A stretch of DNA of 64,000 nt from Pseudarthrobacter defluvii (lineage in GTDB: Bacteria; Actinomycetota; Actinomycetes; Actinomycetales; Micrococcaceae). Made by a program: the position numbers and the translations under genes. The stretch lies in contig NZ_JAUSYG010000001.1 in assembly GCF_030816725.1 (NCBI RefSeq), positions 744,001 through 808,000 of the forward strand. Direction: 5' to 3'. Positions 1 through 64,000 of the stretch are shown piece by piece. Below the pieces are notes generated by a model, which was given only the letters and a program-made list of their open reading frames with translations, made no database searches and was not told the DNA's origin. Every line of letters begins with the position of its first letter. The first letter of the stretch is position 1.

Positions 1-115
1 CATCGGCAGATAACTGCTCCCGCCCGGTGGTGGGCATCTCCGCGGCGGGCTGCTCGGCGCTGCGTGCCGCCTGGACGCCGCGGTCGTAAAGGGCGTGGTA
101 GTCCTCCGGGATCAT
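1..115 (-). CDS. Hypothetical protein, N-terminal fragment
   Basis: Reading leftward from ATG at 113-115, an open frame of 38 codons runs off the window edge, beginning MIPEDYHALYDRGVQ. A strong ribosome site GGAGGTGG (119-126 on the plus strand) sits correctly before this ATG, which fixes the start. No family is recognisable from the fragment. A perfect pair of GTGACGC heptamers on the same strand lies 110 nt upstream (226-243), so it probably belongs to the SARP-type regulon of the neighbouring genes. The rest of the gene lies outside the window. Confidence 0.6.
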   Translation of the reverse strand, partial: MIPEDYHALYDRGVQAARSAEQPAAEMPTTGREQLSAD

Positions 116-225
116 GTGCCACCTCCATCCGGTGGCCGGAAACTTACCGGCCACCCTCCTGTCCTGCCTGTTGAGTGACCCGCACCTGCGCGGGGCGTGG
201 TGATCGGTACGAGTCTCCCGCATCC

Positions 226-243
226 GCGTCACATTGGCGTCAC
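226..243 (-). promoter_or_regulatory. SARP-type operator (direct heptamer pair)
   Basis: On the minus strand GTGACGC is repeated perfectly with a 4-nt spacer (period 11 bp). It faces the leftward gene starting at 115. This is the two-heptamer, one-helical-turn layout bound by SARP regulators. It is the G variant (GTGACG) of the GTAACG sites further right. Confidence 0.6.
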
Positions 244-278
244 CGTAGCACTGCCCGCCCACACCGGCGCGGTCGAGG

Positions 279-296
279 GTGACGCTTCGGTGACGA
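279..296 (+). promoter_or_regulatory. SARP-type operator before the 120-aa protein
   Basis: GTGACGC, spacer TTCG, GTGACGA: two heptamers at 11-bp period, ending 63 nt before the start codon at 360. With the site at 226-243 it forms a divergent operator pair, as at 2778/2827 and 9040/9114. Confidence 0.6.
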
Positions 297-359
297 GCCG
301 TTGGGACCATGCCTTGAGCGGGTCAATCCGGCCCGCCCACACTCGCAAAGGGGAGAACG

Positions 360-722
360 ATGGCAAACGAAACAAACGATGAGTACGCCGAGTTCGACGA
401 GCAAGCAGTCACGGCCACCCTTGAGGCATCAAGGCAACCGTTTGAGGGGCGCAACCTTCAGGAGGTTGACTTCTCCGCAGTGGATGGCGGCGAACTCGAA
501 CTCCGTGCGTCATGCATTTCAATCACGTCCGGAAACCACAGGGTCTGCCTCAAGCTTCCGCTGGGAATCGGGAATGTCTGCCTCCCCTTGCCGTTCGATC
601 TTCCAGACGGCACCGCGGTCCGGGCGTGCCTGAGTACCCGCACGAAGTGGGGTATCCCCACGGGCGTCTGCGTCAAGCTTTACGTCGCCGGCGAGCAAAT
701 CGTCAGCAAGTGCTTCCCCTAA
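360..722 (+). CDS. Hypothetical 120-aa protein of the SARP island
   Basis: ATG at 360 follows a good ribosome site (GGGGAG). The product is 120 aa, acidic at the N-terminus (MANETNDEYAEFDEQ), with a predicted beta-rich C-terminal half that contains five cysteines (positions about 51, 63, 73, 89 and 103) and a sixth at the third residue from the end. There is no signal peptide or membrane segment. I do not recognise the family. It follows a SARP-type heptamer pair at the standard distance and is followed by the DUF397 gene about 95 nt downstream, so the two may be co-transcribed. A cytosolic location is expected. Confidence 0.6.
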   Translation: MANETNDEYAEFDEQAVTATLEASRQPFEGRNLQEVDFSAVDGGELELRASCISITSGNHRVCLKLPLGIGNVCLPLPFDLPDGTAVRACLSTRTKWGIPTGVCVKLYVAGEQIVSKCFP

Positions 723-817
723 GCCGACGCCACACCCCTTGTGGGTAAGCCATCACCAACGGCCCGGGCGGGACGGGACGCTCCGCCCGGACCTCCATCG
801 AATCACAGGGAGTAGAA

Positions 818-1009
818 GTGGATGACGCAGTCCGGTTTGAGCGCTCTTCCTATTGCGCCAACAGCTGTTGCGTTGAGGTGGCCGTGGTGCGCCGGGCAGG
901 TTTGGTCCAGGTGCGCAGTTCACAGGTCCCCGATGTGCAGATAACCTTCTCGGCGGAGGAATGGCGGGCCTTTCTCGCCGGGGTCAAGAATGATGAATTC
1001 GATGTCTAG
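818..1009 (+). CDS. DUF397 domain protein
   Basis: A 63-aa protein starting at GTG 818 after a GGGAG ribosome site. It has the DUF397 pattern: FERSSYC near the start, a cysteine/valine strand (CCVEVAVV), VRSS in the middle and the typical FSAEEWRAFLAGV end. DUF397 proteins are small actinobacterial proteins usually next to an XRE-type helix-turn-helix regulator with which they act. No XRE gene is adjacent here; the nearest regulator is the SARP at 1974-2711. Its stop codon overlaps the convergent oxidoreductase stop in a shared CTAG (1006-1009). Confidence 0.8.
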   Translation: MDDAVRFERSSYCANSCCVEVAVVRRAGLVQVRSSQVPDVQITFSAEEWRAFLAGVKNDEFDV

Positions 1010-1947
1010 CTGCCCTGGGTGTCCCAGGTCTTCGCAAAGATATCCTCGTCGAGGTAGGCGGCAGCCGTAACACCGCTTGCAACCGCCGTGGCCACGAAGG
1101 TCATGTTTCCGGCAGCCGTGGCCGCCTTGGCCATGTCACCCACGGCAAGCACACGGGGCACCGAAGTGCGCTGAAAGTGGTCCACCTGGACGCGGCCATC
1201 GTCCGTCAGGCAGCATCCAAGTGCGTGGGGGAGGGGCGAACCTTGCCGGAAGCGGGTTGAGAGGAAGCCTGCGTTGTAGGTCCGCACAGTGGAATCTCCC
1301 ATCAGCAGCGCCAAACCCCCTGCTGAGGCCCGGATCCCAACAACGTCGCGGTCCTCTATCCGGATGCCGCCCCTGCGGAGTCGCTCCCGCGTCCCGGCGC
1401 AGAAGTCCGGCTTTCCATTGCTGCAAAGCTCTACGTCCCGGCTGATGCGGTCATGCACGTAAGCAGCCATGAAGGCTGCGTGTTCGCTGTTGCCAAGCAC
1501 AACCAGACGCTGATCCTGTGCCTCGAAGCCGTGGCACAGGGGACAATGGAACAGGCAGGTGCCGTACGCGCTGCCGACTCCCGGGATGGGCGGAAGCACG
1601 TCCACCACACCCGTGGCCAGGATCAGGAAATCCGCGCAGATGGTGCCCGCTGCCACAGCGGACACCAGGACCCGCGAATCCTCCACCAGAACGTTCGTGG
1701 CTTCCGTCAGCAACAATGAAACGGTATGGAGTCCCGCAAGCTCCCGGCGGGCCGCGAGGACCAACCCTTCCGGCGTCATCCCCTCGCGCCCCAGCAGCAT
1801 GTGCACACTGGAAGCTGCTGCGTTCCGCCCTTGGTGGCCATCCAGCAAAACGACACGCCTTCGCTGTCTGCCAAGCACCTGTGCGGCGGCCATGCCGGCC
1901 GGGCCACCGCCGATGATAGCCACTTCGAAGTGGGATTGGGACTCCAT
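1006..1947 (-). CDS. NAD(P)/FAD-dependent oxidoreductase, thioredoxin-reductase-like
   Basis: About 313 aa. The N-terminal FAD-binding Rossmann motif is AIIGGGPAGMAAAQVLG. The middle has the redox pair CPLC in FHCPLCHGFE, then a second nucleotide-binding segment VVLGNSEHAAFMAAY, and a C-terminal AVGDMA FAD motif. This is the layout of single-chain thioredoxin-reductase-like oxidoreductases; the true disulfide partner is unknown. I chose the ATG at 1947 (MESQSHFEV); an in-frame TTG at 1962 is also possible. It lies 26 nt downstream of the SARP gene on the same strand, so the two probably form an operon controlled by the operator at 2778-2795. Confidence 0.85.
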   Translation of the reverse strand: MESQSHFEVAIIGGGPAGMAAAQVLGRQRRRVVLLDGHQGRNAAASSVHMLLGREGMTPEGLVLAARRELAGLHTVSLLLTEATNVLVEDSRVLVSAVAAGTICADFLILATGVVDVLPPIPGVGSAYGTCLFHCPLCHGFEAQDQRLVVLGNSEHAAFMAAYVHDRISRDVELCSNGKPDFCAGTRERLRRGGIRIEDRDVVGIRASAGGLALLMGDSTVRTYNAGFLSTRFRQGSPLPHALGCCLTDDGRVQVDHFQRTSVPRVLAVGDMAKAATAAGNMTFVATAVASGVTAAAYLDEDIFAKTWDTQGS

Positions 1948-1973
1948 GCCCGAGGCTCTCAACGCAGGGGCTT

Positions 1974-2711
1974 TCAGCGGACGCGCGCTGGATTTGGGCT
2001 TGTCAGCATGACTTCGTACATGCGCGCCGAGAGTTGCGTGGGTATACCGGCCTCAACCAGGAGGGCCCTGTATCTATCCACCTGCCGCCGGGCCTCGCTG
2101 ACATTACCTTCAGCAAGGTGAACCCGGATGAGGCAACGGTGCGCGCTCTCCCGCAACGGATCACCCGCAATCGCCTGCAGCGCCGCTTCGATCGCGTCAT
2201 CGAACCTTTCTGCGCTTGCGTACCAGGCGGACATTCGCTCCAGGGCGTGGAGCCGGACCTGGTGCTGGCGCTCGCGGTCGATCACCAGCCAGTCGTCGTA
2301 CCAGCCGGGCAATAATTCCCAGCTGAGCGAACCGCTCTGCACCGGCGGGGCTTGGCCCGGCAACCAGTGATCCAGCCGGTCGCGCAGCAGAGTCACATCC
2401 ACCCGCATGGACGGGGTCAGGTAGAGCCGGTCACCCACGGCAGCCACCAGGGAGCGGCCGTCCGGCCGCGGAAGCCTCCACAGCGTCGAGCGGAGGCATC
2501 CCCGTGCCTGGGCCTCGTCAAGGTCAGGCCACAACTGGGCTGAGACCGATGTCCGCGTCAGCGTGTTGCGCAGCGCCAAAAATGCCAGCAGATGCTCAGC
2601 CCGGGGGGCCAGTTCCACTGTTGACTCGCCGTGTCCCAGCCGAAAGTCCCCTAACAGTCGAAGGTCAAGAGCCGGTCCGCCGTGAGGCTCGCAGTTTCTC
2701 CCCAATTCCAT
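1974..2711 (-). CDS. SARP family transcriptional activator (OmpR-like DNA-binding domain plus BTAD)
   Basis: The 245-aa protein begins LRLLGDFRLGHG, typical of SARP winged-helix domains, with the helix region VSAQLWPDLDEAQARGCLRS and then the BTAD tetratricopeptide-like domain (LLPGWYDDW, RLHALERMS, ALQAIAGDPLRESAHR, HLAEGNVSEARRQVDRYR). It lacks the NB-ARC/TPR extension of large SARPs, so it is a small SARP such as those acting in pathway-specific regulation. ATG at 2711 follows GAGAGGA. SARPs bind two direct heptamers 11 bp apart; such pairs lie 66 nt upstream of its own start and before most genes of this island, suggesting autoregulation and local control. The binding is inferred. Confidence 0.9.
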   Translation of the reverse strand: MELGRNCEPHGGPALDLRLLGDFRLGHGESTVELAPRAEHLLAFLALRNTLTRTSVSAQLWPDLDEAQARGCLRSTLWRLPRPDGRSLVAAVGDRLYLTPSMRVDVTLLRDRLDHWLPGQAPPVQSGSLSWELLPGWYDDWLVIDRERQHQVRLHALERMSAWYASAERFDDAIEAALQAIAGDPLRESAHRCLIRVHLAEGNVSEARRQVDRYRALLVEAGIPTQLSARMYEVMLTSPNPARVR

Positions 2712-2777
2712 GGCATAGTCCTCTCCCGCCTGCTCACCCCACAGAGTCTGCGTTGTAGGTGAAGTGCATCTCCCAAG

Positions 2778-2795
2778 GCGTTATTGCCGCGTTAC
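2778..2795 (-). promoter_or_regulatory. SARP-type operator of the SARP-oxidoreductase operon
   Basis: On the minus strand: GTAACGC, GGCA, ATAACGC (period 11 bp), with its proximal edge 66 nt before the SARP start. It is divergent to the site at 2827-2844 in the same intergenic region. Confidence 0.65.
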
Positions 2796-2826
2796 CGTTG
2801 ACCAAGGCAACCAGCGGCCGTGAGGG

Positions 2827-2844
2827 GTAACGCCCCTGTAACGC
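2827..2844 (+). promoter_or_regulatory. SARP-type operator before the FHA gene
   Basis: GTAACGC, CCCT, GTAACGC: a perfect heptamer repeat at 11-bp period. Eight nt after the second heptamer comes TAGCCT (2853-2858), a plausible -10 box at the spacing known for SARP-activated promoters. The GTG start of the FHA gene is 64 nt downstream. Confidence 0.7.
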
Positions 2845-2908
2845 CTCGGTCTTAGCCTGATTTTCACCTGCCGACAAAGCACGGAGAATCAGTCCTAAGG
2901 AAACTGCA

Positions 2909-3694
2909 GTGGACTCAAAAGTTTCCCGGCTCATCGCCCTCGGGCCGCAGGGCAACCCGGCCACCGACCTGGAGCTGACGCGCGGTTCCATGACTCTGGG
3001 CCGCAGCCATACCAACGACCTGGTGCTTTCGGAACCAACCGTGAGCAGGGTGCACGCGTCACTTTCTGTGGACGACAGCGGCCGTGCCTGGGTCCAGGAT
3101 CTGGGGTCCAGCGCCGGAACAACAGTTAATGGACGGCCTGCCTCCGGACTGGTCCTGCTGCACTCGGGCGACGTCATCGCCTTCGGCGGTGCCCGGTTCC
3201 GGTATCAGGGTGCATCCGAAAGGGAGGTGGCCACCGCTGCCTTCCCAGTCCAGCAGGGGGACCGCCCACGGCCACGCGACGAGCACCCCAGGGGCCGGTA
3301 CGACATAGAGAGCCAGCGCGCGGGAAACATCAGCAATGTGGCGGGTAACCAGTACACCGCCTACGTCAGCCATGTTCGGCAAGAACGTGAAAGTTTCCTT
3401 CAGACAATAGCGGCCACACGGACGAAGGCCCGCTGGATGATCTGGATTGGTCTGGGCCTGACCATTGTGGGCCTCGTGGTGGTTGGGGTGAACTTTGTCC
3501 AGTTCACGGAAGACCTGCCTGCGTACACCGGTGAAGGTTTTCCTTCCTCATTCCGCGGCTACATCATCGGTATCTTCATCGTGGGCGGCGGGCAGTTGCT
3601 GATGATCATTGGCTTGGTCCTTCACATCGTTGCGACGTCCAGGCGGAAGAGGGTGGACCGCGAATTTCCGTTGCCTCGTCCAGCAGGTTATTGA
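2909..3694 (+). CDS. FHA-domain membrane protein with NVAGNQY motif
   Basis: A 261-aa protein from GTG 2909. Residues about 20-100 form an FHA phosphothreonine-binding domain: MTLGRSHTNDLVL, VSRVHASL, LGSSAGTTVNG and LHSGDVIAFGGARF contain the usual GR, SRxH and NG residues. A linker follows with the motif G-N-I-S-N-V-A-G-N-Q-Y (139-149), then two membrane segments at about 174-196 and 217-241, and a basic tail. The FHA domain and linker are probably cytosolic. The linker motif, from YDI onward, reappears at the N-terminus of the next gene, which points to a shared binding or assembly partner. It is first in a likely operon with the gene at 3716 and is preceded by a SARP operator. Confidence 0.85.
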   Translation: MDSKVSRLIALGPQGNPATDLELTRGSMTLGRSHTNDLVLSEPTVSRVHASLSVDDSGRAWVQDLGSSAGTTVNGRPASGLVLLHSGDVIAFGGARFRYQGASEREVATAAFPVQQGDRPRPRDEHPRGRYDIESQRAGNISNVAGNQYTAYVSHVRQERESFLQTIAATRTKARWMIWIGLGLTIVGLVVVGVNFVQFTEDLPAYTGEGFPSSFRGYIIGIFIVGGGQLLMIIGLVLHIVATSRRKRVDREFPLPRPAGY

Positions 3695-3715
3695 GCGCAT
3701 GAAGGAGTAAGTGAA

Positions 3716-4096
3716 GTGGGATTCAATATCAAGCATCAGACAGGCGGAGTAGTCAACAACGTCGAAGGGAACCAGTACATTCACGGGGATCAGCGAAGCG
3801 GGATGGTCAACACCGGCTCGCTGCGCGACGCGGTTCTGGAATTGGAACGGGGTGTTGCCTCACTTGGGCTTTCCAGCTCCCAACTGGCGGCGATCTCCGG
3901 ACACATCAAAGAGCTGGACCAGGAAGCCGGCCGCACCCATCCGGAACCGGAAAAGGTTGCAGGACCCCTCACGAAGATAACGGAAATTGCAGCTGCGGCA
4001 GGCGCCCTTGCGGGTCTGGCCGGGCCAATTCAAAGCCTGATCACGTGGCTGGGTCCGCTTGGGCAACCCATCGCCAGGCTGTTCATGGGCGGGTGA
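3716..4096 (+). CDS. 126-aa NVEGNQY-motif protein with hydrophobic tail
   Basis: Starts at GTG 3716 after GAAGGAG, 21 nt behind the FHA gene. The first 26 residues carry FNI..Q..GVVNNVEGNQY, aligning residue for residue with the linker of the FHA protein, and continue into YIHGDQRSGMVNTG. Glycine/asparagine/glutamine-rich motifs of this kind resemble short amyloid-like signalling motifs that pair bacterial sensors with effectors; that comparison is inference. A charged helical middle (about 30-80) leads to an Ala/Gly/Leu-rich tail (about 88-124: AAAAGALAGLAGPIQSLITW), which could insert in or associate with membranes. No catalytic motif is visible. Confidence 0.7.
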   Translation: MGFNIKHQTGGVVNNVEGNQYIHGDQRSGMVNTGSLRDAVLELERGVASLGLSSSQLAAISGHIKELDQEAGRTHPEPEKVAGPLTKITEIAAAAGALAGLAGPIQSLITWLGPLGQPIARLFMGG

Positions 4097-4117
4097 CCAG
4101 GAGTGCTGATCCTCCCG

Positions 4118-4135
4118 GTAACGGCGCCGTAACGC
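4118..4135 (+). promoter_or_regulatory. SARP-type operator before the subtilisin gene
   Basis: GTAACGG, CGCC, GTAACGC at 11-bp period. CATTCT (4145-4150) lies about 9 nt beyond as a possible -10 box, and the GTG start is 62 nt downstream. The protease therefore has its own promoter although it follows the 126-aa gene on the same strand. Confidence 0.65.
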
Positions 4136-4197
4136 CCCGCTTTGCATTCTGGCTGCGATAAGCAGCAGGCATAGCCGAACGGACGGGAGAAAACGCT

Positions 4198-6471
4198 GTG
4201 GGTACAACCACGAACGAAGACCAAAGGGATCTTCCCCGCTCAGAGCCGGAACTGATTGTCGTGCTGCAGCCGGAGCATGCACGCCGGCTTGCAGCGGTTG
4301 CTCCGGAATCGCGGGATGTGTCGGGGCCCGCGCTCACTTCCGTAGCGGGCCCATTGTCCGATGTGCTCGGTGCCCATGGCGCCGCCCTGGTCCCGCTGTT
4401 CCCCCAGGCCTTCGCTGAGAGCGGCCGCGGTCCGTCCGCCCCGGCTGAGGAGAGGCAGGAAGGCGACGACGGCGTCAGCCCTGCGGCACCCGGGGCGGAG
4501 CCTGAGGGGGAGCTGCCTACGTACTTCCGGGTGGAAGCCCCCACCGAGGAACTGGAATCTATCGCGGAGGAACTCCGCGGCAGCGACGGCGTTGCCGGAG
4601 CATACGTGCGCCCGCCCATCCTCTTGCCCACAATCGAGGCCGTATCCGCTCCTCTGAACACGATGGTTCCCAGGCCCGAGGAACCGGCAGCCGCTACCCC
4701 GGATTTCACGTCCCGCCAGGGCTATCTGGATCCAGCCCCCGCCGGAGTGGACGCGCGCTTTGCGTGGACCATCGCAGGAGGACGCGGCGCCAACTTGCGG
4801 ATAGTTGACTGCGAGCATGGTTGGCTGCTGGACCACGAAGACCTGCTCGCCAACAACGGGGGCGTCGTCAGCGGGACGAATAACGCCTCCAACGATCACG
4901 GCACCGCCGTTTTTGGCATTCTCGGAGGGGACCGGGACGGCAAGGGGGTCACGGGGATTGCCCCGGACGCGTGGCTTGCGGCGTCGTCGTGGACGGCCCA
5001 GGCGGCGGCCACTGCCATCACGGACGCCGCGAACAGCCTCAGGCCGGGCGACTTCCTGCTCCTTGAAGGCCAACTCGGCGGACCCAACCACACCAATCCA
5101 AACTCGGACGTGGGCCTGATCGCGCTGGAATGGTGGCCGGACCTGTTTGCTGCGATCCGCGCGGCCAGCAACCGGGGCATCATCGTCGTCGAGGCTGCCG
5201 GGAACGGGTTCCAGAACCTGGACGATCCGGTTTACAGCACGCCGCAGAACGGTTTCCCCTCCACATGGCGCAACCCATTCAACACCGCCAACCCGCAAAG
5301 CGGCGCTGTGATGGTCGGGGCTGGCGCGCCCCCTGCCGGGTTCAACGGTAGTGCCTGGGGGCCGGACCGGTCACGCCTGGACTACTCCAATTACGGGAAC
5401 CGGGTGGACGCCCAGGGCTGGGGGCGGGAGGTAGTCAGCACCGGCTACGGAGACCTTCAGGGGGGCACTCCCCAGCGCCGGTACACCGCGGAATTCGCCG
5501 GAACGTCCAGCGCCTCGCCCATCGTGCTCGGCGCCCTGGCGGTTGTGCAGGGCATCGCCACCGGCCGGGGCCCGCTGCGCCTGACGCCGGCCCGCGCCCG
5601 GTCCTTGCTGCGGATGGTTGGAACGCCCCAACAGGCAGCTCCCTCGCGTCCTGTCACGCAGCGCATTGGCCACCGCCCCGATGCCAAGCAGCTGCTCACT
5701 GCCATGAAGCGCGTCAGCGCCCGGGCGGCCGACTTTGACGGGGACCACCGCGCTGAGGTCCTGGTAACCAGTCCGTGGGGGATCGGCATCCTGAAGCAGC
5801 AGGGCAACACGTTCAGCAATCCGGTCATCGCGCCCAACGGCACACGTTTTGGCGGGTGGCTGCTGAACACCGCGGACAACCTGATAGGCCCGGTAGCGGA
5901 TTTCGACGGGGACGGCCGGGCGGAGGTCCTGGTGACGAGCCCGTGGGGGATCGGCATCCTGAAGCAGCAGGGCAACACGTTCAGCAATCCGGTGATCGCG
6001 GCGAACGGGACCCGGTTTGGCGGGTGGCTGTTGAATACCGCGGACAACCATGTTGCGGCTGTGGCGGATTTCGACGGGGACGGGCGGGCCGAGATCCTGG
6101 TGACCAGTCCGTGGGGGATCGGCATCCTGAAGCAGCAGGGCAACACGTTCAGCAATCCGGTGATCGCGGCGAACGGGACCCGGTTTGGCGGGTGGCTGCT
6201 GAATACCGCGGACAACCATGTCGCGGCTGTGGCGGATTTCGACGGCGATGGGCGGGCGGAGATCCTGGTGACCAGTCCGTGGGGGATCGGCATTCTGAAG
6301 CAGCAGGGCACCACGTTCAGCAATCCGGTGATCGCGCCCAACGGCACCCGGTTCGGCGGCTGGCTGTTGAATACCGCGGACAACACGCTTGGTCCCGCAG
6401 CCGATTTCGACGGCGACGGCCGGGCCGAGATCCTGGTGACCAGTCCCTGGGGGATCGGCATCCTGGAATAG
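4198..6471 (+). CDS. S8 (subtilisin-like) serine protease with C-terminal repeats, cut short by an amber codon
   Basis: The 757-aa product starts at GTG 4198 after GGGAG. The catalytic triad is visible: Asp204 (RIVDCEHGW), His234 (NDHGTAVFG) and Ser437 (AGTSSASP), with oxyanion Asn336 (EAAGNG). There is no signal peptide; the N-terminal 190 residues are acidic and proline/alanine-rich, so either the enzyme is cytosolic or export is unconventional. From about residue 512 begin 56-residue repeats (ADFDGDGRAEILVTSPWGIG...NTADN), FG-GAP/VCBS-like, with Asp-rich calcium-type loops. TAG at 6469-6471 stops translation in the fifth repeat, where sister repeats 6 and 7 have CAG (Gln). The frame stays open to 6903, so the ancestral protein was 901 aa. 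Confidence 0.85.
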   Translation: MGTTTNEDQRDLPRSEPELIVVLQPEHARRLAAVAPESRDVSGPALTSVAGPLSDVLGAHGAALVPLFPQAFAESGRGPSAPAEERQEGDDGVSPAAPGAEPEGELPTYFRVEAPTEELESIAEELRGSDGVAGAYVRPPILLPTIEAVSAPLNTMVPRPEEPAAATPDFTSRQGYLDPAPAGVDARFAWTIAGGRGANLRIVDCEHGWLLDHEDLLANNGGVVSGTNNASNDHGTAVFGILGGDRDGKGVTGIAPDAWLAASSWTAQAAATAITDAANSLRPGDFLLLEGQLGGPNHTNPNSDVGLIALEWWPDLFAAIRAASNRGIIVVEAAGNGFQNLDDPVYSTPQNGFPSTWRNPFNTANPQSGAVMVGAGAPPAGFNGSAWGPDRSRLDYSNYGNRVDAQGWGREVVSTGYGDLQGGTPQRRYTAEFAGTSSASPIVLGALAVVQGIATGRGPLRLTPARARSLLRMVGTPQQAAPSRPVTQRIGHRPDAKQLLTAMKRVSARAADFDGDHRAEVLVTSPWGIGILKQQGNTFSNPVIAPNGTRFGGWLLNTADNLIGPVADFDGDGRAEVLVTSPWGIGILKQQGNTFSNPVIAANGTRFGGWLLNTADNHVAAVADFDGDGRAEILVTSPWGIGILKQQGNTFSNPVIAANGTRFGGWLLNTADNHVAAVADFDGDGRAEILVTSPWGIGILKQQGTTFSNPVIAPNGTRFGGWLLNTADNTLGPAADFDGDGRAEILVTSPWGIGILE

Positions 6472-6903
6472 GCCGGGAACACGCTGGGCAATCCCATGCT
6501 CGCCCCCAACGGGACGCGCTTCGGGCAATGGCTGCTCAACACCGCTGACAACCAGTTCGGCCCGGTGGCGGACCTGGATGGCGACGGACGGGCGGAGATC
6601 CTGGTGACGAGTCCCTGGGGCATCGGCATTTTGGAGCAGGCGGGAAACACGCTGGGAAACCCGGTCATTAAGCCTAACGGGACCCGCTTTGGCGGCTGGC
6701 TGTTGAACACGGCGGACAACCGCCCCGGGGCGCTCGCTGACTTCGACGGCGACGGCCGGGCGGAGATGCTGGTGACGAGTCCCTGGGGCATCGGCATCCT
6801 GGAACAGGCAGGCAATACGCTTGGCAATCCGCTGATCGCCCCCAACGGCACCCGCTTTGGGCAGTGGTTGCTCAACACAGCGGACAACGAATTCGGGGTC
6901 TAG
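5731..6903 (+). repeat. Seven tandem 168-bp coding repeats (56 aa each)
   Basis: Repeat units begin at 5731, 5899, 6067, 6235, 6403, 6571 and 6739, always at GA(C/T) of the DFDGD/DLDGD motif, with an exact 168-bp period. Units 2-4 are nearly identical at DNA level, pointing to recent duplication or gene conversion. Units 5-7 have ILExAGNTLGNP instead of ILKQQGNTFSNP. Confidence 0.9.
6472..6903 (+). pseudogene. Orphaned C-terminal repeats of the S8 protease
   Basis: The same reading frame as the protease continues after the amber codon for 143 codons (rest of repeat 5, repeats 6 and 7) and ends at TAG 6901-6903, which shares CTAG with the convergent glycosidase stop. No ribosome site precedes the internal ATG at 6496. 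It is therefore best read as the separated tail of the upstream protein rather than an independent gene, unless the amber codon is a sequencing error or is read through. Confidence 0.75.
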
Positions 6904-8863
6904 GGTTCTCCCTGGGTTTGTGAAAAGACCAGGATCGAATTGGCCGGAATGGTGAGGGTTGAAGAGAAAGGCAGCCCGTGCATTCCCGGGCCCTGGGCAG
7001 CGGTGCCTCCGTTGTTCCCCTGAACCCACGGGTTGGGAAAGTGATCGTAGTAATCGCTGTTGAAAAGTTCGGTCCATTGACCCGCTGAAGGGAAACCCAG
7101 GGAGTAGTCGTAAAGTGTTGATTCCGCCAGGCTCAGCACCACAACCACGTCCTGCCCTTCCCCGGGCACCCACCGGTGGAAGGCGACCACCCGGTTGGAC
7201 AAATCGACATGGTAGGAATTTGTGGAGCCATTGCACAGTGCCGGTTGGGTGCGCCGCAGCCCGATGAGGTCGCGGGTGAACACGTGGAAGTCTGCCCGGG
7301 TCCGGTTCCCGGCCAGCGCTGCCCAGTCAATGAAGCGGTCCGCCCTGGTGGGATTGTCGGACCAGAGCCTGTCCTCAAGGAACTCCTGTCCCATGAACAG
7401 CATGGGTACCCCGGCGGCGGTGAGCAGCGCTCCTGTCGCTACCCGGGAGCGGCTGCGTGCGTACCAGGAGCCTGAATCTGTTGCGTCGGCGAGCGCGGGT
7501 ACGCGCGGCGAGCGGTGGTCCCCGTCCTCGTCGAGAACCAGGTCGTGGTTCTCGAGGCAGTTGTACAAACGGGCCGGCGACGCTTGTTCCGGAAGGTCTC
7601 CCAAAACGTTGTGGAGCGGCAGGAGGTTTACGTTTGCGGCCGCCCCCCGCTGGCCTCGGCCAGCATTCCACGCAGGGCGTTCCGGAGACCGTCGGCGTAG
7701 CCCAGATCGAACCCCATCCCGGCGGGCGGCTGCCTGACGGCCTTCTCCCGCGGGCTGTTCCAGTACTCTGCGATGAGCACGGCAGAGGGCTTGATGTAGT
7801 GCAGGGTCTGCGTCATGTCGCTGCAAAGCGACCCGCCGCCGTCGTGGTCTTCTATGACGCTGACCTCGTCAAAGCGCAACCCGTCGGTGTGGTACTCCTG
7901 CAGGAACATGGAGGCGTTGTCAATGAGGAATTGCCGCACTTCAGGACGGTCGAAGGCAAAGACCCGTCCGCCCGCGTAGCCGGCACCGGAGAAGTAGAGG
8001 TTGTTCTGGTCGTTCGGGAAGGCGGGCAGGTCAAAATGGTCCATGCTCTGGCTGTCGAACCCTCCGCCGGCGTGGTTATAGACGACATCCGGAATGACAG
8101 CGATCCCGTACAGGTGGCAGACGTCGACAAACGCCTTCAGCTGCTCCACCTGACCGCCAACATCATTGGGCCCCAGGGGAGGGAACCCCTTCTTGGCCAA
8201 AAGACTGTTCAGCCGGTTCAGGTAGGGGCCGATATCGGCTGGGCCAACGCAGTAGTCCATCTCCGGTGAATAGATGTCGGTGCCGTTGTAGCCCAGGCTC
8301 CATTCGCCGTGGAACTCCACCAGGGGCAGCGGCTGCAGGGCGTTGATTCCGAGGTCCGCCAGGTATTCGATGCGTTCCATCGCGTCCAGGAATTTGGCCA
8401 CCCGGTAGGGACGGATGTCGTGGCCGGCCTCGTCCCGCGCGGAGAAGACCCCTACGTGGAACTGATAGACGATCAAGTCCTTGAGTCGAGGTGGCCTGTA
8501 GTCCTGGTCGTGCCACGGGTAGCTGTCCACCGGGCGGACAATGCCATCGCACCTGGGCGGGTATTCGAATAGTTCGAGTTCCCGTGCCCGGGGATCGCGC
8601 CTCAATCCGCTTCCTCCCGGTCCCAGCACTTTGAACCGGTATTTGTCGCCGTCCGAAACTCCGGGAAAGAACCCGGTCCAGTGGCCAGTCCCTGCATTCT
8701 TGACAAGCTCGTCCTCGGGGCGGGGTGTGTACCCGTCTGCCCCGTCCAGGGCGACGTAGACGTGCTCTGCCCGCGGTGCCCAGACGCGGAAGGTTGCCCC
8801 GCCGTCAACCAGCCGGGCACCCATGGGGGTGGATTCAGAGATATGTTCCTGCGAAGCGGCCAC
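6900..8863 (-). pseudogene. GH13 alpha-glucan glycosidase/branching-enzyme-like, single frameshift
   Basis: The N-terminal part (8863-7628, GTG start after GGGAG) has a CBM48-like domain (FRVWAPRAEHVYVALDG) and the GH13 barrel: DVVYNHAGG (region I), DGLRFDEVS with nucleophile Asp332 (region II) and AEYW with acid/base Glu366 (region III). The frame then shifts; the second part continues with LENHD (region IV), the rest of the barrel and a C-terminal beta domain. The break is at a run of six C (7643-7648); one extra base there restores a continuous frame of about 654 aa. The likely role is hydrolysis or transfer on alpha-glucans such as glycogen or trehalose precursors. No signal peptide is seen. 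A SARP operator lies upstream at 9040-9057. Confidence 0.8.
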
Positions 8864-9039
8864 GACATGCTCCCAACCCGCGTCTGTATTAGAACGACGT
8901 CCCAGGCCCCGCCAGTGGGTTTACAGGCAACTCGGCTGGCCAGGCACCGAGGACAGGGCCGCATTTCGCTACCCGTCCGTCAGGCGTTGCTGATTACCCC
9001 CCGGCTTGCAGAGGCGTCTCGCCTGAGTATTCAGTGCAG

Positions 9040-9057
9040 ACGTTACTGCCCCGTTAC
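9040..9057 (-). promoter_or_regulatory. SARP-type operator upstream of the GH13 gene
   Basis: Minus strand: GTAACGG, GGCA, GTAACGT at 11-bp period. It lies 176 nt before the GTG start of the glycosidase, further than the usual 55-66 nt, so the transcript may have a long leader. Confidence 0.6.
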
Positions 9058-9113
9058 TGGCCGCAGGCCAGTTGGTGAGTGGGGCAGCATTGTCGGGACG
9101 CTGTGGGTCCGCA

Positions 9114-9131
9114 ATAACGCGTCGGTAACGG
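9114..9131 (+). promoter_or_regulatory. SARP-type operator before the DUF3616 unit
   Basis: ATAACGC, GTCG, GTAACGG at 11-bp period, ending 61 nt before the ATG of the small ORF at 9193. This spacing supports 9193 rather than 9294 as the first translated codon of the unit. Confidence 0.6.
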
Positions 9132-9192
9132 CTTAGCCGCTGGAATTTCCTTGGGGTTTGGCTCAGAGAGAACGTGTTGAGGAGAAGCCGCT

Positions 9193-9297
9193 ATGACCCA
9201 CCGACGAGGCGCCGGCATCGAAATCCGCCGGCTGCAGCAGACGAGGACGGGGTCCTCGCGCCTGAACCGTGCCTGGCGTTGGGGTGATCCACGGTGA
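9193..9297 (+). CDS. 34-aa basic leader-type peptide
   Basis: A short frame from ATG 9193 with a strong GAGGAG ribosome site, rich in arginine (MTHRRGAGIEIRRLQQTR...). Its TGA (9295-9297) overlaps the GTG start of the DUF3616 gene, which itself has no clear ribosome site. The arrangement indicates translational coupling. It could be a leader peptide or a small protein; no homologue is recognised. Confidence 0.5.
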   Translation: MTHRRGAGIEIRRLQQTRTGSSRLNRAWRWGDPR

Positions 9298-10364
9298 GCG
9301 AATGGCCTCCGCCAGACGAACCGTCGGGCGAAGTGAAACTCCTTTTCGAGGAATCCAGCACGGTCGGTGGCAAGAAGGATCTGCGTGATGGACTGTCCGC
9401 GATTGCCCGCCAGGGCAGGCATTTCTGGGTCGCAAACGACGAGAGTACCAGCCTCGAGCGGCTCACCCTTGAGGGCGACCATGCCCGCGACCATCGCAGC
9501 TTTGATCTCACCAAGGTCCTTGAGCTGCCCGGGGAGGGTGAAATCGACATCGAAGGTCTCGATGTCGATGATGACACGCTGTGGCTGCTCGGGTCACACA
9601 GTTCGGTGCGCAAGCGGGTCAAGGACAAGCACAGCCCTGACGAGGCACGGGACTTGTTGGCGGCGGTGGAGGTCAGCCAGCGCCGGCAGGTGCTGGCACG
9701 GATCTCGACCCAAGCATTGCTTGACCCTGACGGCACCATGACTGCTGAGCAGCAACGCCCCGCCGTATTCGGCCCTGGTCAAGGCGGCGGAGGCCTGTTG
9801 GGCATGCTGGCCGGCGACCGGCACCTTGGGGGCTTCATAGGGTCACTCCCAATCCCGGGCAAGGACAACGGGATCGACTTTGAGGGACTCGCCGTGGCAG
9901 GTGACAGGGTGTTCGTCGGCCTGCGCGGGCCGGTGTTGCGCGGGTGGGCGGTAATTGTCGAGCTCCGGGTCGGCGACGGGCCAGGCATCGTCCCTGAGCC
10001 GATAGGTCCTGAGGGCTGGACGTACCGGAAGCACTTCCTTGACCTGCGTGGCCTGGGCGTGCGGGATCTGTGCCGTCACCGAGACGACCTGCTCGTCCTG
10101 GCGGGACCAACCATGGAGCTCGACGGACGCACGGCGGTGCTTCGCTGGCAGGGCGCAATGACGTCCGAGAACGAGGCGGTTCTGCGCAAAGATGACCTGA
10201 AATGCGCTCTCAATGTACCGTTCGGGAAAAGCGAGGACCGGGCCGAGGGCATCACCTTGCTGGAGGGCGGCAGGTCGGTTCTGGTGGTGTACGACTCGCC
10301 CGCTGACGAGCGCAAAACCGGAGATCATGGCGTCCGCGCCGACGTCTTCGATCTACGGGCGTAG
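9294..10364 (+). CDS. DUF3616 domain protein
   Basis: A 356-aa soluble protein without signal peptide. It carries DUF3616 landmarks: DGLSAIARQGRHFWVANDE, DIEGLDVDDDTLWLLGSHS, then DFEGLAVAGDRVFVGLRGPVLRG, and late DRAEGITLLE. The repeated D(I/F)EGL blocks suggest a beta-propeller of the kind seen in calcium-dependent or phytase-like proteins; no enzymatic activity is established for the family. GTG at 9294 overlaps the preceding 34-aa ORF, and the unit is headed by a SARP operator. It converges on the membrane protein gene at 10521. Confidence 0.8.
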   Translation: MSEWPPPDEPSGEVKLLFEESSTVGGKKDLRDGLSAIARQGRHFWVANDESTSLERLTLEGDHARDHRSFDLTKVLELPGEGEIDIEGLDVDDDTLWLLGSHSSVRKRVKDKHSPDEARDLLAAVEVSQRRQVLARISTQALLDPDGTMTAEQQRPAVFGPGQGGGGLLGMLAGDRHLGGFIGSLPIPGKDNGIDFEGLAVAGDRVFVGLRGPVLRGWAVIVELRVGDGPGIVPEPIGPEGWTYRKHFLDLRGLGVRDLCRHRDDLLVLAGPTMELDGRTAVLRWQGAMTSENEAVLRKDDLKCALNVPFGKSEDRAEGITLLEGGRSVLVVYDSPADERKTGDHGVRADVFDLRA

Positions 10365-10520
10365 GAACAGTGTCTGCTCCGTCGCTGGGCGCGGACTGTT
10401 CTCGGTTCCGTACGGCCATGCAGCCCGGCGGCCGGTAAGGGTATCAGGACGCGGGCCGGCTGACTCCCGCCGCGGACTTGGGAACGGGCGCGGTCCTGGC
10501 TGCTTCCCCAGAGACCGGCT

Positions 10521-11195
10521 CTACGGGGTATGCACACCTACCACGTTGGTGGTAAGCATCAGGCTCGTCAAAGCCTTCATTGCAAGGTGGTAGTTCGCAA
10601 TTATCGTGCCGTCGTACTGCAGCTCTTCCTTGCTCAGCCCCGAATGCAGTTTGCCACCGAAACCCTTCGCGTTTATCTCATACAGGCGGTCGCTTGCCTG
10701 TCCCGTGATTCTCATGTAGCGGACCGTCAGGAGGTCGTCAATCCTGTGCCATTCGATTGCAGGGTCTTCCGCCGCAAAAATAGCTTCCAGCCTGGCCTGG
10801 AGCACCATGCTTCCGGCACGGCAATCGACGTAATGCTTATCCAGCGCAATTCGCGCCTTGCTCTTTTCCTCCAGGGTTACGGAACTGTCGCCCTTGATGC
10901 GCATATACATGTTGCACTCCAGATACAATCTGCCCGCCATCGTGAATGCGGTGGTTAGCACGTCCATTCGCAGCTGGGTTTCAAGTGCCCGGTCCGCCCG
11001 CGTCTGCTCGAGCAGAATATTAGCTGCCGTGCGTTCGCTCTGGATCCGGTCCGTTATTTTCCACACGATCAACCCAATCAGGCCTGTGCCCAGGACCGCT
11101 CCGATGATAGGTCCGACGCTGGCCAGCAGCAGCCGCTCGCCGAGCGGCTGTGCAACGGTGGCCAAGACATGCAGAGCCGCTGGTGCAGTTGCCAT
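10521..11195 (-). CDS. Hypothetical membrane-anchored protein, 224 aa
   Basis: ATG at 11195, 12 nt after the acidic small gene. One N-terminal membrane helix (about 25-45: ASVGPIIGAVLGTGLIGLIV) is followed by a charged, mostly helical soluble domain of about 175 residues. The domain contains three cysteines and no recognised catalytic motif. Topology would place the bulk in the cytosol after KITDRIQSER. It is probably co-transcribed with the 52-aa acidic protein from the SARP-type operator at 11422-11439. Confidence 0.65.
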   Translation of the reverse strand: MATAPAALHVLATVAQPLGERLLLASVGPIIGAVLGTGLIGLIVWKITDRIQSERTAANILLEQTRADRALETQLRMDVLTTAFTMAGRLYLECNMYMRIKGDSSVTLEEKSKARIALDKHYVDCRAGSMVLQARLEAIFAAEDPAIEWHRIDDLLTVRYMRITGQASDRLYEINAKGFGGKLHSGLSKEELQYDGTIIANYHLAMKALTSLMLTTNVVGVHTP

Positions 11196-11207
11196 CTGAC
11201 CCGCGCC

Positions 11208-11366
11208 CTAATCGTTCCGGAAGACGTCATCGGGGTCGACCTCTTCCGGCGCCATATGATCGACAGCGTCTGCTTCCACCAGCTCCGGGTAGAAATCATC
11301 GGGGTCAGGCTCCTCGGGGTTAGCGTCAATCCGGTGATCGTCCGGGTTGGATTGCTGGTGGTTCAT
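11208..11366 (-). CDS. Small acidic 52-aa protein
   Basis: ATG at 11366 after GGGAGGGG on the minus strand. The peptide is very acidic and proline-containing (MNHQQSNPDDHRIDANPEEP...DPDDFYPELVEADAVDHM...), with two DPDD(F/V) motifs. It has no hydrophobic segment and is probably disordered. The stop is 12 nt before the membrane protein gene. The nearest SARP heptamer edge is 55 nt upstream. Confidence 0.6.
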   Translation of the reverse strand: MNHQQSNPDDHRIDANPEEPDPDDFYPELVEADAVDHMAPEEVDPDDVFRND

Positions 11367-11421
11367 GAAAAATCCCCTCCCGCTAGCACTGGCGTTGCAC
11401 CATAACTAAGTAGCCATTCCT

Positions 11422-11439
11422 GCGTTACTGCTGCGTTAC
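11422..11439 (-). promoter_or_regulatory. SARP-type operator, right end of the island
   Basis: On the minus strand GTAACGC, AGCA, GTAACGC: a perfect heptamer repeat at 11-bp period, facing the acidic protein/membrane protein pair. It is the last such site seen, so the regulon boundary lies just before the paa operon. Confidence 0.65.
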
Positions 11440-11528
11440 GGCCGCCTGTTTGGGTTCGTCACGCTTCTCAGATGAATGCCCTGCGATAGGGGCAGGAGCG
11501 CACGACGACGGCCCGCACCTTCTGCAAA

Positions 11529-11612
11529 ACGTGAGAGGGCGTTGGGGGAGGGGCTGCGAGACGTGAGCGGGCGTCGGGGGAAGGGGTGCCGGACGTGAGC
11601 GGGCGTTGAAAG
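11529..11612 (+). repeat. 32-bp tandem repeat, about 2.6 copies
   Basis: ACGTGAGnGGGCGTnG starts at 11529, 11561 and 11593, an exact 32-bp period, with G-rich spacers. It lies between the two transcription units and codes for nothing obvious. It resembles dispersed intergenic repeats and is unlikely to be a CRISPR because there are no unique spacers. Confidence 0.7.
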
Positions 11613-11652
11613 AGGCCCGCCACGCTTGACGAGTTCCGGCGCGCCAACATAT

Positions 11653-11674
11653 CCTGAACGAACGGTCGGTAAAT
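11653..11674 (+). promoter_or_regulatory. Candidate PaaR-type (TetR family) operator
   Basis: A 22-bp imperfect palindrome centred on AACGAACGGTCGGT, 41 nt before paaA. It resembles the palindromes bound by TetR-family PaaR repressors of phenylacetate genes in actinobacteria. The regulator gene itself is not in the window. The operator assignment is inference. Confidence 0.45.
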
Positions 11675-11715
11675 AATTCCGAGCCGCCCGACAGGTCTTT
11701 GCATAGGAGCAACCC

Positions 11716-12720
11716 ATGGCAGCGCAGAACTTGCAGTCAGTGCCGGCTGAGCTAACCCCGGAAGAGGACGCCGCAGGCCAGGCCCACTTTGACCGGATCA
11801 TCGCCGAGGACTCGCGCATCGAGCCCCGCGACTGGATGCCGGCGGACTACCGCAAGACCCTCCTGCGCCAGGTCTCCCAGCACGCGCACTCCGAGATCAT
11901 CGGCATGCAGCCGGAGGCCAACTGGATCTCCCGCGCGCCGAGCCTGAAACGCAAGGCCATCCTCATGGCCAAGGTCCAGGACGAGGCCGGCCACGGACTC
12001 TACCTCTACAGCGCCGCCGAGACCCTGGGCCAGTCCCGGGACAAGATGATGGACGACCTCATCGCCGGCAAGGCCCGCTACTCCAGCATCTTCAACTATC
12101 CGGCGCTGACCTGGGCGGACATGGGCGCCATCGGCTGGCTGGTGGACGGCGCAGCCATCTGCAACCAGGTCCCGCTGTGCCGCGCCTCCTACGGCCCCTA
12201 CGGCCGGGCCATGGTGCGCGTCTGCAAGGAAGAGTCCTTCCACCAGCGCCAGGGCTTCGAGATCCTCCTGGAACTTTCCAACGGCACCCCCGAGCAGAAG
12301 CAGATGGCCCAGGACGCGGTGAACCGCTGGTACGCCCCGGCCCTGATGATGTTCGGCCCGCCGGATGACGATTCCCCCAACTCCAAGCAGTCCATGGCCT
12401 GGAACATCAAGCGGTTCAGCAATGACGAGCTCCGCAGCCGGTTCGTGGGCATGATGGTGGAGCAGGTCCGGGTCCTGGGCCTCACCCTCCCGGATGACCA
12501 GATCCGCTTCAACGAGGACACCAGGAAGTGGGAGCACGGGCCGTTGGACTGGGACGAGTTCCACGAAGTCCTGGCCGGCCGCGGTCCCTGCAACGCCCAG
12601 CGCCTTGAGCGCCGGCGGGCAGCGCACGACGACGGCGCCTGGGTCCGCGAAGCAGCGGCGGCCTACGCAGCAAAACAGCAGGCAAAAGAGTCAATGAAGA
12701 CGAAGGAATACGCAGCATGA
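11716..12720 (+). CDS. paaA: 1,2-phenylacetyl-CoA epoxidase subunit PaaA
   Basis: The 334-aa catalytic subunit of the multicomponent oxygenase that epoxidises the aromatic ring of phenylacetyl-CoA in the cytosol. The ferritin-like diiron ligands are visible in the two helical motifs [13 protein letters not shown] and [12 protein letters not shown]. The length and the start at ATG 11716, after AGGAG, fit the family. It is the first gene of paaABCDE; its stop overlaps paaB (ATGA). Expression is probably controlled by the palindrome at 11653. Confidence 0.97.
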
Positions 12721-13094
12721 GCCCGCACGGCAACCCTGACGCCCCCGCAAGCGCCGCCACCGAGATCAACCGCGAAGCCCCCAAGGTCAGCCCCGCACCC
12801 GAGCACCACGACAGGAGCGCCTGGGGCCTCTGGGAGGTCTTCGTCCGGTCCAGCCGCGGCCTGAGCCACGTCCACGCCGGCTCCCTGCACGCACCGGACG
12901 CCGCCATGGCCCTCCGCAACGCACGCGACCTCTACACCCGCCGCAACGAGGGCGTCTCCATCTGGGTTGTCCCGGCCGACGCCATCGCCGCCAGCGATCC
13001 CGACTCCAAGGGCTCCTTCTTCGAGTCCCCGCAGGGCAAGGACTACCGCCACGCCACGTACTACACCAAGAGCGAAGGGGTGAAGCACCTGTGA
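12717..13094 (+). CDS. paaB: 1,2-phenylacetyl-CoA epoxidase subunit PaaB
   Basis: A 125-aa small subunit of the epoxidase. The core [24 protein letters not shown] and the run [21 protein letters not shown] are typical of PaaB. It has an N-terminal extension of about 35 residues relative to the E. coli protein. It overlaps paaA by ATGA and paaC by GTGA, so translation of the three subunits is coupled. In the family PaaB is needed for assembly of the oxygenase; it has no metal ligands. Confidence 0.95.
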
Positions 13095-13933
13095 GCGAAG
13101 CGAATGCCAGTGCAACAAGAATCACCCCCGGCAACGCCCTCCGCCCGGAAGACATCGCGCTCGAGGTCCGCACCGGCCTGGTGAAGCCCTCCGAGGACAT
13201 CGCCGAGTACGCCCTCCGCCTGGGCGACGACGCCCTGATCCTCGCCCAGCGCCTGGGCCACTGGATCTCCCGGGCGCCGGAGCTGGAAGAGGACATCGCC
13301 CTGGGCAACATCGCCCTGGACCAGCTGGGCCACGCCCGCAGCTTCCTCACCTACGCCGGTGCCGCGTGGGACAAGTCCGAGGATGACTTGGCCTACTTCC
13401 GCCGCGAACACGAGTTCCGCTCCGTGCAGCTGTTCGAGCAGCCCAACGGCGACTTCGCGGCCACCATCGCCCGCCAGTTCGTGGTGAGCTACTACCAGTA
13501 CGAGCTCTACCGCCGGCTCACCGAATCCACGGATGAGACCCTGGCCGCCATCGCCGCCAAGGCCGTGAAGGAAGTGGACTACCACCGGGACCACAGCGCC
13601 CAGTGGGTCCTGCGACTGGCCGGCGGCACCGAGGAATCCCGCCAGCGGATGATCCACGGCCTGCTGACCATGTGGCCGTACGTCAACGAACTGTTCCAGG
13701 ACGATGACCTGACGCAGCGCCTCGCTGAGGCGGGTGCCGGCGTCGCGCCTTCCTCGCTGAAAGAGGACTTTGACCGGCTCATCGCTGAAATCCTGACCGA
13801 GGCGGAGCTGGAGGTTCCGGACGTGCCCGCCGCCCCGGGCGGCGGCCGGTATGGCAAGCACTCGGAGCACCTGGGCTACATCCTCGCCGAAATGCAGGTG
13901 CTGGCCCGTGAACATCCCGGAGCCAGCTGGTGA
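13091..13933 (+). CDS. paaC: 1,2-phenylacetyl-CoA epoxidase subunit PaaC
   Basis: A 280-aa ferritin-like structural subunit that forms the heterodimer with PaaA. Typical blocks are LILAQRLGHWISRAPELEEDIALGN and LDQLGHARSFLTYAG, then VKEVDYHRDHSAQWVLRL. GTG start at 13091 overlaps paaB. There is a helical N-terminal extension. Some diiron-ligand positions remain, as in other PaaC proteins, but PaaA is the catalytic subunit. The stop overlaps the paaD GTG. Confidence 0.96.
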   Translation: MSEANASATRITPGNALRPEDIALEVRTGLVKPSEDIAEYALRLGDDALILAQRLGHWISRAPELEEDIALGNIALDQLGHARSFLTYAGAAWDKSEDDLAYFRREHEFRSVQLFEQPNGDFAATIARQFVVSYYQYELYRRLTESTDETLAAIAAKAVKEVDYHRDHSAQWVLRLAGGTEESRQRMIHGLLTMWPYVNELFQDDDLTQRLAEAGAGVAPSSLKEDFDRLIAEILTEAELEVPDVPAAPGGGRYGKHSEHLGYILAEMQVLAREHPGASW

Positions 13934-14460
13934 CCGCCGTGTACATCTCTGACTTCGAGTCCCGCACCCGCACCCCGCAGCAGGACGCGTGGGACATCGC
14001 GGCCACGGTCTGCGACCCGGAGATCCCGGTGCTCACCATCGCTGACCTGGGCATCCTGCGCAACGTGGAAGTACAAGACAACCACGTCACCGTCACCATC
14101 ACGCCCACGTACTCGGGCTGCCCGGCCATGGACGCCATCCGGGACGACCTCTACACCGCCTTCAAGAAGGAGGGCTACCAGGACGTGCACGTGGACCTGG
14201 TCCTGGCCCCGGCGTGGACCACGGACTGGATGACGGAGGCCGGAAAGCAGAAGCTGCAGCAGTACGGCATCGCCCCGCCCACCGGGAACAGCAAAGCAGG
14301 CGGCCACTCCGGCCCCATCCGGCTGAGCCTGGCCGTGAAGTGCCCGCAGTGCAACAGCCTCAACACCAAGGAACTCACCCGCTTCGGTTCCACGTCCTGC
14401 AAGGCGCTGTATGTGTGCCAGGACTGCAAGGAACCGTTCGACTACTTCAAAGTCCTGTAA
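13930..14460 (+). CDS. paaD: Phenylacetate degradation protein PaaD (iron-sulfur/metal centre maturation)
   Basis: A 176-aa protein with an N-terminal MIP18/DUF59 domain (VCDPEIPVLTIADLGILRNV, TYSGCPAMDAI) and a C-terminal zinc-ribbon with CPQC and CQDC pairs. In the family PaaD helps mature the iron-sulfur cluster of the PaaE reductase and is not a structural subunit. GTG start overlaps paaC by 4 nt; paaE follows after 9 nt. Confidence 0.95.
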   Translation: MTAVYISDFESRTRTPQQDAWDIAATVCDPEIPVLTIADLGILRNVEVQDNHVTVTITPTYSGCPAMDAIRDDLYTAFKKEGYQDVHVDLVLAPAWTTDWMTEAGKQKLQQYGIAPPTGNSKAGGHSGPIRLSLAVKCPQCNSLNTKELTRFGSTSCKALYVCQDCKEPFDYFKVL

Positions 14461-14469
14461 GGAACCCCC

Positions 14470-15696
14470 ATGCCTGTTGTCCGCCAGACCGCCGCCGAAG
14501 AGGCTGAGGTGACCGGCCGCCGTCGTCCGTCCTTCCACACCCTGGCCGTCAAGGAGGTGCGCCGGCTCACCGACGATGCCATCGAGGTGGGCTTCCATGT
14601 GCCGGCCGAGCTCGCCGGCAAGTTCGACTACCTGCCCGGCCAGTACGTGGCCCTGCGCACCACGCTGCCGGATGAGATCGGCGAGCCGAAGGAAATCCGC
14701 CGCAGCTACTCCATCTGCGCCGAGCCGCGCAGCTTCGCGGACGGCACCAGCGAGATCCGCGTGGCCATCAAGAAGGACCTGGGCGGCCTGTTCTCCACGT
14801 GGGCCAACGCCGAGCTGAAGGCGGGGGACACCCTGGACGTGATGAGCCCCATGGGCGCGTTCGTGTCCAAGCACGGCCGCGACGGCGTGGCCGTGGACCA
14901 GAACGTCATGAACTCCATGAACCACCCGGAGGACCTGGCGGGGGAGGCAGGGAACTTCGTGGCCATCGCGGCTGGGTCCGGCATCACCCCGGTGATCGCC
15001 ATCGCCCGCACGCTACTGGCCGCCAACCCGGACACCCGGTTCGACCTGATCTACGCCAACAAGGCCGCCATGGACGTGATGTTCCTGGAGGAGCTGGCGG
15101 ACCTGAAGGACAAGTACCCGCAGCGGCTGGCCATCCACCACGTGCTTTCCCGCGAGCAGCGGATCGCGCCGCTGCTGAGCGGCCGGATTGATGCCGAGAA
15201 GCTGCAGCAGTTGCTGGGCATCGCCCTGCATGCGGACGATGTGGACGAGTGGTTCCTGTGCGGGCCGTTCGAGCTGGTGCAGCTGTGCCGGGACACCCTG
15301 GCCGAGCGCGGGGTGAAGCCGGAGAATGTCCGGTTCGAGCTGTTCACCTCCGGCAAGCCGGACCGCCCGGAGGGTCAGGCGGGCCGTCCCGTGGTGGTGG
15401 ATGAGTCCAAGGAGACGTACAAGATCACGTTCAAGCTGGACGGCCTGCAGGGCGAGGTGGCCAGCCCCACCCACGCCCGCGAGTCCATCCTCAACGCGGC
15501 GCTGCGGGTGCGCCCGGACGTGCCGTTCGCGTGCGCCGGGGGAGTGTGCGGCACCTGCCGGGCCAAGGTGGTCACCGGCAGCGTGACCATGGACGAGAAC
15601 TACGCACTGGAGCAGGATGAGCTGGACAAGGGCTACGTCCTGACCTGCCAGAGCCACCCCACCAGCAAGGAAGTCACGGTCGACTTCGACGTCTAA
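14470..15696 (+). CDS. paaE: 1,2-phenylacetyl-CoA epoxidase reductase subunit PaaE
   Basis: A 408-aa NADPH-dependent reductase that feeds electrons to PaaAC. The order is an FAD-binding domain (LPGQYVALRT, RRSYSIC), an NAD(P) domain (GSGITPVIAIARTLL, FLCGPFELV) and a C-terminal plant-type [2Fe-2S] ferredoxin domain with CAGGVCGTC and a distant fourth cysteine in LTCQSHP. About 40-50 residues longer than the E. coli enzyme, mainly by an insert near residues 130-155 (HGRDGVAVDQNVMNSMNH). ATG 14470 follows AAGGAA. Confidence 0.95.
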   Translation: MPVVRQTAAEEAEVTGRRRPSFHTLAVKEVRRLTDDAIEVGFHVPAELAGKFDYLPGQYVALRTTLPDEIGEPKEIRRSYSICAEPRSFADGTSEIRVAIKKDLGGLFSTWANAELKAGDTLDVMSPMGAFVSKHGRDGVAVDQNVMNSMNHPEDLAGEAGNFVAIAAGSGITPVIAIARTLLAANPDTRFDLIYANKAAMDVMFLEELADLKDKYPQRLAIHHVLSREQRIAPLLSGRIDAEKLQQLLGIALHADDVDEWFLCGPFELVQLCRDTLAERGVKPENVRFELFTSGKPDRPEGQAGRPVVVDESKETYKITFKLDGLQGEVASPTHARESILNAALRVRPDVPFACAGGVCGTCRAKVVTGSVTMDENYALEQDELDKGYVLTCQSHPTSKEVTVDFDV

Positions 15697-15724
15697 GCCT
15701 TTTCCGCCCCAACCAAGGAGCCCC

Positions 15725-16513
15725 ATGATTTACCTTTCCATCAGCAACGGCATCGCCGAGGTAGTGCTGGACGCGCCGCAGAAGCTGAACTCGCTGGATG
15801 AGCAGGCGCTGCGGGATTTAACCCAGGCGTACGACGACGCTGCTGCCGCCGCCTCACGCGGTGAGGTGCGGGCGCTGCTGCTGAGGGGAGAGGGCCGGGC
15901 CTTCTGCGCGGGCCGGGACATCGCGGGGGTCACCCCGGAGAATGATGACGCCGCCGCGTACCTGGGCGGCCTTGTGGAGCCGTTGCTGAAGAAGATGGCC
16001 GCTTTCCCTGCGCCGACCTTTGCTGCCGCGCAGGGGGCATGCCTGGGCGTGGGGCTGGGGCTGCTGCTCGCGACGGACGTGGTGTACGTGGCGGAAAACG
16101 CCAAGTTCGGCTCGCCGTTCGCCAAGCTGGGCGCCACGCTGGACTCGGGCGGGCACTGGTACTTCACGGAGCGGCTGGGCATGCACCGGACCCTGGACCT
16201 GATCTACACGGCGGACCTGATCTCGGGCGCCGAGGCCGTGGCGCAGGGGATGTTCAGCCGTGCCATGCCGGCTGACTCGTTGTTGGACTCGACGCGGGAG
16301 ATCGTTTCGCGGGTGGCGGCCGGGGCCACGGGTGCCTTTGTTGCCTCGAAGGAGCTGGTGGCGCACATCCGCGACCAGCGCCTGGGCCTGTGGCAGGCCA
16401 TGCAGGAGGAAAACGAGGAGCAGGCGCGGCTCTGCAAAACCGACGACTATGCGGAGGGTTTCCGGGCGTTCCAGGAGAAGCGAGAGCCGAAATTCACGGG
16501 TTCCCCCCGCTAG
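15725..16513 (+). CDS. paaG: Enoyl-CoA hydratase/isomerase, PaaG-like
   Basis: A 262-aa crotonase-fold protein. The CoA/oxyanion motif GRAFCAGRDIAG and the second oxyanion region AAAQGACLGVGLGLLLA are present. The catalytic loop reads GATLDSGGHW, with Asp instead of Glu, as in PaaG isomerases that convert ring-epoxide to oxepin-CoA; the symbol rests on this and on the position 28 nt after paaE. A general enoyl-CoA hydratase cannot be excluded. ATG 15725 follows AAGGAG. Confidence 0.8.
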   Translation: MIYLSISNGIAEVVLDAPQKLNSLDEQALRDLTQAYDDAAAAASRGEVRALLLRGEGRAFCAGRDIAGVTPENDDAAAYLGGLVEPLLKKMAAFPAPTFAAAQGACLGVGLGLLLATDVVYVAENAKFGSPFAKLGATLDSGGHWYFTERLGMHRTLDLIYTADLISGAEAVAQGMFSRAMPADSLLDSTREIVSRVAAGATGAFVASKELVAHIRDQRLGLWQAMQEENEEQARLCKTDDYAEGFRAFQEKREPKFTGSPR

Positions 16514-16522
16514 AGGGCTGTT

Positions 16523-16545
16523 CAAGATTCCTTGAAGGATTCTTG
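16523..16545. promoter_or_regulatory. 23-bp near-perfect palindrome
   Basis: CAAGATTCCTT-G-AAGGATTCTTG pairs with itself at all but three positions (two mirrored mismatches and the centre). It sits 9 nt after the paaG-like stop and 136 nt before the next start. No T-run directly follows in either direction, so an operator is as likely as a terminator. Confidence 0.5.
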
Positions 16546-16553
16546 ATAAAAAA

Positions 16554-16570
16554 TTGCAACGCGTTTGCAT
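16554..16570. promoter_or_regulatory. Possible LacI-type operator
   Basis: TTGCAACGCGTTTGCAT is close to the TTGCAA-CG-TTGCAA palindromes bound by LacI/GalR repressors, within an AT-rich stretch that could hold a promoter for the gene at 16681. No LacI gene is in view. Confidence 0.3.
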
Positions 16571-16680
16571 AAATCTTTATTTGTGTTCGCGAGAGTAGGC
16601 GAAGCCGGGCAACACCGGCCATAGCGCGCTGCCGGTCTCAAACAGGCAGCCGCAGCTGGAAACCTATTCTGGGGGCACAA

Positions 16681-17289
16681 TTGTCTGAAGTTTTGAACGC
16701 GGAAATCGAAGGTACGGAAGAGAGCGGCTTCAGCCGCCGAAGGGTAGTTGCGGGCGTCGCCTGGTCGCTCCCTGTCATTGCTACAGCGATTGCTGCTCCT
16801 GCTGCGGCCGCCTCGCCGGGGCCGACGCCGACGGCAACGCCCGCATCCGGTTATTCTGTCAACGGTCCCCAAAACATAGTTTCCACAGCCACAGGCGGTG
16901 CCAATCACACCCGAACAGGCGTGGTGGTCCCCACGACGTTGAGTCTCAAGGATCTAGGCGGTGTAACCGGCCTCATCAAGGTTGAACTGACTATCGCTCC
17001 TCAGACCGTGCAGGCTGCAGCGCCGCTCATTTCTTTTGCTACGGTTCAGTTGGGAACCACGCCCGTCAGTTTCACTCCGAGCCCCTCTGGAAACACGTTC
17101 AAGGCCGTCTTCACTTACGCTCTGCCTACAGGCGCAACTGCGCTTGATTTTGGGATTAGCGGCTACACCTACAATGGCCAGAAGAAAGACTCTGGTACGT
17201 ATTCGGTGACTACGGTGATCACTTTCCAAGAGCGCGGTACCACCAAGCAACTGTTCCCGGGTTCTTCCATCAATCTCGTGAGGCTGTGA
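16681..17289 (+). CDS. Exported hypothetical protein with twin-arginine-like signal
   Basis: A 202-aa protein from TTG 16681 (preceded by GGGGG). The N-terminus has SRRRVVAGVAWSLPVIATAI followed by AAPAAAASPG, a Tat-like or Sec signal with an Ala-x-Ala cleavage site, then a Pro/Thr linker and a predicted all-beta domain of about 130 residues. No cysteines. No enzymatic motif. It is translationally coupled (GTGA) to the PqqD gene, so it may be the client of the following PqqD/HprK module or simply a surface protein of the polysaccharide locus. Confidence 0.65.
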   Translation: MSEVLNAEIEGTEESGFSRRRVVAGVAWSLPVIATAIAAPAAAASPGPTPTATPASGYSVNGPQNIVSTATGGANHTRTGVVVPTTLSLKDLGGVTGLIKVELTIAPQTVQAAAPLISFATVQLGTTPVSFTPSPSGNTFKAVFTYALPTGATALDFGISGYTYNGQKKDSGTYSVTTVITFQERGTTKQLFPGSSINLVRL

Positions 17290-17579
17290 CCGTGGGTGTG
17301 GCATGGCGGCGCTCCGCCCACGTTGCTCAAGTCTGCACAGAACCCCGGGCCCGCGTCGCCTTGCTGCACCTCGATGCGACCCAACCGGTGGTTCTGGAAG
17401 GACCAGCAGCGGTTATCTGGGACCTGATTGATGGCCAGCGGACTGAGCAGGACATCTTCGCTGAGCTTGAGGCCACCTTCGAGGACCAGTCAGGACAGAT
17501 GCAGGCGCAGGTGGAAGGCTTCCTGGCAAGCCTCGAAGCGCAGCGCCTGATCGAGGCTGCCTCCGGCGCTGCTCACTAA
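17286..17579 (+). CDS. PqqD-family protein
   Basis: A 97-aa protein with the PqqD fold signature: HLDATQPVVLEGPAAVIWDLIDGQRTEQDIFAEL and a closing helix in VEGFLASLEAQRLIE. PqqD domains bind leader peptides of ribosomal peptides (RiPP recognition element) and deliver them to modifying enzymes. Here the adjacent enzyme is an HprK-like kinase rather than a radical SAM protein. GTG start overlaps the stop of the exported protein gene. Confidence 0.75.
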   Translation: MTVGVAWRRSAHVAQVCTEPRARVALLHLDATQPVVLEGPAAVIWDLIDGQRTEQDIFAELEATFEDQSGQMQAQVEGFLASLEAQRLIEAASGAAH

Positions 17580-17583
17580 CGGC

Positions 17584-18804
17584 ATGACTTCCGCGGGAAT
17601 CACGGGGAGCACACGCTCGGTATGGCAGCAGCGCCTGTTCGATGAATTGGCACGTGGCGGTGACCTCCTGTGTCTGAAGGTCATGGGCCAGCGATTTGTG
17701 GTCCGCTGGGGCCGTGCGGTCACGTGGCAGCAGCGGGCATCAATGAGCATCGCCTGGGCACGGTGTATCAGCGGTAGCCTTGAGCCGCTGCTGCCGCCGG
17801 AGCCGATGGAGCCCAGTGCTGGCAGCCAGTTCACGGTTTCGGCTACCTGCGCGTCCATGAAGTACGGAGACGGCACCTTCCAGCTCGAGGCAGCCTCCTT
17901 TGAGGAGCTGGCTGAAAACCTCACGTCTCGGCTCACGGTGTCCGCGATTCTGGCTAATGCCGGTGAACTGACCATGCTCCACGCCTGCGGAGTAGCGGAT
18001 CCGGACACTGGGGCAGTGGTTGCTCTGGTAGCCAAGTCTGGAACAGGAAAGACCACCGCAGCGTCCGTGCTCGCCAGGACCTATGGTTATGTCACTGACG
18101 AAACGGTAGCCATCGCCTGGGACGGCTCCGTGGTTCCCTATCCCAAGCCCTTATCGGTCAAGCAGGGAGCCGGTGCACCTAAACGCCAGGCGGGACCGGA
18201 TGAGTTCGGACTTCAGCCGGCCCCGGCTATGCCCTTCATCCAGTCCATCGTGCTTTTGAACCGGGTCCAGGGCGAGCGTCCGGTGGCTCCGGTGCTGAAA
18301 CGGGTACCGCTGGCCGACGCTTTGCTGGCCCTGATCCCGGAATCGTCCTCGCAGGCCGAATTTTTGGATCCTCTGCAGTCGCTATGCCGCCTCATCGAGA
18401 GTGTCGGGGGAGTGTGGCAGGTGACCTACTCGGAAGCAGCCGACCTGCCAACCGTCTTGGAGCCCCTGTTCCAGCTGCAGGCAGCCTCAGGGACCGAGTG
18501 GGAACCCGCCGCGCCGGAAGTTGCCCAGGAAGCACCTACTCCCGTCTGGGGCATCCAGCGCAGGGCCCCCAAGGATGCCGTGAAGATCGGTGGGGACCTG
18601 CTGGTCATGCTGGACCACGAGATAGTGGGCCTGAGCGGGATCGGCCCCGCCGTCTGGGAGGCCTGCTCCGGGCCGGCACGGCTGGACCAGGTGACTGAAC
18701 AAGTAGCGAAGGTGCACGGCGAACCGGAAGGTTACCGGGCCGCCGTCGCCGAAGCCGTAGAGCAGCTCATCGCACTGTCGGTTCTGGTACGCAGCGAAAT
18801 CTGA
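17584..18804 (+). CDS. HprK-like kinase fused to a C-terminal PqqD-like domain
   Basis: A 406-aa protein. The central P-loop VAKSGTGKTT (residues about 149-158) lies in an HPr-kinase-like ATPase core with TDETVAI downstream. HprK-like kinases occur in lasso-peptide and other RiPP clusters, where they phosphorylate peptide side chains. The last about 80 residues (KIGGDLLVMLDHEIVGLSG...AVWEACSG) resemble a second PqqD-type domain. With the preceding PqqD gene this makes two potential peptide-binding modules. It lies 46 nt before the BY-kinase gene. The substrate is unknown. Confidence 0.7.
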   Translation: MTSAGITGSTRSVWQQRLFDELARGGDLLCLKVMGQRFVVRWGRAVTWQQRASMSIAWARCISGSLEPLLPPEPMEPSAGSQFTVSATCASMKYGDGTFQLEAASFEELAENLTSRLTVSAILANAGELTMLHACGVADPDTGAVVALVAKSGTGKTTAASVLARTYGYVTDETVAIAWDGSVVPYPKPLSVKQGAGAPKRQAGPDEFGLQPAPAMPFIQSIVLLNRVQGERPVAPVLKRVPLADALLALIPESSSQAEFLDPLQSLCRLIESVGGVWQVTYSEAADLPTVLEPLFQLQAASGTEWEPAAPEVAQEAPTPVWGIQRRAPKDAVKIGGDLLVMLDHEIVGLSGIGPAVWEACSGPARLDQVTEQVAKVHGEPEGYRAAVAEAVEQLIALSVLVRSEI

Positions 18805-18849
18805 ACCGCCTGCACGGACGCATCAAGAACCTGAACATAAGGAACCACT

Positions 18850-20421
18850 ATGAGCACAACAACCATGCCTCAGGAGCCGTCCCCGGGCCTGGACCTGGCG
18901 GACTACCTGGCCATCCTGCGGGTCTACTGGAAGGCCATCGTCGCCTTCACCCTGCTGGCCACCTTGGCGGCGGCCGGGTGGACCGTCCTCCAGCCAAAGA
19001 TCTACTCCTCTGATTCCAGCGGCATCGTGGTCACGCCGGGCTCGGACAACGTGAGCCTGGCACTCGCCGGCGACAGCCTGGCCAAGGCCAAGGTCAAGAA
19101 CTATGAGTCCGTGGCGAAATCACGGCTTGTCGCAGACCGGGTCATCCAGGCCCTAGACCTGAAAACAACTGCCGATGTCCTCCTCGGCAGCATCAGTGTC
19201 AAGGTGCCGCTGGACACGGCCGAGATCAGGGTTACCGCCCAGTCCAAGGATCCCGCAACTGCGCAGCGGGTGGCCGATGCCTGGGTCAACGGCCTCGCCG
19301 CGCAGGTGGAGGCCATTGAGACGGCGCCCCCCGCTGACCCGGCCGGACAGGCCAGCCCTGCGGTAACGCCCAACGCAGGGTCGCAGGCGAATGCAGCCAC
19401 GGCCGTCCGTCTACTGCCCCTCGGCAAAGCTGTCCTCCCTACCAGCCCCACGTCACCCAACACCAAGCTCAACCTGGCCCTTGGCGCCCTCGTCGGGTTG
19501 GCCCTGGGCGTGGCTTATGCGCTGATCCGCCGGCACCTGGACCGGCGGATTCGAAAGGCTGCGGACATCGAGCGGCTGTTCGGCGTCCCCGTAATCGGCA
19601 CACTCCCGGTGGACCACCGACTCGACGGGAAGAGCACCATCGTGGACGCGGGTACCGCCGCACAGCTTCATGACGCTGGCGGCGCCATGGCTGAGGCTCT
19701 CCGCGAGCTCCGCACGAACATCAGCTTCCTTGACGTCGACCAGCCGCCACGGATCATCGTGGTCACGAGCTCGATGCAGGCGGAGGGCAAGTCCACGGTA
19801 ACGGCCAATTTGGCGGTCACCATGGCGGCAGCAGGTGAAAACGTCGTGGTGGTCGACGGCGACCTCCGCCGGCCTACGCTGGTGGACGTTTTCAACCTGG
19901 TTCCCGGCGCTGGGGTCACCGATGTCCTCACCGGCAACGCCGACCTGGTTGATGTCCTCCAGCCCTGGGGTGCGTTGCCCAACCTCTCAGTCCTGGGATC
20001 GGGCCGCATCCCGCCGAACCCCAGCGAGCTGCTCGGTTCCCGGGCCATGAAGAACATGCTTACTACCCTGGCCAGGGATGCTGTGGTCCTGATCGACGCA
20101 CCGCCGCTTCTTCCCGTGACGGACGCTGCCGTCCTCTCGCGCGCCGCCGACGGCGCCATCCTCGTGATTCGGACCGGCAGGACCACCCAGGAGCAGCTGG
20201 ACCAGTCCCTGGGCAACCTTGAGAAGGTCAAGGGGCGGGTCCTGGGAGCCGTTCTCAACTACGTTCCAATCAGGGGCAGGGACGCCTACTCCTACTACGG
20301 AACATATTCCTCGGCGCCCGAGCCGTCTTCTGCGGTACCTGAGGCCGCCGACGATTCGCAGGATGTGGACACCCGTGACGTAATTGACGCCATCCCCGGC
20401 GCCCGCAGGGTCAGGATCTAG
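18850..20421 (+). CDS. Wzc/CpsCD-type polysaccharide co-polymerase and tyrosine autokinase
   Basis: A 523-aa membrane protein. N-terminal Wzz domain (LADYLAILRVYWKAIVAF, first membrane helix about 28-50), second helix near residue 205-220, then a cytosolic BY-kinase domain with Walker A MQAEGKST (Lys314), Walker A' VVVVDGDLRRP, Walker B VVLIDAPP and a tyrosine-rich tail (DAYSYYGTYSS). It controls chain length and export of exopolysaccharide by cycles of tyrosine phosphorylation. ATG follows AAGGA. A second kinase of this type is at 40271-41770. Confidence 0.93.
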   Translation: MSTTTMPQEPSPGLDLADYLAILRVYWKAIVAFTLLATLAAAGWTVLQPKIYSSDSSGIVVTPGSDNVSLALAGDSLAKAKVKNYESVAKSRLVADRVIQALDLKTTADVLLGSISVKVPLDTAEIRVTAQSKDPATAQRVADAWVNGLAAQVEAIETAPPADPAGQASPAVTPNAGSQANAATAVRLLPLGKAVLPTSPTSPNTKLNLALGALVGLALGVAYALIRRHLDRRIRKAADIERLFGVPVIGTLPVDHRLDGKSTIVDAGTAAQLHDAGGAMAEALRELRTNISFLDVDQPPRIIVVTSSMQAEGKSTVTANLAVTMAAAGENVVVVDGDLRRPTLVDVFNLVPGAGVTDVLTGNADLVDVLQPWGALPNLSVLGSGRIPPNPSELLGSRAMKNMLTTLARDAVVLIDAPPLLPVTDAAVLSRAADGAILVIRTGRTTQEQLDQSLGNLEKVKGRVLGAVLNYVPIRGRDAYSYYGTYSSAPEPSSAVPEAADDSQDVDTRDVIDAIPGARRVRI

Positions 20422-20428
20422 GCATCCC

Positions 20429-21331
20429 ATGACGATCGCTGGCCATGAAGCTCAACTCAGAATCCCGGAGGGCGTGCTCCTCGGCCACGCCCTCGTGGCT
20501 CGCTTGGCGGTCGGCCTGGGCATCAGGGTCTTCTTTATCAAGGGACCCGCTAGCGTCATCCAGGGGCTGCGTCAAGCCAAGGTATCGGCTGACGTGGACG
20601 TCTTTGTGGATCCCTCCAGGCTGGACGACTTGCTGGAGGGCCTCCGTGAACGGGGATGGCGGGAACGCCCCGTGGACCCGGACCACAAGACGTTCCCAAA
20701 GCACTCCGTGACCCTAGATCATCCAGAGTGGCCTTGTTGCATTGACGTCCATTTTCGTTTCCCCGGAATGGAGAGGGCGGCCGATGACTGTTTCAAGGCG
20801 CTGTGGGCAAACACTGTCCACATGCAGCTCGCAGGGCAACGGCTTAGGGTCCCTGTGAAGGCTCTTGGCATCTTGTTTCTGGCGTTGCACGCCCTACGGT
20901 CGCACGAGCTGCCAGCCTGCCGGCAGGAGCTTGAGTACTTGGCCGTCCTCACCCGGCGGGAATCCCACGCGGAGGCTCTCCTGGAGCTCGCTTCAGAAAC
21001 CGGTGCCTTGGCAGCCATAAGGCCCTTCCTCGAGGGTCTTCTGCCCGAGGCCATTGTCCAGGCATGGCCGGAGCCCTCCCGAGAGTGGCGCAACCGCGTT
21101 GCCGCGCAGGCGCCTGGGAGCGCCCGGCTCATCGCCATCGTCCAGGCACCCTGGGCGGTCAAACCAAACATGATTTGGGCCGCGATCTTTCCAGCACCGG
21201 AAGTCCTACTCAGCGGAAATATCTATGCAGACTTGTCTATTCCGGGAAGACTCAGGCAACATCGCGTCCGGTGGGCGCGCTTTATACGTGGCGTTCCACG
21301 ACTCATGCGGAGCCTTCGTAGCCTACGATGA
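20429..21331 (+). CDS. Nucleotidyltransferase-fold protein (NTP_transf_5-like)
   Basis: A 300-aa protein. The segments FFIKGPASVI, VSADVDVFVDP and WPCCIDVHFRFPG contain the GS/GP, DxD and later Asp residues of the nucleotidyltransferase fold. Members of this family often accompany HprK-like kinases and PqqD proteins in RiPP-like clusters and also lie in polysaccharide loci; the reaction is not established. I chose ATG 20429, just after the kinase stop; an in-frame upstream start at 20384 would overlap the kinase gene. Confidence 0.7.
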   Translation: MTIAGHEAQLRIPEGVLLGHALVARLAVGLGIRVFFIKGPASVIQGLRQAKVSADVDVFVDPSRLDDLLEGLRERGWRERPVDPDHKTFPKHSVTLDHPEWPCCIDVHFRFPGMERAADDCFKALWANTVHMQLAGQRLRVPVKALGILFLALHALRSHELPACRQELEYLAVLTRRESHAEALLELASETGALAAIRPFLEGLLPEAIVQAWPEPSREWRNRVAAQAPGSARLIAIVQAPWAVKPNMIWAAIFPAPEVLLSGNIYADLSIPGRLRQHRVRWARFIRGVPRLMRSLRSLR

Positions 21332-21380
21332 CTTCGCTTCCAATTGCCGATCAGCCCAACAAATTTGTTAAGGTTCACCT

Positions 21381-22271
21381 ATGACTACGGGGAAAGCTAT
21401 AACCAAAGCCGTCATTCCTGCTGCCGGATTGGGAACTCGCTTCCTGCCCGCCACCAAGGCAATGCCGAAGGAAATGTTGCCGGTGGTTGACCGTCCGGCC
21501 ATCCAGTACGTCGTCGAGGAAGCGATCAACGCGGGCCTCTCGGACCTGCTGATGATCACGGGCCGCAACAAGCGCGCGTTGGAGGACCACTTTGACCGTG
21601 AGCCCGGCCTGGAGGCTGCGCTGGAGGCCAAGGGGGACAAAGACAAGCTGGGCCTTGTGGAGTACGCCTCCAACCTGGGCCCCATCCACTACGTCCGCCA
21701 AGGCGAGGCCAAGGGCCTGGGCCACGCGGTACTCTGCGCCCAGCAGCACGTGGGCGATGAACCGTTTGCCGTTCTGTTGGGTGACGACCTTATCGACGAG
21801 GCTGAGGACCTACTGAGCACCCTGATGGAAGTGCAGCAGAAGACCGGTGGTTCAGTCATCGCGCTGATCGAGGTTGATCCGTCGCAGATTAGCGCTTATG
21901 GCTGCGCGGACATTTCCGTTGTTGAAGGCGAGGACTACGTCCGCGTCAACAGCCTGGTGGAGAAGCCTGCTGTCGCTGACGCACCGTCCAACCTGGCTGT
22001 TATCGGCCGCTACGTGCTGCACCACAACGTGTTCGGCGTCCTGGAGAACACCGAACCGGGCCGGGGCAATGAGATCCAGCTGACCGACGCCCTGCAGACC
22101 CTTGCCGCCGGCGAGGGTGAAGGCTCCGGGGTGTACGGCGTGGTTTTCAAGGGCCGCCGGTACGATACCGGTGACAAGCTGAGCTACCTCAAGGCCGTCA
22201 TCACTCTTGCCTCCGAGCGCGTGGAATTCGGTGAGGACCTGAAAACCTGGATGAAGAGCTTCGTCGGATAA
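21381..22271 (+). CDS. galU: UTP-glucose-1-phosphate uridylyltransferase
   Basis: A 296-aa enzyme making UDP-glucose, the precursor for Ugd and GalE encoded further right. The nucleotide-binding N-terminus AVIPAAGLGTRFLPATKAMP, the MLPVVDRPAIQY block, LLGDDLIDE and the substrate motif NEIQLTDAL are all present. The start at ATG 21381 and length are standard. It ends 8 nt before the convergent VanZ-like gene. Confidence 0.97.
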   Translation: MTTGKAITKAVIPAAGLGTRFLPATKAMPKEMLPVVDRPAIQYVVEEAINAGLSDLLMITGRNKRALEDHFDREPGLEAALEAKGDKDKLGLVEYASNLGPIHYVRQGEAKGLGHAVLCAQQHVGDEPFAVLLGDDLIDEAEDLLSTLMEVQQKTGGSVIALIEVDPSQISAYGCADISVVEGEDYVRVNSLVEKPAVADAPSNLAVIGRYVLHHNVFGVLENTEPGRGNEIQLTDALQTLAAGEGEGSGVYGVVFKGRRYDTGDKLSYLKAVITLASERVEFGEDLKTWMKSFVG

Positions 22272-22279
22272 CTAAGCTT

Positions 22280-22735
22280 CTAGCGCTCCGGGGAGGCCTG
22301 CTGCCGAAAGGTGGTGGGCCTTCCCTTTTCAGTGGCCCCTAGGCCCAGCAGTGCCCCGATGACAGCACCTGACGTGTTGGTCATGATGTCTGACGGGCTT
22401 GCAAAGCGGCCGTGAAGAAACAACTGTTGACCCAGTTCAATGCAGCCGGAAACCAGCAGACCGAATGCGCCAATTTGCCACCAGCTTTTTGTCGGAAATG
22501 CTTTGAAAGCCGCAAATCCCACGGGGATGAATAGGGCTACGTTGGCGGATGCCTCTACAAAACTGTAGTTAAGCCAGGCGGGTATTCCATGGTGGTGGAG
22601 GAAGACGAGGATTGTTGCGAGCTGTCCTGACACTGGTTTGTCCACCGGCGATGGCCAGAACGCGATGAGAGCGAGGGGCACGGCCATAGCGGCAAGAATT
22701 ATCTGCCAGAGCCGGTCGTTGCGAAGGGGCTTCAA
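22280..22735 (-). CDS. VanZ-like family membrane protein
   Basis: About 151 aa with four predicted membrane helices (IILAAMAVPLALIAF, ANVALFIPVGFAAF, IGAFGLLVSGCIELGQ, TSGAVIGALLGLG). The last two contain the ELGQ and SD.MTN residues characteristic of VanZ-like proteins. Function in this family is mostly unknown; some members affect glycopeptide sensitivity. I chose TTG 22735 because GAGG precedes it; a TTG at 22780 would add 15 residues. Confidence 0.8.
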   Translation of the reverse strand: MKPLRNDRLWQIILAAMAVPLALIAFWPSPVDKPVSGQLATILVFLHHHGIPAWLNYSFVEASANVALFIPVGFAAFKAFPTKSWWQIGAFGLLVSGCIELGQQLFLHGRFASPSDIMTNTSGAVIGALLGLGATEKGRPTTFRQQASPER

Positions 22736-22916
22736 AAGGACCTCAGGATGGCTGCAGAAGGGCAAATGCCGCCATACCAATGGCTACGGCGCCCAGGAGT
22801 ATCAGAAGCGCGACATGCACAACTTGGGGCTGGGGGAGCGGGACGGAGAAGTCGAACACCCGTGGTGCTTTGCGCCAATGTCTCCCCATGAATCAAATTG
22901 ATACCACATAAAGCGA

Positions 22917-22956
22917 AAGGTGGGTGCTTCTCCGTTAAGGGAGAAGCACCCACCTT
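22917..22956 (-). terminator. Rho-independent terminator of the LANTG gene
   Basis: A 16-bp perfect stem (AAGGTGGGTGCTTCTC and its complement) with an 8-nt loop. On the minus strand it is followed by TTTCGCTTT. It lies 24 nt after the stop of the LANTG protein gene. Confidence 0.85.
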
Positions 22957-22980
22957 CGTTGGTGCTATACAGAGATGTTG

Positions 22981-23583
22981 CTATGCAGCAGCTTCTGCCT
23001 TGGCGCGGCGGCGGACCACCACAACCGAAGTTGCGCCGGCGGCCAGTGCGCCTGCGCCCACCAGGGTCCACAGGATGAGGCCGGAGTCAGCGCCGGTGTT
23101 GGCCAGGCCGCCCGTGTTGGCCAGCGGAGCGCCGCCAGCAACGTTTCCGCCGGTGTTGGCCAGGCTGGCTGCAACGGTGACCGTCACGGGGCCGACCGTC
23201 ACGCCGGACTGAGTACCGGTTGCGGTGATGGAGTAAGTCCCGGCTTCACTGATTGAAATGGGCAGCGACACTGCCCCCTGTGCATCGGCAGTCGCTGACA
23301 GGTTCTGCGCTGCGGTCACGACGGCGATGCGAGCGGCAACCGCACGGTTACCAACGCCGGCGCCATTGGATGCAGGAGCCTGGCCCGGCGTAACGTTGAT
23401 GATCAGTGGTTCGCCAGCGCGGAAGCCTTGGCCGCGGAAGACGAAAGTTTCGCCGGGGCCCACGGTGCCGTCGGAAACAGCCGCCTGCGGCGGAAGTGCC
23501 GGGTAGGTTGCGGCCATGGCGGGTGCCGAGCCGATCAAAGCGATGGAACCTGCAAGCGCGAGTGCAGCAAAAGTCTTCTTCAT
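22981..23583 (-). CDS. Cell-wall-anchored surface protein with triple LANTG sorting motif
   Basis: A 200-aa protein: signal peptide MKKTFAALALAGSIALIG..APAMA, an extracellular beta domain (about 30-150), then three LANTG motifs within 25 residues, a hydrophobic helix and the basic tail VVVRRRAKAEAAA. LAxTG motifs are recognised by class E sortases of high-GC Gram-positives, so the protein is probably linked to peptidoglycan. The ATG at 23583 follows GGGGGG; upstream in-frame starts have none. It lies in the polysaccharide locus, but a direct role is not evident. Confidence 0.85.
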   Translation of the reverse strand: MKKTFAALALAGSIALIGSAPAMAATYPALPPQAAVSDGTVGPGETFVFRGQGFRAGEPLIINVTPGQAPASNGAGVGNRAVAARIAVVTAAQNLSATADAQGAVSLPISISEAGTYSITATGTQSGVTVGPVTVTVAASLANTGGNVAGGAPLANTGGLANTGADSGLILWTLVGAGALAAGATSVVVVRRRAKAEAAA

Positions 23584-23760
23584 GTGGTGTCCCCCCGGAG
23601 ACGTGTAATTTTTTTTGATACCCGATATGGGGAGTTGTCCCCTCCGCACGAGACCATGTGCAGAACTACGGATAGATATCCCAAGAAAGACGTTACCATC
23701 CGACCCGAGCTACATCCAAGCTCAATCCAGTCGGTTTACATAGTGTTAACGACGTCGTCA

Positions 23761-25636
23761 CTATCCTTGGCCGCAGGACGCATTTTCGGTGGGCAGGATA
23801 ACGTCCTTTACTTGCTGGACAGTGGGCGTGACAACCACGTTAGGTTCCGTGTGCTGGACGATCTTTCCGAAAGTGAACTCGACGGTCTTGCTGTCTCCTG
23901 GGCCAAGTTGCTGAGCTACGATGCCCACCGGCCTGTTCGCATGCGAATACGGAGCAAACGGTGTCTTTTGTCCGTCTACTGTTGCTGATTCCACGTTAGC
24001 CTGCACGGGGCCGTAGGCAATGATGTTGGTCTGGACAGAGCCTGGTGCCACGCCAAACACACCGCCGCCCGTGACGTATGAAGGCAGTGAAGCGCCGGCG
24101 TCCGCGGGTGCCGTATTCGTGCTTGTAATGCGGACAGTAGTCTGCTCGTAGCCGTCGGCTGGGCATTCCTTGATGAGTTGGACTGTGCGCCTCATATAGA
24201 AGTCCATTTTCGCGCCAGTACCGTCGTTAAAGTAAACACCGAACTGGGCGGGGGAGACGCTCGGGCCAGAGACGGACCCGCTTACCATGTACTTGGCAAT
24301 TACAGACTGCTCGGCGACGTCTCCAGACCAAACAAGCACACGTCCTTCCTCGGCCCCCCGAGTGATTCCTGCGATTAGTCCCTTTGCGTCGCCTTTCCCA
24401 CCGGAGAGCGCAGCGAAAACCTCCTTAGCTACCCCTGCAAAATACGCGTCCTGCAGTTTGGGCTGTGGAATCTTTGCGTAAACATCTGAGAGTAGGGTGG
24501 ATGTCACGTTGTTGCCGTTTGAGTTCAGTTGGCAGGCCCGCTGCTTTTGCCGCAGCTAAGTCCGGACCGTGCATGGGGACAGGACCTGTTGCCTGAAGTA
24601 TGTAACTCAAGACAACAGGGTCGATGGAGACTACGCCGTCAACGTGCTGACCGGTCTTCTTTTCCCACATGGACTGGGCCACTGCTGCAGCAGTCGGGAA
24701 GTCCGGAGTAAGGTTTACGTCCTGCATGTACTTTCCCAATCGCGTGGAAAAGATTTGTTGTTGCTGAAGATCCACAGGCAACGATGGGGAGAAGGCGCCT
24801 AGTTCGGCGGCGCTACTTTGGGCGCCGAGGGAGAGCTTCCCCTGTTCAAGCGTCAAGACCGCTAGAGCGCCGGGAATGCCGCCCGAAGCGCGTGCCTCGG
24901 CGTTGTTCTGAATCATCAGCAAATAATTCCTGCTACCGTCCGCACCCAACATGCGAGGGGCAAGGCTAGCGGCATCCGCCGCGGAAGCGAGTGCTCCACT
25001 CGCTTCCCTAAGTTCCTCGCTCGCCTTCTTGAGCGGAGTGGCTACTTGTGGCAAGAGTTGAGTTACATCGATGTCTTGGAGCCTTTGTGAAGACGCTCCA
25101 ACGGTGTAAGCCGCCGAGACAACACTTGGAGCAGCAGCCTTTAGCGGACCTAAGTTGCTTCCTAGCTCGCTCGGCATCAACGCATCCCAATTGAGCGAGT
25201 CGTAGACGTCCACGAGCGGACTAAGACCGAGGCTTGTGACATCATCTGCTGACCGTGCAATCTCGGAGATCGCGCTTGTGTTGGGTCCAAGCCAAGGCAG
25301 GCTTGACGAAAGTATCCATACAGGATCTTCAGTTGCTTGGCGGGCAGCTAGAGTGTGCGTTCGGAGTTTCGTAACGGTGCTCGTGGCCGACTCTGCATTC
25401 GATGTAAGGACTTCTTGCTTCAATTGGGGAACCAGATCAGCTGCGCTCTCTAGTTCCGTTTTGATCGTATAGGCCTTAGTGCCGATCCATACCGTTCCTC
25501 CGCCAAAGAGTAGAATAAATATGAGTAACGGAAGACCAAGTCGTAGGAGTCGGATCGACTTCTTTCTTGAAGTCTTCCAAGGGGCCACCCGACCAGGCAC
25601 CTCCAATTCTTTCTCCATGGAGTCAGCCGGGCTCAT
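23761..25636 (-). pseudogene. DUF4012 membrane protein with a single frameshift
   Basis: The N-terminal frame has a short cytosolic region, a membrane helix (LRLGLPLLIFILLFGGGTVW) and the extracellular DUF4012 domain (NYLLMIQNNAEARASGGIPG, DFPTAAAVAQSMWEKKTG). After TEL the frame breaks at AAA (plus-strand TTT, 24518-24520); removing one base continues into VTSTLLSDVYAKIPQP and the rest of the domain, giving about 624 aa, the usual length. DUF4012 proteins are common in actinobacterial exopolysaccharide loci, possibly in attachment of polymer. The start at ATG 25636 directly follows the ugd stop; GTG 25657 is an alternative. Confidence 0.8.
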
Positions 25637-25637
25637 A

Positions 25638-26951
25638 TCACGGCCTGCCGAGGCCACGATATGTCCAACCAGCGGCGCGCCACTTACTAGGATCTAAGAT
25701 GTTTCTGCCGTCCAAAATCTTTTGGGAGGCAACCAAAGTGCCGGTCTCGTAAGGATCCAAATCACGATAGTCTTGCCATTCAGTCAACAACAACAGAACG
25801 TCAGCGCCCTTAAGGGCAGTAGAGGTGGCTTCCTCGTAGTGCAACTCGGGAAAGCGCCGAGCAGCGTTTCCAAGCGCTTCCGGATCGGTTACTGTCACGA
25901 CAGCGCCCTGAAGCTGCAACTGAGCTGCGATGCTCAAGGCCGGGGAATCGCGAACGTCGTCGCTTTGAGGTTTGAAAGCCGCCCCGAGCACGGTGATTCG
26001 CTGTCCTAGAAGTGATCCGCCGCAGAGTTCTCGTGTCAGTTCCACAACTCGAGTGCGTCTACGCATATTGATGGCGTCCACTTCGCGAAGGAAAGTCAAA
26101 GCCTGGTCCGCGCCAAGTTCGCCGGCCCTTGCCATAAAGGCCCTAATGTCTTTCGGGAGACAACCGCCACCGAACCCGATACCCGCGTTCAGGAATTTGC
26201 GACCTATTCTGTCGTCCATGCCAATGGCGTCGGCCAATAGGGTCACGTCAGCGCCAGCAGCATCACAGAGTTCGGCCATGGCATTGATGAAAGATATTTT
26301 CGTTGCCAAGAATGAGTTGGCGGCAGTCTTCACCAACTCGGCCGTCGGCAAATCTGCGACGAGCCGAGGAATGCCCTTTTCGAGCGGGGTAGCGTAAACA
26401 CGGTCCAAGACCTGAACGCCATGATGTTCCTCTACGCCGCCCGCAACACCATAGACGAGTCTGTCGGGGCTAAGCGTGTCAGAGACGGCATGCCCCTCCC
26501 GGAGGAACTCGGGATTCCACAAGAGGTGAGCCTCCGGGCGGGCCTCTTTCACAATTTCGGCCAGCCGCGTGGCTGTCCCAACCGGGACTGTCGATTTTCC
26601 CACTACGACGTCCCCGGGCGAGATATATGGTAGGAGACCCATTAGAGCTGCATCTACATACGTCAAGTCAGCGGCATTCTCGCCCTTCTTCTGTGGAGTC
26701 CCAACGCAGATGAAGTGCACGGCGCTTCCCTCCGCAGCACCCATATCAGTGCTAAACGAAAGTCGCCCTGTCTCCTGCACCTCCCGGAGCAACTCCTCCA
26801 AACCTGGCTCGAAGAAGGGAGCTCGGGCGGCAGCCAGCTCTGCGATCTTCCGCTCGTCCACATCGATGCCGACTACCTCGTGTCCGAGCTTTGCCATGCA
26901 AGCGGCGTGGACTGCCCCTAAATAGCCACACCCAATAACCGATATTCGCAT
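25638..26951 (-). CDS. ugd: UDP-glucose 6-dehydrogenase
   Basis: A 437-aa NAD-dependent enzyme that oxidises UDP-glucose to UDP-glucuronate for the polysaccharide. It has the Rossmann motif VIGCGYLGAVHAACMAKLGH, substrate loop NPEFLREGHAV, the catalytic cysteine in GIGFGGGCLPKD, and a C-terminal UDP-binding domain (GAAFKPQSDDVRDSPAL). The ATG at 26951 follows GGAAGGAAAA. UDP-glucose would come from galU at 21381. Confidence 0.96.
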   Translation of the reverse strand: MRISVIGCGYLGAVHAACMAKLGHEVVGIDVDERKIAELAAARAPFFEPGLEELLREVQETGRLSFSTDMGAAEGSAVHFICVGTPQKKGENAADLTYVDAALMGLLPYISPGDVVVGKSTVPVGTATRLAEIVKEARPEAHLLWNPEFLREGHAVSDTLSPDRLVYGVAGGVEEHHGVQVLDRVYATPLEKGIPRLVADLPTAELVKTAANSFLATKISFINAMAELCDAAGADVTLLADAIGMDDRIGRKFLNAGIGFGGGCLPKDIRAFMARAGELGADQALTFLREVDAINMRRRTRVVELTRELCGGSLLGQRITVLGAAFKPQSDDVRDSPALSIAAQLQLQGAVVTVTDPEALGNAARRFPELHYEEATSTALKGADVLLLLTEWQDYRDLDPYETGTLVASQKILDGRNILDPSKWRAAGWTYRGLGRP

Positions 26952-26992
26952 TAGTTTTCCTTCCCGAAGGCGACAAATGAGTCGCCAGAGAA

Positions 26993-28429
26993 TTAGTAGG
27001 CTCCGGCGCTCCGAAAAACGGCGCGGAAGGTCTTCATGAGGATGAGTAGATCACCGGCCAATGACCAGTTCTCCACGTAGTACAGGTCGAGACGTACAGA
27101 GTCCTGCCAGGAGAGGTCCGATCGGCCGCTCACCTGCCACAGACCGGTGAGCCCAGGCTTAACCAGCAACCGTCGTCGAACGTCTTGCTCGTATTCTTCA
27201 ACTTCAGATGGGAGAGGCGGTCGCGGCCCGACCAGGCTCATGGAACCAGTGATGATGTTAAAGAGCTGAGGCAATTCATCCAAGCTGAATTTGCGCAGCA
27301 GCTGACCCACCCGAGTTACACGGGGATCATTTTTCATTTTGAATAATACGCCATTACCGTCGGTGAGGTGCTGCAGTTCTGTCAGGCGTCGCTCAGCATC
27401 CACCACCATGGATCGATACTTGTACATTTTGAATGGCCTGCCCTGCATTCCAACGCGATCTTGCTTGAAAAAGATGGGTCCGTTGTCGTCCAACTTTATG
27501 AAAAAAGCGACAAGCAACATAATTGGGAGCAGGAAGATAATTAGAAGGCCAGATACTGTTATGTCGAATAGGCGCTTGATTACTCTTTGGCCTCCTTCAA
27601 GTGTCGGTGTCGTCACGTGAATCAACGGCAGTCCGGCCACTTGCTGCGTATGAATTCTGGGGCCAGCGATATCTGTCAGAGCCGGAGCCATTATCAGACC
27701 GACGTTCTGAGCAGCCAACTCCCATCCCAAGTGCCGCAGGGTCTGAGGATGCAATTGGACACCTGCCGAGACCGCAACAGCATCCGCTCCGCAGGTCTTG
27801 ATAGCTGACATGATGTCTGCCACATCTGGTTCATATCCGAGTATTGGCAGCCCTGATCCGGGTTCAATGGGGGTGACAGAGCGGGCGCCTGGTGTGTAGG
27901 CCGCCACCGGACTGTAGCCTGCCGTCTTGGCGCTTGTCAGAGAGTCGAATAAGTGAGCAACAGCACTCTGGCTCCCGAGTAAGAGCAATCGAGACATGCT
28001 TTCGCCCTTAAGGCGATTTACACCTAGGTGTTGCCTAAGAAGCCACCGGCCTACAAGCAAGCCCGTCAACCCAACAGGCAGGGCAACGCCAACATAACCT
28101 CTTGCAGTGTCAAATCGAAATACATACGAGATGATTGCTACGAGACCGAATAGCCAGAGAGAGGCGGCCGCTACCCTTTTGTACTCGTCGGCACCTGCAC
28201 CCAAAATGCGGCTTTGCCGTGAGTTCCAGGCTCCAAGCATTACCCACCACGCCGTTGCTAGGGCAACTGACAGCCAGATGTACAGCGACTCTTGGCCGGA
28301 GATCACGGAGCCGGCGTCCACGCCAAAACGAACGAGATACGCACCGGCCACGGCCCAGACTATGACGAACGCATCAACGACACGTAGCGCGCGAGCAGTC
28401 TTGGCGCGCCAATTGGACACCGTCCCCAT
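26993..28429 (-). CDS. Exopolysaccharide priming sugar transferase (polyprenyl glycosylphosphotransferase)
   Basis: A 478-aa membrane protein. The first half has four to five helices and a CoA-binding-like domain. The C-terminal catalytic domain of the WbaP/ExoY family starts at KRLFDITVSGLLIIF and contains FFKQDRVGMQGRPFKMYKYRSM, SLDELPQLFNI, SLVGPRPPLP and LVKPGLTGLWQVSGRSDLS. It transfers a sugar-1-phosphate to undecaprenyl phosphate and so starts repeat-unit synthesis. It lies 41 nt upstream of ugd on the same strand. Confidence 0.93.
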   Translation of the reverse strand: MGTVSNWRAKTARALRVVDAFVIVWAVAGAYLVRFGVDAGSVISGQESLYIWLSVALATAWWVMLGAWNSRQSRILGAGADEYKRVAAASLWLFGLVAIISYVFRFDTARGYVGVALPVGLTGLLVGRWLLRQHLGVNRLKGESMSRLLLLGSQSAVAHLFDSLTSAKTAGYSPVAAYTPGARSVTPIEPGSGLPILGYEPDVADIMSAIKTCGADAVAVSAGVQLHPQTLRHLGWELAAQNVGLIMAPALTDIAGPRIHTQQVAGLPLIHVTTPTLEGGQRVIKRLFDITVSGLLIIFLLPIMLLVAFFIKLDDNGPIFFKQDRVGMQGRPFKMYKYRSMVVDAERRLTELQHLTDGNGVLFKMKNDPRVTRVGQLLRKFSLDELPQLFNIITGSMSLVGPRPPLPSEVEEYEQDVRRRLLVKPGLTGLWQVSGRSDLSWQDSVRLDLYYVENWSLAGDLLILMKTFRAVFRSAGAY

Positions 28430-28823
28430 CCAATATCCCCATAGTGTAAATACCTCTGGCGAACAGTTCGCCCTTTGACTGAATGACCGCGCATAGGCTG
28501 TGTAGCAGAGCCTGAAGCCGTCGTATGACTAGCAACAGTCGTAGTCTGACGGTCACGAAGACTATATCTCGCTTCGTCCACGCCCTTTGACTTGCGCGTC
28601 ATCAAACCAGGGAAAACTTGGTCAGGTCCCGGCCGCAGGGCAACAGGAGTCGGCCCAGTTGTCGACGAACCCGCAGGGTGCTCTATCATTTCACTCGGCG
28701 AGAGCGACCTGCGGCAGGGTGAGGAACTAGCCAGACACCTCGGTGCTGCCCACCACTACCGGCTAGGTACGGTTGTGACAAGCACATTTATCGCCTGCAT
28801 ATTCAATTACTTGGGGGTTTCTT
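28430..28823. other. Divergent intergenic region of the polysaccharide locus
   Basis: About 390 bp between the leftward priming transferase and the rightward glycosyltransferase genes. It must hold both promoters. I see no convincing palindrome or small gene; a G-run (GGGGG, near 28812) serves as ribosome site for the next gene. Confidence 0.5.
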
Positions 28824-29927
28824 TTGTCCGGACTCATTGTGCACGAGTGGCTCGAAAGGCATGGTGGTGCTGAGTCGGTTGTTGAGCAATTCAGCGAACT
28901 CTATCCGGATGCCCCGATCTTTTGCCTCTGGGATGACTACCCCCAGCGATTCGCAGGGCGAGAGGTCAAGCAGTCGTGGCTCGGTTCTACCCCGCTTCGT
29001 CATTCGAAACCAGCGGCTCTTCCCTTTATGGTTCCAACGTGGCGCCGCATTCCGCAGACGGATGTCGACTGGATTTTGTGTAGCTCGCATCTTTTTGCCC
29101 ATCACGCCCGCCTCCTCAAGCATGATCCGGGCGTGAATAAATTTGTCTACGCCCATACTCCGGCAAGATACATATGGAACCCGGAACTTGATACCCGGGG
29201 CAAATCTATCGCGGTTCAAGCTGCCGCTCGGGTTCTCCGGACTATCGATAAGAAGCGTGCCGCTGAGGCTACGTCAATTGCTGCAAATAGCAGATTTGTA
29301 AGAAACAGGATTCAAGAAACCTGGGACATGCCCGCATCTGTCATATATCCTCCCGTTGATGTCGCGTATTTTTCGGTTGAAGATGGCGTTTCGAAAGATT
29401 TGACAGATAGTGAACTTCGTATTCTTGAGAACCTTCCGGATCACTTTCTTCTAGGGGCCTCGCGCTTTGTTCCATACAAAGGAATGAACGTAGTTATAGA
29501 TGCCGGTGTCGCTGCTGATGTGCCTGTCGTGCTGGCGGGTGACGGGCCGGAGTTAGATTCTCTACGTCACCAGGCAAACTCCGTCCGCATTCCAGTGCAG
29601 ATTCTTCAGTCGCCTTCCCGGCCGCTACTTCGAGCTTTGTATCAGCGGGCGTTGGTGTTTGTTTTTCCACCTATCGAGGATTTTGGGATAATGCCGGTAG
29701 AAGCCATGGCTGCCGGCACCCCGGTCATAGCCAACCGTGCTGGTGGTGCGGGTGAAAGTGTAGTGGACGGGCAATCCGGGATCCTAATAGAGAATTTCAA
29801 CAAAACCAGTCTTAGTGAGAGCGTGTCCGCTGCCACCGGCTTGCAACCTAGTGCTCCCCGAGATAGAGCACAGTTCTTCGATAAATCTATTTTTCGAAAG
29901 CAAATTTCTGAATGGATGAAGTCATGA
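28824..29927 (+). CDS. Glycosyltransferase family 4
   Basis: A 367-aa GT-B enzyme from TTG 28824. The acceptor domain starts LIVHEWLERHGGAESVVEQ, a common opening for GT4 mannosyl-type transferases; the donor domain has LGASRFVPYKG, VVLAGDGPELDSLR and the late signature FGIMPVEAMAAGTPVIA. It probably adds a sugar to the lipid-linked repeat on the cytosolic face. AT-richer codon use than flanking core genes starts here and continues to about 35.3 kb. The stop overlaps the next start (ATGA). Confidence 0.9.
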   Translation: MSGLIVHEWLERHGGAESVVEQFSELYPDAPIFCLWDDYPQRFAGREVKQSWLGSTPLRHSKPAALPFMVPTWRRIPQTDVDWILCSSHLFAHHARLLKHDPGVNKFVYAHTPARYIWNPELDTRGKSIAVQAAARVLRTIDKKRAAEATSIAANSRFVRNRIQETWDMPASVIYPPVDVAYFSVEDGVSKDLTDSELRILENLPDHFLLGASRFVPYKGMNVVIDAGVAADVPVVLAGDGPELDSLRHQANSVRIPVQILQSPSRPLLRALYQRALVFVFPPIEDFGIMPVEAMAAGTPVIANRAGGAGESVVDGQSGILIENFNKTSLSESVSAATGLQPSAPRDRAQFFDKSIFRKQISEWMKS

Positions 29928-31099
29928 ATCAGACGACGGTAGATTCAAGACCCCTTAACGTTCTCCATCTCGACCATAGTCATGAGGCTGGCGGCGCAGA
30001 GCTAGCCCTAGTGCGGCTTGTCTGCAACGCGTCCAATTGGCATCCCAGTGTTCTCCTTCCGACTTCGGTATCAGGCGACGGGGGAGTGTTTGAAGGTCTC
30101 CCGTCAAGAGTTCCTCGTAGCGATACTGGACCTGCTCAGAGTCCCGGACAGTCTTCCCAAGGTTCAATCGGGCGTATTGCACGATTTGTAGTGCAAGTTT
30201 TTGGTCAGGCTGTAGCTGTTCGCCGCTCCGCTGAATTTAAGCACGCGGATGTTGTCCACGCGAATACGACACGAGCAGGTCTATACGGTGCGCTTGCTTG
30301 TCTCGGTACTAAAAAGAAGCTGGTCCTACAGTTGCGGGACCAGATTACTAGGGAAAGTCTAGGAACTCTGGGTCAACAGGCATTTGCCAGGATCGCGCTG
30401 CGTCGTGCTGATGGAATCATTTCAAATTCCCAATCAACTCTTGCCACTGCAACTGTGCTACAAGGACGCCGCAGGGTACCGAGCGCGGTAATTCACAGCC
30501 CCATTGGGAACCTTCGAGCTGAACGAATGAATTCGTCATCGCGGCAGGAACCGCTGCGTATAGCCATGATCGCTCGAATAGATCCATGGAAGGGACAGTC
30601 GCTGGTGTTGGAGGCCTTTTCTGCCGCTTTTCCTGAAGGAAACGAACAGCTTTTCTTCGCCGGCGGTTCGCTGTTTGGCCACGAGGAATACATGTTGAGT
30701 CTTCAGCGCGAAGTCGCGTCAAGAAAGCTCCACGATCGCGTGCATTTCTTGGGGCACGTAAATGACATATCACCATTGCTATCAGATATCGACGTCTGTG
30801 TGCAGGCTTCTACCCGCCCAGAGCCTCTTGGACAGAACGTACTGCAGTATTTGGCCGCAGGTAAGGCAGTCGTGGCCGCTAATGAAGGGGGTCCAGCAGA
30901 GTGGATCTCCCATGGCGAAAATGGTCTGCTGTTCGAACCGCGCAACTCATCTGCCCTATCGGATTCCCTTCATATGTTGTCTTCTGATAGACACTTGCTG
31001 CAAAGACTCCAGGATGCCGCGCCGCGAACAGCGGGGTTGCTGACAGACCTTGAAGTCGCAGAGGCCCACGGTCAAATGTTCGCCGAGGTGGTCAAGTGA
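29924..31099 (+). CDS. Glycosyltransferase family 4
   Basis: About 391 aa. The N-terminal domain begins VLHLDHSHEAGGAELALVRL; the C-terminal donor-binding domain has RIAMIARIDPWKGQSLVLEAF, HFLGHVNDISPLLSDIDVCV and PEPLGQNVLQYLAAGKAVVA. Start chosen at ATG 29924, overlapping the previous stop; an ATG at 29912 is possible. The acceptor and donor sugars cannot be predicted. Its stop overlaps the next gene (GTGA). Confidence 0.88.
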   Translation: MNQTTVDSRPLNVLHLDHSHEAGGAELALVRLVCNASNWHPSVLLPTSVSGDGGVFEGLPSRVPRSDTGPAQSPGQSSQGSIGRIARFVVQVFGQAVAVRRSAEFKHADVVHANTTRAGLYGALACLGTKKKLVLQLRDQITRESLGTLGQQAFARIALRRADGIISNSQSTLATATVLQGRRRVPSAVIHSPIGNLRAERMNSSSRQEPLRIAMIARIDPWKGQSLVLEAFSAAFPEGNEQLFFAGGSLFGHEEYMLSLQREVASRKLHDRVHFLGHVNDISPLLSDIDVCVQASTRPEPLGQNVLQYLAAGKAVVAANEGGPAEWISHGENGLLFEPRNSSALSDSLHMLSSDRHLLQRLQDAAPRTAGLLTDLEVAEAHGQMFAEVVK

Positions 31100-32253
31100 T
31101 CAGGACGCGTTGCGATATGAGTGGCAGGCAACGAAGTTACGGAGGTAAAACGTTGGTGGAGGATGAGGACTGCAGCATAGCGAATGCCGCTTGGGGTGAA
31201 ACAGCTTCTTTGCTGATTTGGTCATCGCCGTCCACAAAAGGCGCCGGAGCATACCAGCTATGGGAAAACTATAGCCGGTCCTTATCGCCCCTGGTAGCAG
31301 AGCTGGTACTTCTTCGTGGGCACGACAGCAGTGACACCGTGCCAAATCCGCAGATCAAACTTGGAATGAGGTCGGTCCTTTGGGCCCTTACCAACCTTCG
31401 CGGCCAGATAGCAAGTAGAAAACGCGCAAACGTTGTAACCTCGATTTCACAGTCGGACATAATTTTTGGCCTATTCTTGCGTAAACTCACCAAGGCAAAT
31501 TGGACAATCTATGTTTTAGGACAACCGTATCCCGTCGAAGGCCAAACGGGGCGGCTAAAGCGGATCGTGTGGAAGTACCTATGGTTGTATTCTGCCCGTA
31601 AGGCTGACCGTATAGTGGCGGTTAGTGACTACATTTCGCGAATCATTTCTCGTGATATACGCAACCGCGAAATAGAGACCGTATACCCATCGTTGAGCGA
31701 CCACCAGGACTTGGCGAATTCAGTTCAACGCACTGCTTCCAAACGACTGCGAGTCGGGTTCGTAGGTAGGCTATCACCCGAGAAAGATCCGGCTTTATTC
31801 TGTTCAATTCTTGGCGATTTTCCGGAAGTGGACGCGAAAATATATGGTGATGGCCCTCTACGCCCTCAGGTGGAGAAGGTTTTGAATGCAGTGGAGTTGG
31901 CCGGGTTCCGTCCACAACGGGAGATCTACTCTGCGCTGGACGTGCTTATGATGACATCGCAGTCGGAGGGCTTGCCTATGGTGCTGGTCGAGGCAAGTTT
32001 GACTGGCGTGGTGCCTTTGGTTTGTGACATAGGAGGCTGCGCCGAGGCCATTCATCCGGACAATCGTGAACTTCTCGTAATCCCAACAGCGGAGCGCCGC
32101 AACGTGTCGCTCTGGCGATCCCGCCTGAAGGTGCTTCAGGATTCTGACACCCTTAAGGCCGCGGCAGACCTCCAAAAGCAATGGGCAGAGCAAAATTTTG
32201 ACGCCAAAGTCAATTCTGAGGCACTTGCGTCGCTACTTCTTGGAGGTGCCTAG
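31096..32253 (+). CDS. Glycosyltransferase (GT-B fold)
   Basis: A 385-aa protein from GTG 31096. The donor domain reads LRVGFVGRLSPEKDPALFC, KIYGDGPLRPQVEK and MMTSQSEGLPMVLVEASLTGVVPL. The first 25-30 residues are poorly conserved, so an internal start (for example ATG 31117) is possible. Third glycosyltransferase in a row, suggesting, with the priming enzyme, a repeat unit of at least four sugars if each acts once. Confidence 0.85.
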   Translation: MIRTRCDMSGRQRSYGGKTLVEDEDCSIANAAWGETASLLIWSSPSTKGAGAYQLWENYSRSLSPLVAELVLLRGHDSSDTVPNPQIKLGMRSVLWALTNLRGQIASRKRANVVTSISQSDIIFGLFLRKLTKANWTIYVLGQPYPVEGQTGRLKRIVWKYLWLYSARKADRIVAVSDYISRIISRDIRNREIETVYPSLSDHQDLANSVQRTASKRLRVGFVGRLSPEKDPALFCSILGDFPEVDAKIYGDGPLRPQVEKVLNAVELAGFRPQREIYSALDVLMMTSQSEGLPMVLVEASLTGVVPLVCDIGGCAEAIHPDNRELLVIPTAERRNVSLWRSRLKVLQDSDTLKAAADLQKQWAEQNFDAKVNSEALASLLLGGA

Positions 32254-32767
32254 ATGATGAACTCGCTGAAGCTTAGGTTTCTTCGGATTATGGATGAAAG
32301 AATTGTTCGACACCTTCCTGGGGAGTCGGTGAGAAGTATAAGGCTTCGATTGCTTCGGTTGGCTGGGGCTGAAGTAGGGAGAGATGTTGTTCTAGCCCAA
32401 GGCGTCAGAGTCATCGGTGCCGATCATTTAGTGATTCAGGATGGAGCCTCTATCGCTCGCGGCACAGTTTTGGACGCGCGGGGTGGCCTGATAATCGAAC
32501 GAGGCGCACTGATTGGGTTTTGAGTCCATCATTTTGACCTCAACCCATAATTCGGAGTCGATTGATACTCCGGTCCACAGTCAGGGAATGTTCTCGAAGG
32601 AGGTAGTTATCGGTGCCTTCAGCTGGATTGGCACACGCTGCGTCATACAGCCGGGAGTCGTGATCGGTGCAAATGTGATTGTAGGCTCCTCAGCCGTCGT
32701 CACCAAGAGCCTGCAGTCAGACGCCATATATGCCGGAGTACCAGCCCGGTTCATTCGACGTCGCTGA
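32254..32767 (+). pseudogene. Hexapeptide-repeat acyltransferase with a single frameshift
   Basis: Two frames together form a left-handed beta-helix acetyltransferase of about 170 aa. The first (32254-32523) ends GALIGF-stop; the second continues ESIILTSTHN through GAFSWIGTRCVIQPGVVIGANVIVG to AGVPARFIRRR. The break is at TTTT (32518-32521); removing one T restores the frame. It would O-acetylate a sugar of the repeat unit. The stop overlaps the flippase start (TGATG), and all neighbours are similarly coupled, which favours a sequencing error or a very recent mutation. Confidence 0.8.
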
Positions 32768-33960
32768 TGTGGTCCAAAACGAGAAGTCTGTTGGGCAGCC
32801 CATATATTGCTCAACTTATAAGTCTAGGTGGCAGCGCTGCTCTCACTTTCTTCAGTGCACTGTTCTTAGTCCCTGACGAAAGGGGCCACGTAGCTATCTT
32901 CTTGGCCGTGATAAGTGTTGGAAGTTACCTCGCTTGCTTTGGCGTACAATCCGAAGTTCTACAATGCAGCGCAAGGGGAGACCATCTCACCGCGCGGCTC
33001 ATAATTAGGGGCCACCTTCTCCCCCAAATACTTGTATCCGTTCTAACCGGTGCAATCCTCTTGTTTGCTAAACCATTTCCGGGTATGCCAGATTTTGTAG
33101 CCGTTTTGAGTGCTATGGGAGTCTTTGTTGGCTCACTGTTCAACAACTTGAGCTGGCGGCAGTACGGGAACGGTCAGTATTTTCTGAGCACAGCTCTGCG
33201 AGGCGTCGTGCCGCTGCTGACCCTGATTACCTCATTTGGCCTCTACGTATTTTTATCTGTATCGGCCACGACTGTAGCGGCTGTGTACGTCAGTGTTCAA
33301 ACTATTTGCTGTCTATTCTTGACTGAGTTTTCACACATTCGCGAAAGTTTTTCATGGGGCAGTATGTTTGCGGTTTACAAGAGATCCGTTTCATTTTTCC
33401 TATCGCAAGCGCAATCTCTAATTTTGTCACGTACGCCGGTGATTGCGTCTGGCATTTGGCTACCACCGGCCGTCACGGCCGCGATTTCGATTGCATTGAG
33501 TCTTGCTGAGCTGCAATCCAGCCTTCCCCAAATGCGCTCCGCTATTTCATTCAAGGAGGCAAGTTCAGCCCGACGACCTCGCCTTACGAGTAGGCAGCTC
33601 TATTCGGCTCTTCGCGCGCTCTGGCCTGGAACGGTGCTTGTTGTGATCATTTCTTTCGCAGCGCGCGAGTTTCTGAATGAAGCATATAGAGATCTTCCCT
33701 TACTGGTCGGGCTGTTGTCCCTGGGAGTTGCCGTTCAGGCTTTGACGGCATCAGCAATAAACATTCTTACTGCCCGTCGTTCTCTCGGTACGGCTATCGG
33801 CATCCAATTAGGGATTATCTGCTTGGCCTTCGCAGCGCTAACTAATTTCTCAGAAGGACGCGTACCCGTCGGTATCGGACTCTGGTCTGTTTCTGTCGCA
33901 TTGGGAGGCTTGGGCATAATCGCGCTTGCCATGAAATACAAGAGAGGTCGCCACTTATGA
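32767..33960 (+). CDS. Polysaccharide flippase-like membrane protein (Wzx-type)
   Basis: A 397-aa protein with about 11-12 predicted membrane helices, starting near ISLGGSAALTFFSALFLVPDERG. The N-terminal pattern and position between acyltransferase and polymerase fit an O-antigen/exopolysaccharide translocase that moves the lipid-linked unit across the membrane. Sequence motifs are weak in this family, so the call relies on topology and context. ATGA overlap with the next gene. Confidence 0.75.
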   Translation: MWSKTRSLLGSPYIAQLISLGGSAALTFFSALFLVPDERGHVAIFLAVISVGSYLACFGVQSEVLQCSARGDHLTARLIIRGHLLPQILVSVLTGAILLFAKPFPGMPDFVAVLSAMGVFVGSLFNNLSWRQYGNGQYFLSTALRGVVPLLTLITSFGLYVFLSVSATTVAAVYVSVQTICCLFLTEFSHIRESFSWGSMFAVYKRSVSFFLSQAQSLILSRTPVIASGIWLPPAVTAAISIALSLAELQSSLPQMRSAISFKEASSARRPRLTSRQLYSALRALWPGTVLVVIISFAAREFLNEAYRDLPLLVGLLSLGVAVQALTASAINILTARRSLGTAIGIQLGIICLAFAALTNFSEGRVPVGIGLWSVSVALGGLGIIALAMKYKRGRHL

Positions 33961-35309
33961 CTGGAGGGGCTAAATTATCCCAAATCGTTTTTAGTCTCGC
34001 CGCTGCAGTGCTTGTCATCACTTGTGGCGCTGCTCCCGGCTTGACGCGCTATGTGTCGAATCTTCGGGCGCCGCTCAATGTACTACCAGACCTGTGCTTG
34101 GCGGTGCTACTAATTTCCTCTATCTTTGGACAACGCCAGTCAGGAACCCGCAAGTCTCCAGCGTGGTACGCTGCGTGGCTTTTCATGCTTTGGGTCCTTG
34201 CAGTTACAGTTCCCTCTGTCCTATCGATGGCTGATCAGGCTATTTACGGTCTGAGGGCCATGATCTGGGGCCTCGTGATCGCAATGCTCATGCAAACCAT
34301 GCCTCTTCGTGCACAAGAGAAGAGACACATCAGGTTCGCAGTGTTGGGCGTTCTGACGGTTAATATGGTCGTTGCCCTTTGGCAGGCTGTTTTTGGTCTA
34401 AGTGCTGTTGAACTTCGTGATTTGGTTGAATCCGGCGCGAGCTACCAAGTCGATTCACAGACACGCCTCTTGGGCCTGCAGGCTACCGGCCAAGAGCTGT
34501 CGATGCTTGCTGGCAGTGCTTTTGTATGGGCGTGTGCCACGACGATTACGAAAGGATTTCGAGCCGCTGGCCCCGCGGTTTGGATCCTAGGTTTTACTTC
34601 CGCTGTAGTGACGCTTGTTGTTCTGCAGCGGAGCGCCCTAATTGGTGCCCTTGTTGCACTGGCTTTATTGGCGTTTTCCGTCAGTTCCTGGCGGTTTTCC
34701 GGGCGACGGGGTCGGGTGGCGAGACGATTCATAATCGTCGCTGGCATTTCGATGCTTAGCGTTGTTGCTTTGGCCGCTTATGCGCCCGACCGGGTTGACC
34801 TCGCGCTTGCAAGATTCCAAACACTCTTTGGTCTATCGTCGGACTATTCCTTCAATGTAAGGCAGGATACGACGCTGCCGGTGGCTCTAAGGCTTATCGG
34901 TGAGGGCCCGCTGGGATATGGGCTGGGCGCGTCGGGCCCTGTGGCTGCCAAGTTTCTTCCGCACGGTCCACTAGCAGACTATCCATTGGGCGGCATAGCC
35001 GCTGACAATGGTTATCTTTTCGTAGGACTACAGATAGGCCTTCCAGGCCTGGCGGCTTTCATCCTGCTTCTCCTTACATGGGCTATCTACGGCTCGTTCC
35101 TCCTGGTGCCTGATCAGCGGCGATCTTCTTCCCGCGCGGTGATCTGCTTTTTGGCGGCGATTATGCTTTCAGGCTCTTTCTGGGGCCTTACTGGGGCTAT
35201 GGCAGTTATAGCAATGCTCGCGAGCCTTGACCATGGCGACACTGAGGACAGTGTTCCCGATGTTGACGAGATGCTCAGGACCCGCCGGGACCACCGACGG
35301 AGCTTTTGA
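33957..35309 (+). CDS. O-antigen ligase/polymerase-like membrane protein (Wzy-type)
   Basis: A 450-aa protein with about 11 membrane helices and a large extracytoplasmic loop before GEGPLGYGLGASGP...IAADNGYLFVGLQIG, where Wzy/WaaL family proteins carry catalytic residues. It would polymerise repeat units outside the membrane. It is last in the coupled run of genes from 28824 and is followed by the IS elements, so the original operon end cannot be seen with certainty. Confidence 0.8.
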   Translation: MTGGAKLSQIVFSLAAAVLVITCGAAPGLTRYVSNLRAPLNVLPDLCLAVLLISSIFGQRQSGTRKSPAWYAAWLFMLWVLAVTVPSVLSMADQAIYGLRAMIWGLVIAMLMQTMPLRAQEKRHIRFAVLGVLTVNMVVALWQAVFGLSAVELRDLVESGASYQVDSQTRLLGLQATGQELSMLAGSAFVWACATTITKGFRAAGPAVWILGFTSAVVTLVVLQRSALIGALVALALLAFSVSSWRFSGRRGRVARRFIIVAGISMLSVVALAAYAPDRVDLALARFQTLFGLSSDYSFNVRQDTTLPVALRLIGEGPLGYGLGASGPVAAKFLPHGPLADYPLGGIAADNGYLFVGLQIGLPGLAAFILLLLTWAIYGSFLLVPDQRRSSSRAVICFLAAIMLSGSFWGLTGAMAVIAMLASLDHGDTEDSVPDVDEMLRTRRDHRRSF

Positions 35310-35321
35310 GTCATGACAAGT

Positions 35322-35376
35322 CGCCTAGACTAGAAGATCACGTTCACGCTCGATCTACTCCGTCGCGGTCTAGGCG
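35322..35376. repeat. Inverted repeat CGCCTAGAC/GTCTAGGCG
   Basis: Two perfect 9-bp arms (35322-35330 and 35368-35376) flank 37 nt, 13 nt after the Wzy-like stop. The loop is long for a terminator. Otherwise nothing is recognised between the stop at 35309 and the IS boundary near 35556. Confidence 0.4.
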
Positions 35377-36955
35377 CAAACTTTGGCCACCCGCCGAGAT
35401 CCTTACCGCCGAATTGGAGTATCCGCTAGGACTCAGTATTGACTCATGATATCGGCCCAGGTCCTCAATTCCCGTGTCATCCGCGGCCAAGGCATCGCAG
35501 GGCTTGGGCGCAAGGGACACGGTACCGTCCGTCGCCGGCCGTCGGCGAGGTTATCGGGCTCTTCGTGGTTGGTGGGGATTGAGTTCGTGTCGTTGAATAC
35601 AAGGGGGCCCGTGGCCCTGCTGGGATGAGTGTGTCTAAGCATTCAACCTGGAACAGGACCACGAGCCTTTGATCGAGCCTACCGGGGTCGCAGCCGACGC
35701 TGCCACCATCCTCTTCAACCTGCCCGACTACCACGTCATTTCCACCACCATCACTGCCGGGCGCCGCCAGGTCATTGTCGAAACCGACCACCCGCCGGGC
35801 TGCCCAAGCTGTGGGGTCATATCCTCCCGGCGGAAAGAGCGGCGGCTGCAGCGGCTCCGAGATATTCCCGTCGCCGGGCCGGTGGAGGTGCTCTGGTCCA
35901 AGTACCGCTGGTACTGCGAAGAACCGGCGTGCGGCCGGCTATTGTTCTTCGAATCAACACCGCAGGTGCCGCGCCGCGCCCGTTCCACGGCCAGGCTCCG
36001 GGACCAGCTCGTGGACGCGGTCATCCGCTCCGGCAGGGCCGTCTCGGAGACCGCCGCCGGCTTCGCCGTGTCCTGGTGGATGGTCCGTGCCGCGGTAACC
36101 GAGGCCTGCCTGCTGCAGCTGCCCGATGTGGACAAGCTCAGCCCGCGGATGCTCGGCATCGATGAACACCGGTTCCGGTCCGTGCGCTACTTCCAGGACC
36201 CGGGAACGAAGGCGTGGACGCGGATCGAACCATGGATGACCACCATCGTGGACCTGGACACCGGCCAGGTCCTGGGCGTCGTGGACGGCCGCGATCACAA
36301 GGGCGTCGGAGACTGGCTCTTCGCCCGGCCCCTGCACTGGCGGCTCGCCGTTCAGGTCGTCGCGATCGATCCGTCGGCGGCGTTCCGCAAAGCGTGGCGG
36401 ATGTGGCTTCCCCGCACTGCTGTCGCCGTTGACCATTTCCACCTGATCTCGCTGGCCAACCAGGCCATGACCGAGACCCGGCAGAACCTCTCTCAACAGG
36501 TCAAGGGCCGCCGCGGCCGAGCCATCGACAAGGCATGGGCCCACCGCATGCTGCTCCTGCGCGGCGGCGATAACCTCAGCCCCAGGGCCGCCCTCCGGCT
36601 CGAAGAAGTGTTCGCTCTGGACGATCCAACCGGCACCCTCGAATCGGTCTGGAAGGTCAAAGAACAGCTGCGGATCCTGCTGCGCACCGGCTCCCTGAAC
36701 GACGCCGCAGAGGCCAAGAAGGTACTCGAGGAGCTAGTCGAAGCAGCCGCACGACCGGAAACCAACAGGCTCTACCGCACCGTCTGCAGATGGTGGAAAG
36801 AGATCGAGGTCCTCATCATCACCGGCGCCACGACCGGGAAGGTGAGTATTTGAAGGCTTGGAGGCCAGTCGATCTTGCCTTTGGGGGCCAGTGATATTGC
36901 CGGTGGGGGCCAGCGGCCGCGGGGATGGGGGCCACCGGCTCCCACCGACGTTTTC

Positions 36956-37702
36956 TTATTGCGTCATGGTGGCGTGTTCACGCATGTTGTGGTTGCCAGT
37001 ATCGACCCAGATGGTGTTGTGCACGATGCGGTCCATGATCGCATCGGCGTGGACCCCGGAGCCGAGCCGCTGGTGCCAGTCCTTCTTGGCGTATTGCGTG
37101 CAGAACACGGTCGAAGCTGTGTCGTACCTGCGCTCGAGCAGTTCCAGCAGCATGCTGCGCATGCCCTCGTCGGGGTGGTCGAGGAGCCACTCGTCGATCA
37201 CCAGCAAAGTGAAGGCCGCGTACTTCTTCAGGAACTTCGTGGCACCCAAGGGCTTGTCCTTCGCCAGCGCCCAGGCTTCCTCGAGGTCGGGCATTCGAAC
37301 GTAGTGGGCCCGGATCCGGTGCAGACAGGCCTGCTTGGCCAGAGCGCACCCGAGGTAGGACTTCCCGGACCCGGTGAATCCCTGAAACACGACGTTCTGC
37401 TGCCGTTCAATGAACGAGCACGTGCCGAGCTGGGCGATCAGGCTCCGGTCGAGGCCGCGTTCGTCCACGAGGTCGAGCCGGCGCAGGTCCGCGCCCGGGT
37501 AGCGTAGCCCGGCCCGTCGGATCAGCCCCTCGACCTTGGCGTGATTGAACCCGGAGTGGGCCTCGTCCACGACCAGGCGGAGCCGTTCCTCGAAGGCCAT
37601 GCCGAGTACGAGTGCCTCGTCCTGGGCCTCGAGCGCTTCGAGCATCGGGACGGCACCCATCTCACGGAGCTTGCGCTTGGTTTCAGTATCGATCCCGCTC
37701 AT
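36956..37702 (-). CDS. istB: IS21 helper ATPase IstB
   Basis: A 248-aa AAA+ ATPase with Walker A GFTGSGKSYLGCAL and Walker B LLVIDEWLL, typical of IstB, which remodels target DNA and activates IstA. ATG 37702 overlaps the istA stop. It appears intact. Confidence 0.95.
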   Translation of the reverse strand: MSGIDTETKRKLREMGAVPMLEALEAQDEALVLGMAFEERLRLVVDEAHSGFNHAKVEGLIRRAGLRYPGADLRRLDLVDERGLDRSLIAQLGTCSFIERQQNVVFQGFTGSGKSYLGCALAKQACLHRIRAHYVRMPDLEEAWALAKDKPLGATKFLKKYAAFTLLVIDEWLLDHPDEGMRSMLLELLERRYDTASTVFCTQYAKKDWHQRLGSGVHADAIMDRIVHNTIWVDTGNHNMREHATMTQ

Positions 37703-39261
37703 TTGGCGCCACCTGCGTAGTACTCGGCGCCGCGCACGTAACCGCCGTGTTCGACTCCTTCATCCCGTGGAGGCCTGAGCCCGGCGGCTTTGTCCTGCTC
37801 CGTGGCAAGGATCGGCTGAAGATGGGCATACCGCGGGGACCGCACCCTGCCTGCCAACGCAAGCCGGCAGGCCGCCTCCACCCGTTCGGCCGAATAACGC
37901 CGGCAGAGCCGCAACACGGCCAATGCCGCGTCCAAGCCCTGCTCGTCGACCGGGACGGACTCGAAGATCCGGTTGACCACGGTCACCGCTGCCGGGCCGA
38001 TCCGTCCGGCCCATTCCCGCGCCCGGGCCGGGTCCCACTGCCGGTATTTCTCGCCGGCGGGAAGGTCCGCGTCATTGGTGCGATACTCGTTGGTCGCGCC
38101 CTCGGGCAGCAACAGATGGCTGGTCAGCCGTTCGCTGCCCCGGTAGGCCTGAAGCACCCGATCGGTGATCCTCAGGTCCACCGACGTGCCAACATGGGCG
38201 AACGGCACGGAGTAGTAGTTCCTTTCCCAGACCACGTGCCCGTTCCGGCCCACCCGGCGCCCGTAGGCCCACCTGCTGATCTCGTAGGCGGCCGCCGGCA
38301 ACCCCGTGAGCAGCGGCTGCTCTTCAGCTGCGAACACGCTGGTCCTGGACCCTGGCCGTTTCTGGAACGGCTCCGCGTTATAGGCCGCTACCCGGTCGGT
38401 GATGGCGGCGCGAAGCTCCAGCAACGAGGTGAATTGCTGCTGGCGCAGCCCGGCGATGACCCAGGTAGCCACGTGGGCGACCGTGTTCTCCACGCTCGCC
38501 TTGTCCTTCGGTGCCCGGATGCGCCCCGGCAGCACCGCCGCTGAATAGTGCGCCGCCATCTCCCGGTAAGCGTCGTTGAGCACGACTTCGCCTTCGCGGG
38601 GATGCTTGATCACGCCGGTCTTCAGATTGTCCGGCACGATCCGCGGCACCGAACCGCTAAAGGCCTCGAACATCGCCACATGGGCCCGCAACCAGGTGTC
38701 CTGTTTCATGTCCAGGGCGGGTTCAACGAACGCGTACCGGCTAAACGGCAGGCAAGCCACAAACAAATACACCGTCCTCGACTTGCCCGTCACCGGATCT
38801 GTCAGCTGCATCGTCGGGCCCGACCAGTCCACCTCCACCGTCTGCGCCGCCTTGTGCCCGACCCGGGACGCCACCCCAGTGACCAGCACATGCCGCTGAT
38901 AGGTCCTGCAGAACCGGTCATAACCCATCACCGGCTCACCGGCAGCCGCGCGTGAATCCGCGTACTCGCCATGCAGCAGCTTTAGCGTCACCCCGACCCG
39001 GGCCATCTCCCTATGCACCTGATCCCAGTCCGGCTGCGCGAACACACTCTGATGCTCACCCCGCCCAGGAAACAGCCGGGCATAGACCTCGCCCTCTGAA
39101 CTGTCGGCGATATCGTCCCACGCCACACCGGCCGCGTCAGCAGCCTCCAGCACCGCCGTGATGCTCTTACGGGACATGCCCTGCGACGCAGCGATCGCCC
39201 GGCCTGACAGGCCCTCGGCGCGCAGCTGCAACACGAGCTTCGCTCTGATCTTCCGTACCAT
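37699..39261 (-). CDS. istA: IS21 transposase IstA
   Basis: A 520-aa transposase. N-terminal helix-turn-helix GLSGRAIAASQGMSRKS, then the DDE integrase core with VEVDWSGPTMQ, VPDNLKTGV and KDKASVENTV, then a C-terminal beta domain. It is intact, so the element may still be mobile. Its 3' end overlaps istB by 4 nt. Confidence 0.95.
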   Translation of the reverse strand: MVRKIRAKLVLQLRAEGLSGRAIAASQGMSRKSITAVLEAADAAGVAWDDIADSSEGEVYARLFPGRGEHQSVFAQPDWDQVHREMARVGVTLKLLHGEYADSRAAAGEPVMGYDRFCRTYQRHVLVTGVASRVGHKAAQTVEVDWSGPTMQLTDPVTGKSRTVYLFVACLPFSRYAFVEPALDMKQDTWLRAHVAMFEAFSGSVPRIVPDNLKTGVIKHPREGEVVLNDAYREMAAHYSAAVLPGRIRAPKDKASVENTVAHVATWVIAGLRQQQFTSLLELRAAITDRVAAYNAEPFQKRPGSRTSVFAAEEQPLLTGLPAAAYEISRWAYGRRVGRNGHVVWERNYYSVPFAHVGTSVDLRITDRVLQAYRGSERLTSHLLLPEGATNEYRTNDADLPAGEKYRQWDPARAREWAGRIGPAAVTVVNRIFESVPVDEQGLDAALAVLRLCRRYSAERVEAACRLALAGRVRSPRYAHLQPILATEQDKAAGLRPPRDEGVEHGGYVRGAEYYAGGAK

Positions 39262-39590
39262 TGATGATTACTCCTTCTGCCGTGCGCCCTATACACACGA
39301 CGGAAGGAGCCTAAATCGGGGTGGCCCCCAAACACGCCACTACCGGCACCCAGGACCGCTACTGCGCGCTCTGGCCGTTGGCCCCCGAACACACGACGGA
39401 TGGACCCCAAAAGCGCGGATATTCAGGAAGGTCGAGGCCAACAACACCGCAATCAAGAACATCAAGCGAACTGCCCGCGGGTACCGCAACGCCGCCAATT
39501 ACAAATCGGTTATTCTCTTCAGAAGTGCCGTCAGGACGGCGGCATGACGCTTATTCCAGGGATCCAATTCCCCACGAACCACGAAGAGCC

Positions 39591-40270
39591 GCATAACGGG
39601 GCAGATGCTGGTGGCATAAAGGCGGCCAGCGCCACCTGGTCCTTATCTATTCGACAGCCGCGAACTCATCAGCGGATGTTGTCGGGATTGCGATGTCGTG
39701 CTGAACGGCTACGGCAGGCCTTAGGCCCACCCCACAACGTTGATGTTGAGGATGTGCAGCTTGGCGGTGTGTGTCAAGCATTTTAGTGATGGACTGGTTC
39801 TCGTTGCCCTAGAACCACCGGAGTCGATGAACAGCATGCGGTGGCCTTGGCCGCACCTATCTCCGTAGAGGGTCCGGGCGTCTTGCGGCCTCCCGCGATG
39901 TGGTATCCCGTTGGCCGCCGCTGCCGCCTTGGCCTGCTAGCGCATACGGACGCGGGTCGCACTCAGCAGAGGCCGCTCGACCGATCGCAACCATTGAAAG
40001 GCTTGGGAGAGAACACCTCCCCCGCGTCGGTTACGGAGTCCGCTCCAATATCGCCGCGATCGCTATAGGAACCTTCGTCGAGATCTGCGTCTACTCACTG
40101 GAGACGTAGAGAGCCAGCTTGGCGGGGTGGGGATGCCGAAAAAGCATATTCAACGATGACTCACCTAATACGTTGGCTACGGCCTGCGAGGCATAGATCG
40201 GTGGGTATCCGTTAGTCGAGTTGGTCCATGGTCACTTCAACTAGCGCTGAAGAGGTTTGGGCCCCACGCA
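39591..40270. other. Non-coding or decayed stretch after the IS elements
   Basis: About 680 bp with no frame that has both a ribosome site and recognisable sequence. Short open frames (for example 39841-40068) look accidental. It may be the remains of the genes that lay here before the insertions. Confidence 0.5.
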
Positions 40271-41770
40271 CTAGCGCCGAGGACGATTTGCCGGAAACGT
40301 CCTCGGCGGACGGGCCCATTCTCCGCTCGAGGAGTCTGAGATGTCGTCGGTCATAGTGGCGCCCGAGTTCGGTGCACCAGCTTTTGGTTCGTGGAACTGC
40401 ACGTTTTCGAGCGAGTCGTGGTTCTCATTTCGGTAATAGCTGTATGAGTACGCGTCGGGGCCTTTAATGGGGAGACGGTTGAGAACAATCCCGAGAATAT
40501 CCGAGCCCACCATCTCAAGAGCGCTAAGAGACTTCACAAGCTCCTGCTGCCGCAGCTTTTGAGAGCCTACTACGAGGATGACCCCTCCAACGTGTTGGGA
40601 CAGCACAGCAGCATCAGTAACGGGAAGCAGCGGGGGAGCATCAATGATGACCGTATCGAAGACCTGCTCCAAGTCTGCGAGTAGCTGTTTCATGACCCTT
40701 GAACCGAGCAGTTCACTTGGGTTGGGCGGAATCTGCCCGGAGGTCAGGATAAACAGCTCGTCGTCCCCCCAAGGCTGAAGCAAATCCCTCACGTCCGCCT
40801 GACCGACCAGGGCTGTTGTTAAACCTGCAGTTCGATCCAGCCCCAGATATTCGCTGACCATAGGCCGACGGAGGTCTGCGTCAATAAGACAGACGGCCTG
40901 CCCAGCTTGCGCCATAGCTATCGCGAGGTTAGTAGCGGAGGTGCTCTTTCCTTCACCTGGTACCGATGAAGTAACCAAGACAGTCTTGGCGCCCTTGGCA
41001 ACATTGGCGAACTGGAGGTTAGTGCGGAGTTGGCGGAATGATTCCGCTCGCGGACTTTGTGTTGGGGTTTGGGTAAGGAGTGGTTTACGTGTGGCATCAG
41101 CATCGTAGGCAATGCCACCTAGGACCGGCGAATCAGTTATCTGCCGCACATCAGCCTCGCCGCGGATTCTGCTGTCCAACTTCGACTTCAATACAGCACT
41201 GGCCAAGCCAACCCCCAGGCCGAGTATGAAACCAAGGATCAAGTTCAGACGAGTGTTGGGGGAGGCTGGGCTTGAGGGAGCAACAGCTGGCTTGATTACT
41301 GAGACATTGAAAGGAGAGCTTCCGCCATTCTTCGGCCTTTCGATACGCTCTATGGCATCGATCAAGCTATTGGCAACGCCCTGGGCGATGGCGGCAGACC
41401 GTACAGGAGAGGAATCGCTGGCCTCAATATTGATCAAGACCGTATTGACGTCTGTTGTGCCCTTAACGGACTTAGAAAGTTCATCCGCTGTGACCCCCAA
41501 CCCGAGACTGTCAATGACCGGCTGAAGGACGATCGGCGAATTAACTGCCTTCACATAGGACTGAACTCGAGCTTGGCTGAAAGTGTTGCCTTGCTGCAGC
41601 TCCTGCACAGAACCTGAGTTTTGGATTGCTACGAACAGTTGCGTCTCAGCCGTATAAGTGGGTTTGGTCGCAAGGGAAATCCCGGCTCCGACTAGGAGGC
41701 CGACCAGCGTGCAGCCGACGATCAAAAGCCAGTTACGGCTAAAAATGCGCAAGTAATCGCGTAGGTCCAC
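40271..41770 (-). CDS. Wzc/CpsCD-type polysaccharide tyrosine autokinase
   Basis: About 499 aa from GTG 41770 (after AGGGGGA). The Wzz domain starts VDLRDYLRIFSRNWLLIVGC; the second helix is near LILGFILGLGVGLASAV. The kinase domain has SSVPGEGKSTSATNL (Walker A), CLIDADLRRPM (Walker A'), TVIIDAPPLLPVTD and the tyrosine cluster DAYSYSYYRN. It parallels the kinase at 18850 but is clearly divergent from it. It is transcribed alone, toward the IS elements. Confidence 0.93.
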   Translation of the reverse strand: MDLRDYLRIFSRNWLLIVGCTLVGLLVGAGISLATKPTYTAETQLFVAIQNSGSVQELQQGNTFSQARVQSYVKAVNSPIVLQPVIDSLGLGVTADELSKSVKGTTDVNTVLINIEASDSSPVRSAAIAQGVANSLIDAIERIERPKNGGSSPFNVSVIKPAVAPSSPASPNTRLNLILGFILGLGVGLASAVLKSKLDSRIRGEADVRQITDSPVLGGIAYDADATRKPLLTQTPTQSPRAESFRQLRTNLQFANVAKGAKTVLVTSSVPGEGKSTSATNLAIAMAQAGQAVCLIDADLRRPMVSEYLGLDRTAGLTTALVGQADVRDLLQPWGDDELFILTSGQIPPNPSELLGSRVMKQLLADLEQVFDTVIIDAPPLLPVTDAAVLSQHVGGVILVVGSQKLRQQELVKSLSALEMVGSDILGIVLNRLPIKGPDAYSYSYYRNENHDSLENVQFHEPKAGAPNSGATMTDDISDSSSGEWARPPRTFPANRPRR

Positions 41771-42043
41771 CCGGGTCCCCCTGTGTAAGTTCCTGGCAAC
41801 GCGCCAGGCCGGCTGCCCATCTGGCAAACCGGAGTGTTTCGTCCAGTCTACCGGCCATTGCTGACGAGCCTTTTCCGAGCACCTCGGGCGACGCTATGCC
41901 GAGGTGGTAGGGCCTGGAGCGTTAACCGAGACGGTCGCAGAGTGTCTAAACCTCAAGGTTGACCAGCCTGTCATTGATCGAGGCCACGTGCTGGCGGGCG
42001 TCACAGGTTATTGGACGGCGCGGGATGCTCCTAAGATAGCCCC

Positions 42044-43069
42044 ATGAAAATCTTGGTAACCGGGGGCGCCGGATTCATAGGATCACACACGGTTCTGACC
42101 CTTCTCGAAGAAGGCCACGAAGTTACCGTGATTGACAATTTGATCAACTCGGCGGTGGATTCCCTCGAGCGGGTTGAAGGGTTGACAGGAAAAAAGATCA
42201 ACTTTTGCGAGGGCGACCTTCTGGACTATGGAAGGCTCCGCGCCCTTTTCGATCAGGAAGAATTTGATTCGGTCGTTCACTTTGCCGGACTCAAGGCTGT
42301 GGGCGAGTCTGCCGAGGAGCCGCTACGGTACTACCGAAATAACGTAGTCGGCACGCTCAATCTGCTTGAGTGTATGGCCGACGCTGGTGTCTATTCGCTG
42401 GTCTTCAGCTCTTCTGCGACTGTTTACGGAGCCTCAGAGAATGTGCCTTTGATCGAGGGTACGCCGCTTGGTGCTATCAACCCATATGGCCGGACCAAAC
42501 AGCAGATCGAAGACATTCTTACAGACCTAAGTGCAGCCGACCCTCGATGGAGGGTCGCTGTGTTGCGCTATTTTAATCCCGTAGGAGCTCACGAGTCGGG
42601 TCGAATCGGAGAAGACCCTAAGGGTACGCCGAACAATCTCCTCCCGTATGTAGCTCAAGTTGCTGCTGGTAGGAGAGATAAGGTCACAGTCTTCGGTAGC
42701 GATTACAACACGGAAGACGGCACAGGCGTACGAGATTATATCCACGTCATGGATCTTGCGGCCGGACATATCGCTGCCCTGAATTTCATCGCAAACAAGA
42801 ATGGCATTTTTAGATGGAACTTAGGCACGGGTAGGGGGTCCTCAGTTCTTGAGGTTGTTTCTGCTTTCCAGAAGGCGAGCGGGCGTCCCATACCCTATGA
42901 AGTCGGGCCGCGCCGCTCTGGGGATGCCGCAGTGAGCTATGCAGATCCCAGCGCCGCTCTTGTAGACCTGGGCTGGCGGGCACGCCGTGATCTGTCCCAG
43001 ATGTGCTCTGACCACTGGGCTTGGCAGGAAGCCAATCCGTTTGGATATACCCACCAGGCGGGGAGCTAA
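42044..43069 (+). CDS. galE: UDP-glucose 4-epimerase
   Basis: A 341-aa short-chain dehydrogenase-fold enzyme interconverting UDP-glucose and UDP-galactose. It shows TGGAGFIGSHTVL, SSSATVYG, the catalytic tyrosine in NPYGRTKQQIE and NPVGAHESGRIGEDP. No clear ribosome site is seen before ATG 42044. It supplies galactose donors for the polysaccharide locus; the flanking 41771-42043 region holds its promoter. Confidence 0.96.
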   Translation: MKILVTGGAGFIGSHTVLTLLEEGHEVTVIDNLINSAVDSLERVEGLTGKKINFCEGDLLDYGRLRALFDQEEFDSVVHFAGLKAVGESAEEPLRYYRNNVVGTLNLLECMADAGVYSLVFSSSATVYGASENVPLIEGTPLGAINPYGRTKQQIEDILTDLSAADPRWRVAVLRYFNPVGAHESGRIGEDPKGTPNNLLPYVAQVAAGRRDKVTVFGSDYNTEDGTGVRDYIHVMDLAAGHIAALNFIANKNGIFRWNLGTGRGSSVLEVVSAFQKASGRPIPYEVGPRRSGDAAVSYADPSAALVDLGWRARRDLSQMCSDHWAWQEANPFGYTHQAGS

Positions 43070-43417
43070 CCTCCCGCGGGATAACAAGTACTGGCACGCT
43101 GCCGCTCTGTTTGATGGAGATCAGCTTTATATGTGATCTTCCTTCAGTCGCGCAAAGATTATTGGGCGGAGACGAGTTTACGCAGAGTAGTGTTTGGCGA
43201 GCGATGGCCTTGGTACCTAGGACATACCCGCTACGTACTTCTTGTAGCCTCGCTGGGCCGCCACAGTTTAGGAACCACTTGACCTGCACTTCGATAGCAG
43301 CGTCTCGCCTCAAGGCGTTGGTCTCCTTCTCATAGTGAATGGCAAGTAGTCGCCGCTCGGAAAGCAGGTACCCACCACGCTTCCCGTCTCTGCCTTGTTG
43401 AACCTAAATTTCCTGTC
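43070..43417. other. Intergenic stretch without recognised gene
   Basis: About 350 bp after galE. The minus strand is open (43313 leftward) and reads somewhat protein-like, but it runs antisense through galE and has no ribosome site. I see no RNA gene or terminator. Confidence 0.4.
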
Positions 43418-43651
43418 ATGGTGATTCGCGTTCAACCTCTGGAGTCATTCCGCGGTCTAAGCCGTTTTCTGGAAAACAAATTGCACTTTCGCCCTAGATC
43501 TGAAATTTCTGGTACTTGCGAGCAATGTGGTACATCGTTCGAACGGCGTGCCTTCGTGAGAAGGCGCCTGTGCGTTGATTGCGCTTGTGATCGGGATGAG
43601 CTGAAGTTCGGGCCCCTACTGGGAACTTATCCGTTCGAACGGCAAGAGTAG
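43418..43651 (+). CDS. Possible small zinc-ribbon protein
   Basis: A 77-aa frame from ATG 43418. It contains two CxxC pairs separated by 15 residues (CEQCGTSFERR and LCVDCACD), a plausible zinc ribbon, in a basic context. The ribosome site is weak and there is no conserved neighbour, so the call is tentative. From its stop to 43956 I recognise nothing else. Confidence 0.35.
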   Translation: MVIRVQPLESFRGLSRFLENKLHFRPRSEISGTCEQCGTSFERRAFVRRRLCVDCACDRDELKFGPLLGTYPFERQE

Positions 43652-43956
43652 TGAAGCGCCGGACTCTTTGGGGCCGTGGCAACTAGAGAGGTCGCTCGCT
43701 TCACCCAACTAGCAAGGCAAGCACGCCTTTACCTTCCGTTTGAACTAGGCGTGCTATCGGCGGGGCCGTGACTTCGAGTCTGAGGAGAAAGGTTCGAGAG
43801 CCCTTTTATGTGGGCGCCTTGAGGACGCGGTTGGTTGGGGAGGGTAATTGGTTCCGAGCGTAAGCTTCCCCGCTGACTGCAGCGTATCTAGGCATCGTGA
43901 GTAGAATCAGGGACCAAGATGAACGCTCACCGCTTTGCCGGAGGTACAGAGAGACA

Positions 43957-44784
43957 ATGTCGGAATGGCTCGAGGTTGGCGCGGACAACTACGTACTGGT
44001 CACAGAAGGGTCCTTGCTGAACACAGGCCTTATCGTTGGTTCTGAACGGGCCATGGTCATCGACACCGGCTGCGGTCCACGCCAGGGACGCGAGATTTTG
44101 GATGCAGTTCGGGCAAGGACCGGCCTGCCGTGCGTGGTTGTCAACACCCACGCCCACTACGACCACTTCTTCGGCAACGCCGTCTTCGCCGAGGCTGGCG
44201 TCACAGAATTTTGGGCGCACGAGAACTGCGCCAACGAAATCGACAAGCGTGGCGATATCCAGCGCCGCCATGTTGGAATCATCGAGCCTGAGATGGCCGC
44301 CGGGGATGGCGACAATGTCGATCTCGTGGTGCCCAATGCAATTGTCAAAGACCAGCCCGTCCTGGTGGACCTCGGCGGCCTGGTGGCAACCCTGTTCTAC
44401 CTGGGACGTGGCCATACCGATGGCGATCTCCTGGTGGGAACGCCCTCCACTCTCTTCGTCGGTGACCTTGTGGAACAGGGCGCCCGCCCCTCCTTCGAGG
44501 ACTCCTACCCTGAGGAATGGGCAGACGCCCTCCGGCACATCTCCGCTCTGCGCCACCGCTACGAATTCTTGATCCCCGGCCACGGTCAGCCCTGCAGCGA
44601 CCAGTTTGTCAAGACCATGGCCAGCACTATGACTACCGCCGTCCGCCAGGCGCGCCAGTCGATCCGTGACACCCCGAGCGACGCCACCAAAGCGATCCCT
44701 GTCTTACCCTACGGTCCCGAGCAGTCGCGGTGGTTCATCAAGCGTTTGCAGGAGAACCACGGGGAATCGGCTCGTACGTTATAG
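43957..44784 (+). CDS. MBL-fold metallo-hydrolase
   Basis: About 275 aa, start at ATG 43957 after GAGAG. The metal-binding motif is NTHAHYDHFFGN (HxHxDH), followed by GRGHTDGDLLV and the C-terminal PGHGQPCS, giving the usual two-zinc site of the metallo-beta-lactamase fold. The substrate is not evident; such enzymes hydrolyse thioesters, lactones or phosphoesters. It is cytosolic and appears monocistronic. Confidence 0.9.
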   Translation: MSEWLEVGADNYVLVTEGSLLNTGLIVGSERAMVIDTGCGPRQGREILDAVRARTGLPCVVVNTHAHYDHFFGNAVFAEAGVTEFWAHENCANEIDKRGDIQRRHVGIIEPEMAAGDGDNVDLVVPNAIVKDQPVLVDLGGLVATLFYLGRGHTDGDLLVGTPSTLFVGDLVEQGARPSFEDSYPEEWADALRHISALRHRYEFLIPGHGQPCSDQFVKTMASTMTTAVRQARQSIRDTPSDATKAIPVLPYGPEQSRWFIKRLQENHGESARTL

Positions 44785-44968
44785 AGCTTGAGGTAAGTGA
44801 AAATAGCCCTTCCACAGGACTGGGTAGTGGTCCGTGGCTACCTTCCGCGTCCATGTCGCCCGAAAATTTCATGGGGGCTTTCCCGGTTGACTATTTGTCA
44901 ATGGCGTTGACTCATGATTGGGTGAGTGCGGATGGGGATGAAAAGACTGCTTACCAATGGAGGATTTT

Positions 44969-45121
44969 GTGGCACTTTCGGATTACGCCTTGGCGCTGAC
45001 CGCTCTGCTGGGCACCCTGCTTGTTCCCTTCGCCGTCCTGTACCAGATGCTGCGGCTCAAGCGCCGCGCAATCCGGATTTCCGTCCGGGTCGCCTCCGCA
45101 CCTTCGCCCCGAGGTAAATAA
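44969..45121 (+). CDS. Small membrane protein, 50 aa
   Basis: GTG 44969 follows a perfect GGAGG at 7 nt. The peptide MALSDYALALTALLGTLLVP... has one membrane helix (about 7-26) and a very basic C-terminus (MLRLKRRAIRISVRV). It is followed after 8 nt by a second membrane peptide. Function unknown. Confidence 0.55.
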   Translation: MALSDYALALTALLGTLLVPFAVLYQMLRLKRRAIRISVRVASAPSPRGK

Positions 45122-45129
45122 CGCTGACC

Positions 45130-45249
45130 ATGCCGTATGTCGATATCAATCCCCACAAGGGCCGCCCCAAATGGGTGGCCTATTCCATCCTCTTCGTCCT
45201 CCTGGTGCTTACGACAGCCGTAGTTTCGGCCGCTCTCATCCACCACTGA
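45130..45249 (+). CDS. Small membrane protein, 39 aa
   Basis: ATG 45130. MPYVDINPHKGRPKW then one membrane helix (VAYSILFVLLVLTTAVVSAA). It ends about 100 nt before the MinD-like gene. Together with the preceding peptide it may be a co-transcribed pair. No family recognised. Confidence 0.5.
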   Translation: MPYVDINPHKGRPKWVAYSILFVLLVLTTAVVSAALIHH

Positions 45250-45347
45250 CCAGCGCACGCTGGGGAGCTGCTTGTGCGAAACCCTCTAGACTTACTGATC
45301 GAACCAGTGCCGCAGAACCGTTTGCCGAAAACGTCCGGGGGACAGAC

Positions 45348-46736
45348 ATGCCAGATCCGGCGGATCAGAATGCAGGCGCCCAAGCAGAGGATGCAGGGCA
45401 GCCGCAGCTGCGCCGACGACGCGACCTTCGTCGCGCCGACGGCTCAGTGGACGATGCCTGGACAGGAACCATGCCAGCAGTAACTCCCGAAATGTCCAGT
45501 TCCAGCAACGCCGGCAAGCCGGTGACCCGCCGATCCTCCTGGGCGGAGGCGGCCGCCGCAGCCGATGCCACAAAGCCGTCCCGTGCACCGTCGCCTGCTC
45601 CTCTCAGTCCTCCGGCTACGCAGGCCCCTGCGCAGCAGGTGCGCGGTCCGATTGCTTCCGTTCCGGCCACTGCTCCTCCGGCTCCGCCCTCCCTGCCCGG
45701 TAACGAGGCCTCCCGAGCTGCTATGCCAGACGCAGAGGCTCCTGCCGAGACGCAGTCCTTCCGCCGCAGCCGGCCCACAGTGGCCGATGCGATCGCGGAG
45801 AGCCCTATGCCGGACTTCATCAGCTCGCCCGGCCTGTTCGTCAAGGAACAGAAGCCCCGGCCCATCGGCGGATTCCGCGGCGCCCTTTATAATCTGACCG
45901 GCGGCGCCTGGAACTTGGGACCCGGGCTTAAGCAGCGCCATGAGGACGAGCTGGCCCGCCGGATTTCCCGCCAGCTCCAGGGCAGCTACAACACGGCGAT
46001 CCTCAGCCTCAAGGGCGGTATCGGCAAGACCTCCACCACGGTGGGTGTTGGGTTGACCCTGGCCGAATACCGCGGGGATGCCCCGTGCGCCATTGACGCC
46101 AACCCGGACTCGGGCGACTTGGTGGAGCGTGCGCTGGGCGAGGGCATCTACCAGCAGTCCACTCCACGGACTATCTCCGACCTGCTGGAGAACATCGACT
46201 CCATCGATTCCCTGACGTCGCTGGCCCGGTACATGCACCACGCCGGCCGGCTGCACCTGATCGCGGGGGAGCAGGACCCTGAGGTCTCGGACTCTCTGAC
46301 GGCTGCGGAGTACTTGCGGATCCGCAAGCTCATTTCCAGCTATTACTCGGTTGCCCTTACGGACTGCGGCACTGGTGTAACCCACAACGCGATGAGCGGG
46401 ATTTTGCAGTCGGCGGACAATCTGGTGATCGCCGCTGGCTACGCGGTGTCCGGTGCCAAACGGGCCCGGAGCACGCTGCACTGGCTGGCGAGCCACGGCT
46501 ATGAGGACTTGGCCCGCAATGCCATCGTGGTAATCACAGACAAGGACGAGGTCTCCTCACGCGTCGACAAGGACGCGATTGAAGAACACCTGTCCGGCAT
46601 CTGCCGCGAACTTATCGCAGTGCCGCACGACCGTGGTGTTGCCGACGGTGACTTGGTGACCCTGGATGTACTGAAGCCCGAAACACGGCGGGCTTACAAG
46701 GAGATCGCTGCAGCGATCGTGGACGGGTACCGGTAG
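45348..46736 (+). CDS. MinD/ParA-like ATPase with proline-rich N-terminus
   Basis: About 462 aa from ATG 45348 (after GGGGGA). The first about 200 residues are disordered, rich in Ala/Pro/Arg. The ATPase domain has the deviant Walker A SLKGGIGKTSTTVGVG, then AIDANPDSGDLV and LTDCGTGVTHNAM. The architecture (disordered tail plus SIMIBI ATPase) resembles EspI-type and other actinobacterial MinD-like proteins that localise complexes at the membrane. No ParB partner is adjacent; the next gene is a membrane acyltransferase. Confidence 0.85.
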   Translation: MPDPADQNAGAQAEDAGQPQLRRRRDLRRADGSVDDAWTGTMPAVTPEMSSSSNAGKPVTRRSSWAEAAAAADATKPSRAPSPAPLSPPATQAPAQQVRGPIASVPATAPPAPPSLPGNEASRAAMPDAEAPAETQSFRRSRPTVADAIAESPMPDFISSPGLFVKEQKPRPIGGFRGALYNLTGGAWNLGPGLKQRHEDELARRISRQLQGSYNTAILSLKGGIGKTSTTVGVGLTLAEYRGDAPCAIDANPDSGDLVERALGEGIYQQSTPRTISDLLENIDSIDSLTSLARYMHHAGRLHLIAGEQDPEVSDSLTAAEYLRIRKLISSYYSVALTDCGTGVTHNAMSGILQSADNLVIAAGYAVSGAKRARSTLHWLASHGYEDLARNAIVVITDKDEVSSRVDKDAIEEHLSGICRELIAVPHDRGVADGDLVTLDVLKPETRRAYKEIAAAIVDGYR

Positions 46737-46815
46737 TAGCCAAACCTTCCCGAGTGGTGCATAACCGGATTTATCCGCCGGGTAGAATTACGGCAGGTCT
46801 CAACAGGGGGAATCC

Positions 46816-48981
46816 ATGGCAACAGCCAACGCCGGCATTCGGCATGCCACAAAATCACCGTCAAAGAAGTCCAAAGGACTTCGCCCTGACATCCAAGGTC
46901 TTCGCGCCCTCGCCGTACTGGCAGTGATCGCGGACCACACGTTCACATACCCGTCCGGCGGGTTCGTTGGCGTGGACGTGTTCTTTGTTATCTCGGGCTT
47001 CCTCATCACGGGGCTGCTGCTGCGCGAGCATGAGAAGAAGGGGCGAATCTCGTTCGCGGACTTCTACCGGCGCCGTGCCCGCCGTATCCTGCCGCTTGCA
47101 GTCCTCGTTCTGGTCGCCACCGTCGCGGCGTCCTGGGCCGTGTTCAACGGCGGCCGCGCCATGAAGGTCACCGAGGATGCGCTGTGGTCGCTGGTGTTCG
47201 GCACGAACTGGCACCTGGCCCTGATCGGCACGGACTACATGCAGGCCGGCGCTGCGGTCTCACCGCTCCAGCACTTCTGGTCCTTGGCCGTTGAAGAGCA
47301 GTTCTACGTTGTGTGGCCTTGGCTGATCGTGCTGATCCTCGGGACGCTGGCAGGGCGGCTGGGCTGGCAGCACGGCAAAGCGCGTCTTCTGCTCACCGGC
47401 ATGATGGTTCTCTTCGTCGCCGTATCCTTGGCCTTCGCCATGTGGGAGACAGCCACCAGCCCCACCGTGGCGTACTTTTCGACGTTCTCCAGGGCTTGGG
47501 AACTCGGTATCGGCGCCGTCCTCGCGGCCAGCGCCGGCGCCCTCTCACGGCTGCCTGACGCTATCCGTCCTGTGCTCGCTTACATCGGCCTGGCAGGGAT
47601 CGTGTGGGGCATCTTCGCTATCACTCCGGAGATGCCTTTCCCCGGACCTTGGGCTGCCGTCCCCGTCCTTGCAACGGCTCTCCTGATCGCTGCCGGCACG
47701 GGTGGGGAGGTCCGCTTCCTTGCGCCCCTGACCAACCCTATCTCCCGGTACATTGGCGATATTTCCTACTCGCTGTACCTGTGGCACTTCCCGATCATCG
47801 TTCTCTTCGGCGCCCTGCTTCCGGTCGAAGGGCCGCTGTTGTTCGCGGCCATTCTCGCTGCGGCGGGCGGTATGTCGGTCCTGTCGTACCACCTGCTGGA
47901 AGACCCGATCCGCAAGTCTGGCTGGTTGGAGCCGAAGGGCAAGCGGGCCCCGTCGACTGATGCCAAACAGAAGGCTGCCTTGGGCGGGCTGGTTGCTCTC
48001 GCGTTGGTGACTACCTGCGTTGTGGGTGCTGCGCTGGCTCAGGACGCGGGTAGCAGGCACACGGCCGTGGCCGCCGTACCGGTTCCCCTCGCAACGACGG
48101 GCAAGGATGTCCCGAAGACGCCGGAGAGTGAGCACACGGCGAAGATCAACGCCGCATTGCAGCAGACCGCGTGGCCGGACCTGAACCCCTCGGTGGACAA
48201 CCTCGGGCAGGGCGCCAAGGCTACCGAGTGGGTCAAGGATGGCTGCCTCGGCGGCGACTCCCGCAACCTAGAAGCCGACATCGCCAAGGCCCAGACCTGC
48301 GTCTACGGCGAAGCTAACGCGGCTAAGACCGCCGTCGTGGTGGGCGACTCGATCGCCATCAGCTACGTGCCGATGGTGCGGGCTGCCCTTGAACCGAAGG
48401 GGTACAAGGTTGTGGTGTACACGATGCAGCAGTGCCCCGCCATTTCCGTCTCCGTGTTCCGCGGTGACAAGTCGGAGCACCCGCGCTGTGATCCGTTCCG
48501 CCAGTGGGCCCTAGATCAGGTCAAGGCGTCCAAGCCGGACATGGTGATCCTGTCCAGCTCCGAAGACGCGAGCATGCGGCTCGTTTCTAAGGCTGAAGGT
48601 ACCGCTGTGGTGAGTGAGTGGATCGCCGGAACCAAGGACACTCTCAATAGTGTTGCCGGGTCCGCTGGGCGGGTCGTGCTGCTGGACCCGCCGCCCGGCG
48701 GTAAAGCTCTGCAGGAGTGCGCAACGCGGGTGAGCAAGCCCAGCGACTGCATGACGGCCCCGGACAACCGCTACGGCGAGCTGTACAGTGCCGTGCGGGA
48801 CGCTGCCGCCGCGGTGCCGGCGGCCAAGGCTGAAGTCATCAGGACGCGGGACTGGTTCTGCTCCGGCAACAATTGCCCCGGCTTCGTCGGCACCACCCCG
48901 GTCTACGCGGACCAAGGCCACATGACGCCGAACTACGCTTCCGAGTTGGCGCCGCTGTTCGCCTCCGCACTGAAGCTCTGA
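46816..48981 (+). CDS. Acyltransferase 3 / SGNH-domain fusion (OafA-type)
   Basis: A 721-aa protein. N-terminal membrane domain of the acyltransferase-3 family (RPDIQGLRALAVLAVIADH, GGFVGVDVFFVISGFLITGLL, LQHFWSLAVEEQFY), about 10-11 helices to residue 400, then an extracytoplasmic SGNH domain (VVVGDSIAISYVPM...). Such proteins acetylate or otherwise acylate cell-surface polysaccharides. ATG follows a GGGGGA ribosome site. It ends at a strong terminator. Confidence 0.94.
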   Translation: MATANAGIRHATKSPSKKSKGLRPDIQGLRALAVLAVIADHTFTYPSGGFVGVDVFFVISGFLITGLLLREHEKKGRISFADFYRRRARRILPLAVLVLVATVAASWAVFNGGRAMKVTEDALWSLVFGTNWHLALIGTDYMQAGAAVSPLQHFWSLAVEEQFYVVWPWLIVLILGTLAGRLGWQHGKARLLLTGMMVLFVAVSLAFAMWETATSPTVAYFSTFSRAWELGIGAVLAASAGALSRLPDAIRPVLAYIGLAGIVWGIFAITPEMPFPGPWAAVPVLATALLIAAGTGGEVRFLAPLTNPISRYIGDISYSLYLWHFPIIVLFGALLPVEGPLLFAAILAAAGGMSVLSYHLLEDPIRKSGWLEPKGKRAPSTDAKQKAALGGLVALALVTTCVVGAALAQDAGSRHTAVAAVPVPLATTGKDVPKTPESEHTAKINAALQQTAWPDLNPSVDNLGQGAKATEWVKDGCLGGDSRNLEADIAKAQTCVYGEANAAKTAVVVGDSIAISYVPMVRAALEPKGYKVVVYTMQQCPAISVSVFRGDKSEHPRCDPFRQWALDQVKASKPDMVILSSSEDASMRLVSKAEGTAVVSEWIAGTKDTLNSVAGSAGRVVLLDPPPGGKALQECATRVSKPSDCMTAPDNRYGELYSAVRDAAAAVPAAKAEVIRTRDWFCSGNNCPGFVGTTPVYADQGHMTPNYASELAPLFASALKL

Positions 48982-48988
48982 AACACAA

Positions 48989-49023
48989 GAAATGGACCCC
49001 CTCACAATGAGGGGGTCCATTTC
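48989..49023. terminator. Bidirectional rho-independent terminator
   Basis: A 16-bp perfect stem (GAAATGGACCCCCTCA and its complement) with a 3-nt loop, 8 nt after the acyltransferase stop. It also lies 6 nt after the end of the leftward decayed gene, so it could serve both. Confidence 0.85.
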
Positions 49024-49028
49024 TCTTG

Positions 49029-50310
49029 CTACAGCGCGGCAAGGGCCGCCTCAGCGCCACCGGGGAAGTAGGCAACTTTGTACCGGATGGAGGACGTAAT
49101 GAAGGACCCTGCCTTGATAACAGAGCCCCAGCGCTGGCACGGGAGAAGTACGTCTTGACGCCGTTCCCGGACCTGTCGTTGATCTGGGCTTAGGCTGGGC
49201 CTGCGTCCGTCCAACGGTTAAGGAACGTAGTGTGATCCGGGACCGCTGGCATGATGGCGAACTTGCCGGTGCTGGACCACATCCACGCCGCTACGGACTT
49301 GGACCGTCCACCGCAAAAGTCACCGTTCCCACCCGTTAGCGTAAGCGCTCCTACCGCGTAATCGAGTAGCAAGGCACGGTTGAACTTCTGTGCCCCACGG
49401 CGGATGTAGTCGGCCCGTTGACAGGCCACATGAGCCACATCCACGTGGGGGTGAAATCCAAGTTCCACGTCGTGCTAACGTCCACGCGAAGATCGCGCCG
49501 GCCCAGAATGTACTCGGTAGTCACGTCGGCAACCGATGTCGTACCAAGCTATGTATGACGGAGTGAGCTGACGCGAGTCACCACGAACTCGTTCACCCCG
49601 TCCACGCAGGCCCCGAAAGCGGGAGCAGACGCGGCACCGTCCACTGCGAACGTGAGCGAGACCTCCGCTTCCCAGCCGTGAATGTTTCCCGTCTCGCCAG
49701 GGGCCGTCGTGCCTGCCGGCTGGCCGTAGTAGGCGCACTCCCATGCAGATGCGGTAACGGAGAGCGTAGTGTCCATTACGACTGCCACGCCAGAGTCGGA
49801 AGCTTTGTGGACGGTAGCGAGTGCAGGAAGCGGGTCACGTAGGCACGCTGGGCGGACACGCCTATCCGGTTGTAGCCGGTCACAGTCAGCTTCACTGTGT
49901 GCGCACCTGCGGTAAGGTCGGCGGCGAGGACTCGGCGGGCGGCATATTTGTTCTGCGCTGTCGTCGGCGAATAGGAATCCATCACCCGGTCCGTTGGGTT
50001 CAGGGTGCTGCCGTTAGCTACCAGGATGGTGTTCGCGTACCATCCTCGGGTGACGACATCCTGCGCGGTGTCGAGGCGGTCAGCGAGGGGGCGCTCTACC
50101 TTCAGGAGCATGCCGCCGTTCCCGTGGGGTGAAAGCCGTTTTCGCTGCGCGTGTACCCGGACGCGGCCCGAACGTGTGTGTCGAAGAAGACCGTGCGAGT
50201 CAGTGGCGAACATACCCGTCGCCAGCAGCTGCCGGCCGCCGGTGGGCGTTCTGTTCTCTCGCCGCACGCAGGTGCCCGCCGCCGAATGAACGGGGCGGGC
50301 ACTTTCCGCG
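49029..50310 (-). pseudogene. Heavily frameshifted remnant of an unknown protein
   Basis: The minus strand holds protein-like pieces in alternating frames, in order: TRTVFFDTHVRAASGYTRSE, NGGMLLKVERPLADRLD, LTAGAHTVKLTVTGYNRIGV, VAVVMDTTLSVTASAWECAY, SLTPSYIAWYDIG, FNRALLLDYAVGALTLTGG and a final RYKVAYFPGGAEAALAAL ending at 49029. At least four frame changes are needed. The pieces look like one beta-rich protein of 400 aa or more, possibly phage tail-like or extracellular; I do not recognise the family. Confidence 0.55.
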
Positions 50311-50319
50311 CAGCGGGGA

Positions 50320-51495
50320 CTAAACCAGCACACTCTCAGCCGGCGCAGGCTGGGCCTGCGCCGCAAAGACGGAGGGGCCCAGGTCCGCAACCGAGGACTT
50401 CCCCACGAAGCCCATGGCGCCCTTGAACTCCTCCTGCAGGATCCCGAACACCCGGTCCACCGCCGGCTCCCCACAGGTGGCAAGGGCGTAGGCGAACGGC
50501 CGTCCGGCAAGCGCGGCCTTAGCACCCAGCGCGACTGCCTTGACGATGTCGTGCCCGCGCCGGATGCCGCCATCCAGATAGATCTCCGCCCGGCCGCCGA
50601 CAGCGTCAACGATGGACGGCAGGACGTCGATGGTGGCGGGCTGGGAGTCGAACTGCCGGCCGCCGTGGTTGGAGACGAAGATGCCGTCCGCGCCCTCGTC
50701 CACCGCCCGGGCTGCGTCCTCGGCGTCCATGATGCCCTTGATCACCAGGTTCCCCTTCCACTCGGAGCGGAGCCTGGCAAAGTCCTCCCAGTTGGCGCCC
50801 GGGTTCTTGTTGGACGCCATCCAGTTGTTCATCTCGTCCATGCGCAGCGGACGGCCGTTGATCTGGTAGTTCCCGTAGGTCATCTTCCGGCCGGTGAGCC
50901 AGCGCCACAGCCAGGCCGGGCGGGTGGCCGCGTTGAAGTAGTCCGCCACCGGCGGCCGCGGCGGCATGGACAGCCCGTGGTGAAGGTCCCGTTCGCGCTT
51001 GCTGGAGGACCCGACGTCGCCCGCCACCACCAGGGTCTCCACGCCCACGGCCCGTGCCCGGTTGATGTAGCTGGCGGTTTCTTCAGGATCCTTCCAGAAG
51101 GCGATCTGCGCCCACAGGTTGTTGGGGGCCACCTTGGCCACTTCTTCCAGCGAGCAGCCCGCCCACGCGCTGTGGATGAAGATGGACCCTGCCCTGACCG
51201 CGGCCCGGGCAACGGCAGGATCCGAACCGGGGTGGAAGATGGTGAGCATGCCCATCGGCGCCACCATGAGCGGCATCGCCAGGGAATGGCCCAGCACGGT
51301 AGTGGACGTGTTCAGGCCCCGAAGGTCCACCATTGACCGTTGGCGAAGCATCAGGGCATCAAAACGGGCTTCGTTGGCGCGCATGGTGGTCTCGTCCAGC
51401 GCACCGCCCTCCAGGTAATCCGAAATCATCTTGGGAAGCTGTTTCCGGGACGCTTTGCGGTAGTCATCAATGCTGACAATCCATTTGTTTCTCAA
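50320..51495 (-). CDS. FMN-dependent alpha-hydroxy-acid dehydrogenase (LldD-like)
   Basis: A 391-aa TIM-barrel flavoenzyme. The N-terminal SIDDYRKASRKQLPKMISDYLEGGALDE, LAMPLMVAPMGM, the active site IFVSNHGGRQFD (catalytic His) and the FMN phosphate site YLDGGIRRGHDIVKA are present. It oxidises L-lactate or a similar 2-hydroxy acid. The start is TTG 51495 after AGGA. It follows the ABC transporter genes on the same strand, so the transported compound may be its substrate or precursor. Confidence 0.9.
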   Translation of the reverse strand: MRNKWIVSIDDYRKASRKQLPKMISDYLEGGALDETTMRANEARFDALMLRQRSMVDLRGLNTSTTVLGHSLAMPLMVAPMGMLTIFHPGSDPAVARAAVRAGSIFIHSAWAGCSLEEVAKVAPNNLWAQIAFWKDPEETASYINRARAVGVETLVVAGDVGSSSKRERDLHHGLSMPPRPPVADYFNAATRPAWLWRWLTGRKMTYGNYQINGRPLRMDEMNNWMASNKNPGANWEDFARLRSEWKGNLVIKGIMDAEDAARAVDEGADGIFVSNHGGRQFDSQPATIDVLPSIVDAVGGRAEIYLDGGIRRGHDIVKAVALGAKAALAGRPFAYALATCGEPAVDRVFGILQEEFKGAMGFVGKSSVADLGPSVFAAQAQPAPAESVLV

Positions 51496-51518
51496 GGGTC
51501 CTGCTCCAATGTGAAGGT

Positions 51519-52283
51519 CTAAATTACTTTCGCCAGGAATTGTTTGGTGCGTTCGCGCCGGGGTTCCCGCAGGACGGTCCGGGGGTCGCCCTGCTCCACG
51601 ATGCCGCCGCCGTCCATGAAGATGAGGTGGTCGCCCACTTCCCGGGCGAAGCCGATCTCATGGGTGACCACGATCATGGTCATCCCGCCGTCCGCGAGCT
51701 TGCGCATCACGTCCAGCACCTCGCCCACCAACTCCGGGTCCAGGGCCGAGGTGGGTTCATCGAACAGCATCAGCCGCGGTTCCATGGCCAGTGCCCTGGC
51801 GATGGCCACGCGCTGCTGCTGGCCGCCTGAAAGGGACGCCGGGTAGGCATGGACCTTCTCGGAGAGGCCCACCCGTTCCAGTAGGATCCGCGCCCGGTCC
51901 TGGACGGCCTTCCGGTTCTCCTTCTTCACCCTGACCGGTGCCTCGCAGATGTTCTCAAGCACCGTCATGTGCGGAAAGAGGTTGAAGCTCTGGAACACCA
52001 TGCCGATGTTTTCGCGCATCCTCGCCGCCTCAGCGTTGTTCTGCGCGTGCAGCCGGCCTTTCCTGATCTTCACGCCAACCGGCTGTCCCTCCACAAGGAT
52101 GTACCCGCCGTCGAGCGTTTCCAGCTGGTTGATGCAGCGGAGGAACGTCGACTTGCCGGAACCGGATGGCCCGATAATGCAGGTGACGCTGCCCTTGGGG
52201 ATGGTGAGGTCGATGCCCTTGAGGACTTCGAGGTCACCGAAGCTCTTGGTGACCCCCTGTGCTTCGATCATCACGTCAGTCAT
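51519..52283 (-). CDS. Amino-acid ABC transporter ATP-binding protein (GlnQ/HisP-type)
   Basis: A 254-aa ATPase: Walker [17 protein letters not shown]-loop [16 protein letters not shown], signature [15 protein letters not shown], Walker [12 protein letters not shown] and H-loop VTHEIGFA. It powers the importer with the permease and binding protein encoded upstream; start overlaps the permease stop. An insertion near residues 75-85 ([17 protein letters not shown]) is common in this subfamily. Confidence 0.95.
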
Positions 52284-53242
52284 GGCCGGGCCTCCTGGGG
52301 TGTGGTGGGGGAGCTGGCCGCCTTGGGCTTGCGGGGCCGCCGGGCGCTGCGCCCGGCGGTGATTCCACCCCGGTTGAAGTGCCGTTCAATGAAGTACTGC
52401 CCCAGGCTCAGGATGCTGGTGACCAGCAGGTACCACATGCTTGCGGCGATAAGCAGGGGAATGGTCTTGAAGTTGGCGCTGTACACCAGCTGAGCTGAGT
52501 ACAGCAGCTCGGGGAAGGCGAGGACGCTGACCAGCGAGGTGGTCTTCAGCATCGAAATGGTCTGGTTGCCGGTGGGCGGGATGATGATCTTCATCGCCTG
52601 CGGCAGCACAACCCGCGACAGGATGGCGAACCGCCGCATGCCCAGAGCCGTGGCTGCTTCGGTCTGTCCGCGGTGGATGCTCAGGAGCCCGGCCCGCACG
52701 ATCTCGGACATGTAGGCCCCTTCATTCAGGCCCAGCCCGAGGATTGCCGCCATGAACGGGGTGATCAGCACGTTGGCGTCCACCGAGAAGAACTCCGGCC
52801 CGAACGGAACACCTACCGCGATGCGTGGGTAGATGGCGGCGATGAAGCCCCAGAAGAGCAGCTGGACGAAGACCGGCACCCCGCGGAAGAGCCACACCAG
52901 AAACGCTGCGGTCCCCGCGACGATGGCGTTGGGGGCCAGCCGGGCCAGAGCCAGCAGGACGCCGACGACGATTCCCACGGCCATGGAAATGGCCGTCAGT
53001 CCCAGCGTCCGCAGCAGGCCCGTGAACAGCCGCTCCGAGGTGAACCAACCGAACACCACGTTCCACTCGAAGCGGGGATTGGTGACCAGCGAGTAGCCCA
53101 CCAGGAAGATGGCAAACAGGACGATCGCCGCCGTGAGCCACAACCCTCCGTGGCGCTGGTGTGGACGGCCCATGAGCAGTTGGCGGTCCAGATCCTCCCC
53201 GGCGGGTGCCTTGGCGTTCGGCTCCGTGGCGATGTTGGCCAT
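52280..53242 (-). CDS. Amino-acid ABC transporter permease
   Basis: About 320 aa with five to six membrane helices and the HisM/GlnP signature near [21 protein letters not shown]. It begins [18 protein letters not shown], right after the binding-protein stop (TAG at 53247). A long N-terminal cytosolic region and Arg-rich C-terminus are typical of actinobacterial members. Confidence 0.93.
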
Positions 53243-53246
53243 GTGG

Positions 53247-54161
53247 CTACTGCGCTTTGTTGAAGGCGAAGTCAGAGATTGCACCGCTGCCTACACCCCA
53301 CTTGTCGAGGATCTCCTTGTACTTGCCGCTCTTGGCGAGGGACTCCATGCCCAGCTGGATGGCCTTTTCCAGGCCCGCGCCCTTCTTGAAGCCGATGCTG
53401 ACGGGGGAGACGTCCTTCTCGCCCAGCAGCTCGATCTGGCCGCCCTGCTTGATGGCGTAGCCCAGCGTGGGTCCGTCGATGTACACGGCGTCGATGCGGC
53501 CGGCCGTCAACGCGAGGTTGGGGGCCTGCATGTCCGGGTAGGTCATGGCTTCGATGGCCGGCTTGCCGGCGTCCGTGCAGGCCTTGGACAGGGCGGGGAG
53601 GCGTTTGAGGTCCTGGAAGGAACCTTTCAGCACGCCAACGCGCTTGCCGCAGAGTGTGTCAATGGTGAGCTTCTCCGGGTTGCCCGGAGCCACGCCGATG
53701 CCGCTGCCCGACTGGTAGTAATCCACGAAATCGAGCACCTTCATGCGCTCGGTGGAGGGGGACATCTGGGAGACGGCCATGTCGAACTTCCCGGCGGAAA
53801 TGCCGGGGATGATGCCATCGAACGGTCCGCTCTTGACTTCGGTCTTCAGGCCGAGGGTTTGCCCCAGGGCCATGGCGATTTCCGGGTCCACGCCAATGGT
53901 GGTGGTCCCGTCCGGCGCCATGAAGTGCAGGGGCGGGGAGCTCTGGCTCATGGTCACAGTGAGCGTTCCCCTGTCCTTCGCTTCCTTGGGGAGTGCTGCC
54001 GCTGCGGCTTCGTCGACTTTGACGGCCTCCGCGGAGCTTGAAGGTTTGGGGGCGTCGGACTGCGCAGAAGAGCTCATCTCGGGATTGGAGCATCCGGAGA
54101 GAAGCACGCTCGCCATGGAGACTGCAGCGACGGTGGCAAACATCGATCGAAACTGGATCAT
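53247..54161 (-). CDS. Amino-acid ABC transporter substrate-binding lipoprotein
   Basis: A 304-aa extracellular binding protein. The lipobox LLSGCSN marks the acylated cysteine (about residue 24). The SBP_bac_3 fold is shown by TLTVTMSQSSPPLHF, GVDPEIAMALGQTLGL, FDMAVSQMSPSTERM and the closing LGMESLAKSGKYKEILDKWG. It gives the importer its specificity, probably an amino acid or amino-acid-like acid. First gene of the four-gene leftward operon; the promoter region contains the palindrome at 54261. Confidence 0.94.
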   Translation of the reverse strand: MIQFRSMFATVAAVSMASVLLSGCSNPEMSSSAQSDAPKPSSSAEAVKVDEAAAAALPKEAKDRGTLTVTMSQSSPPLHFMAPDGTTTIGVDPEIAMALGQTLGLKTEVKSGPFDGIIPGISAGKFDMAVSQMSPSTERMKVLDFVDYYQSGSGIGVAPGNPEKLTIDTLCGKRVGVLKGSFQDLKRLPALSKACTDAGKPAIEAMTYPDMQAPNLALTAGRIDAVYIDGPTLGYAIKQGGQIELLGEKDVSPVSIGFKKGAGLEKAIQLGMESLAKSGKYKEILDKWGVGSGAISDFAFNKAQ

Positions 54162-54260
54162 CTATACGCCTTCGGAAGTGGGGGAGTGTGGTGGCTGGGG
54201 AACTTACTGCTGGGGTTGGCAGCTGCAGCTGTGGTGCAGATCACTGAACCGCCCGGTATC

Positions 54261-54273
54261 ATGTACCGTACAT
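54261..54273. promoter_or_regulatory. FadR-type operator
   Basis: ATGTACCGTACAT, a 13-bp palindrome around a C centre, with the TxGTxxxxACxA arrangement of GntR/FadR operators. It lies in the divergent region between the importer operon and the GntR-type regulator gene, the natural place for the regulator to act on both. Confidence 0.65.
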
Positions 54274-54388
54274 CATGCACGATTTCCTGCAAACACCTTT
54301 CCGGGCTGATGGGTCTGTAACAAGGTGCCGGTGGCTCCGGTGCCTGATGGCGCCTCCGACTGACCAAAAATTCACATAGGATTCCGAA

Positions 54389-55090
54389 ATGAACGCCGCT
54401 TCGCCTGAAGAAGAAGTCCTGATCCCCGGCCGGCCTATGCTGGTGGACCAGGTGTTCGAGGCCATCCTGTCCCTGTTGCTGGACGACAAGATCTCCACCG
54501 GGTCGCCGCTGAGCATCGACGGACTGGCCAAGCGCTTCAAGGTCTCGTCAACTCCTGTCAGGGAAGCACTGGCGCGGCTGGAGACTACAGGCATGGTGCG
54601 GCGGGAAGCGCTGCGGGGGTACAAAGTGGCACCCGAGCCGACCGCCAGCGACATTGCAGCGCTGCTCACCTCCCGGCAGATCCTCGAGCCCGCGTGCACC
54701 ACCATCGCGTGCACCAATTCAACGGAGGAGTTGGTGGCGGATCTGGAAAGGTTCCACCGCGACCTTGAGACTTCGCGCCACGGCGGGGACACCTTCGCCG
54801 GGTACCGGGCCTACTGGCAGGCGGATGAGAATTTCCACCGGCGCATCGTCGAAGCCACCGATAATGAGTTCCTGCTCAGGGCCTACCGCTCCATCGAAGG
54901 GCACATCCAACGGTTCCGGCTGATGGTGCACAAAGACATGAGCGGCGACCATACCGTCCAGGAGCACCAGGCCATCATCGACGCCTTCAAGGGGGGCGAC
55001 TGCGCCGCGGCGACGGCCGCCATGAACAACCACATTGAGGGGATCCGGTCCCGCTCGCTGAGCCTTTCCAAGTTTGGGCAGCAGGGCTGA
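54389..55090 (+). CDS. GntR family regulator (FadR/FCD subfamily)
   Basis: A 233-aa protein. The N-terminal winged helix has LAKRFKVSSTPVREALARLETTGMV; the C-terminal FCD ligand-binding domain includes ILEPACTTIACTN, ADENFHRRIVEATDNEFLLRAY and the metal-ligand histidines DHTVQEHQAIIDAF. Encoded divergently from the importer and LldD-like gene, it probably represses them until the imported acid or amino acid binds. ATG 54389 is preceded by AGGAT. Confidence 0.93.
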   Translation: MNAASPEEEVLIPGRPMLVDQVFEAILSLLLDDKISTGSPLSIDGLAKRFKVSSTPVREALARLETTGMVRREALRGYKVAPEPTASDIAALLTSRQILEPACTTIACTNSTEELVADLERFHRDLETSRHGGDTFAGYRAYWQADENFHRRIVEATDNEFLLRAYRSIEGHIQRFRLMVHKDMSGDHTVQEHQAIIDAFKGGDCAAATAAMNNHIEGIRSRSLSLSKFGQQG

Positions 55091-55155
55091 AGGCTCGATT
55101 ACATCCTGTAGGGGCGACGACTGAGTGCCCGCAGCGTCTTGTCGGTTGCGCCCGA

Positions 55156-55839
55156 TTACCGGCTGCGGTTCTGCCGCCGGTTCTTGAGCAGTTCCACGCC
55201 AACCGGGACGAACGAGACCAGGACGATCACCACGAAGATCAGGTCGATGTTGGCTCCGATCCACGCGTACCGGCCAAGCCAGAAACCCAGAAAGGTAACG
55301 CCGACTCCCCACAGCATGGCGCCCACCGCGTTGTAGGCAAGGAAAGCCCGGTAGCTCATCCTTCCCACGCCTGCAGTGACGGGCAGGAAGGTGCGGACGA
55401 TCGGGACAAACCTGGCCAGGACCACTGACCTGCGGCCGTACTTGAGGAAGAAGTTGTGGGCCTTGTCAGCGTATTCGCTGCGCAGGAACCGGGAACCGGG
55501 CCGTTTGAAGACGGCGGGCCCCGCCTTCCTGCCGAGAAGGTAGCCCGTCTGGTCCCCGCCGAACGCGGCCAGAAACGCTGCGCCCGCCAGGATTGCGATG
55601 TTGACCTGGATGATTCCCGTCGCGGTCAGCAGGCCCGCCGTGAACAACAGGGAGTCGCCGGGCAGGAAGAACCCCACCAGCAGCCCCGTCTCCGCGAAGA
55701 GGAATGCGCAGACGATCAAAACCAGCCACGGCGCAAGGGCGGGATCCCGGAGGAACTCGTTCGGATCCAGCCACGCCGGCAGCAGCCCCGTAACCGGACG
55801 AGCTGAAGAGGCGGATGCTGCCAGGGCGAGCGGGTGCAT
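55156..55839 (-). CDS. DedA family membrane protein
   Basis: A 227-aa protein with four to five membrane helices. Family motifs: FAETGLLVGFFLPGDSLLF, FLAAFGGDQTGYLLGRKAG, FLKYGRRSVVLARFVPIVRT and VTAGVGRMSYRAFLAYNAVGA. DedA proteins act in membrane lipid (undecaprenyl phosphate or phospholipid) translocation. The gene appears monocistronic; upstream 55840-56018 shows nothing clear. Confidence 0.94.
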   Translation of the reverse strand: MHPLALAASASSARPVTGLLPAWLDPNEFLRDPALAPWLVLIVCAFLFAETGLLVGFFLPGDSLLFTAGLLTATGIIQVNIAILAGAAFLAAFGGDQTGYLLGRKAGPAVFKRPGSRFLRSEYADKAHNFFLKYGRRSVVLARFVPIVRTFLPVTAGVGRMSYRAFLAYNAVGAMLWGVGVTFLGFWLGRYAWIGANIDLIFVVIVLVSFVPVGVELLKNRRQNRSR

Positions 55840-56018
55840 GCGCTCAAACTATCCCACCAACCTTGGCGAATGCTTGAAGGGAAGTCGGGTACGGCCGGCG
55901 GCCCCAAAGCGTCCTCCGATACGTCCCGGTGCTGCTTCGCCGGGCAGGTATCCCTGCCGGCGGATTCGGGTATCGCTTACTGGTCACAAGCCGCCGGGCC
56001 ACCGCATAGCCTGCATCC

Positions 56019-56171
56019 ATGCTGAACAACGTGCTTCGGAGTTTCCGCCCCAAGCCAAAATGCAGGTTTTGCGGTTTGGCGCTGCCTCAGACTCCCACTG
56101 CGACATTTTGCTCCCGTGACTGCTACGACAGGTACCACCTCCTGGACGATACGTCCGGCCAAGGGCAATAG
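56019..56171 (+). CDS. Small zinc-ribbon protein, 50 aa
   Basis: MLNNVLRSFRPKPKCRFCG...TFCSRDCYDRYHLLD: a CxxC pair and a CxxxC pair 14 residues apart, as in small zinc-binding peptides. The ribosome site is weak, but the cysteine spacing and clean stop favour a real gene. Function unknown. Confidence 0.5.
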   Translation: MLNNVLRSFRPKPKCRFCGLALPQTPTATFCSRDCYDRYHLLDDTSGQGQ

Positions 56172-56230
56172 CCGCTTAATAAAGCCGCTGTCTTGAGGGA
56201 ACGTTGAGGTTGGCTACCTAGTCTGTGGCC

Positions 56231-56374
56231 ATGGGTAAGTATGGGGGAAGCTACGATGTCCGCTACTCACGCAGGGAGCTTCGGCGGCGCAGGCTGCGGG
56301 TAGGCTCCTACGTCGGGCTAGCCCTACTGGCCGTGGCAACTGTTGCGGTGGTGCTGGTGGCCTTGGGGCGCTGA
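56231..56374 (+). CDS. Small membrane protein, 47 aa
   Basis: MGKYGGSYDVRYSRRELRRRR followed by one membrane helix (VGSYVGLALLAVATVAVVLV). The positive N-terminus predicts inside orientation. No family recognised; translation signal weak. Confidence 0.45.
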   Translation: MGKYGGSYDVRYSRRELRRRRLRVGSYVGLALLAVATVAVVLVALGR

Positions 56375-56446
56375 CACCCGGATCGGGTTGTGCCGCTCCG
56401 CTTGCCGGTCCTTACCTCTCTGCCGGCCGCCGATTATGCTCGGACC

Positions 56447-56803
56447 ATGGCGAGGCGTGATTCTCCCCTTAAGACCGTTTCCCGCGGTGCGGTGGGGATT
56501 TGGCAGCAGCGGACGTGGATGTGGATTGTTGCTGCGGGATTTGACGTGTACATCCTTGGTTTTGTCATCGGGCTGCAGCCGTCCGGTCCACTGTGCGGCA
56601 GCCCGTTGGTTCCGGACAGCCGCGCCGCGGAACTGTTCGACCTGCAGCACGCCGGCAGCAGCGCGGCGGCCACCTGCTACCGGGACATCGGGTCCGATTC
56701 CGTGCCGGTGTGGATCCTCATGGGCCTGGGAGTGGGCCTGGTCCTGACAGGAGTGGTGGCCCGCATAATACGGATCCGGCTTTTCGCCGGCTCCGCTGCC
56801 TGA
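56447..56803 (+). CDS. Hypothetical membrane protein, 118 aa
   Basis: Start chosen at ATG 56447 (MARRDSPLKTVSRG); an upstream ATG at 56390 would overlap less plausible sequence. Two membrane helices (about 23-40 and 88-108) enclose an extracytoplasmic loop with two cysteines (PLCGSPL, ATCYRD) that may form a disulfide. No family recognised. Confidence 0.6.
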   Translation: MARRDSPLKTVSRGAVGIWQQRTWMWIVAAGFDVYILGFVIGLQPSGPLCGSPLVPDSRAAELFDLQHAGSSAAATCYRDIGSDSVPVWILMGLGVGLVLTGVVARIIRIRLFAGSAA

Positions 56804-57143
56804 GAGCGGCGTGAGCAGCAGCAGCGCACCGGCCGCCCGGAGGCAACCGTACATGGTAGCCGGTGCCGCCGTTTGGGCCGGCATAAATGCCTCGATGGAT
56901 ATCCCAATGAAACGTGCAGGTAGGGGCCGGACCTAAACCTGGGGGAGCTAAACGCCGTGTTTGCAGGGATCCTTGCAGGTGGCGGATAACGGAGCGGTCA
57001 AACAGCCAAGGCTGCCGGTTGCATCTGGATCACAGTCGTTGTTTCGGCTTCGCGCCCCTGCAAGCGTGGAAGGTGAGGCCGCAAGGAGCCCCCACGCCCG
57101 CAGATTGTCGGGTGCGGCAGACGACTGGAAACGGAGGCCAAGT

Positions 57144-57572
57144 ATGGGCAACAACGCATCCCGCGAACTGGTGAAGCTGGGAGATACCGGCAAAACCGTT
57201 GCCGACATCACGGAGGACATCCGCGGATACACCGCCAGGGATGGGTCCGGTGCGGAACTGGGCAAAGTGGAGGAACTCCTGATTGACCCGGGAGAGGAAA
57301 AGGTCAGGTTCCTCATCATTGCCTCCGGAGGGTTCCTGGGCATGGGAAAGGACAAGGCTTTCCTGCCGGTGGACACAGTGAAAAGCATCAACCACAGCGA
57401 CCATGAGGTCCTCATCGACCAGGCCCGGGAACACATTGCGGGAGCCCCCGAATACGACCCCGACCTGGAAGAAGCCATCTCCTACTACGAGACCGTGTAC
57501 GGCTATTACGGCTTTTCGCCGTACTGGAGCCCCGGCTACACCTACCCCGCCTTGCCCTACCATCCCCGCTGA
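57144..57572 (+). CDS. PRC-barrel domain protein
   Basis: A 142-aa protein from ATG 57144 (GGAGG at 7 nt). The PRC-barrel core reads GYTARDGSGAELGKVEELLIDPGEEKVRFLIIASGGFLGMGKDKAFLPVDTV. The C-terminal tail is tyrosine/proline-rich (YYETVYGYYGFSPYWSPGY). PRC-barrel proteins often bind RNA or act as stress-related adaptors; no specific role is visible. Confidence 0.88.
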   Translation: MGNNASRELVKLGDTGKTVADITEDIRGYTARDGSGAELGKVEELLIDPGEEKVRFLIIASGGFLGMGKDKAFLPVDTVKSINHSDHEVLIDQAREHIAGAPEYDPDLEEAISYYETVYGYYGFSPYWSPGYTYPALPYHPR

Positions 57573-57791
57573 GGTCGTACCTCCTGTTGGCCGGCGACGG
57601 CGGGGGCCCAGTATTTGCGTCCGGCCGGGGCACGCAACGTATGCTGGCAAATAACATATGCACCACTGCATGTAAGCAAGGGGCTGCGGTGCTGGCAAGA
57701 AGTCCGCGCAGCCCTTTTGGAAGCATCGGGAAAAGGCGCGGCCGCGCGTACTTTTCCGTCTGCCGCAGCCGACGAGCGAAGGAACACGTGC

Positions 57792-59924
57792 ATGCACCGG
57801 AACAAGGCCCTGTTGCCCAAACTGCTGGCCTTCGTCACGGTCTGCGTCACCTGCGGAATCCTCGCGGCAGGTCTCTTTGTTCCCGCCACCGCCGTGGGGG
57901 CATCGGTTGCCGGGCAATCCATCAGCTTCTTCGACCAGCTCCCGGCATCGCTGGACGTGAACCCGCCGGCGCGGAATTCGAAGGTGCTGGCGAAGGACGG
58001 CTCCGTCATCGCCACGTTCTACTCGCAGAACAGGGTCCCGGTGGGCCTGGAGCAGATGTCGCCGTTCATGCGGGACGCCATCGTTGCCATTGAAGATGCA
58101 CGGTTTTATGAACACGGCGGCGTTGATCCCACCGGCATCCTCCGGGCGTTGGCCGTGACCGTCCAGGGCGGCCGGCAGGGCGCATCCACCATCACCCAGC
58201 AGTACGTCAACAACATCATCATCGAATCGCTGGTCACGGACGGCGACGCCGAGAAGGTGAGGACGGGGGCGTCGAAAACCCTCGGCGACAAGCTCCGCGA
58301 AATGAAACTCGCCATCGCCCTGGAGAAGAAGTACTCAAAGGACCAGATCCTGGCCGGCTACCTCAACATCGTCTATTTCGGCAACGGTGCCTACGGCGTC
58401 CAAACCGCGGCCAGGGAGTACTTCGGCGTCCCGGCCAAAGACCTGGACCTGCAGCAGTCGGCAGCGCTGGCAGCTGTGGTCAACCGCCCCGTCTACTACG
58501 ACCCCCTGACGCACCCCGACCACGTGGTGGCCCGCAGGAACGTGGTCCTGGACAAAATGCTCGAACAAGGGCTCATCACCGCCGCCCAGCATGGCCGGGC
58601 CGTGGCCTCACCCCTGGCCCTGGACGTCCACCAAACCGTCCAGGGCTGCGCCGCAGCGGCCTCGGCACCCTACTTCTGCGACTACATCAAGCGGCTGATC
58701 CTCAACGACCCCACCTTCGGCCCGGATGAAAATGCCCGCCAAAAGCTCCTGGACCAGGGCGGCCTGACCATCCGCACCACCCTGGACCCCGGCCTGCAGC
58801 GGGTGGCCCAAAAAGAGGTGGAGGCCGCGCTGCCGCCCACGGACCCGCTGCAGCGCGGCTCGGCCCTGGTGAGCGTGCAGCCGGGAACCGGGAAGGTGCT
58901 GGCCATGGCGCAGAACACCAACTACAACCCGGCGCCGGCACCGGGGAACTACATGGGCAACCTGTCACTGCCCGAGAAGGACGCCAACGGCAATCCCCTG
59001 AACGGTGCCGGTGGTTTCCAGATCGGGTCCACCATGAAGCCGTTCGTCTTCGCCGAATGGCTCAGGTCCGGCCGGTCCATGGCCACCGTCCTGGACGGGG
59101 CGGTGCGCGTCTACAAGGCCGGGTTCCCGTGGAAGAACAGCTGTGGCACCACGTCCGGCTCCTACGACCCCGCGCTCGGGCAAACCCCGCTGCCCAACGA
59201 TGACCCGCACCACTACTACCCGATGACGGTCCTGGAGGGACTTTACCGCTCCATTAACACCATCACGTTCCAGAGCGCGGCGCGCCTGGATTTCTGCAAG
59301 ATCCAGGAAATGGCGACGGCGGCCGGCGTCAAGAACGGCCACACGAACCAGCCGTACGACCTGTCCAGCATCGCCAGCCTCATCGGCACCCAGGACGTGG
59401 CACCGCTGGACATGGCCAACGCTTATGCAACATTTGCGGCAGGCGGTGTTCACTGCGATCCCATCGCGCTGGAATCGGTGACCGATGCCCAGGGCCACGA
59501 CTACCCGGTGCCGTCGGCCAACTGCTCACAAACCATCAGTCCCGAGGTGGCCGCCGGGGTGGCGTACGCCCTCAAACCCGTCCTGGTCAAAGGCTCCGGC
59601 TACAAAATTCCCGTCAACAAGGACCGCGACATCTTCGCCAAGACCGGGACCACGGACGGAAACACCCAGACCTGGACCGTAGGGGCCACCACGGGAATCG
59701 CCACCGCCTCCTGGTTCGGCAGCTACAAGGGCTTCGGCCCCGAGTGGGCCAACCAGGACATCACGATCAACGGGAAGTACTATCCCGGCGTCAACGGGTC
59801 AGACATCGCAGGCACGCAGTGGGGCCACCTTATGGACGCTGCCGCCGGCGAGTACCAGGGAACGTCCATTCCCTCACCGCCGGCGTCAATGCTGCGGGAG
59901 GGAACGGGAAACCGGAGGAAATAA
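57792..59924 (+). CDS. Class A penicillin-binding protein (transglycosylase/transpeptidase)
   Basis: About 710 aa from ATG 57792 (AAGGA upstream). A signal-anchor helix (LLAFVTVCVTCGILAAG) precedes the GT51 domain with EDARFYEHGGVDPTGI, GGRQGASTITQQYVNN and ILAGYLNIVYFGNGAYG. The transpeptidase domain has the active serine in GSTMKPF, SIN in YRSINTITF and KTG in FAKTGTTDGN. It polymerises and cross-links peptidoglycan outside the membrane. The C-terminus lacks a PASTA domain. The end is followed by the DUF4193 gene after 50 nt. Confidence 0.95.
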   Translation: MHRNKALLPKLLAFVTVCVTCGILAAGLFVPATAVGASVAGQSISFFDQLPASLDVNPPARNSKVLAKDGSVIATFYSQNRVPVGLEQMSPFMRDAIVAIEDARFYEHGGVDPTGILRALAVTVQGGRQGASTITQQYVNNIIIESLVTDGDAEKVRTGASKTLGDKLREMKLAIALEKKYSKDQILAGYLNIVYFGNGAYGVQTAAREYFGVPAKDLDLQQSAALAAVVNRPVYYDPLTHPDHVVARRNVVLDKMLEQGLITAAQHGRAVASPLALDVHQTVQGCAAAASAPYFCDYIKRLILNDPTFGPDENARQKLLDQGGLTIRTTLDPGLQRVAQKEVEAALPPTDPLQRGSALVSVQPGTGKVLAMAQNTNYNPAPAPGNYMGNLSLPEKDANGNPLNGAGGFQIGSTMKPFVFAEWLRSGRSMATVLDGAVRVYKAGFPWKNSCGTTSGSYDPALGQTPLPNDDPHHYYPMTVLEGLYRSINTITFQSAARLDFCKIQEMATAAGVKNGHTNQPYDLSSIASLIGTQDVAPLDMANAYATFAAGGVHCDPIALESVTDAQGHDYPVPSANCSQTISPEVAAGVAYALKPVLVKGSGYKIPVNKDRDIFAKTGTTDGNTQTWTVGATTGIATASWFGSYKGFGPEWANQDITINGKYYPGVNGSDIAGTQWGHLMDAAAGEYQGTSIPSPPASMLREGTGNRRK

Positions 59925-59974
59925 CCGCACTGGCGGGTCCGTTAGCAACGGGACGACAAGAGAAAGAGGATGTT

Positions 59975-60277
59975 ATGGCTGCTGATTACGATGAACTGCG
60001 CACCGAGGTCAAGGAAACACAGGAGCGTTCGCTGGAGGCACTCAAGAGTGCCAACGCCCCGGACGCACGGAGTGTGGTGCGGGAGCTGGATGCACCCGAT
60101 GACGCCGAAGAGGTGGGCATCCCCGGAGGCGAAATCGTGGCAGAGGAACTGACGGTACAGGTGGTGCCCGCCGCCGAGGACGAGTTCACGTGCTCCTCCT
60201 GCTTCCTGGTCCGCCACCGTTCCCAGATCGCCAGGGAAAAGGACGGCCAGCTTTACTGCAGCGACTGCGAGGCCTGA
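59975..60277 (+). CDS. DUF4193 domain protein
   Basis: A 100-aa protein starting MAADYDELRTEVKETQERS, with the C-terminal zinc-type site CSSCFLVRHRSQIA...YCSDCEA. DUF4193 proteins are small, actinobacterial and of unknown function, often in stress or SigE-linked settings. The start at ATG 59975 follows AAAGAGG. About 135 nt separates it from nuoA. Confidence 0.9.
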   Translation: MAADYDELRTEVKETQERSLEALKSANAPDARSVVRELDAPDDAEEVGIPGGEIVAEELTVQVVPAAEDEFTCSSCFLVRHRSQIAREKDGQLYCSDCEA

Positions 60278-60412
60278 GCCGCGCCGGCCGTAGCTGGTGA
60301 TCCTGGCAGACCGACGTTCCCGCAGGTCAAAGGGTGTTCCTGCAAGGTACGGTCATGATAGGAAGGATCTTGGGGCGTGTCCGGCTGCTGACCAACAACG
60401 GAAAGGGACGCC

Positions 60413-60763
60413 ATGCTGGCCTACCTGAACCTGGCACTCGCCTTCGCGCTGGCCGTTGCCGGAGTGGGCGGCCTCTACGCATTGCACCGGCTCACCGCCA
60501 CCGCCAACAATCCGCTCGTCAACAAGCCCTATACCGGCGGCTGGATTCCCGAGCAGCACGCGCTCTCGCGGTATCACGCCCGCTACTATCCCGCCACGCT
60601 GATCTTCCTGGCGTTCGATGTGGAGATGCTCTTCATGTACCCCTGGGCTGTGGTGGTGCAGCAGTTCGGCGCGTCCGCGGTCATAGAGATGTTTGTGTTT
60701 CTGGGCGTGCTGATGGCCGGTGTTGTATGGGCCTGGCGCGAAGGAGCGTTCAATTGGGCGTGA
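60413..60763 (+). CDS. nuoA: NADH-quinone oxidoreductase subunit A
   Basis: A 116-aa three-helix membrane subunit. It has KPYTGGWIPEQHALSRYHARYYP, then ATLIFLAFDVEMLFMYPWAV with the conserved acidic residues of NuoA. The ATG at 60413 follows GGAAAGGG. It heads a tightly packed operon whose order differs from the usual 14-gene nuo cluster: the following gene is a composite, and NuoC/E/F/G/I genes are absent here. Confidence 0.93.
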   Translation: MLAYLNLALAFALAVAGVGGLYALHRLTATANNPLVNKPYTGGWIPEQHALSRYHARYYPATLIFLAFDVEMLFMYPWAVVVQQFGASAVIEMFVFLGVLMAGVVWAWREGAFNWA

Positions 60764-61872
60764 GCAGCGTCCTTGCCAGGGCCGCGGTGACACGGTGCCA
60801 CGTGCTCCTCGTGGAGGGGATGGCCGGATCGCATGCCCGGATGGCCGCGGAAGAGGACATGGCCCGCAGGGGCTGGGTGGGTGCCTTGTCACCCGCGGAC
60901 GCGGACATCCTTTGTGTGTGCGGTGAAGTGCCGGACGGCGGGGCCGATGTTGTGGACCGCCTCTGGAACCAGATGCCGGGGCCCAGGAGCCGGACACACA
61001 TCTCCCGCCCCGGTGACGTCCAGGCCCTGCTGGACGCTGTGCCAAGACCTTGGCCGACGTGGATCACCAGCGGCAGGCGGAGCGGGACCGGACCAGCGAA
61101 CAGGAGCAGGACGACGGCGGGACGGACTCCCACGGCGACATGGACCACGAGGGCATGGACCACGGCGACATGGGCCACGAGGGCATGGACCACGAGGGCA
61201 TGGACCACGGCGGCATGGACATGCCGATGCCGGGCGGGATCCCACTGGCCGGCGAGGGCAAGGACCGGGACGGTCTTGACCTGGATGTGCTGAAGGTGCC
61301 GCTGGGCCCGTACCTTCCGCTCTGGCCGGCCGGACTTGTCCTGCACTGCGAACTGCAGGGGGACATTGTGTTTGCCGCGGAAGTGGACCATGCCTTCCAG
61401 CCGTCCGGTGGAGGAGGTGGCGCCGGGCCGCACGGCCGGGAACGCGCCGTCGTCATCCACCGCACGGATCTCGCGGCCCGGCTCCTGGCGCTCGCCGGCG
61501 CAGGCGGGGAAGCGGCAAGGATCAGGGCCGTCCGCGACGCCGCACGCGGCGGGACCGGGATGGAGGAATGCCTTCAGCGCCTTGATGCAGCGGGGTCCAG
61601 GCTGCGCCGGAACTGGCTGTTGCGGCGGACGCTTCGAGGGGTGGGGCGCATACCGCCTCAATCCGGAGGTGGACCGGCCGGAACGTATGCCTGGGACAGG
61701 CTGCTCCTTTATGGTCAATGCCCGGGCGGGTGCCTCCCCGGCAGGCGTCGACCCGGAGGACACACTGCCGGGGCTGGTGCGCGGACAGGAACTGTCCGTG
61801 GTCCGCCTCATCGTTGCCAGCCTTGACCTGTCGCCCGCACCCGTGCCGGCGATGGAAGGGGAAGCCACATGA
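60760..61872 (+). pseudogene. Composite NuoB-like/NuoD-like protein with metal-binding repeats, two compensating frameshifts
   Basis: GTG 60760 overlaps the nuoA stop. The first about 95 residues resemble NuoB without its cluster cysteines (SPADADILCVCGEVPDG, RLWNQMPGPRSRTHIS). After a frameshift at AA (61044-61045, one base missing) comes a region of D/G-H-x-G/D-M repeats (61131-61222), then PLGPYLPLWPAGLVLHCEL, which recalls the NuoD/hydrogenase large-subunit start. A second shift at GGGG (61638-61641, one base extra) returns to the first frame, ending PVPAMEGEAT. The two shifts cancel: 371 codons overall. The resemblance to NuoB and NuoD is by eye only. Confidence 0.65.
61131..61222 (+). 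repeat. DHxGM coding repeat (15-bp period)
   Basis: About six units of GAC/GGC-CAC-GAG/GGC-GGC/GAC-ATG encode (D/G)H(E/G)(G/D)M. The His/Met/Asp pattern resembles metal-binding (copper or zinc) tracts. The slippage-prone repeat itself is in frame. Confidence 0.8.
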
Positions 61873-62810
61873 GCGGCGGTGCGGTGCAGCAGCTGCCCTA
61901 CTGGGGTCCGGTCGCTGCCGTTGCCGCCCTGGCCGTGCTGGCGTTCTCCGCGGCGGTGGCCGACGGGGTCATGTCGGCACGGGCCGGGGGGATGCGGCGG
62001 GGCGGCTTTGCTCCGGTTGCCGAAGGGGCACGGCTGCTGCGCCAGCGCAGGCGCACCACCATTGCGGCGGACGCCGTGCTGCGCCAGGTGGGCGTAGCGG
62101 GGCTGGTGGTGGCCGCGGCCCTGAAGGTTGCCGTGCTGCCGGTGGGCGCATGGGTGGTGTCCGACCTTGAGGTGGGGCTGGTCTGGTTCAACGCCATGGA
62201 CGTGCTGGTCTGGGCCTTCGTATGGCTGGCCGGATGGGGCGCCAACAGCGTGTATCCGCTGGTGGGCGGGTACCGCTTCCTGGCCCTGGCGCTGGCATAC
62301 GAGCTGCCGCTGATGTTCGCGCTGACCGGCCCGGCAGTAGCGGCGGGCAGCCTGCGGATGGGGGACATCGTCGCTGCGCAGGAAGGCCTGTGGTTCGTGG
62401 TGTGGATGCCCGTCGCGTTCCTGGTGTTTGTTGCCGCCGTCCTGGCGTTTTCACTGCAGCGGCCCTTCACCGCCCCCATTTCCGCCGACCTCGGGGGCGG
62501 TGTCCTGGCCGAGCTCTCCGGCATGGACCGGCTCCTTCTGCTGGGCGGCAGGTACTCGCTGCTCGCCGCGGGGTCCGGCTTCGCCGTCGACCTTTTCCTG
62601 GGCGGTGGGTCCGGCCCGTGGTTCCCGGACTGGCTGTGGTTCCTGGCCAAGACCGTTGCCCTGCTCTGGCTGCTCGTGGCCCTGCGCCGGCGGATTCCGC
62701 AGCTGCGGCCGGAACAGCTGATGGCGCCGGCGTGGGTGGTGGGCCTTCCCCTGGTCCTGGTGCAGCTCCTCATTGTTTCAATCATCACCATCGCCGGAAG
62801 GGGCAGCTGA
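61869..62810 (+). CDS. nuoH: NADH-quinone oxidoreductase subunit H
   Basis: A 313-aa membrane protein with eight helices. Typical of NuoH/HycD-type subunits: GVMSARAGGMRRGGFAPVAEGARLL near the N-terminus and AELSGMDRLLLLGGRYSLL later, where complex I has its conserved glutamates near the quinone cavity. It overlaps the preceding gene (ATGA) and nuoJ (TGATG). Divergent from canonical NuoH, closer to hydrogenase-like membrane subunits. Confidence 0.85.
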   Translation: MSGGAVQQLPYWGPVAAVAALAVLAFSAAVADGVMSARAGGMRRGGFAPVAEGARLLRQRRRTTIAADAVLRQVGVAGLVVAAALKVAVLPVGAWVVSDLEVGLVWFNAMDVLVWAFVWLAGWGANSVYPLVGGYRFLALALAYELPLMFALTGPAVAAGSLRMGDIVAAQEGLWFVVWMPVAFLVFVAAVLAFSLQRPFTAPISADLGGGVLAELSGMDRLLLLGGRYSLLAAGSGFAVDLFLGGGSGPWFPDWLWFLAKTVALLWLLVALRRRIPQLRPEQLMAPAWVVGLPLVLVQLLIVSIITIAGRGS

Positions 62811-63433
62811 TGCTCGAAACGGTTCTGTTCGCTGCCCTTGCCGTGCTTGCGGTGGCTGCGGGAGTGGCGGTGTTCCGCACGGACTCCATGGCGCGGGCCA
62901 GCTATGCCCTGGCGGCGTCCTTTGTGGCGGTGGGCCTGATGCTGCTGCAGTTCCGGCTGGAGTACATCGGCGTGATCACCGTCCTGATGATGGTCATGGA
63001 AATGGCGATCATGGCCATCTTCATGATCATGTTCATGGGCATGAACCCCGCCCTGATGCCCATGGACATGGTCCACAGCAAGAAGGTGGCTGCCTCCGCC
63101 GCGGTGGGGTTGTTCCTGCTCCTGGCCACCGGGATCCTGCTCGCCGACTGGCCGGAGGGCCGGGCGCCCGCCACCGGGAACCTCACGGAATCGCTTGGCG
63201 GGGCCGTCATGGGCTCCAAAATGCTGGTGATGCTGGTGGTCAGTCCGGTGCTTTTCGCCACGCTGGTCTCGGCCCTGGTCCTGGCGAACCCCCGGGGCCG
63301 GTACGCCGCTTACCCGGCTGTGCCTGCTGAGGACGACGCGGACGACGGCGGCAACCAGCACGGTGCGCACGCGGACGACGACGGCAACCACCACGGCGGC
63401 CACGGAAACCACGGGGACGGTGGGCATCAATGA
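62810..63433 (+). CDS. nuoJ: NADH-quinone oxidoreductase subunit J with His-rich tail
   Basis: A 207-aa protein with five helices in the first 165 residues (RTDSMARASYALAASFVAVG, LEYIGVITVLMMVMEMAIMA). The C-terminal about 30 residues are rich in His/Asp/Gly (NQHGAHADDDGNHHGGHGNH), which is not part of the standard subunit and suggests metal binding. ATG start overlaps nuoH. Confidence 0.88.
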   Translation: MLETVLFAALAVLAVAAGVAVFRTDSMARASYALAASFVAVGLMLLQFRLEYIGVITVLMMVMEMAIMAIFMIMFMGMNPALMPMDMVHSKKVAASAAVGLFLLLATGILLADWPEGRAPATGNLTESLGGAVMGSKMLVMLVVSPVLFATLVSALVLANPRGRYAAYPAVPAEDDADDGGNQHGAHADDDGNHHGGHGNHGDGGHQ

Positions 63434-63732
63434 GCCTTGAGCTGGTGCTGATCGCGGCGGCGGCGCTGTTCTGCGTCGGCCTGTATGGCGCCATGTCCCA
63501 GCAAGTGGTGGTCATGGTGATGATGGGCCTTGAACTGATGCTGAACGGCGTCATCCTCGCCGCCGGCGCGTTCTGGTGGTTCCTGGCCCCGGCGCCCGAC
63601 GGGCAGGTGCTGCTGCTGGTGGTGATTACGGCGATGACGGTGGAAATGGCGATGGGTTTTGCCGTTGCCATCCTGCTGCACCGCTCGCGCCGGACGGACA
63701 TGACGGACATGGCATCGGACCTGGCCGGATGA
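63430..63732 (+). CDS. nuoK: NADH-quinone oxidoreductase subunit K
   Basis: A 100-aa protein with three helices and the two glutamates important for proton transfer: MMGLELMLNGVILA and MTVEMAMGFAVAI. ATGA overlaps both with nuoJ and nuoL. Confidence 0.95.
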   Translation: MSLELVLIAAAALFCVGLYGAMSQQVVVMVMMGLELMLNGVILAAGAFWWFLAPAPDGQVLLLVVITAMTVEMAMGFAVAILLHRSRRTDMTDMASDLAG

Positions 63733-64000
63733 GCTGGCTGCTGTTCCTGCTGATCGGGCTGCCGGCTGCCGCCGGGGTGGGCCTGGCCGTGGCCGGACGG
63801 GCAGCGGACCGGCTGGCCCCTTGGCTGTCCGCCGCCGTCGCCGCGCTTGTGGTGGTTATCGCTTCCGCGGCGGCGGCCCTGCGGCCTGCCCTCTCCGTCC
63901 CTTTCCTGTCCGGGACCAGCTTTGGCCTGGAGGTCGATTCGCTGAGCGCGCTCCTGCTGCCCGCGGTTGCGGCCGTGGCCTTCCTGGTGCTGGTGTACGC
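63729..64000 (+). CDS. nuoL: NADH-quinone oxidoreductase subunit L, N-terminal fragment
   Basis: ATG 63729 overlaps the nuoK stop; 90 codons are visible before the window ends. MSWLLFLLIGLPAAAGVGLAV, then VVVIASAAAALRP and FGLEVDSLSALLLPAVAAVAFLVLVY match the first helices of the antiporter-like NuoL, including the D(S/P)LSALLL segment. Confidence 0.88.
   Translation, partial: MSWLLFLLIGLPAAAGVGLAVAGRAADRLAPWLSAAVAALVVVIASAAAALRPALSVPFLSGTSFGLEVDSLSALLLPAVAAVAFLVLVY

Follow-up and report, generated by a model that had tools for sequence, protein, structure and literature searches.

The window, the whole 64,000-nt stretch of DNA analysed, carries at its left end a series of genes preceded by paired direct repeats of the form GTRACG-N5-GTRACG, here called operator pairs for their predicted function. 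At the very edge, the 5' end of a peptidase M36 gene with an FTP propeptide (1..114, minus strand, ATG at 114) leaves the window leftwards and runs on to genome coordinate G000 742022; no hydrophobic segment was seen by eye at the N-terminus of the printed protein sequence. The exact pair GTGACGCCAATGTGACG (227..243, minus) lies 111 nt from this start, back to back with the exact pair GTGACGCTTCGGTGACG (279..295, plus), which stands 64 nt upstream of the ATG of a 120-aa protein (360..722, plus) given no family by the Pfam scan. A 63-aa ORF (818..1009, plus) follows downstream. The next divergent arrangement is centred on the gene of a small SARP of 245 aa (1974..2711, minus), with a BTAD domain and a predicted winged-helix plus TPR fold; a pyridine-nucleotide-disulphide oxidoreductase gene (Pfam; 1006..1962, minus) lies downstream of it. 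The pair GTAACGCGGCAATAACG (2779..2795, minus), with one mismatch, is 67 nt from the SARP ATG and faces away from the exact pair GTAACGCCCCTGTAACG (2827..2843, plus), 65 nt before the GTG of a 261-aa FHA-domain protein (Pfam; 2909..3694, plus).

Further right, a 126-aa protein (3716..4096, plus) shows a weak DUF5955 match under the curated cut-off, and the exact pair GTAACGGCGCCGTAACG (4118..4134, plus) precedes by 63 nt the GTG of a 757-aa S8 peptidase with FG-GAP repeats (Pfam; 4198..6471, plus), in which an N-terminal hydrophobic segment is absent. The third divergent arrangement joins the exact pair GTAACGGGGCAGTAACG (9041..9057, minus), 177 nt from the GTG of a CBM48/GH13 gene (Pfam; 7628..8863, minus; N-terminal open frame, 411 aa), to the one-mismatch pair ATAACGCGTCGGTAACG (9114..9130, plus), 62 nt from a leader ORF of 34 codons, which overlaps the start of a 356-aa DUF3616 protein (Pfam; 9294..10364, plus). 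The latter is leaderless, a term used here for the lack of a signal peptide by a simple hydropathy count made without a control set. The last exact pair, GTAACGCAGCAGTAACG (11423..11439, minus), stands 56 nt from the ATG of a 52-aa acidic ORF (11208..11366, minus), the first gene past it, and is followed by a gene for a 224-aa protein with an N-terminal hydrophobic segment and no family in the Pfam scan (10521..11195, minus). Among the 19 Pfam-scanned proteins of the neighbourhood no PKS, NRPS or similar protein was found, so the locus does not resemble an antibiotic cluster with its SARP.

The preliminary description had proposed eight paired sites, three times in divergent arrangement, and all were recovered: six of the eight are exact and two (2779, 9114) carry one mismatch, and the divergent sites are 227/279, 2779/2827 and 9041/9114. 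It had placed six of them 55-66 nt from a start codon; measured from the end of the site to a plausible start codon, these distances are 56-67 nt, with the M36 and GH13 sites farther off. The TAGCCT box noted behind the 2827 pair (2853..2858, plus) begins 9 nt past the second GTAACG, that is 8 nt past the heptamer, a -10-like box at SARP spacing. The statement that no pair occurs further right holds for exact pairs in the window, where none lies beyond 11439, but not for the genome outside it. When up to two mismatches were allowed, the 20 matches in the window were not above shuffles (mean 15).

Thirteen exact pairs were found in the 4.58-Mb genome, against two for the reversed control pattern, and 7/13 fall within 17 kb around the window SARP gene. 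Those outside the window lie at G000 35071, 344855, 738504, 821072, 826422, 1733193 and 3158303. In a scan of spacings 0-25, the 13 pairs at spacing 5 compare with a mean of 3.0 at the other spacings and a maximum of 11 (spacing 9); a count by eye of GTAACG/GTAACG pairs gave 10 for spacing 5, as against 2 for the remaining spacings combined. Equal density elsewhere in the genome, which would have spoken against the proposal, was not observed, the exact pairs being clustered and above the reversed control. The presence of six of the 13 in one given 11.4 kb has a binomial P of about 4e-13, a post hoc value, the stretch having been picked for its sites. With up to one mismatch, 62 matches compare with 96 for the control. 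Since there is no excess once one or two mismatches are allowed, significance in its own right is limited to exact pairs, and the case for one-mismatch sites depends on their position; a genome scan at one mismatch, meant to widen the regulon, added no weak sites outside the island. By our own reading of ORF and family data, a plausible gene start lies behind 11 of the 13 exact pairs. The pair at 1733193, at an ORF start, is probably due to chance and was dropped, and the one at 344855 is a doubtful regulon site, the deacetylase gene that starts about 127 nt beyond it encoding a signal-like N-terminus. The site at 3158 kb probably belongs to the regulon. Downstream of the pairs at 821-826 kb are an operon encoding a lipase and an S8 peptidase, and a gene for a nuclease. 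The idea of one SARP-controlled system is thus supported, but a local one is too narrow, with sites at 35, 738 and 821-826 kb.

Some 62 nt downstream of the exact pair at 35071 begins the operon of an eCIS, a phage-tail-like contractile injection system; this site and the window SARP are about 710 kb apart. Seven of the ten proteins scanned there matched Pfam families (sheath, gp19 tube, Pvc16_N, AAA, eCIS_core, Baseplate_J), with two eCIS_core genes and a CIS_tube match below cut-off. By its predicted gene content the locus is an eCIS, as sheath, tube, baseplate, AAA ATPase, Pvc16 and eCIS_core occur together. To our knowledge, little has been established about what activates actinobacterial eCIS or about the genes elsewhere that go with them.

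ActII-ORF4 and DnrI belong to the same class of SARP activators as AfsR. The system described here resembles this class in winged helix plus BTAD, in 11-bp direct repeats and in a similar distance to the -10 box; known SARPs, however, act mostly in antibiotic clusters, whereas here the repeat is GTRACG and the candidate targets, scattered along the chromosome, include an eCIS and leaderless enzymes. In the window SARP, BTAD matches Pfam at 2e-8, and the winged helix itself has no Pfam match. A profile search of the PDB returned AfsR (8hvr) as the best full-length match (residues 13-244, E 3.6e-12), below a top row that is an engineered TPR protein covering 55 residues only. The structure model, of moderate confidence (pLDDT 75, pTM 0.43), has a winged helix plus TPR, and a fold search with it placed 8k60 and 8hvr (AfsR) on top, then EmbR, all with poor TM (0.31-0.38). 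Taken from sequence and model, gene 1974-2711 has the predicted SARP architecture, winged helix plus BTAD (TPR). AfsR-type SARPs, according to excerpts of PMC10936776, use direct repeats with an 11-bp, sometimes 22-bp, period whose last repeat lies about 8 bp from the -10 box. As read from the DNA, the pairs have the SARP geometry, with an 11-bp period and a -10-like box 9-10 nt past the last repeat.

The same operator recurs in other genomes. In 79 SARP-gene loci we counted 96 GTRACG pairs at spacing 5 and 22 at spacing 16, with 0-7 pairs at each of the remaining spacings up to 30. Neither of two control motifs gave a pair in these loci, and 50/79 loci have a GTRACG pair. A TANNNT box occurs at +9/+10 in 21/153 sites, against 9 at the remaining 39 offsets together. 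A subset of 50/79 loci (49 used) was taken onward, which left out MAGs, short contigs and several Micromonospora loci. Homologous target genes carry an operator pair in different organisms, the family names of individual shared targets being our own assignment; conservation at homologous loci therefore stands in part, as pairs recur before homologous genes elsewhere but not before all of them. The family scan compared 85 targets (74 chosen from 114 computed, plus 11 from this genome) with 74 controls chosen from 114, with gene starts taken from a simple script, some in wrong frames. In Micromonospora the pairs face proteins that we take to be TcmI-type cyclases of polyketide clusters, and the operator is therefore presumably used elsewhere too.

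SARP-positive genomes contributed 30 eCIS sheath loci. The 11 most similar to ours, a set delimited after the E-values had been seen and with distances and directions judged by eye, all carry an operator pair directed at the sheath operon (exact in 9, one mismatch in 2). In the 19 more distant loci, 3 exact and 3 one-mismatch pairs face the operon 1.07-2.1 kb upstream of the sheath, while 13/19 have no close-upstream pair facing it; three of the six precede a gene matched by tblastn to a Pvc16-like protein (L299 exact; L296 and L298 one mismatch). In these 19 stretches 5 pairs have spacing 5 and 0-1 every other spacing. An operator restricted to eCIS like ours was rejected on these longer stretches; the 1.5-kb flanks, with exact pairs at 0/19 distant loci, stop short of operon starts in other eCIS types. 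Conversely, the operator does not mark every eCIS like ours, a proposal rejected by samples that lack pairs. Of the 27 sheath loci sampled in the family (our own and 26 from 14 other genomes; 1.5-kb flanks), ours alone has an exact pair. In the class sample, 2/3 eCIS with a linked SARP have a pair and 0/10 without one; the linked, more divergent SARP of G492 comes with no exact pair. Nine of the ten best class-level matches besides our own lack a pair, six of these nine coming from one genus, and G096 and G143, each with a sheath like ours and a SARP match, have no pair in about 19 kb.

On plasmids, exact pairs precede the eCIS operon in 3/5 sheath plasmids retrieved from Streptomyces, each of these three also encoding a SARP homologue. 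Over the 9 sheath plasmids retrieved among 15 listed of 127, exact pairs are present in three (H2, H10, H11) and absent from H1, H3, H4, H12, H13 and H15. Plasmid CP108040 has an eCIS and a SARP homologue and no exact pair; the same holds for Rhizobium CP050086 in 20 kb around the sheath. A SARP occurs in 12/16 eCIS genomes of the family versus 26/133 others (P 1.4e-5, kinship ignored). Family-wide site counts were rejected as a regulon proxy, as they separate SARP carriers (2.71 vs 1.39) no better than a control motif (2.87 vs 1.67); only the tail is informative, 7/8 genomes with five or more pairs carrying a SARP (P 3e-4). The motif, its spacing specificity, the promoter geometry, the association with SARP genes and the place before many related eCIS operons are directly supported.

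With a probability of roughly 0.8, we take the eight pairs to be predicted binding sites of a small SARP, which would command a dispersed regulon that includes the eCIS operon. Binding, activation, the identity of the acting SARP and the purpose of the regulon are what we infer. By the mechanism shown for AfsR, a SARP dimer would bind the two repeats, which replace a poor -35 element, with its subunits next to each other, and would bring RNA polymerase to the -10 box lying 9-10 nt beyond. Once switched on, the SARP would co-activate its own gene, the adjacent FHA gene and the eCIS operon about 710 kb away; the one-mismatch pair at 2779 makes autoregulation likely. The same switch would turn on enzymes without signal peptides: M36, S8 with FG-GAP, GH13, DUF3616, a lipase, an S8 peptidase and a non-specific nuclease. 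In the purpose we prefer, these enzymes would serve the eCIS event, as cargo or as a cytosolic self-digestion set at the lysis that frees the particles; the pointers to island enzymes as possible cargo are the missing signal peptides and the common operator. More broadly, and at somewhat less than even odds, the GTRACG-N5-GTRACG SARP regulon could be a transferable control of at least two actinobacterial eCIS types, firing the machine together with unlinked leaderless proteases, lipases and nucleases.

A conceivable though less favoured account keeps the regulon but makes it a conflict or defence set of leaderless proteases, nucleases and signalling proteins, with the eCIS as one member and the enzymes not as cargo. 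It would explain why some targets elsewhere match TPR-S and AAA_16, and why by our own reading the start of L094 is TIR-like and that of L092 DUF4062-like. Genome G038, with sites retrieved in part, has 13 pairs (control 6) and three SARP matches, no sheath or Pvc16_N match and a marginal eCIS_core match only; since it has pairs and SARPs without a detectable eCIS, the regulon must be more than an eCIS regulon, and equating the two was rejected. Speaking against this account, the eCIS operons that have a pair directed at them in SARP-positive genomes are not of a single type, and SARP genes tend to be found together with eCIS, both across the family and on plasmids.

Rather unlikely is that the operator is chiefly a target of the second SARP of the genome (L014:8806-9669, 8-9 kb upstream, 33% identical to the window SARP) or of both, the window SARP not being the main regulator. 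Its neighbourhood does contain a one-mismatch pair (737886) and the exact pair at 738504. Yet the window SARP has a one-mismatch pair before its own start, exact pairs precede the SARP genes of G098, two Micromonospora and one Mycolicibacterium, and the window SARP is 34-39% identical to five aligned SARPs of other eCIS-bearing loci. The acting protein is likely to be the SARP at 1974-2711, with the second SARP possibly sharing the role. That the pairs are chance or a common promoter quirk and the island genes unrelated is very improbable: the mismatch counts do fail to exceed controls, but the exact pairs and the spacing tests contradict it, as do the -10 geometry and the return of the pattern in other genomes.

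That BTAD genes lie beside eCIS has been published. In excerpts of Geller et al. 2021 (PMC8213781), eCIS loci have adjacent GerE or BTAD regulators and the model takes BTAD genes as likely regulators, a link also cited in excerpts of a review (PMC12961389); there BTAD adjoins the eCIS, whereas here the SARP lies about 710 kb away, and no operator sequence or regulon outside the locus was noticed in the excerpts of that paper. Excerpts of PMC13102240 contain a STRING prediction linking a SARP with S. clavuligerus phage-tail genes, and in those of PMC13277306 SlpR, a regulator of S. lividans, is described as specific for the cluster that contains it. In Streptomyces, CIS are under developmental control and take part in regulated cell death within the strain (PMC10020575, excerpts), likewise an actinobacterial CIS under control, with no SARP operator noticed in these excerpts. 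Among the matches listed in open-licence literature on eCIS regulation and SARP repeats, the operator and the dispersed regulon were not found in print. A defined operator would give a direct test of eCIS switching-on, and a sequence handle for unlinked regulon members, including possible cargo without a recognisable tag; if the broader reading of a transferable control is true, the operator could be used to pick out possible cargo genes across a whole genome. It would also widen the range of SARPs beyond antibiotic clusters, to a macromolecular machine, and since the same operator also precedes related machines in other bacteria, it predicts, in a testable way, how these are activated. In excerpts of PMC10936776, EmbR of Mycobacterium tuberculosis has a SARP domain fused to FHA (PDB 2fez), whereas the FHA protein here is separate and divergently transcribed; a functional link between SARP and FHA protein may be guessed at.

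All eight paired heptamers that the preliminary description had placed between 226 and 11439 are present in the window, six as exact direct repeats GTRACG-N5-GTRACG (gap 5, an 11-bp period) and two with one mismatch. A search of the whole 4.58 Mb genome of Pseudarthrobacter defluvii (G000) bore out the pattern, with 13 exact pairs compared to 2 for the reversed pattern. When the gap was scanned from 0 to 25, the remaining gaps averaged 3.0 pairs and reached 11 at most, against 13 at gap 5; GTAACG/GTAACG pairs, counted by eye, number 10 at gap 5 and 2 over all remaining gaps. One-mismatch pairs are not enriched genome-wide (62 versus 96 for the control), and the two imperfect island sites, 67 nt upstream of the SARP gene and 62 nt upstream of the DUF3616 leader, are therefore accepted by position only. 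The regulon had been described as local: the island is indeed a cluster, but exact pairs also lie outside the window, with a plausible gene downstream at G000 35071, 738504, 821072, 826422 and 3158303. The pair at 344855 is doubtful and that at 1733193 is probably due to chance. The island belongs to a larger regulon of predicted SARP operators.

The window regulator, a 245-aa protein (1974-2711, reverse strand), matches BTAD. A 7-sequence profile gave a PDB match to AfsR along almost the full protein, the first row of that search being an engineered TPR protein with 55 residues covered. The predicted model is of moderate confidence (pLDDT 75, pTM 0.43); AfsR is its top structural match and EmbR the next, with low TM-scores. 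Judged from its sequence and model, the regulator is a SARP. According to PMC10936776, SARP sites are direct repeats at 11 or 22 bp, with 8 bp between the final repeat and the -10 element. Among 153 sites from many organisms, each the last pair of its array, TANNNT lies 9 or 10 nt past the second GTRACG in 21, compared to 9 for 39 other offsets combined, and the predicted sites fit the published rule. A second small SARP gene (L014:8806-9669, G000 736806-737669), with a BTAD match and 33% identity to the window SARP, lies 8-9 kb leftward.

Searching named genomes yielded 79 SARP loci (1.43 Mb), whose titles are mostly Geodermatophilus, Blastococcus, Modestobacter and Micromonospora. GTRACG pairs there number 96 at gap 5, 22 at gap 16, which corresponds to two helical turns, and between 0 and 7 at each remaining gap up to 30; neither of two control motifs gave a pair in these loci at the four gaps tried. 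With a pair in 50 of the 79 loci, the same predicted operator accompanies this SARP family in other organisms. Besides the gap-16 peak, overlapping triple repeats recur, and longer SARP arrays may occur.

In the own genome, the pair at 35071 lies about 62 nt upstream of the first gene (314 aa) of a locus in which sheath and tube genes of a contractile injection system (eCIS) come next. This locus, with its large ORFs all on the same strand between 35123 and about 59774, has matches to sheath, gp19 tube, Pvc16_N, AAA, eCIS_core (two genes) and Baseplate_J, with CIS_tube below the cut-off. The link to eCIS was also examined at sites remote from the SARP gene. Sheath genes were found in 25 of 49 SARP-positive genomes, and 30 sheath loci were listed. 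In all 11 closest loci (E up to 1e-86, a cut chosen after seeing the list) a pair pointing at the sheath operon lies at most about 1.1 kb away; it is exact in L199, L201-L204 and L206-L209 and carries one mismatch in L200 and L205, the latter having in addition an exact pair pointing away from the operon. In the closest, G181, whose sheath is 76% identical, the operator lies upstream of a homologue of the own first eCIS gene. The sheath of this genome (Geodermatophilus pulveris, L171/L269) is much closer to the own one than other matches are, a likeness that may reflect horizontal eCIS transfer.

None of the 19 more distant loci has an exact pair in 1.5-kb flanks, which in other eCIS types stop short of the operon start. 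In longer stretches, L291, L299 and L303 have an exact pair that points at the operon from 1.4-2.1 kb before the sheath, and L296, L298 and L302 a one-mismatch pair from 1.07-1.5 kb before it; therefore restriction of the operator to eCIS like the own one is ruled out. In L296, L298 and L299 the first gene past the pair gives a Pvc16-like match (tblastn). Within 3 kb before the sheath, the remaining 13 show no pair pointing towards it; in L307 a one-mismatch pair lies at 3.7 kb. Pairs in the 19 stretches number 5 at gap 5 and 0-1 at other gaps. These longer stretches make the contrast between eCIS types weaker and the reach of the operator wider, and confidence in the main reading stays the same.

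Wider samples gave support for the eCIS link together with counterexamples. Among the 79 SARP loci, sheath or tube lies within the fetched stretch in 6 and any eCIS match in 10. The sheath gene has a pair facing it in L163 and L173 (both Micromonospora), L170 (Amycolatopsis) and L191 (a Thermoleophilia MAG); in Micromonospora pairs also face small proteins. We take the latter to be TcmI-type cyclases. A class-wide sample of 394 genomes chosen regardless of SARPs, the own included, has a sheath (E 1e-30) in 60; exact pairs accompany 2 of the 29 new sheath loci listed. Of 13 fetched neighbourhoods, 3 have a linked SARP, 2 of them with a pair upstream of the sheath, and the 10 without one have no pair. 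In the family sample of 149 genomes, 38 have a SARP (E 1e-10), 15 a sheath and 12 Pvc16_N; SARPs occur in 12 of 16 eCIS genomes, defined by sheath or Pvc16_N, versus 26 of 133 others (P 1.4e-5, uncorrected for kinship). Only one of the 27 family sheath loci, the own, is flanked by an exact pair. In G082, overlapping one-mismatch pairs lie where the SARP gene preceding the sheath ends, and three g28 genomes carry SARP gene pairs next to a different type of eCIS, whose first gene has one-mismatch pairs upstream. G096 and G143 combine a sheath like the own with a SARP match and have no pair in about 19 kb; G038 has 13 pairs (control 6), 3 SARP matches and one marginal eCIS_core match, with no eCIS by sheath or Pvc16_N. 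Family-wide site counts are no better than those of the control motif. From these results, the operator would mark a SARP subfamily with frequent but not invariable control over an eCIS.

Plasmids offer an independent line of support for this link. Among 72,556 searched, 127 have a sheath and 40 a SARP homologue; both occur in 5 of the 15 sheath plasmids listed. Nine of these 15 were fetched, 3 with an exact pair and 6 without. In 3 of the 5 (CP109155, CP109103, CP109276) a predicted operator lies upstream of the eCIS operon, and in CP109155 a second, a triple repeat immediately next to the SARP gene, faces the other eCIS operon. CP108040 and a Rhizobium plasmid have no exact pair within the stretches fetched. 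In the S. clavuligerus plasmid pF1D10B (L288) the SARP gene adjoins the eCIS, and overlapping one-mismatch pairs face a DUF4255 gene. The best near match in the plasmid collection comes from a Paenarthrobacter plasmid galU (81.7%), compatible with Micrococcaceae. PMC8213781 already lists BTAD among eCIS shell domains and presumes a regulatory role for it; as far as their result lists show, our literature searches found no paper with a GTRACG-pair operator or a dispersed SARP-eCIS regulon.

The preliminary description had proposed to compare the same intergenic regions in relatives. Pairs recur at homologous targets of different organisms: lipases (own genome and two Modestobacter, 49-50% identity), the own 80-aa membrane protein and its G078 homologue (78%), S8-like proteins (G038 and G145, 68%), proteins we assigned to M10 peptidases (G038/G122, 73%) and DUF2278 (L129/L142, 68%), and the SARP genes themselves. 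S8 peptidases account for 6 and M10 for 3 of 85 target proteins (top 25 Pfam families); S8 is absent from the top 25 families of 74 neighbour proteins. A small protein (98-150 aa as called) recurs after the operator in Geodermatophilus/Modestobacter (L122, L124, L130, L136, L172).

Targets other than the eCIS are mostly enzymes: M36, S8 with FG-GAP, GH13 and DUF3616 in the island and, at 821-826 kb, an alpha/beta hydrolase with an S8 peptidase, where 22 nt separate the site from the first ATG, and an Endonuclease_NS gene, where the distance to the ATG is about 200 nt (hand count). By a simple hydropathy measure, no N-terminal hydrophobic segment was found in S8-FG-GAP, GH13, DUF3616, the lipase, S8 or the nuclease, nor by eye in M36; the 80-aa protein, a 224-aa protein and the 3158303 target have one, as do 13 of 114 proteins of the wider target set, the measure having no control set. 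Streptomyces CIS are tied to cell death (PMC10020575). Leaderless hydrolases whose expression is predicted to coincide with that of an injection machine suggest either cargo or a digestion set tied to lysis. We prefer a regulon that would serve a common event of enzymes and eCIS, and do not rank cargo against self-digestion.

The S8/FG-GAP frame (window 4198-6903) has a stop within its repeats, which continue in the next ORF (6496-6903). GH13/CBM48 (6900-8863) is apparently split across overlapping frames 7628-8863 and 6900-7826 and may be broken. Directly after the S8 gene, a 76-aa ORF (L015:16124-16354, G000 824124) has no Pfam match; presumably it resembles a stand-alone subtilisin inhibitor. 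Finally, the FHA protein and the 126-aa protein (window 2909-4096) share, by eye, a short NV-x-GNQY motif.
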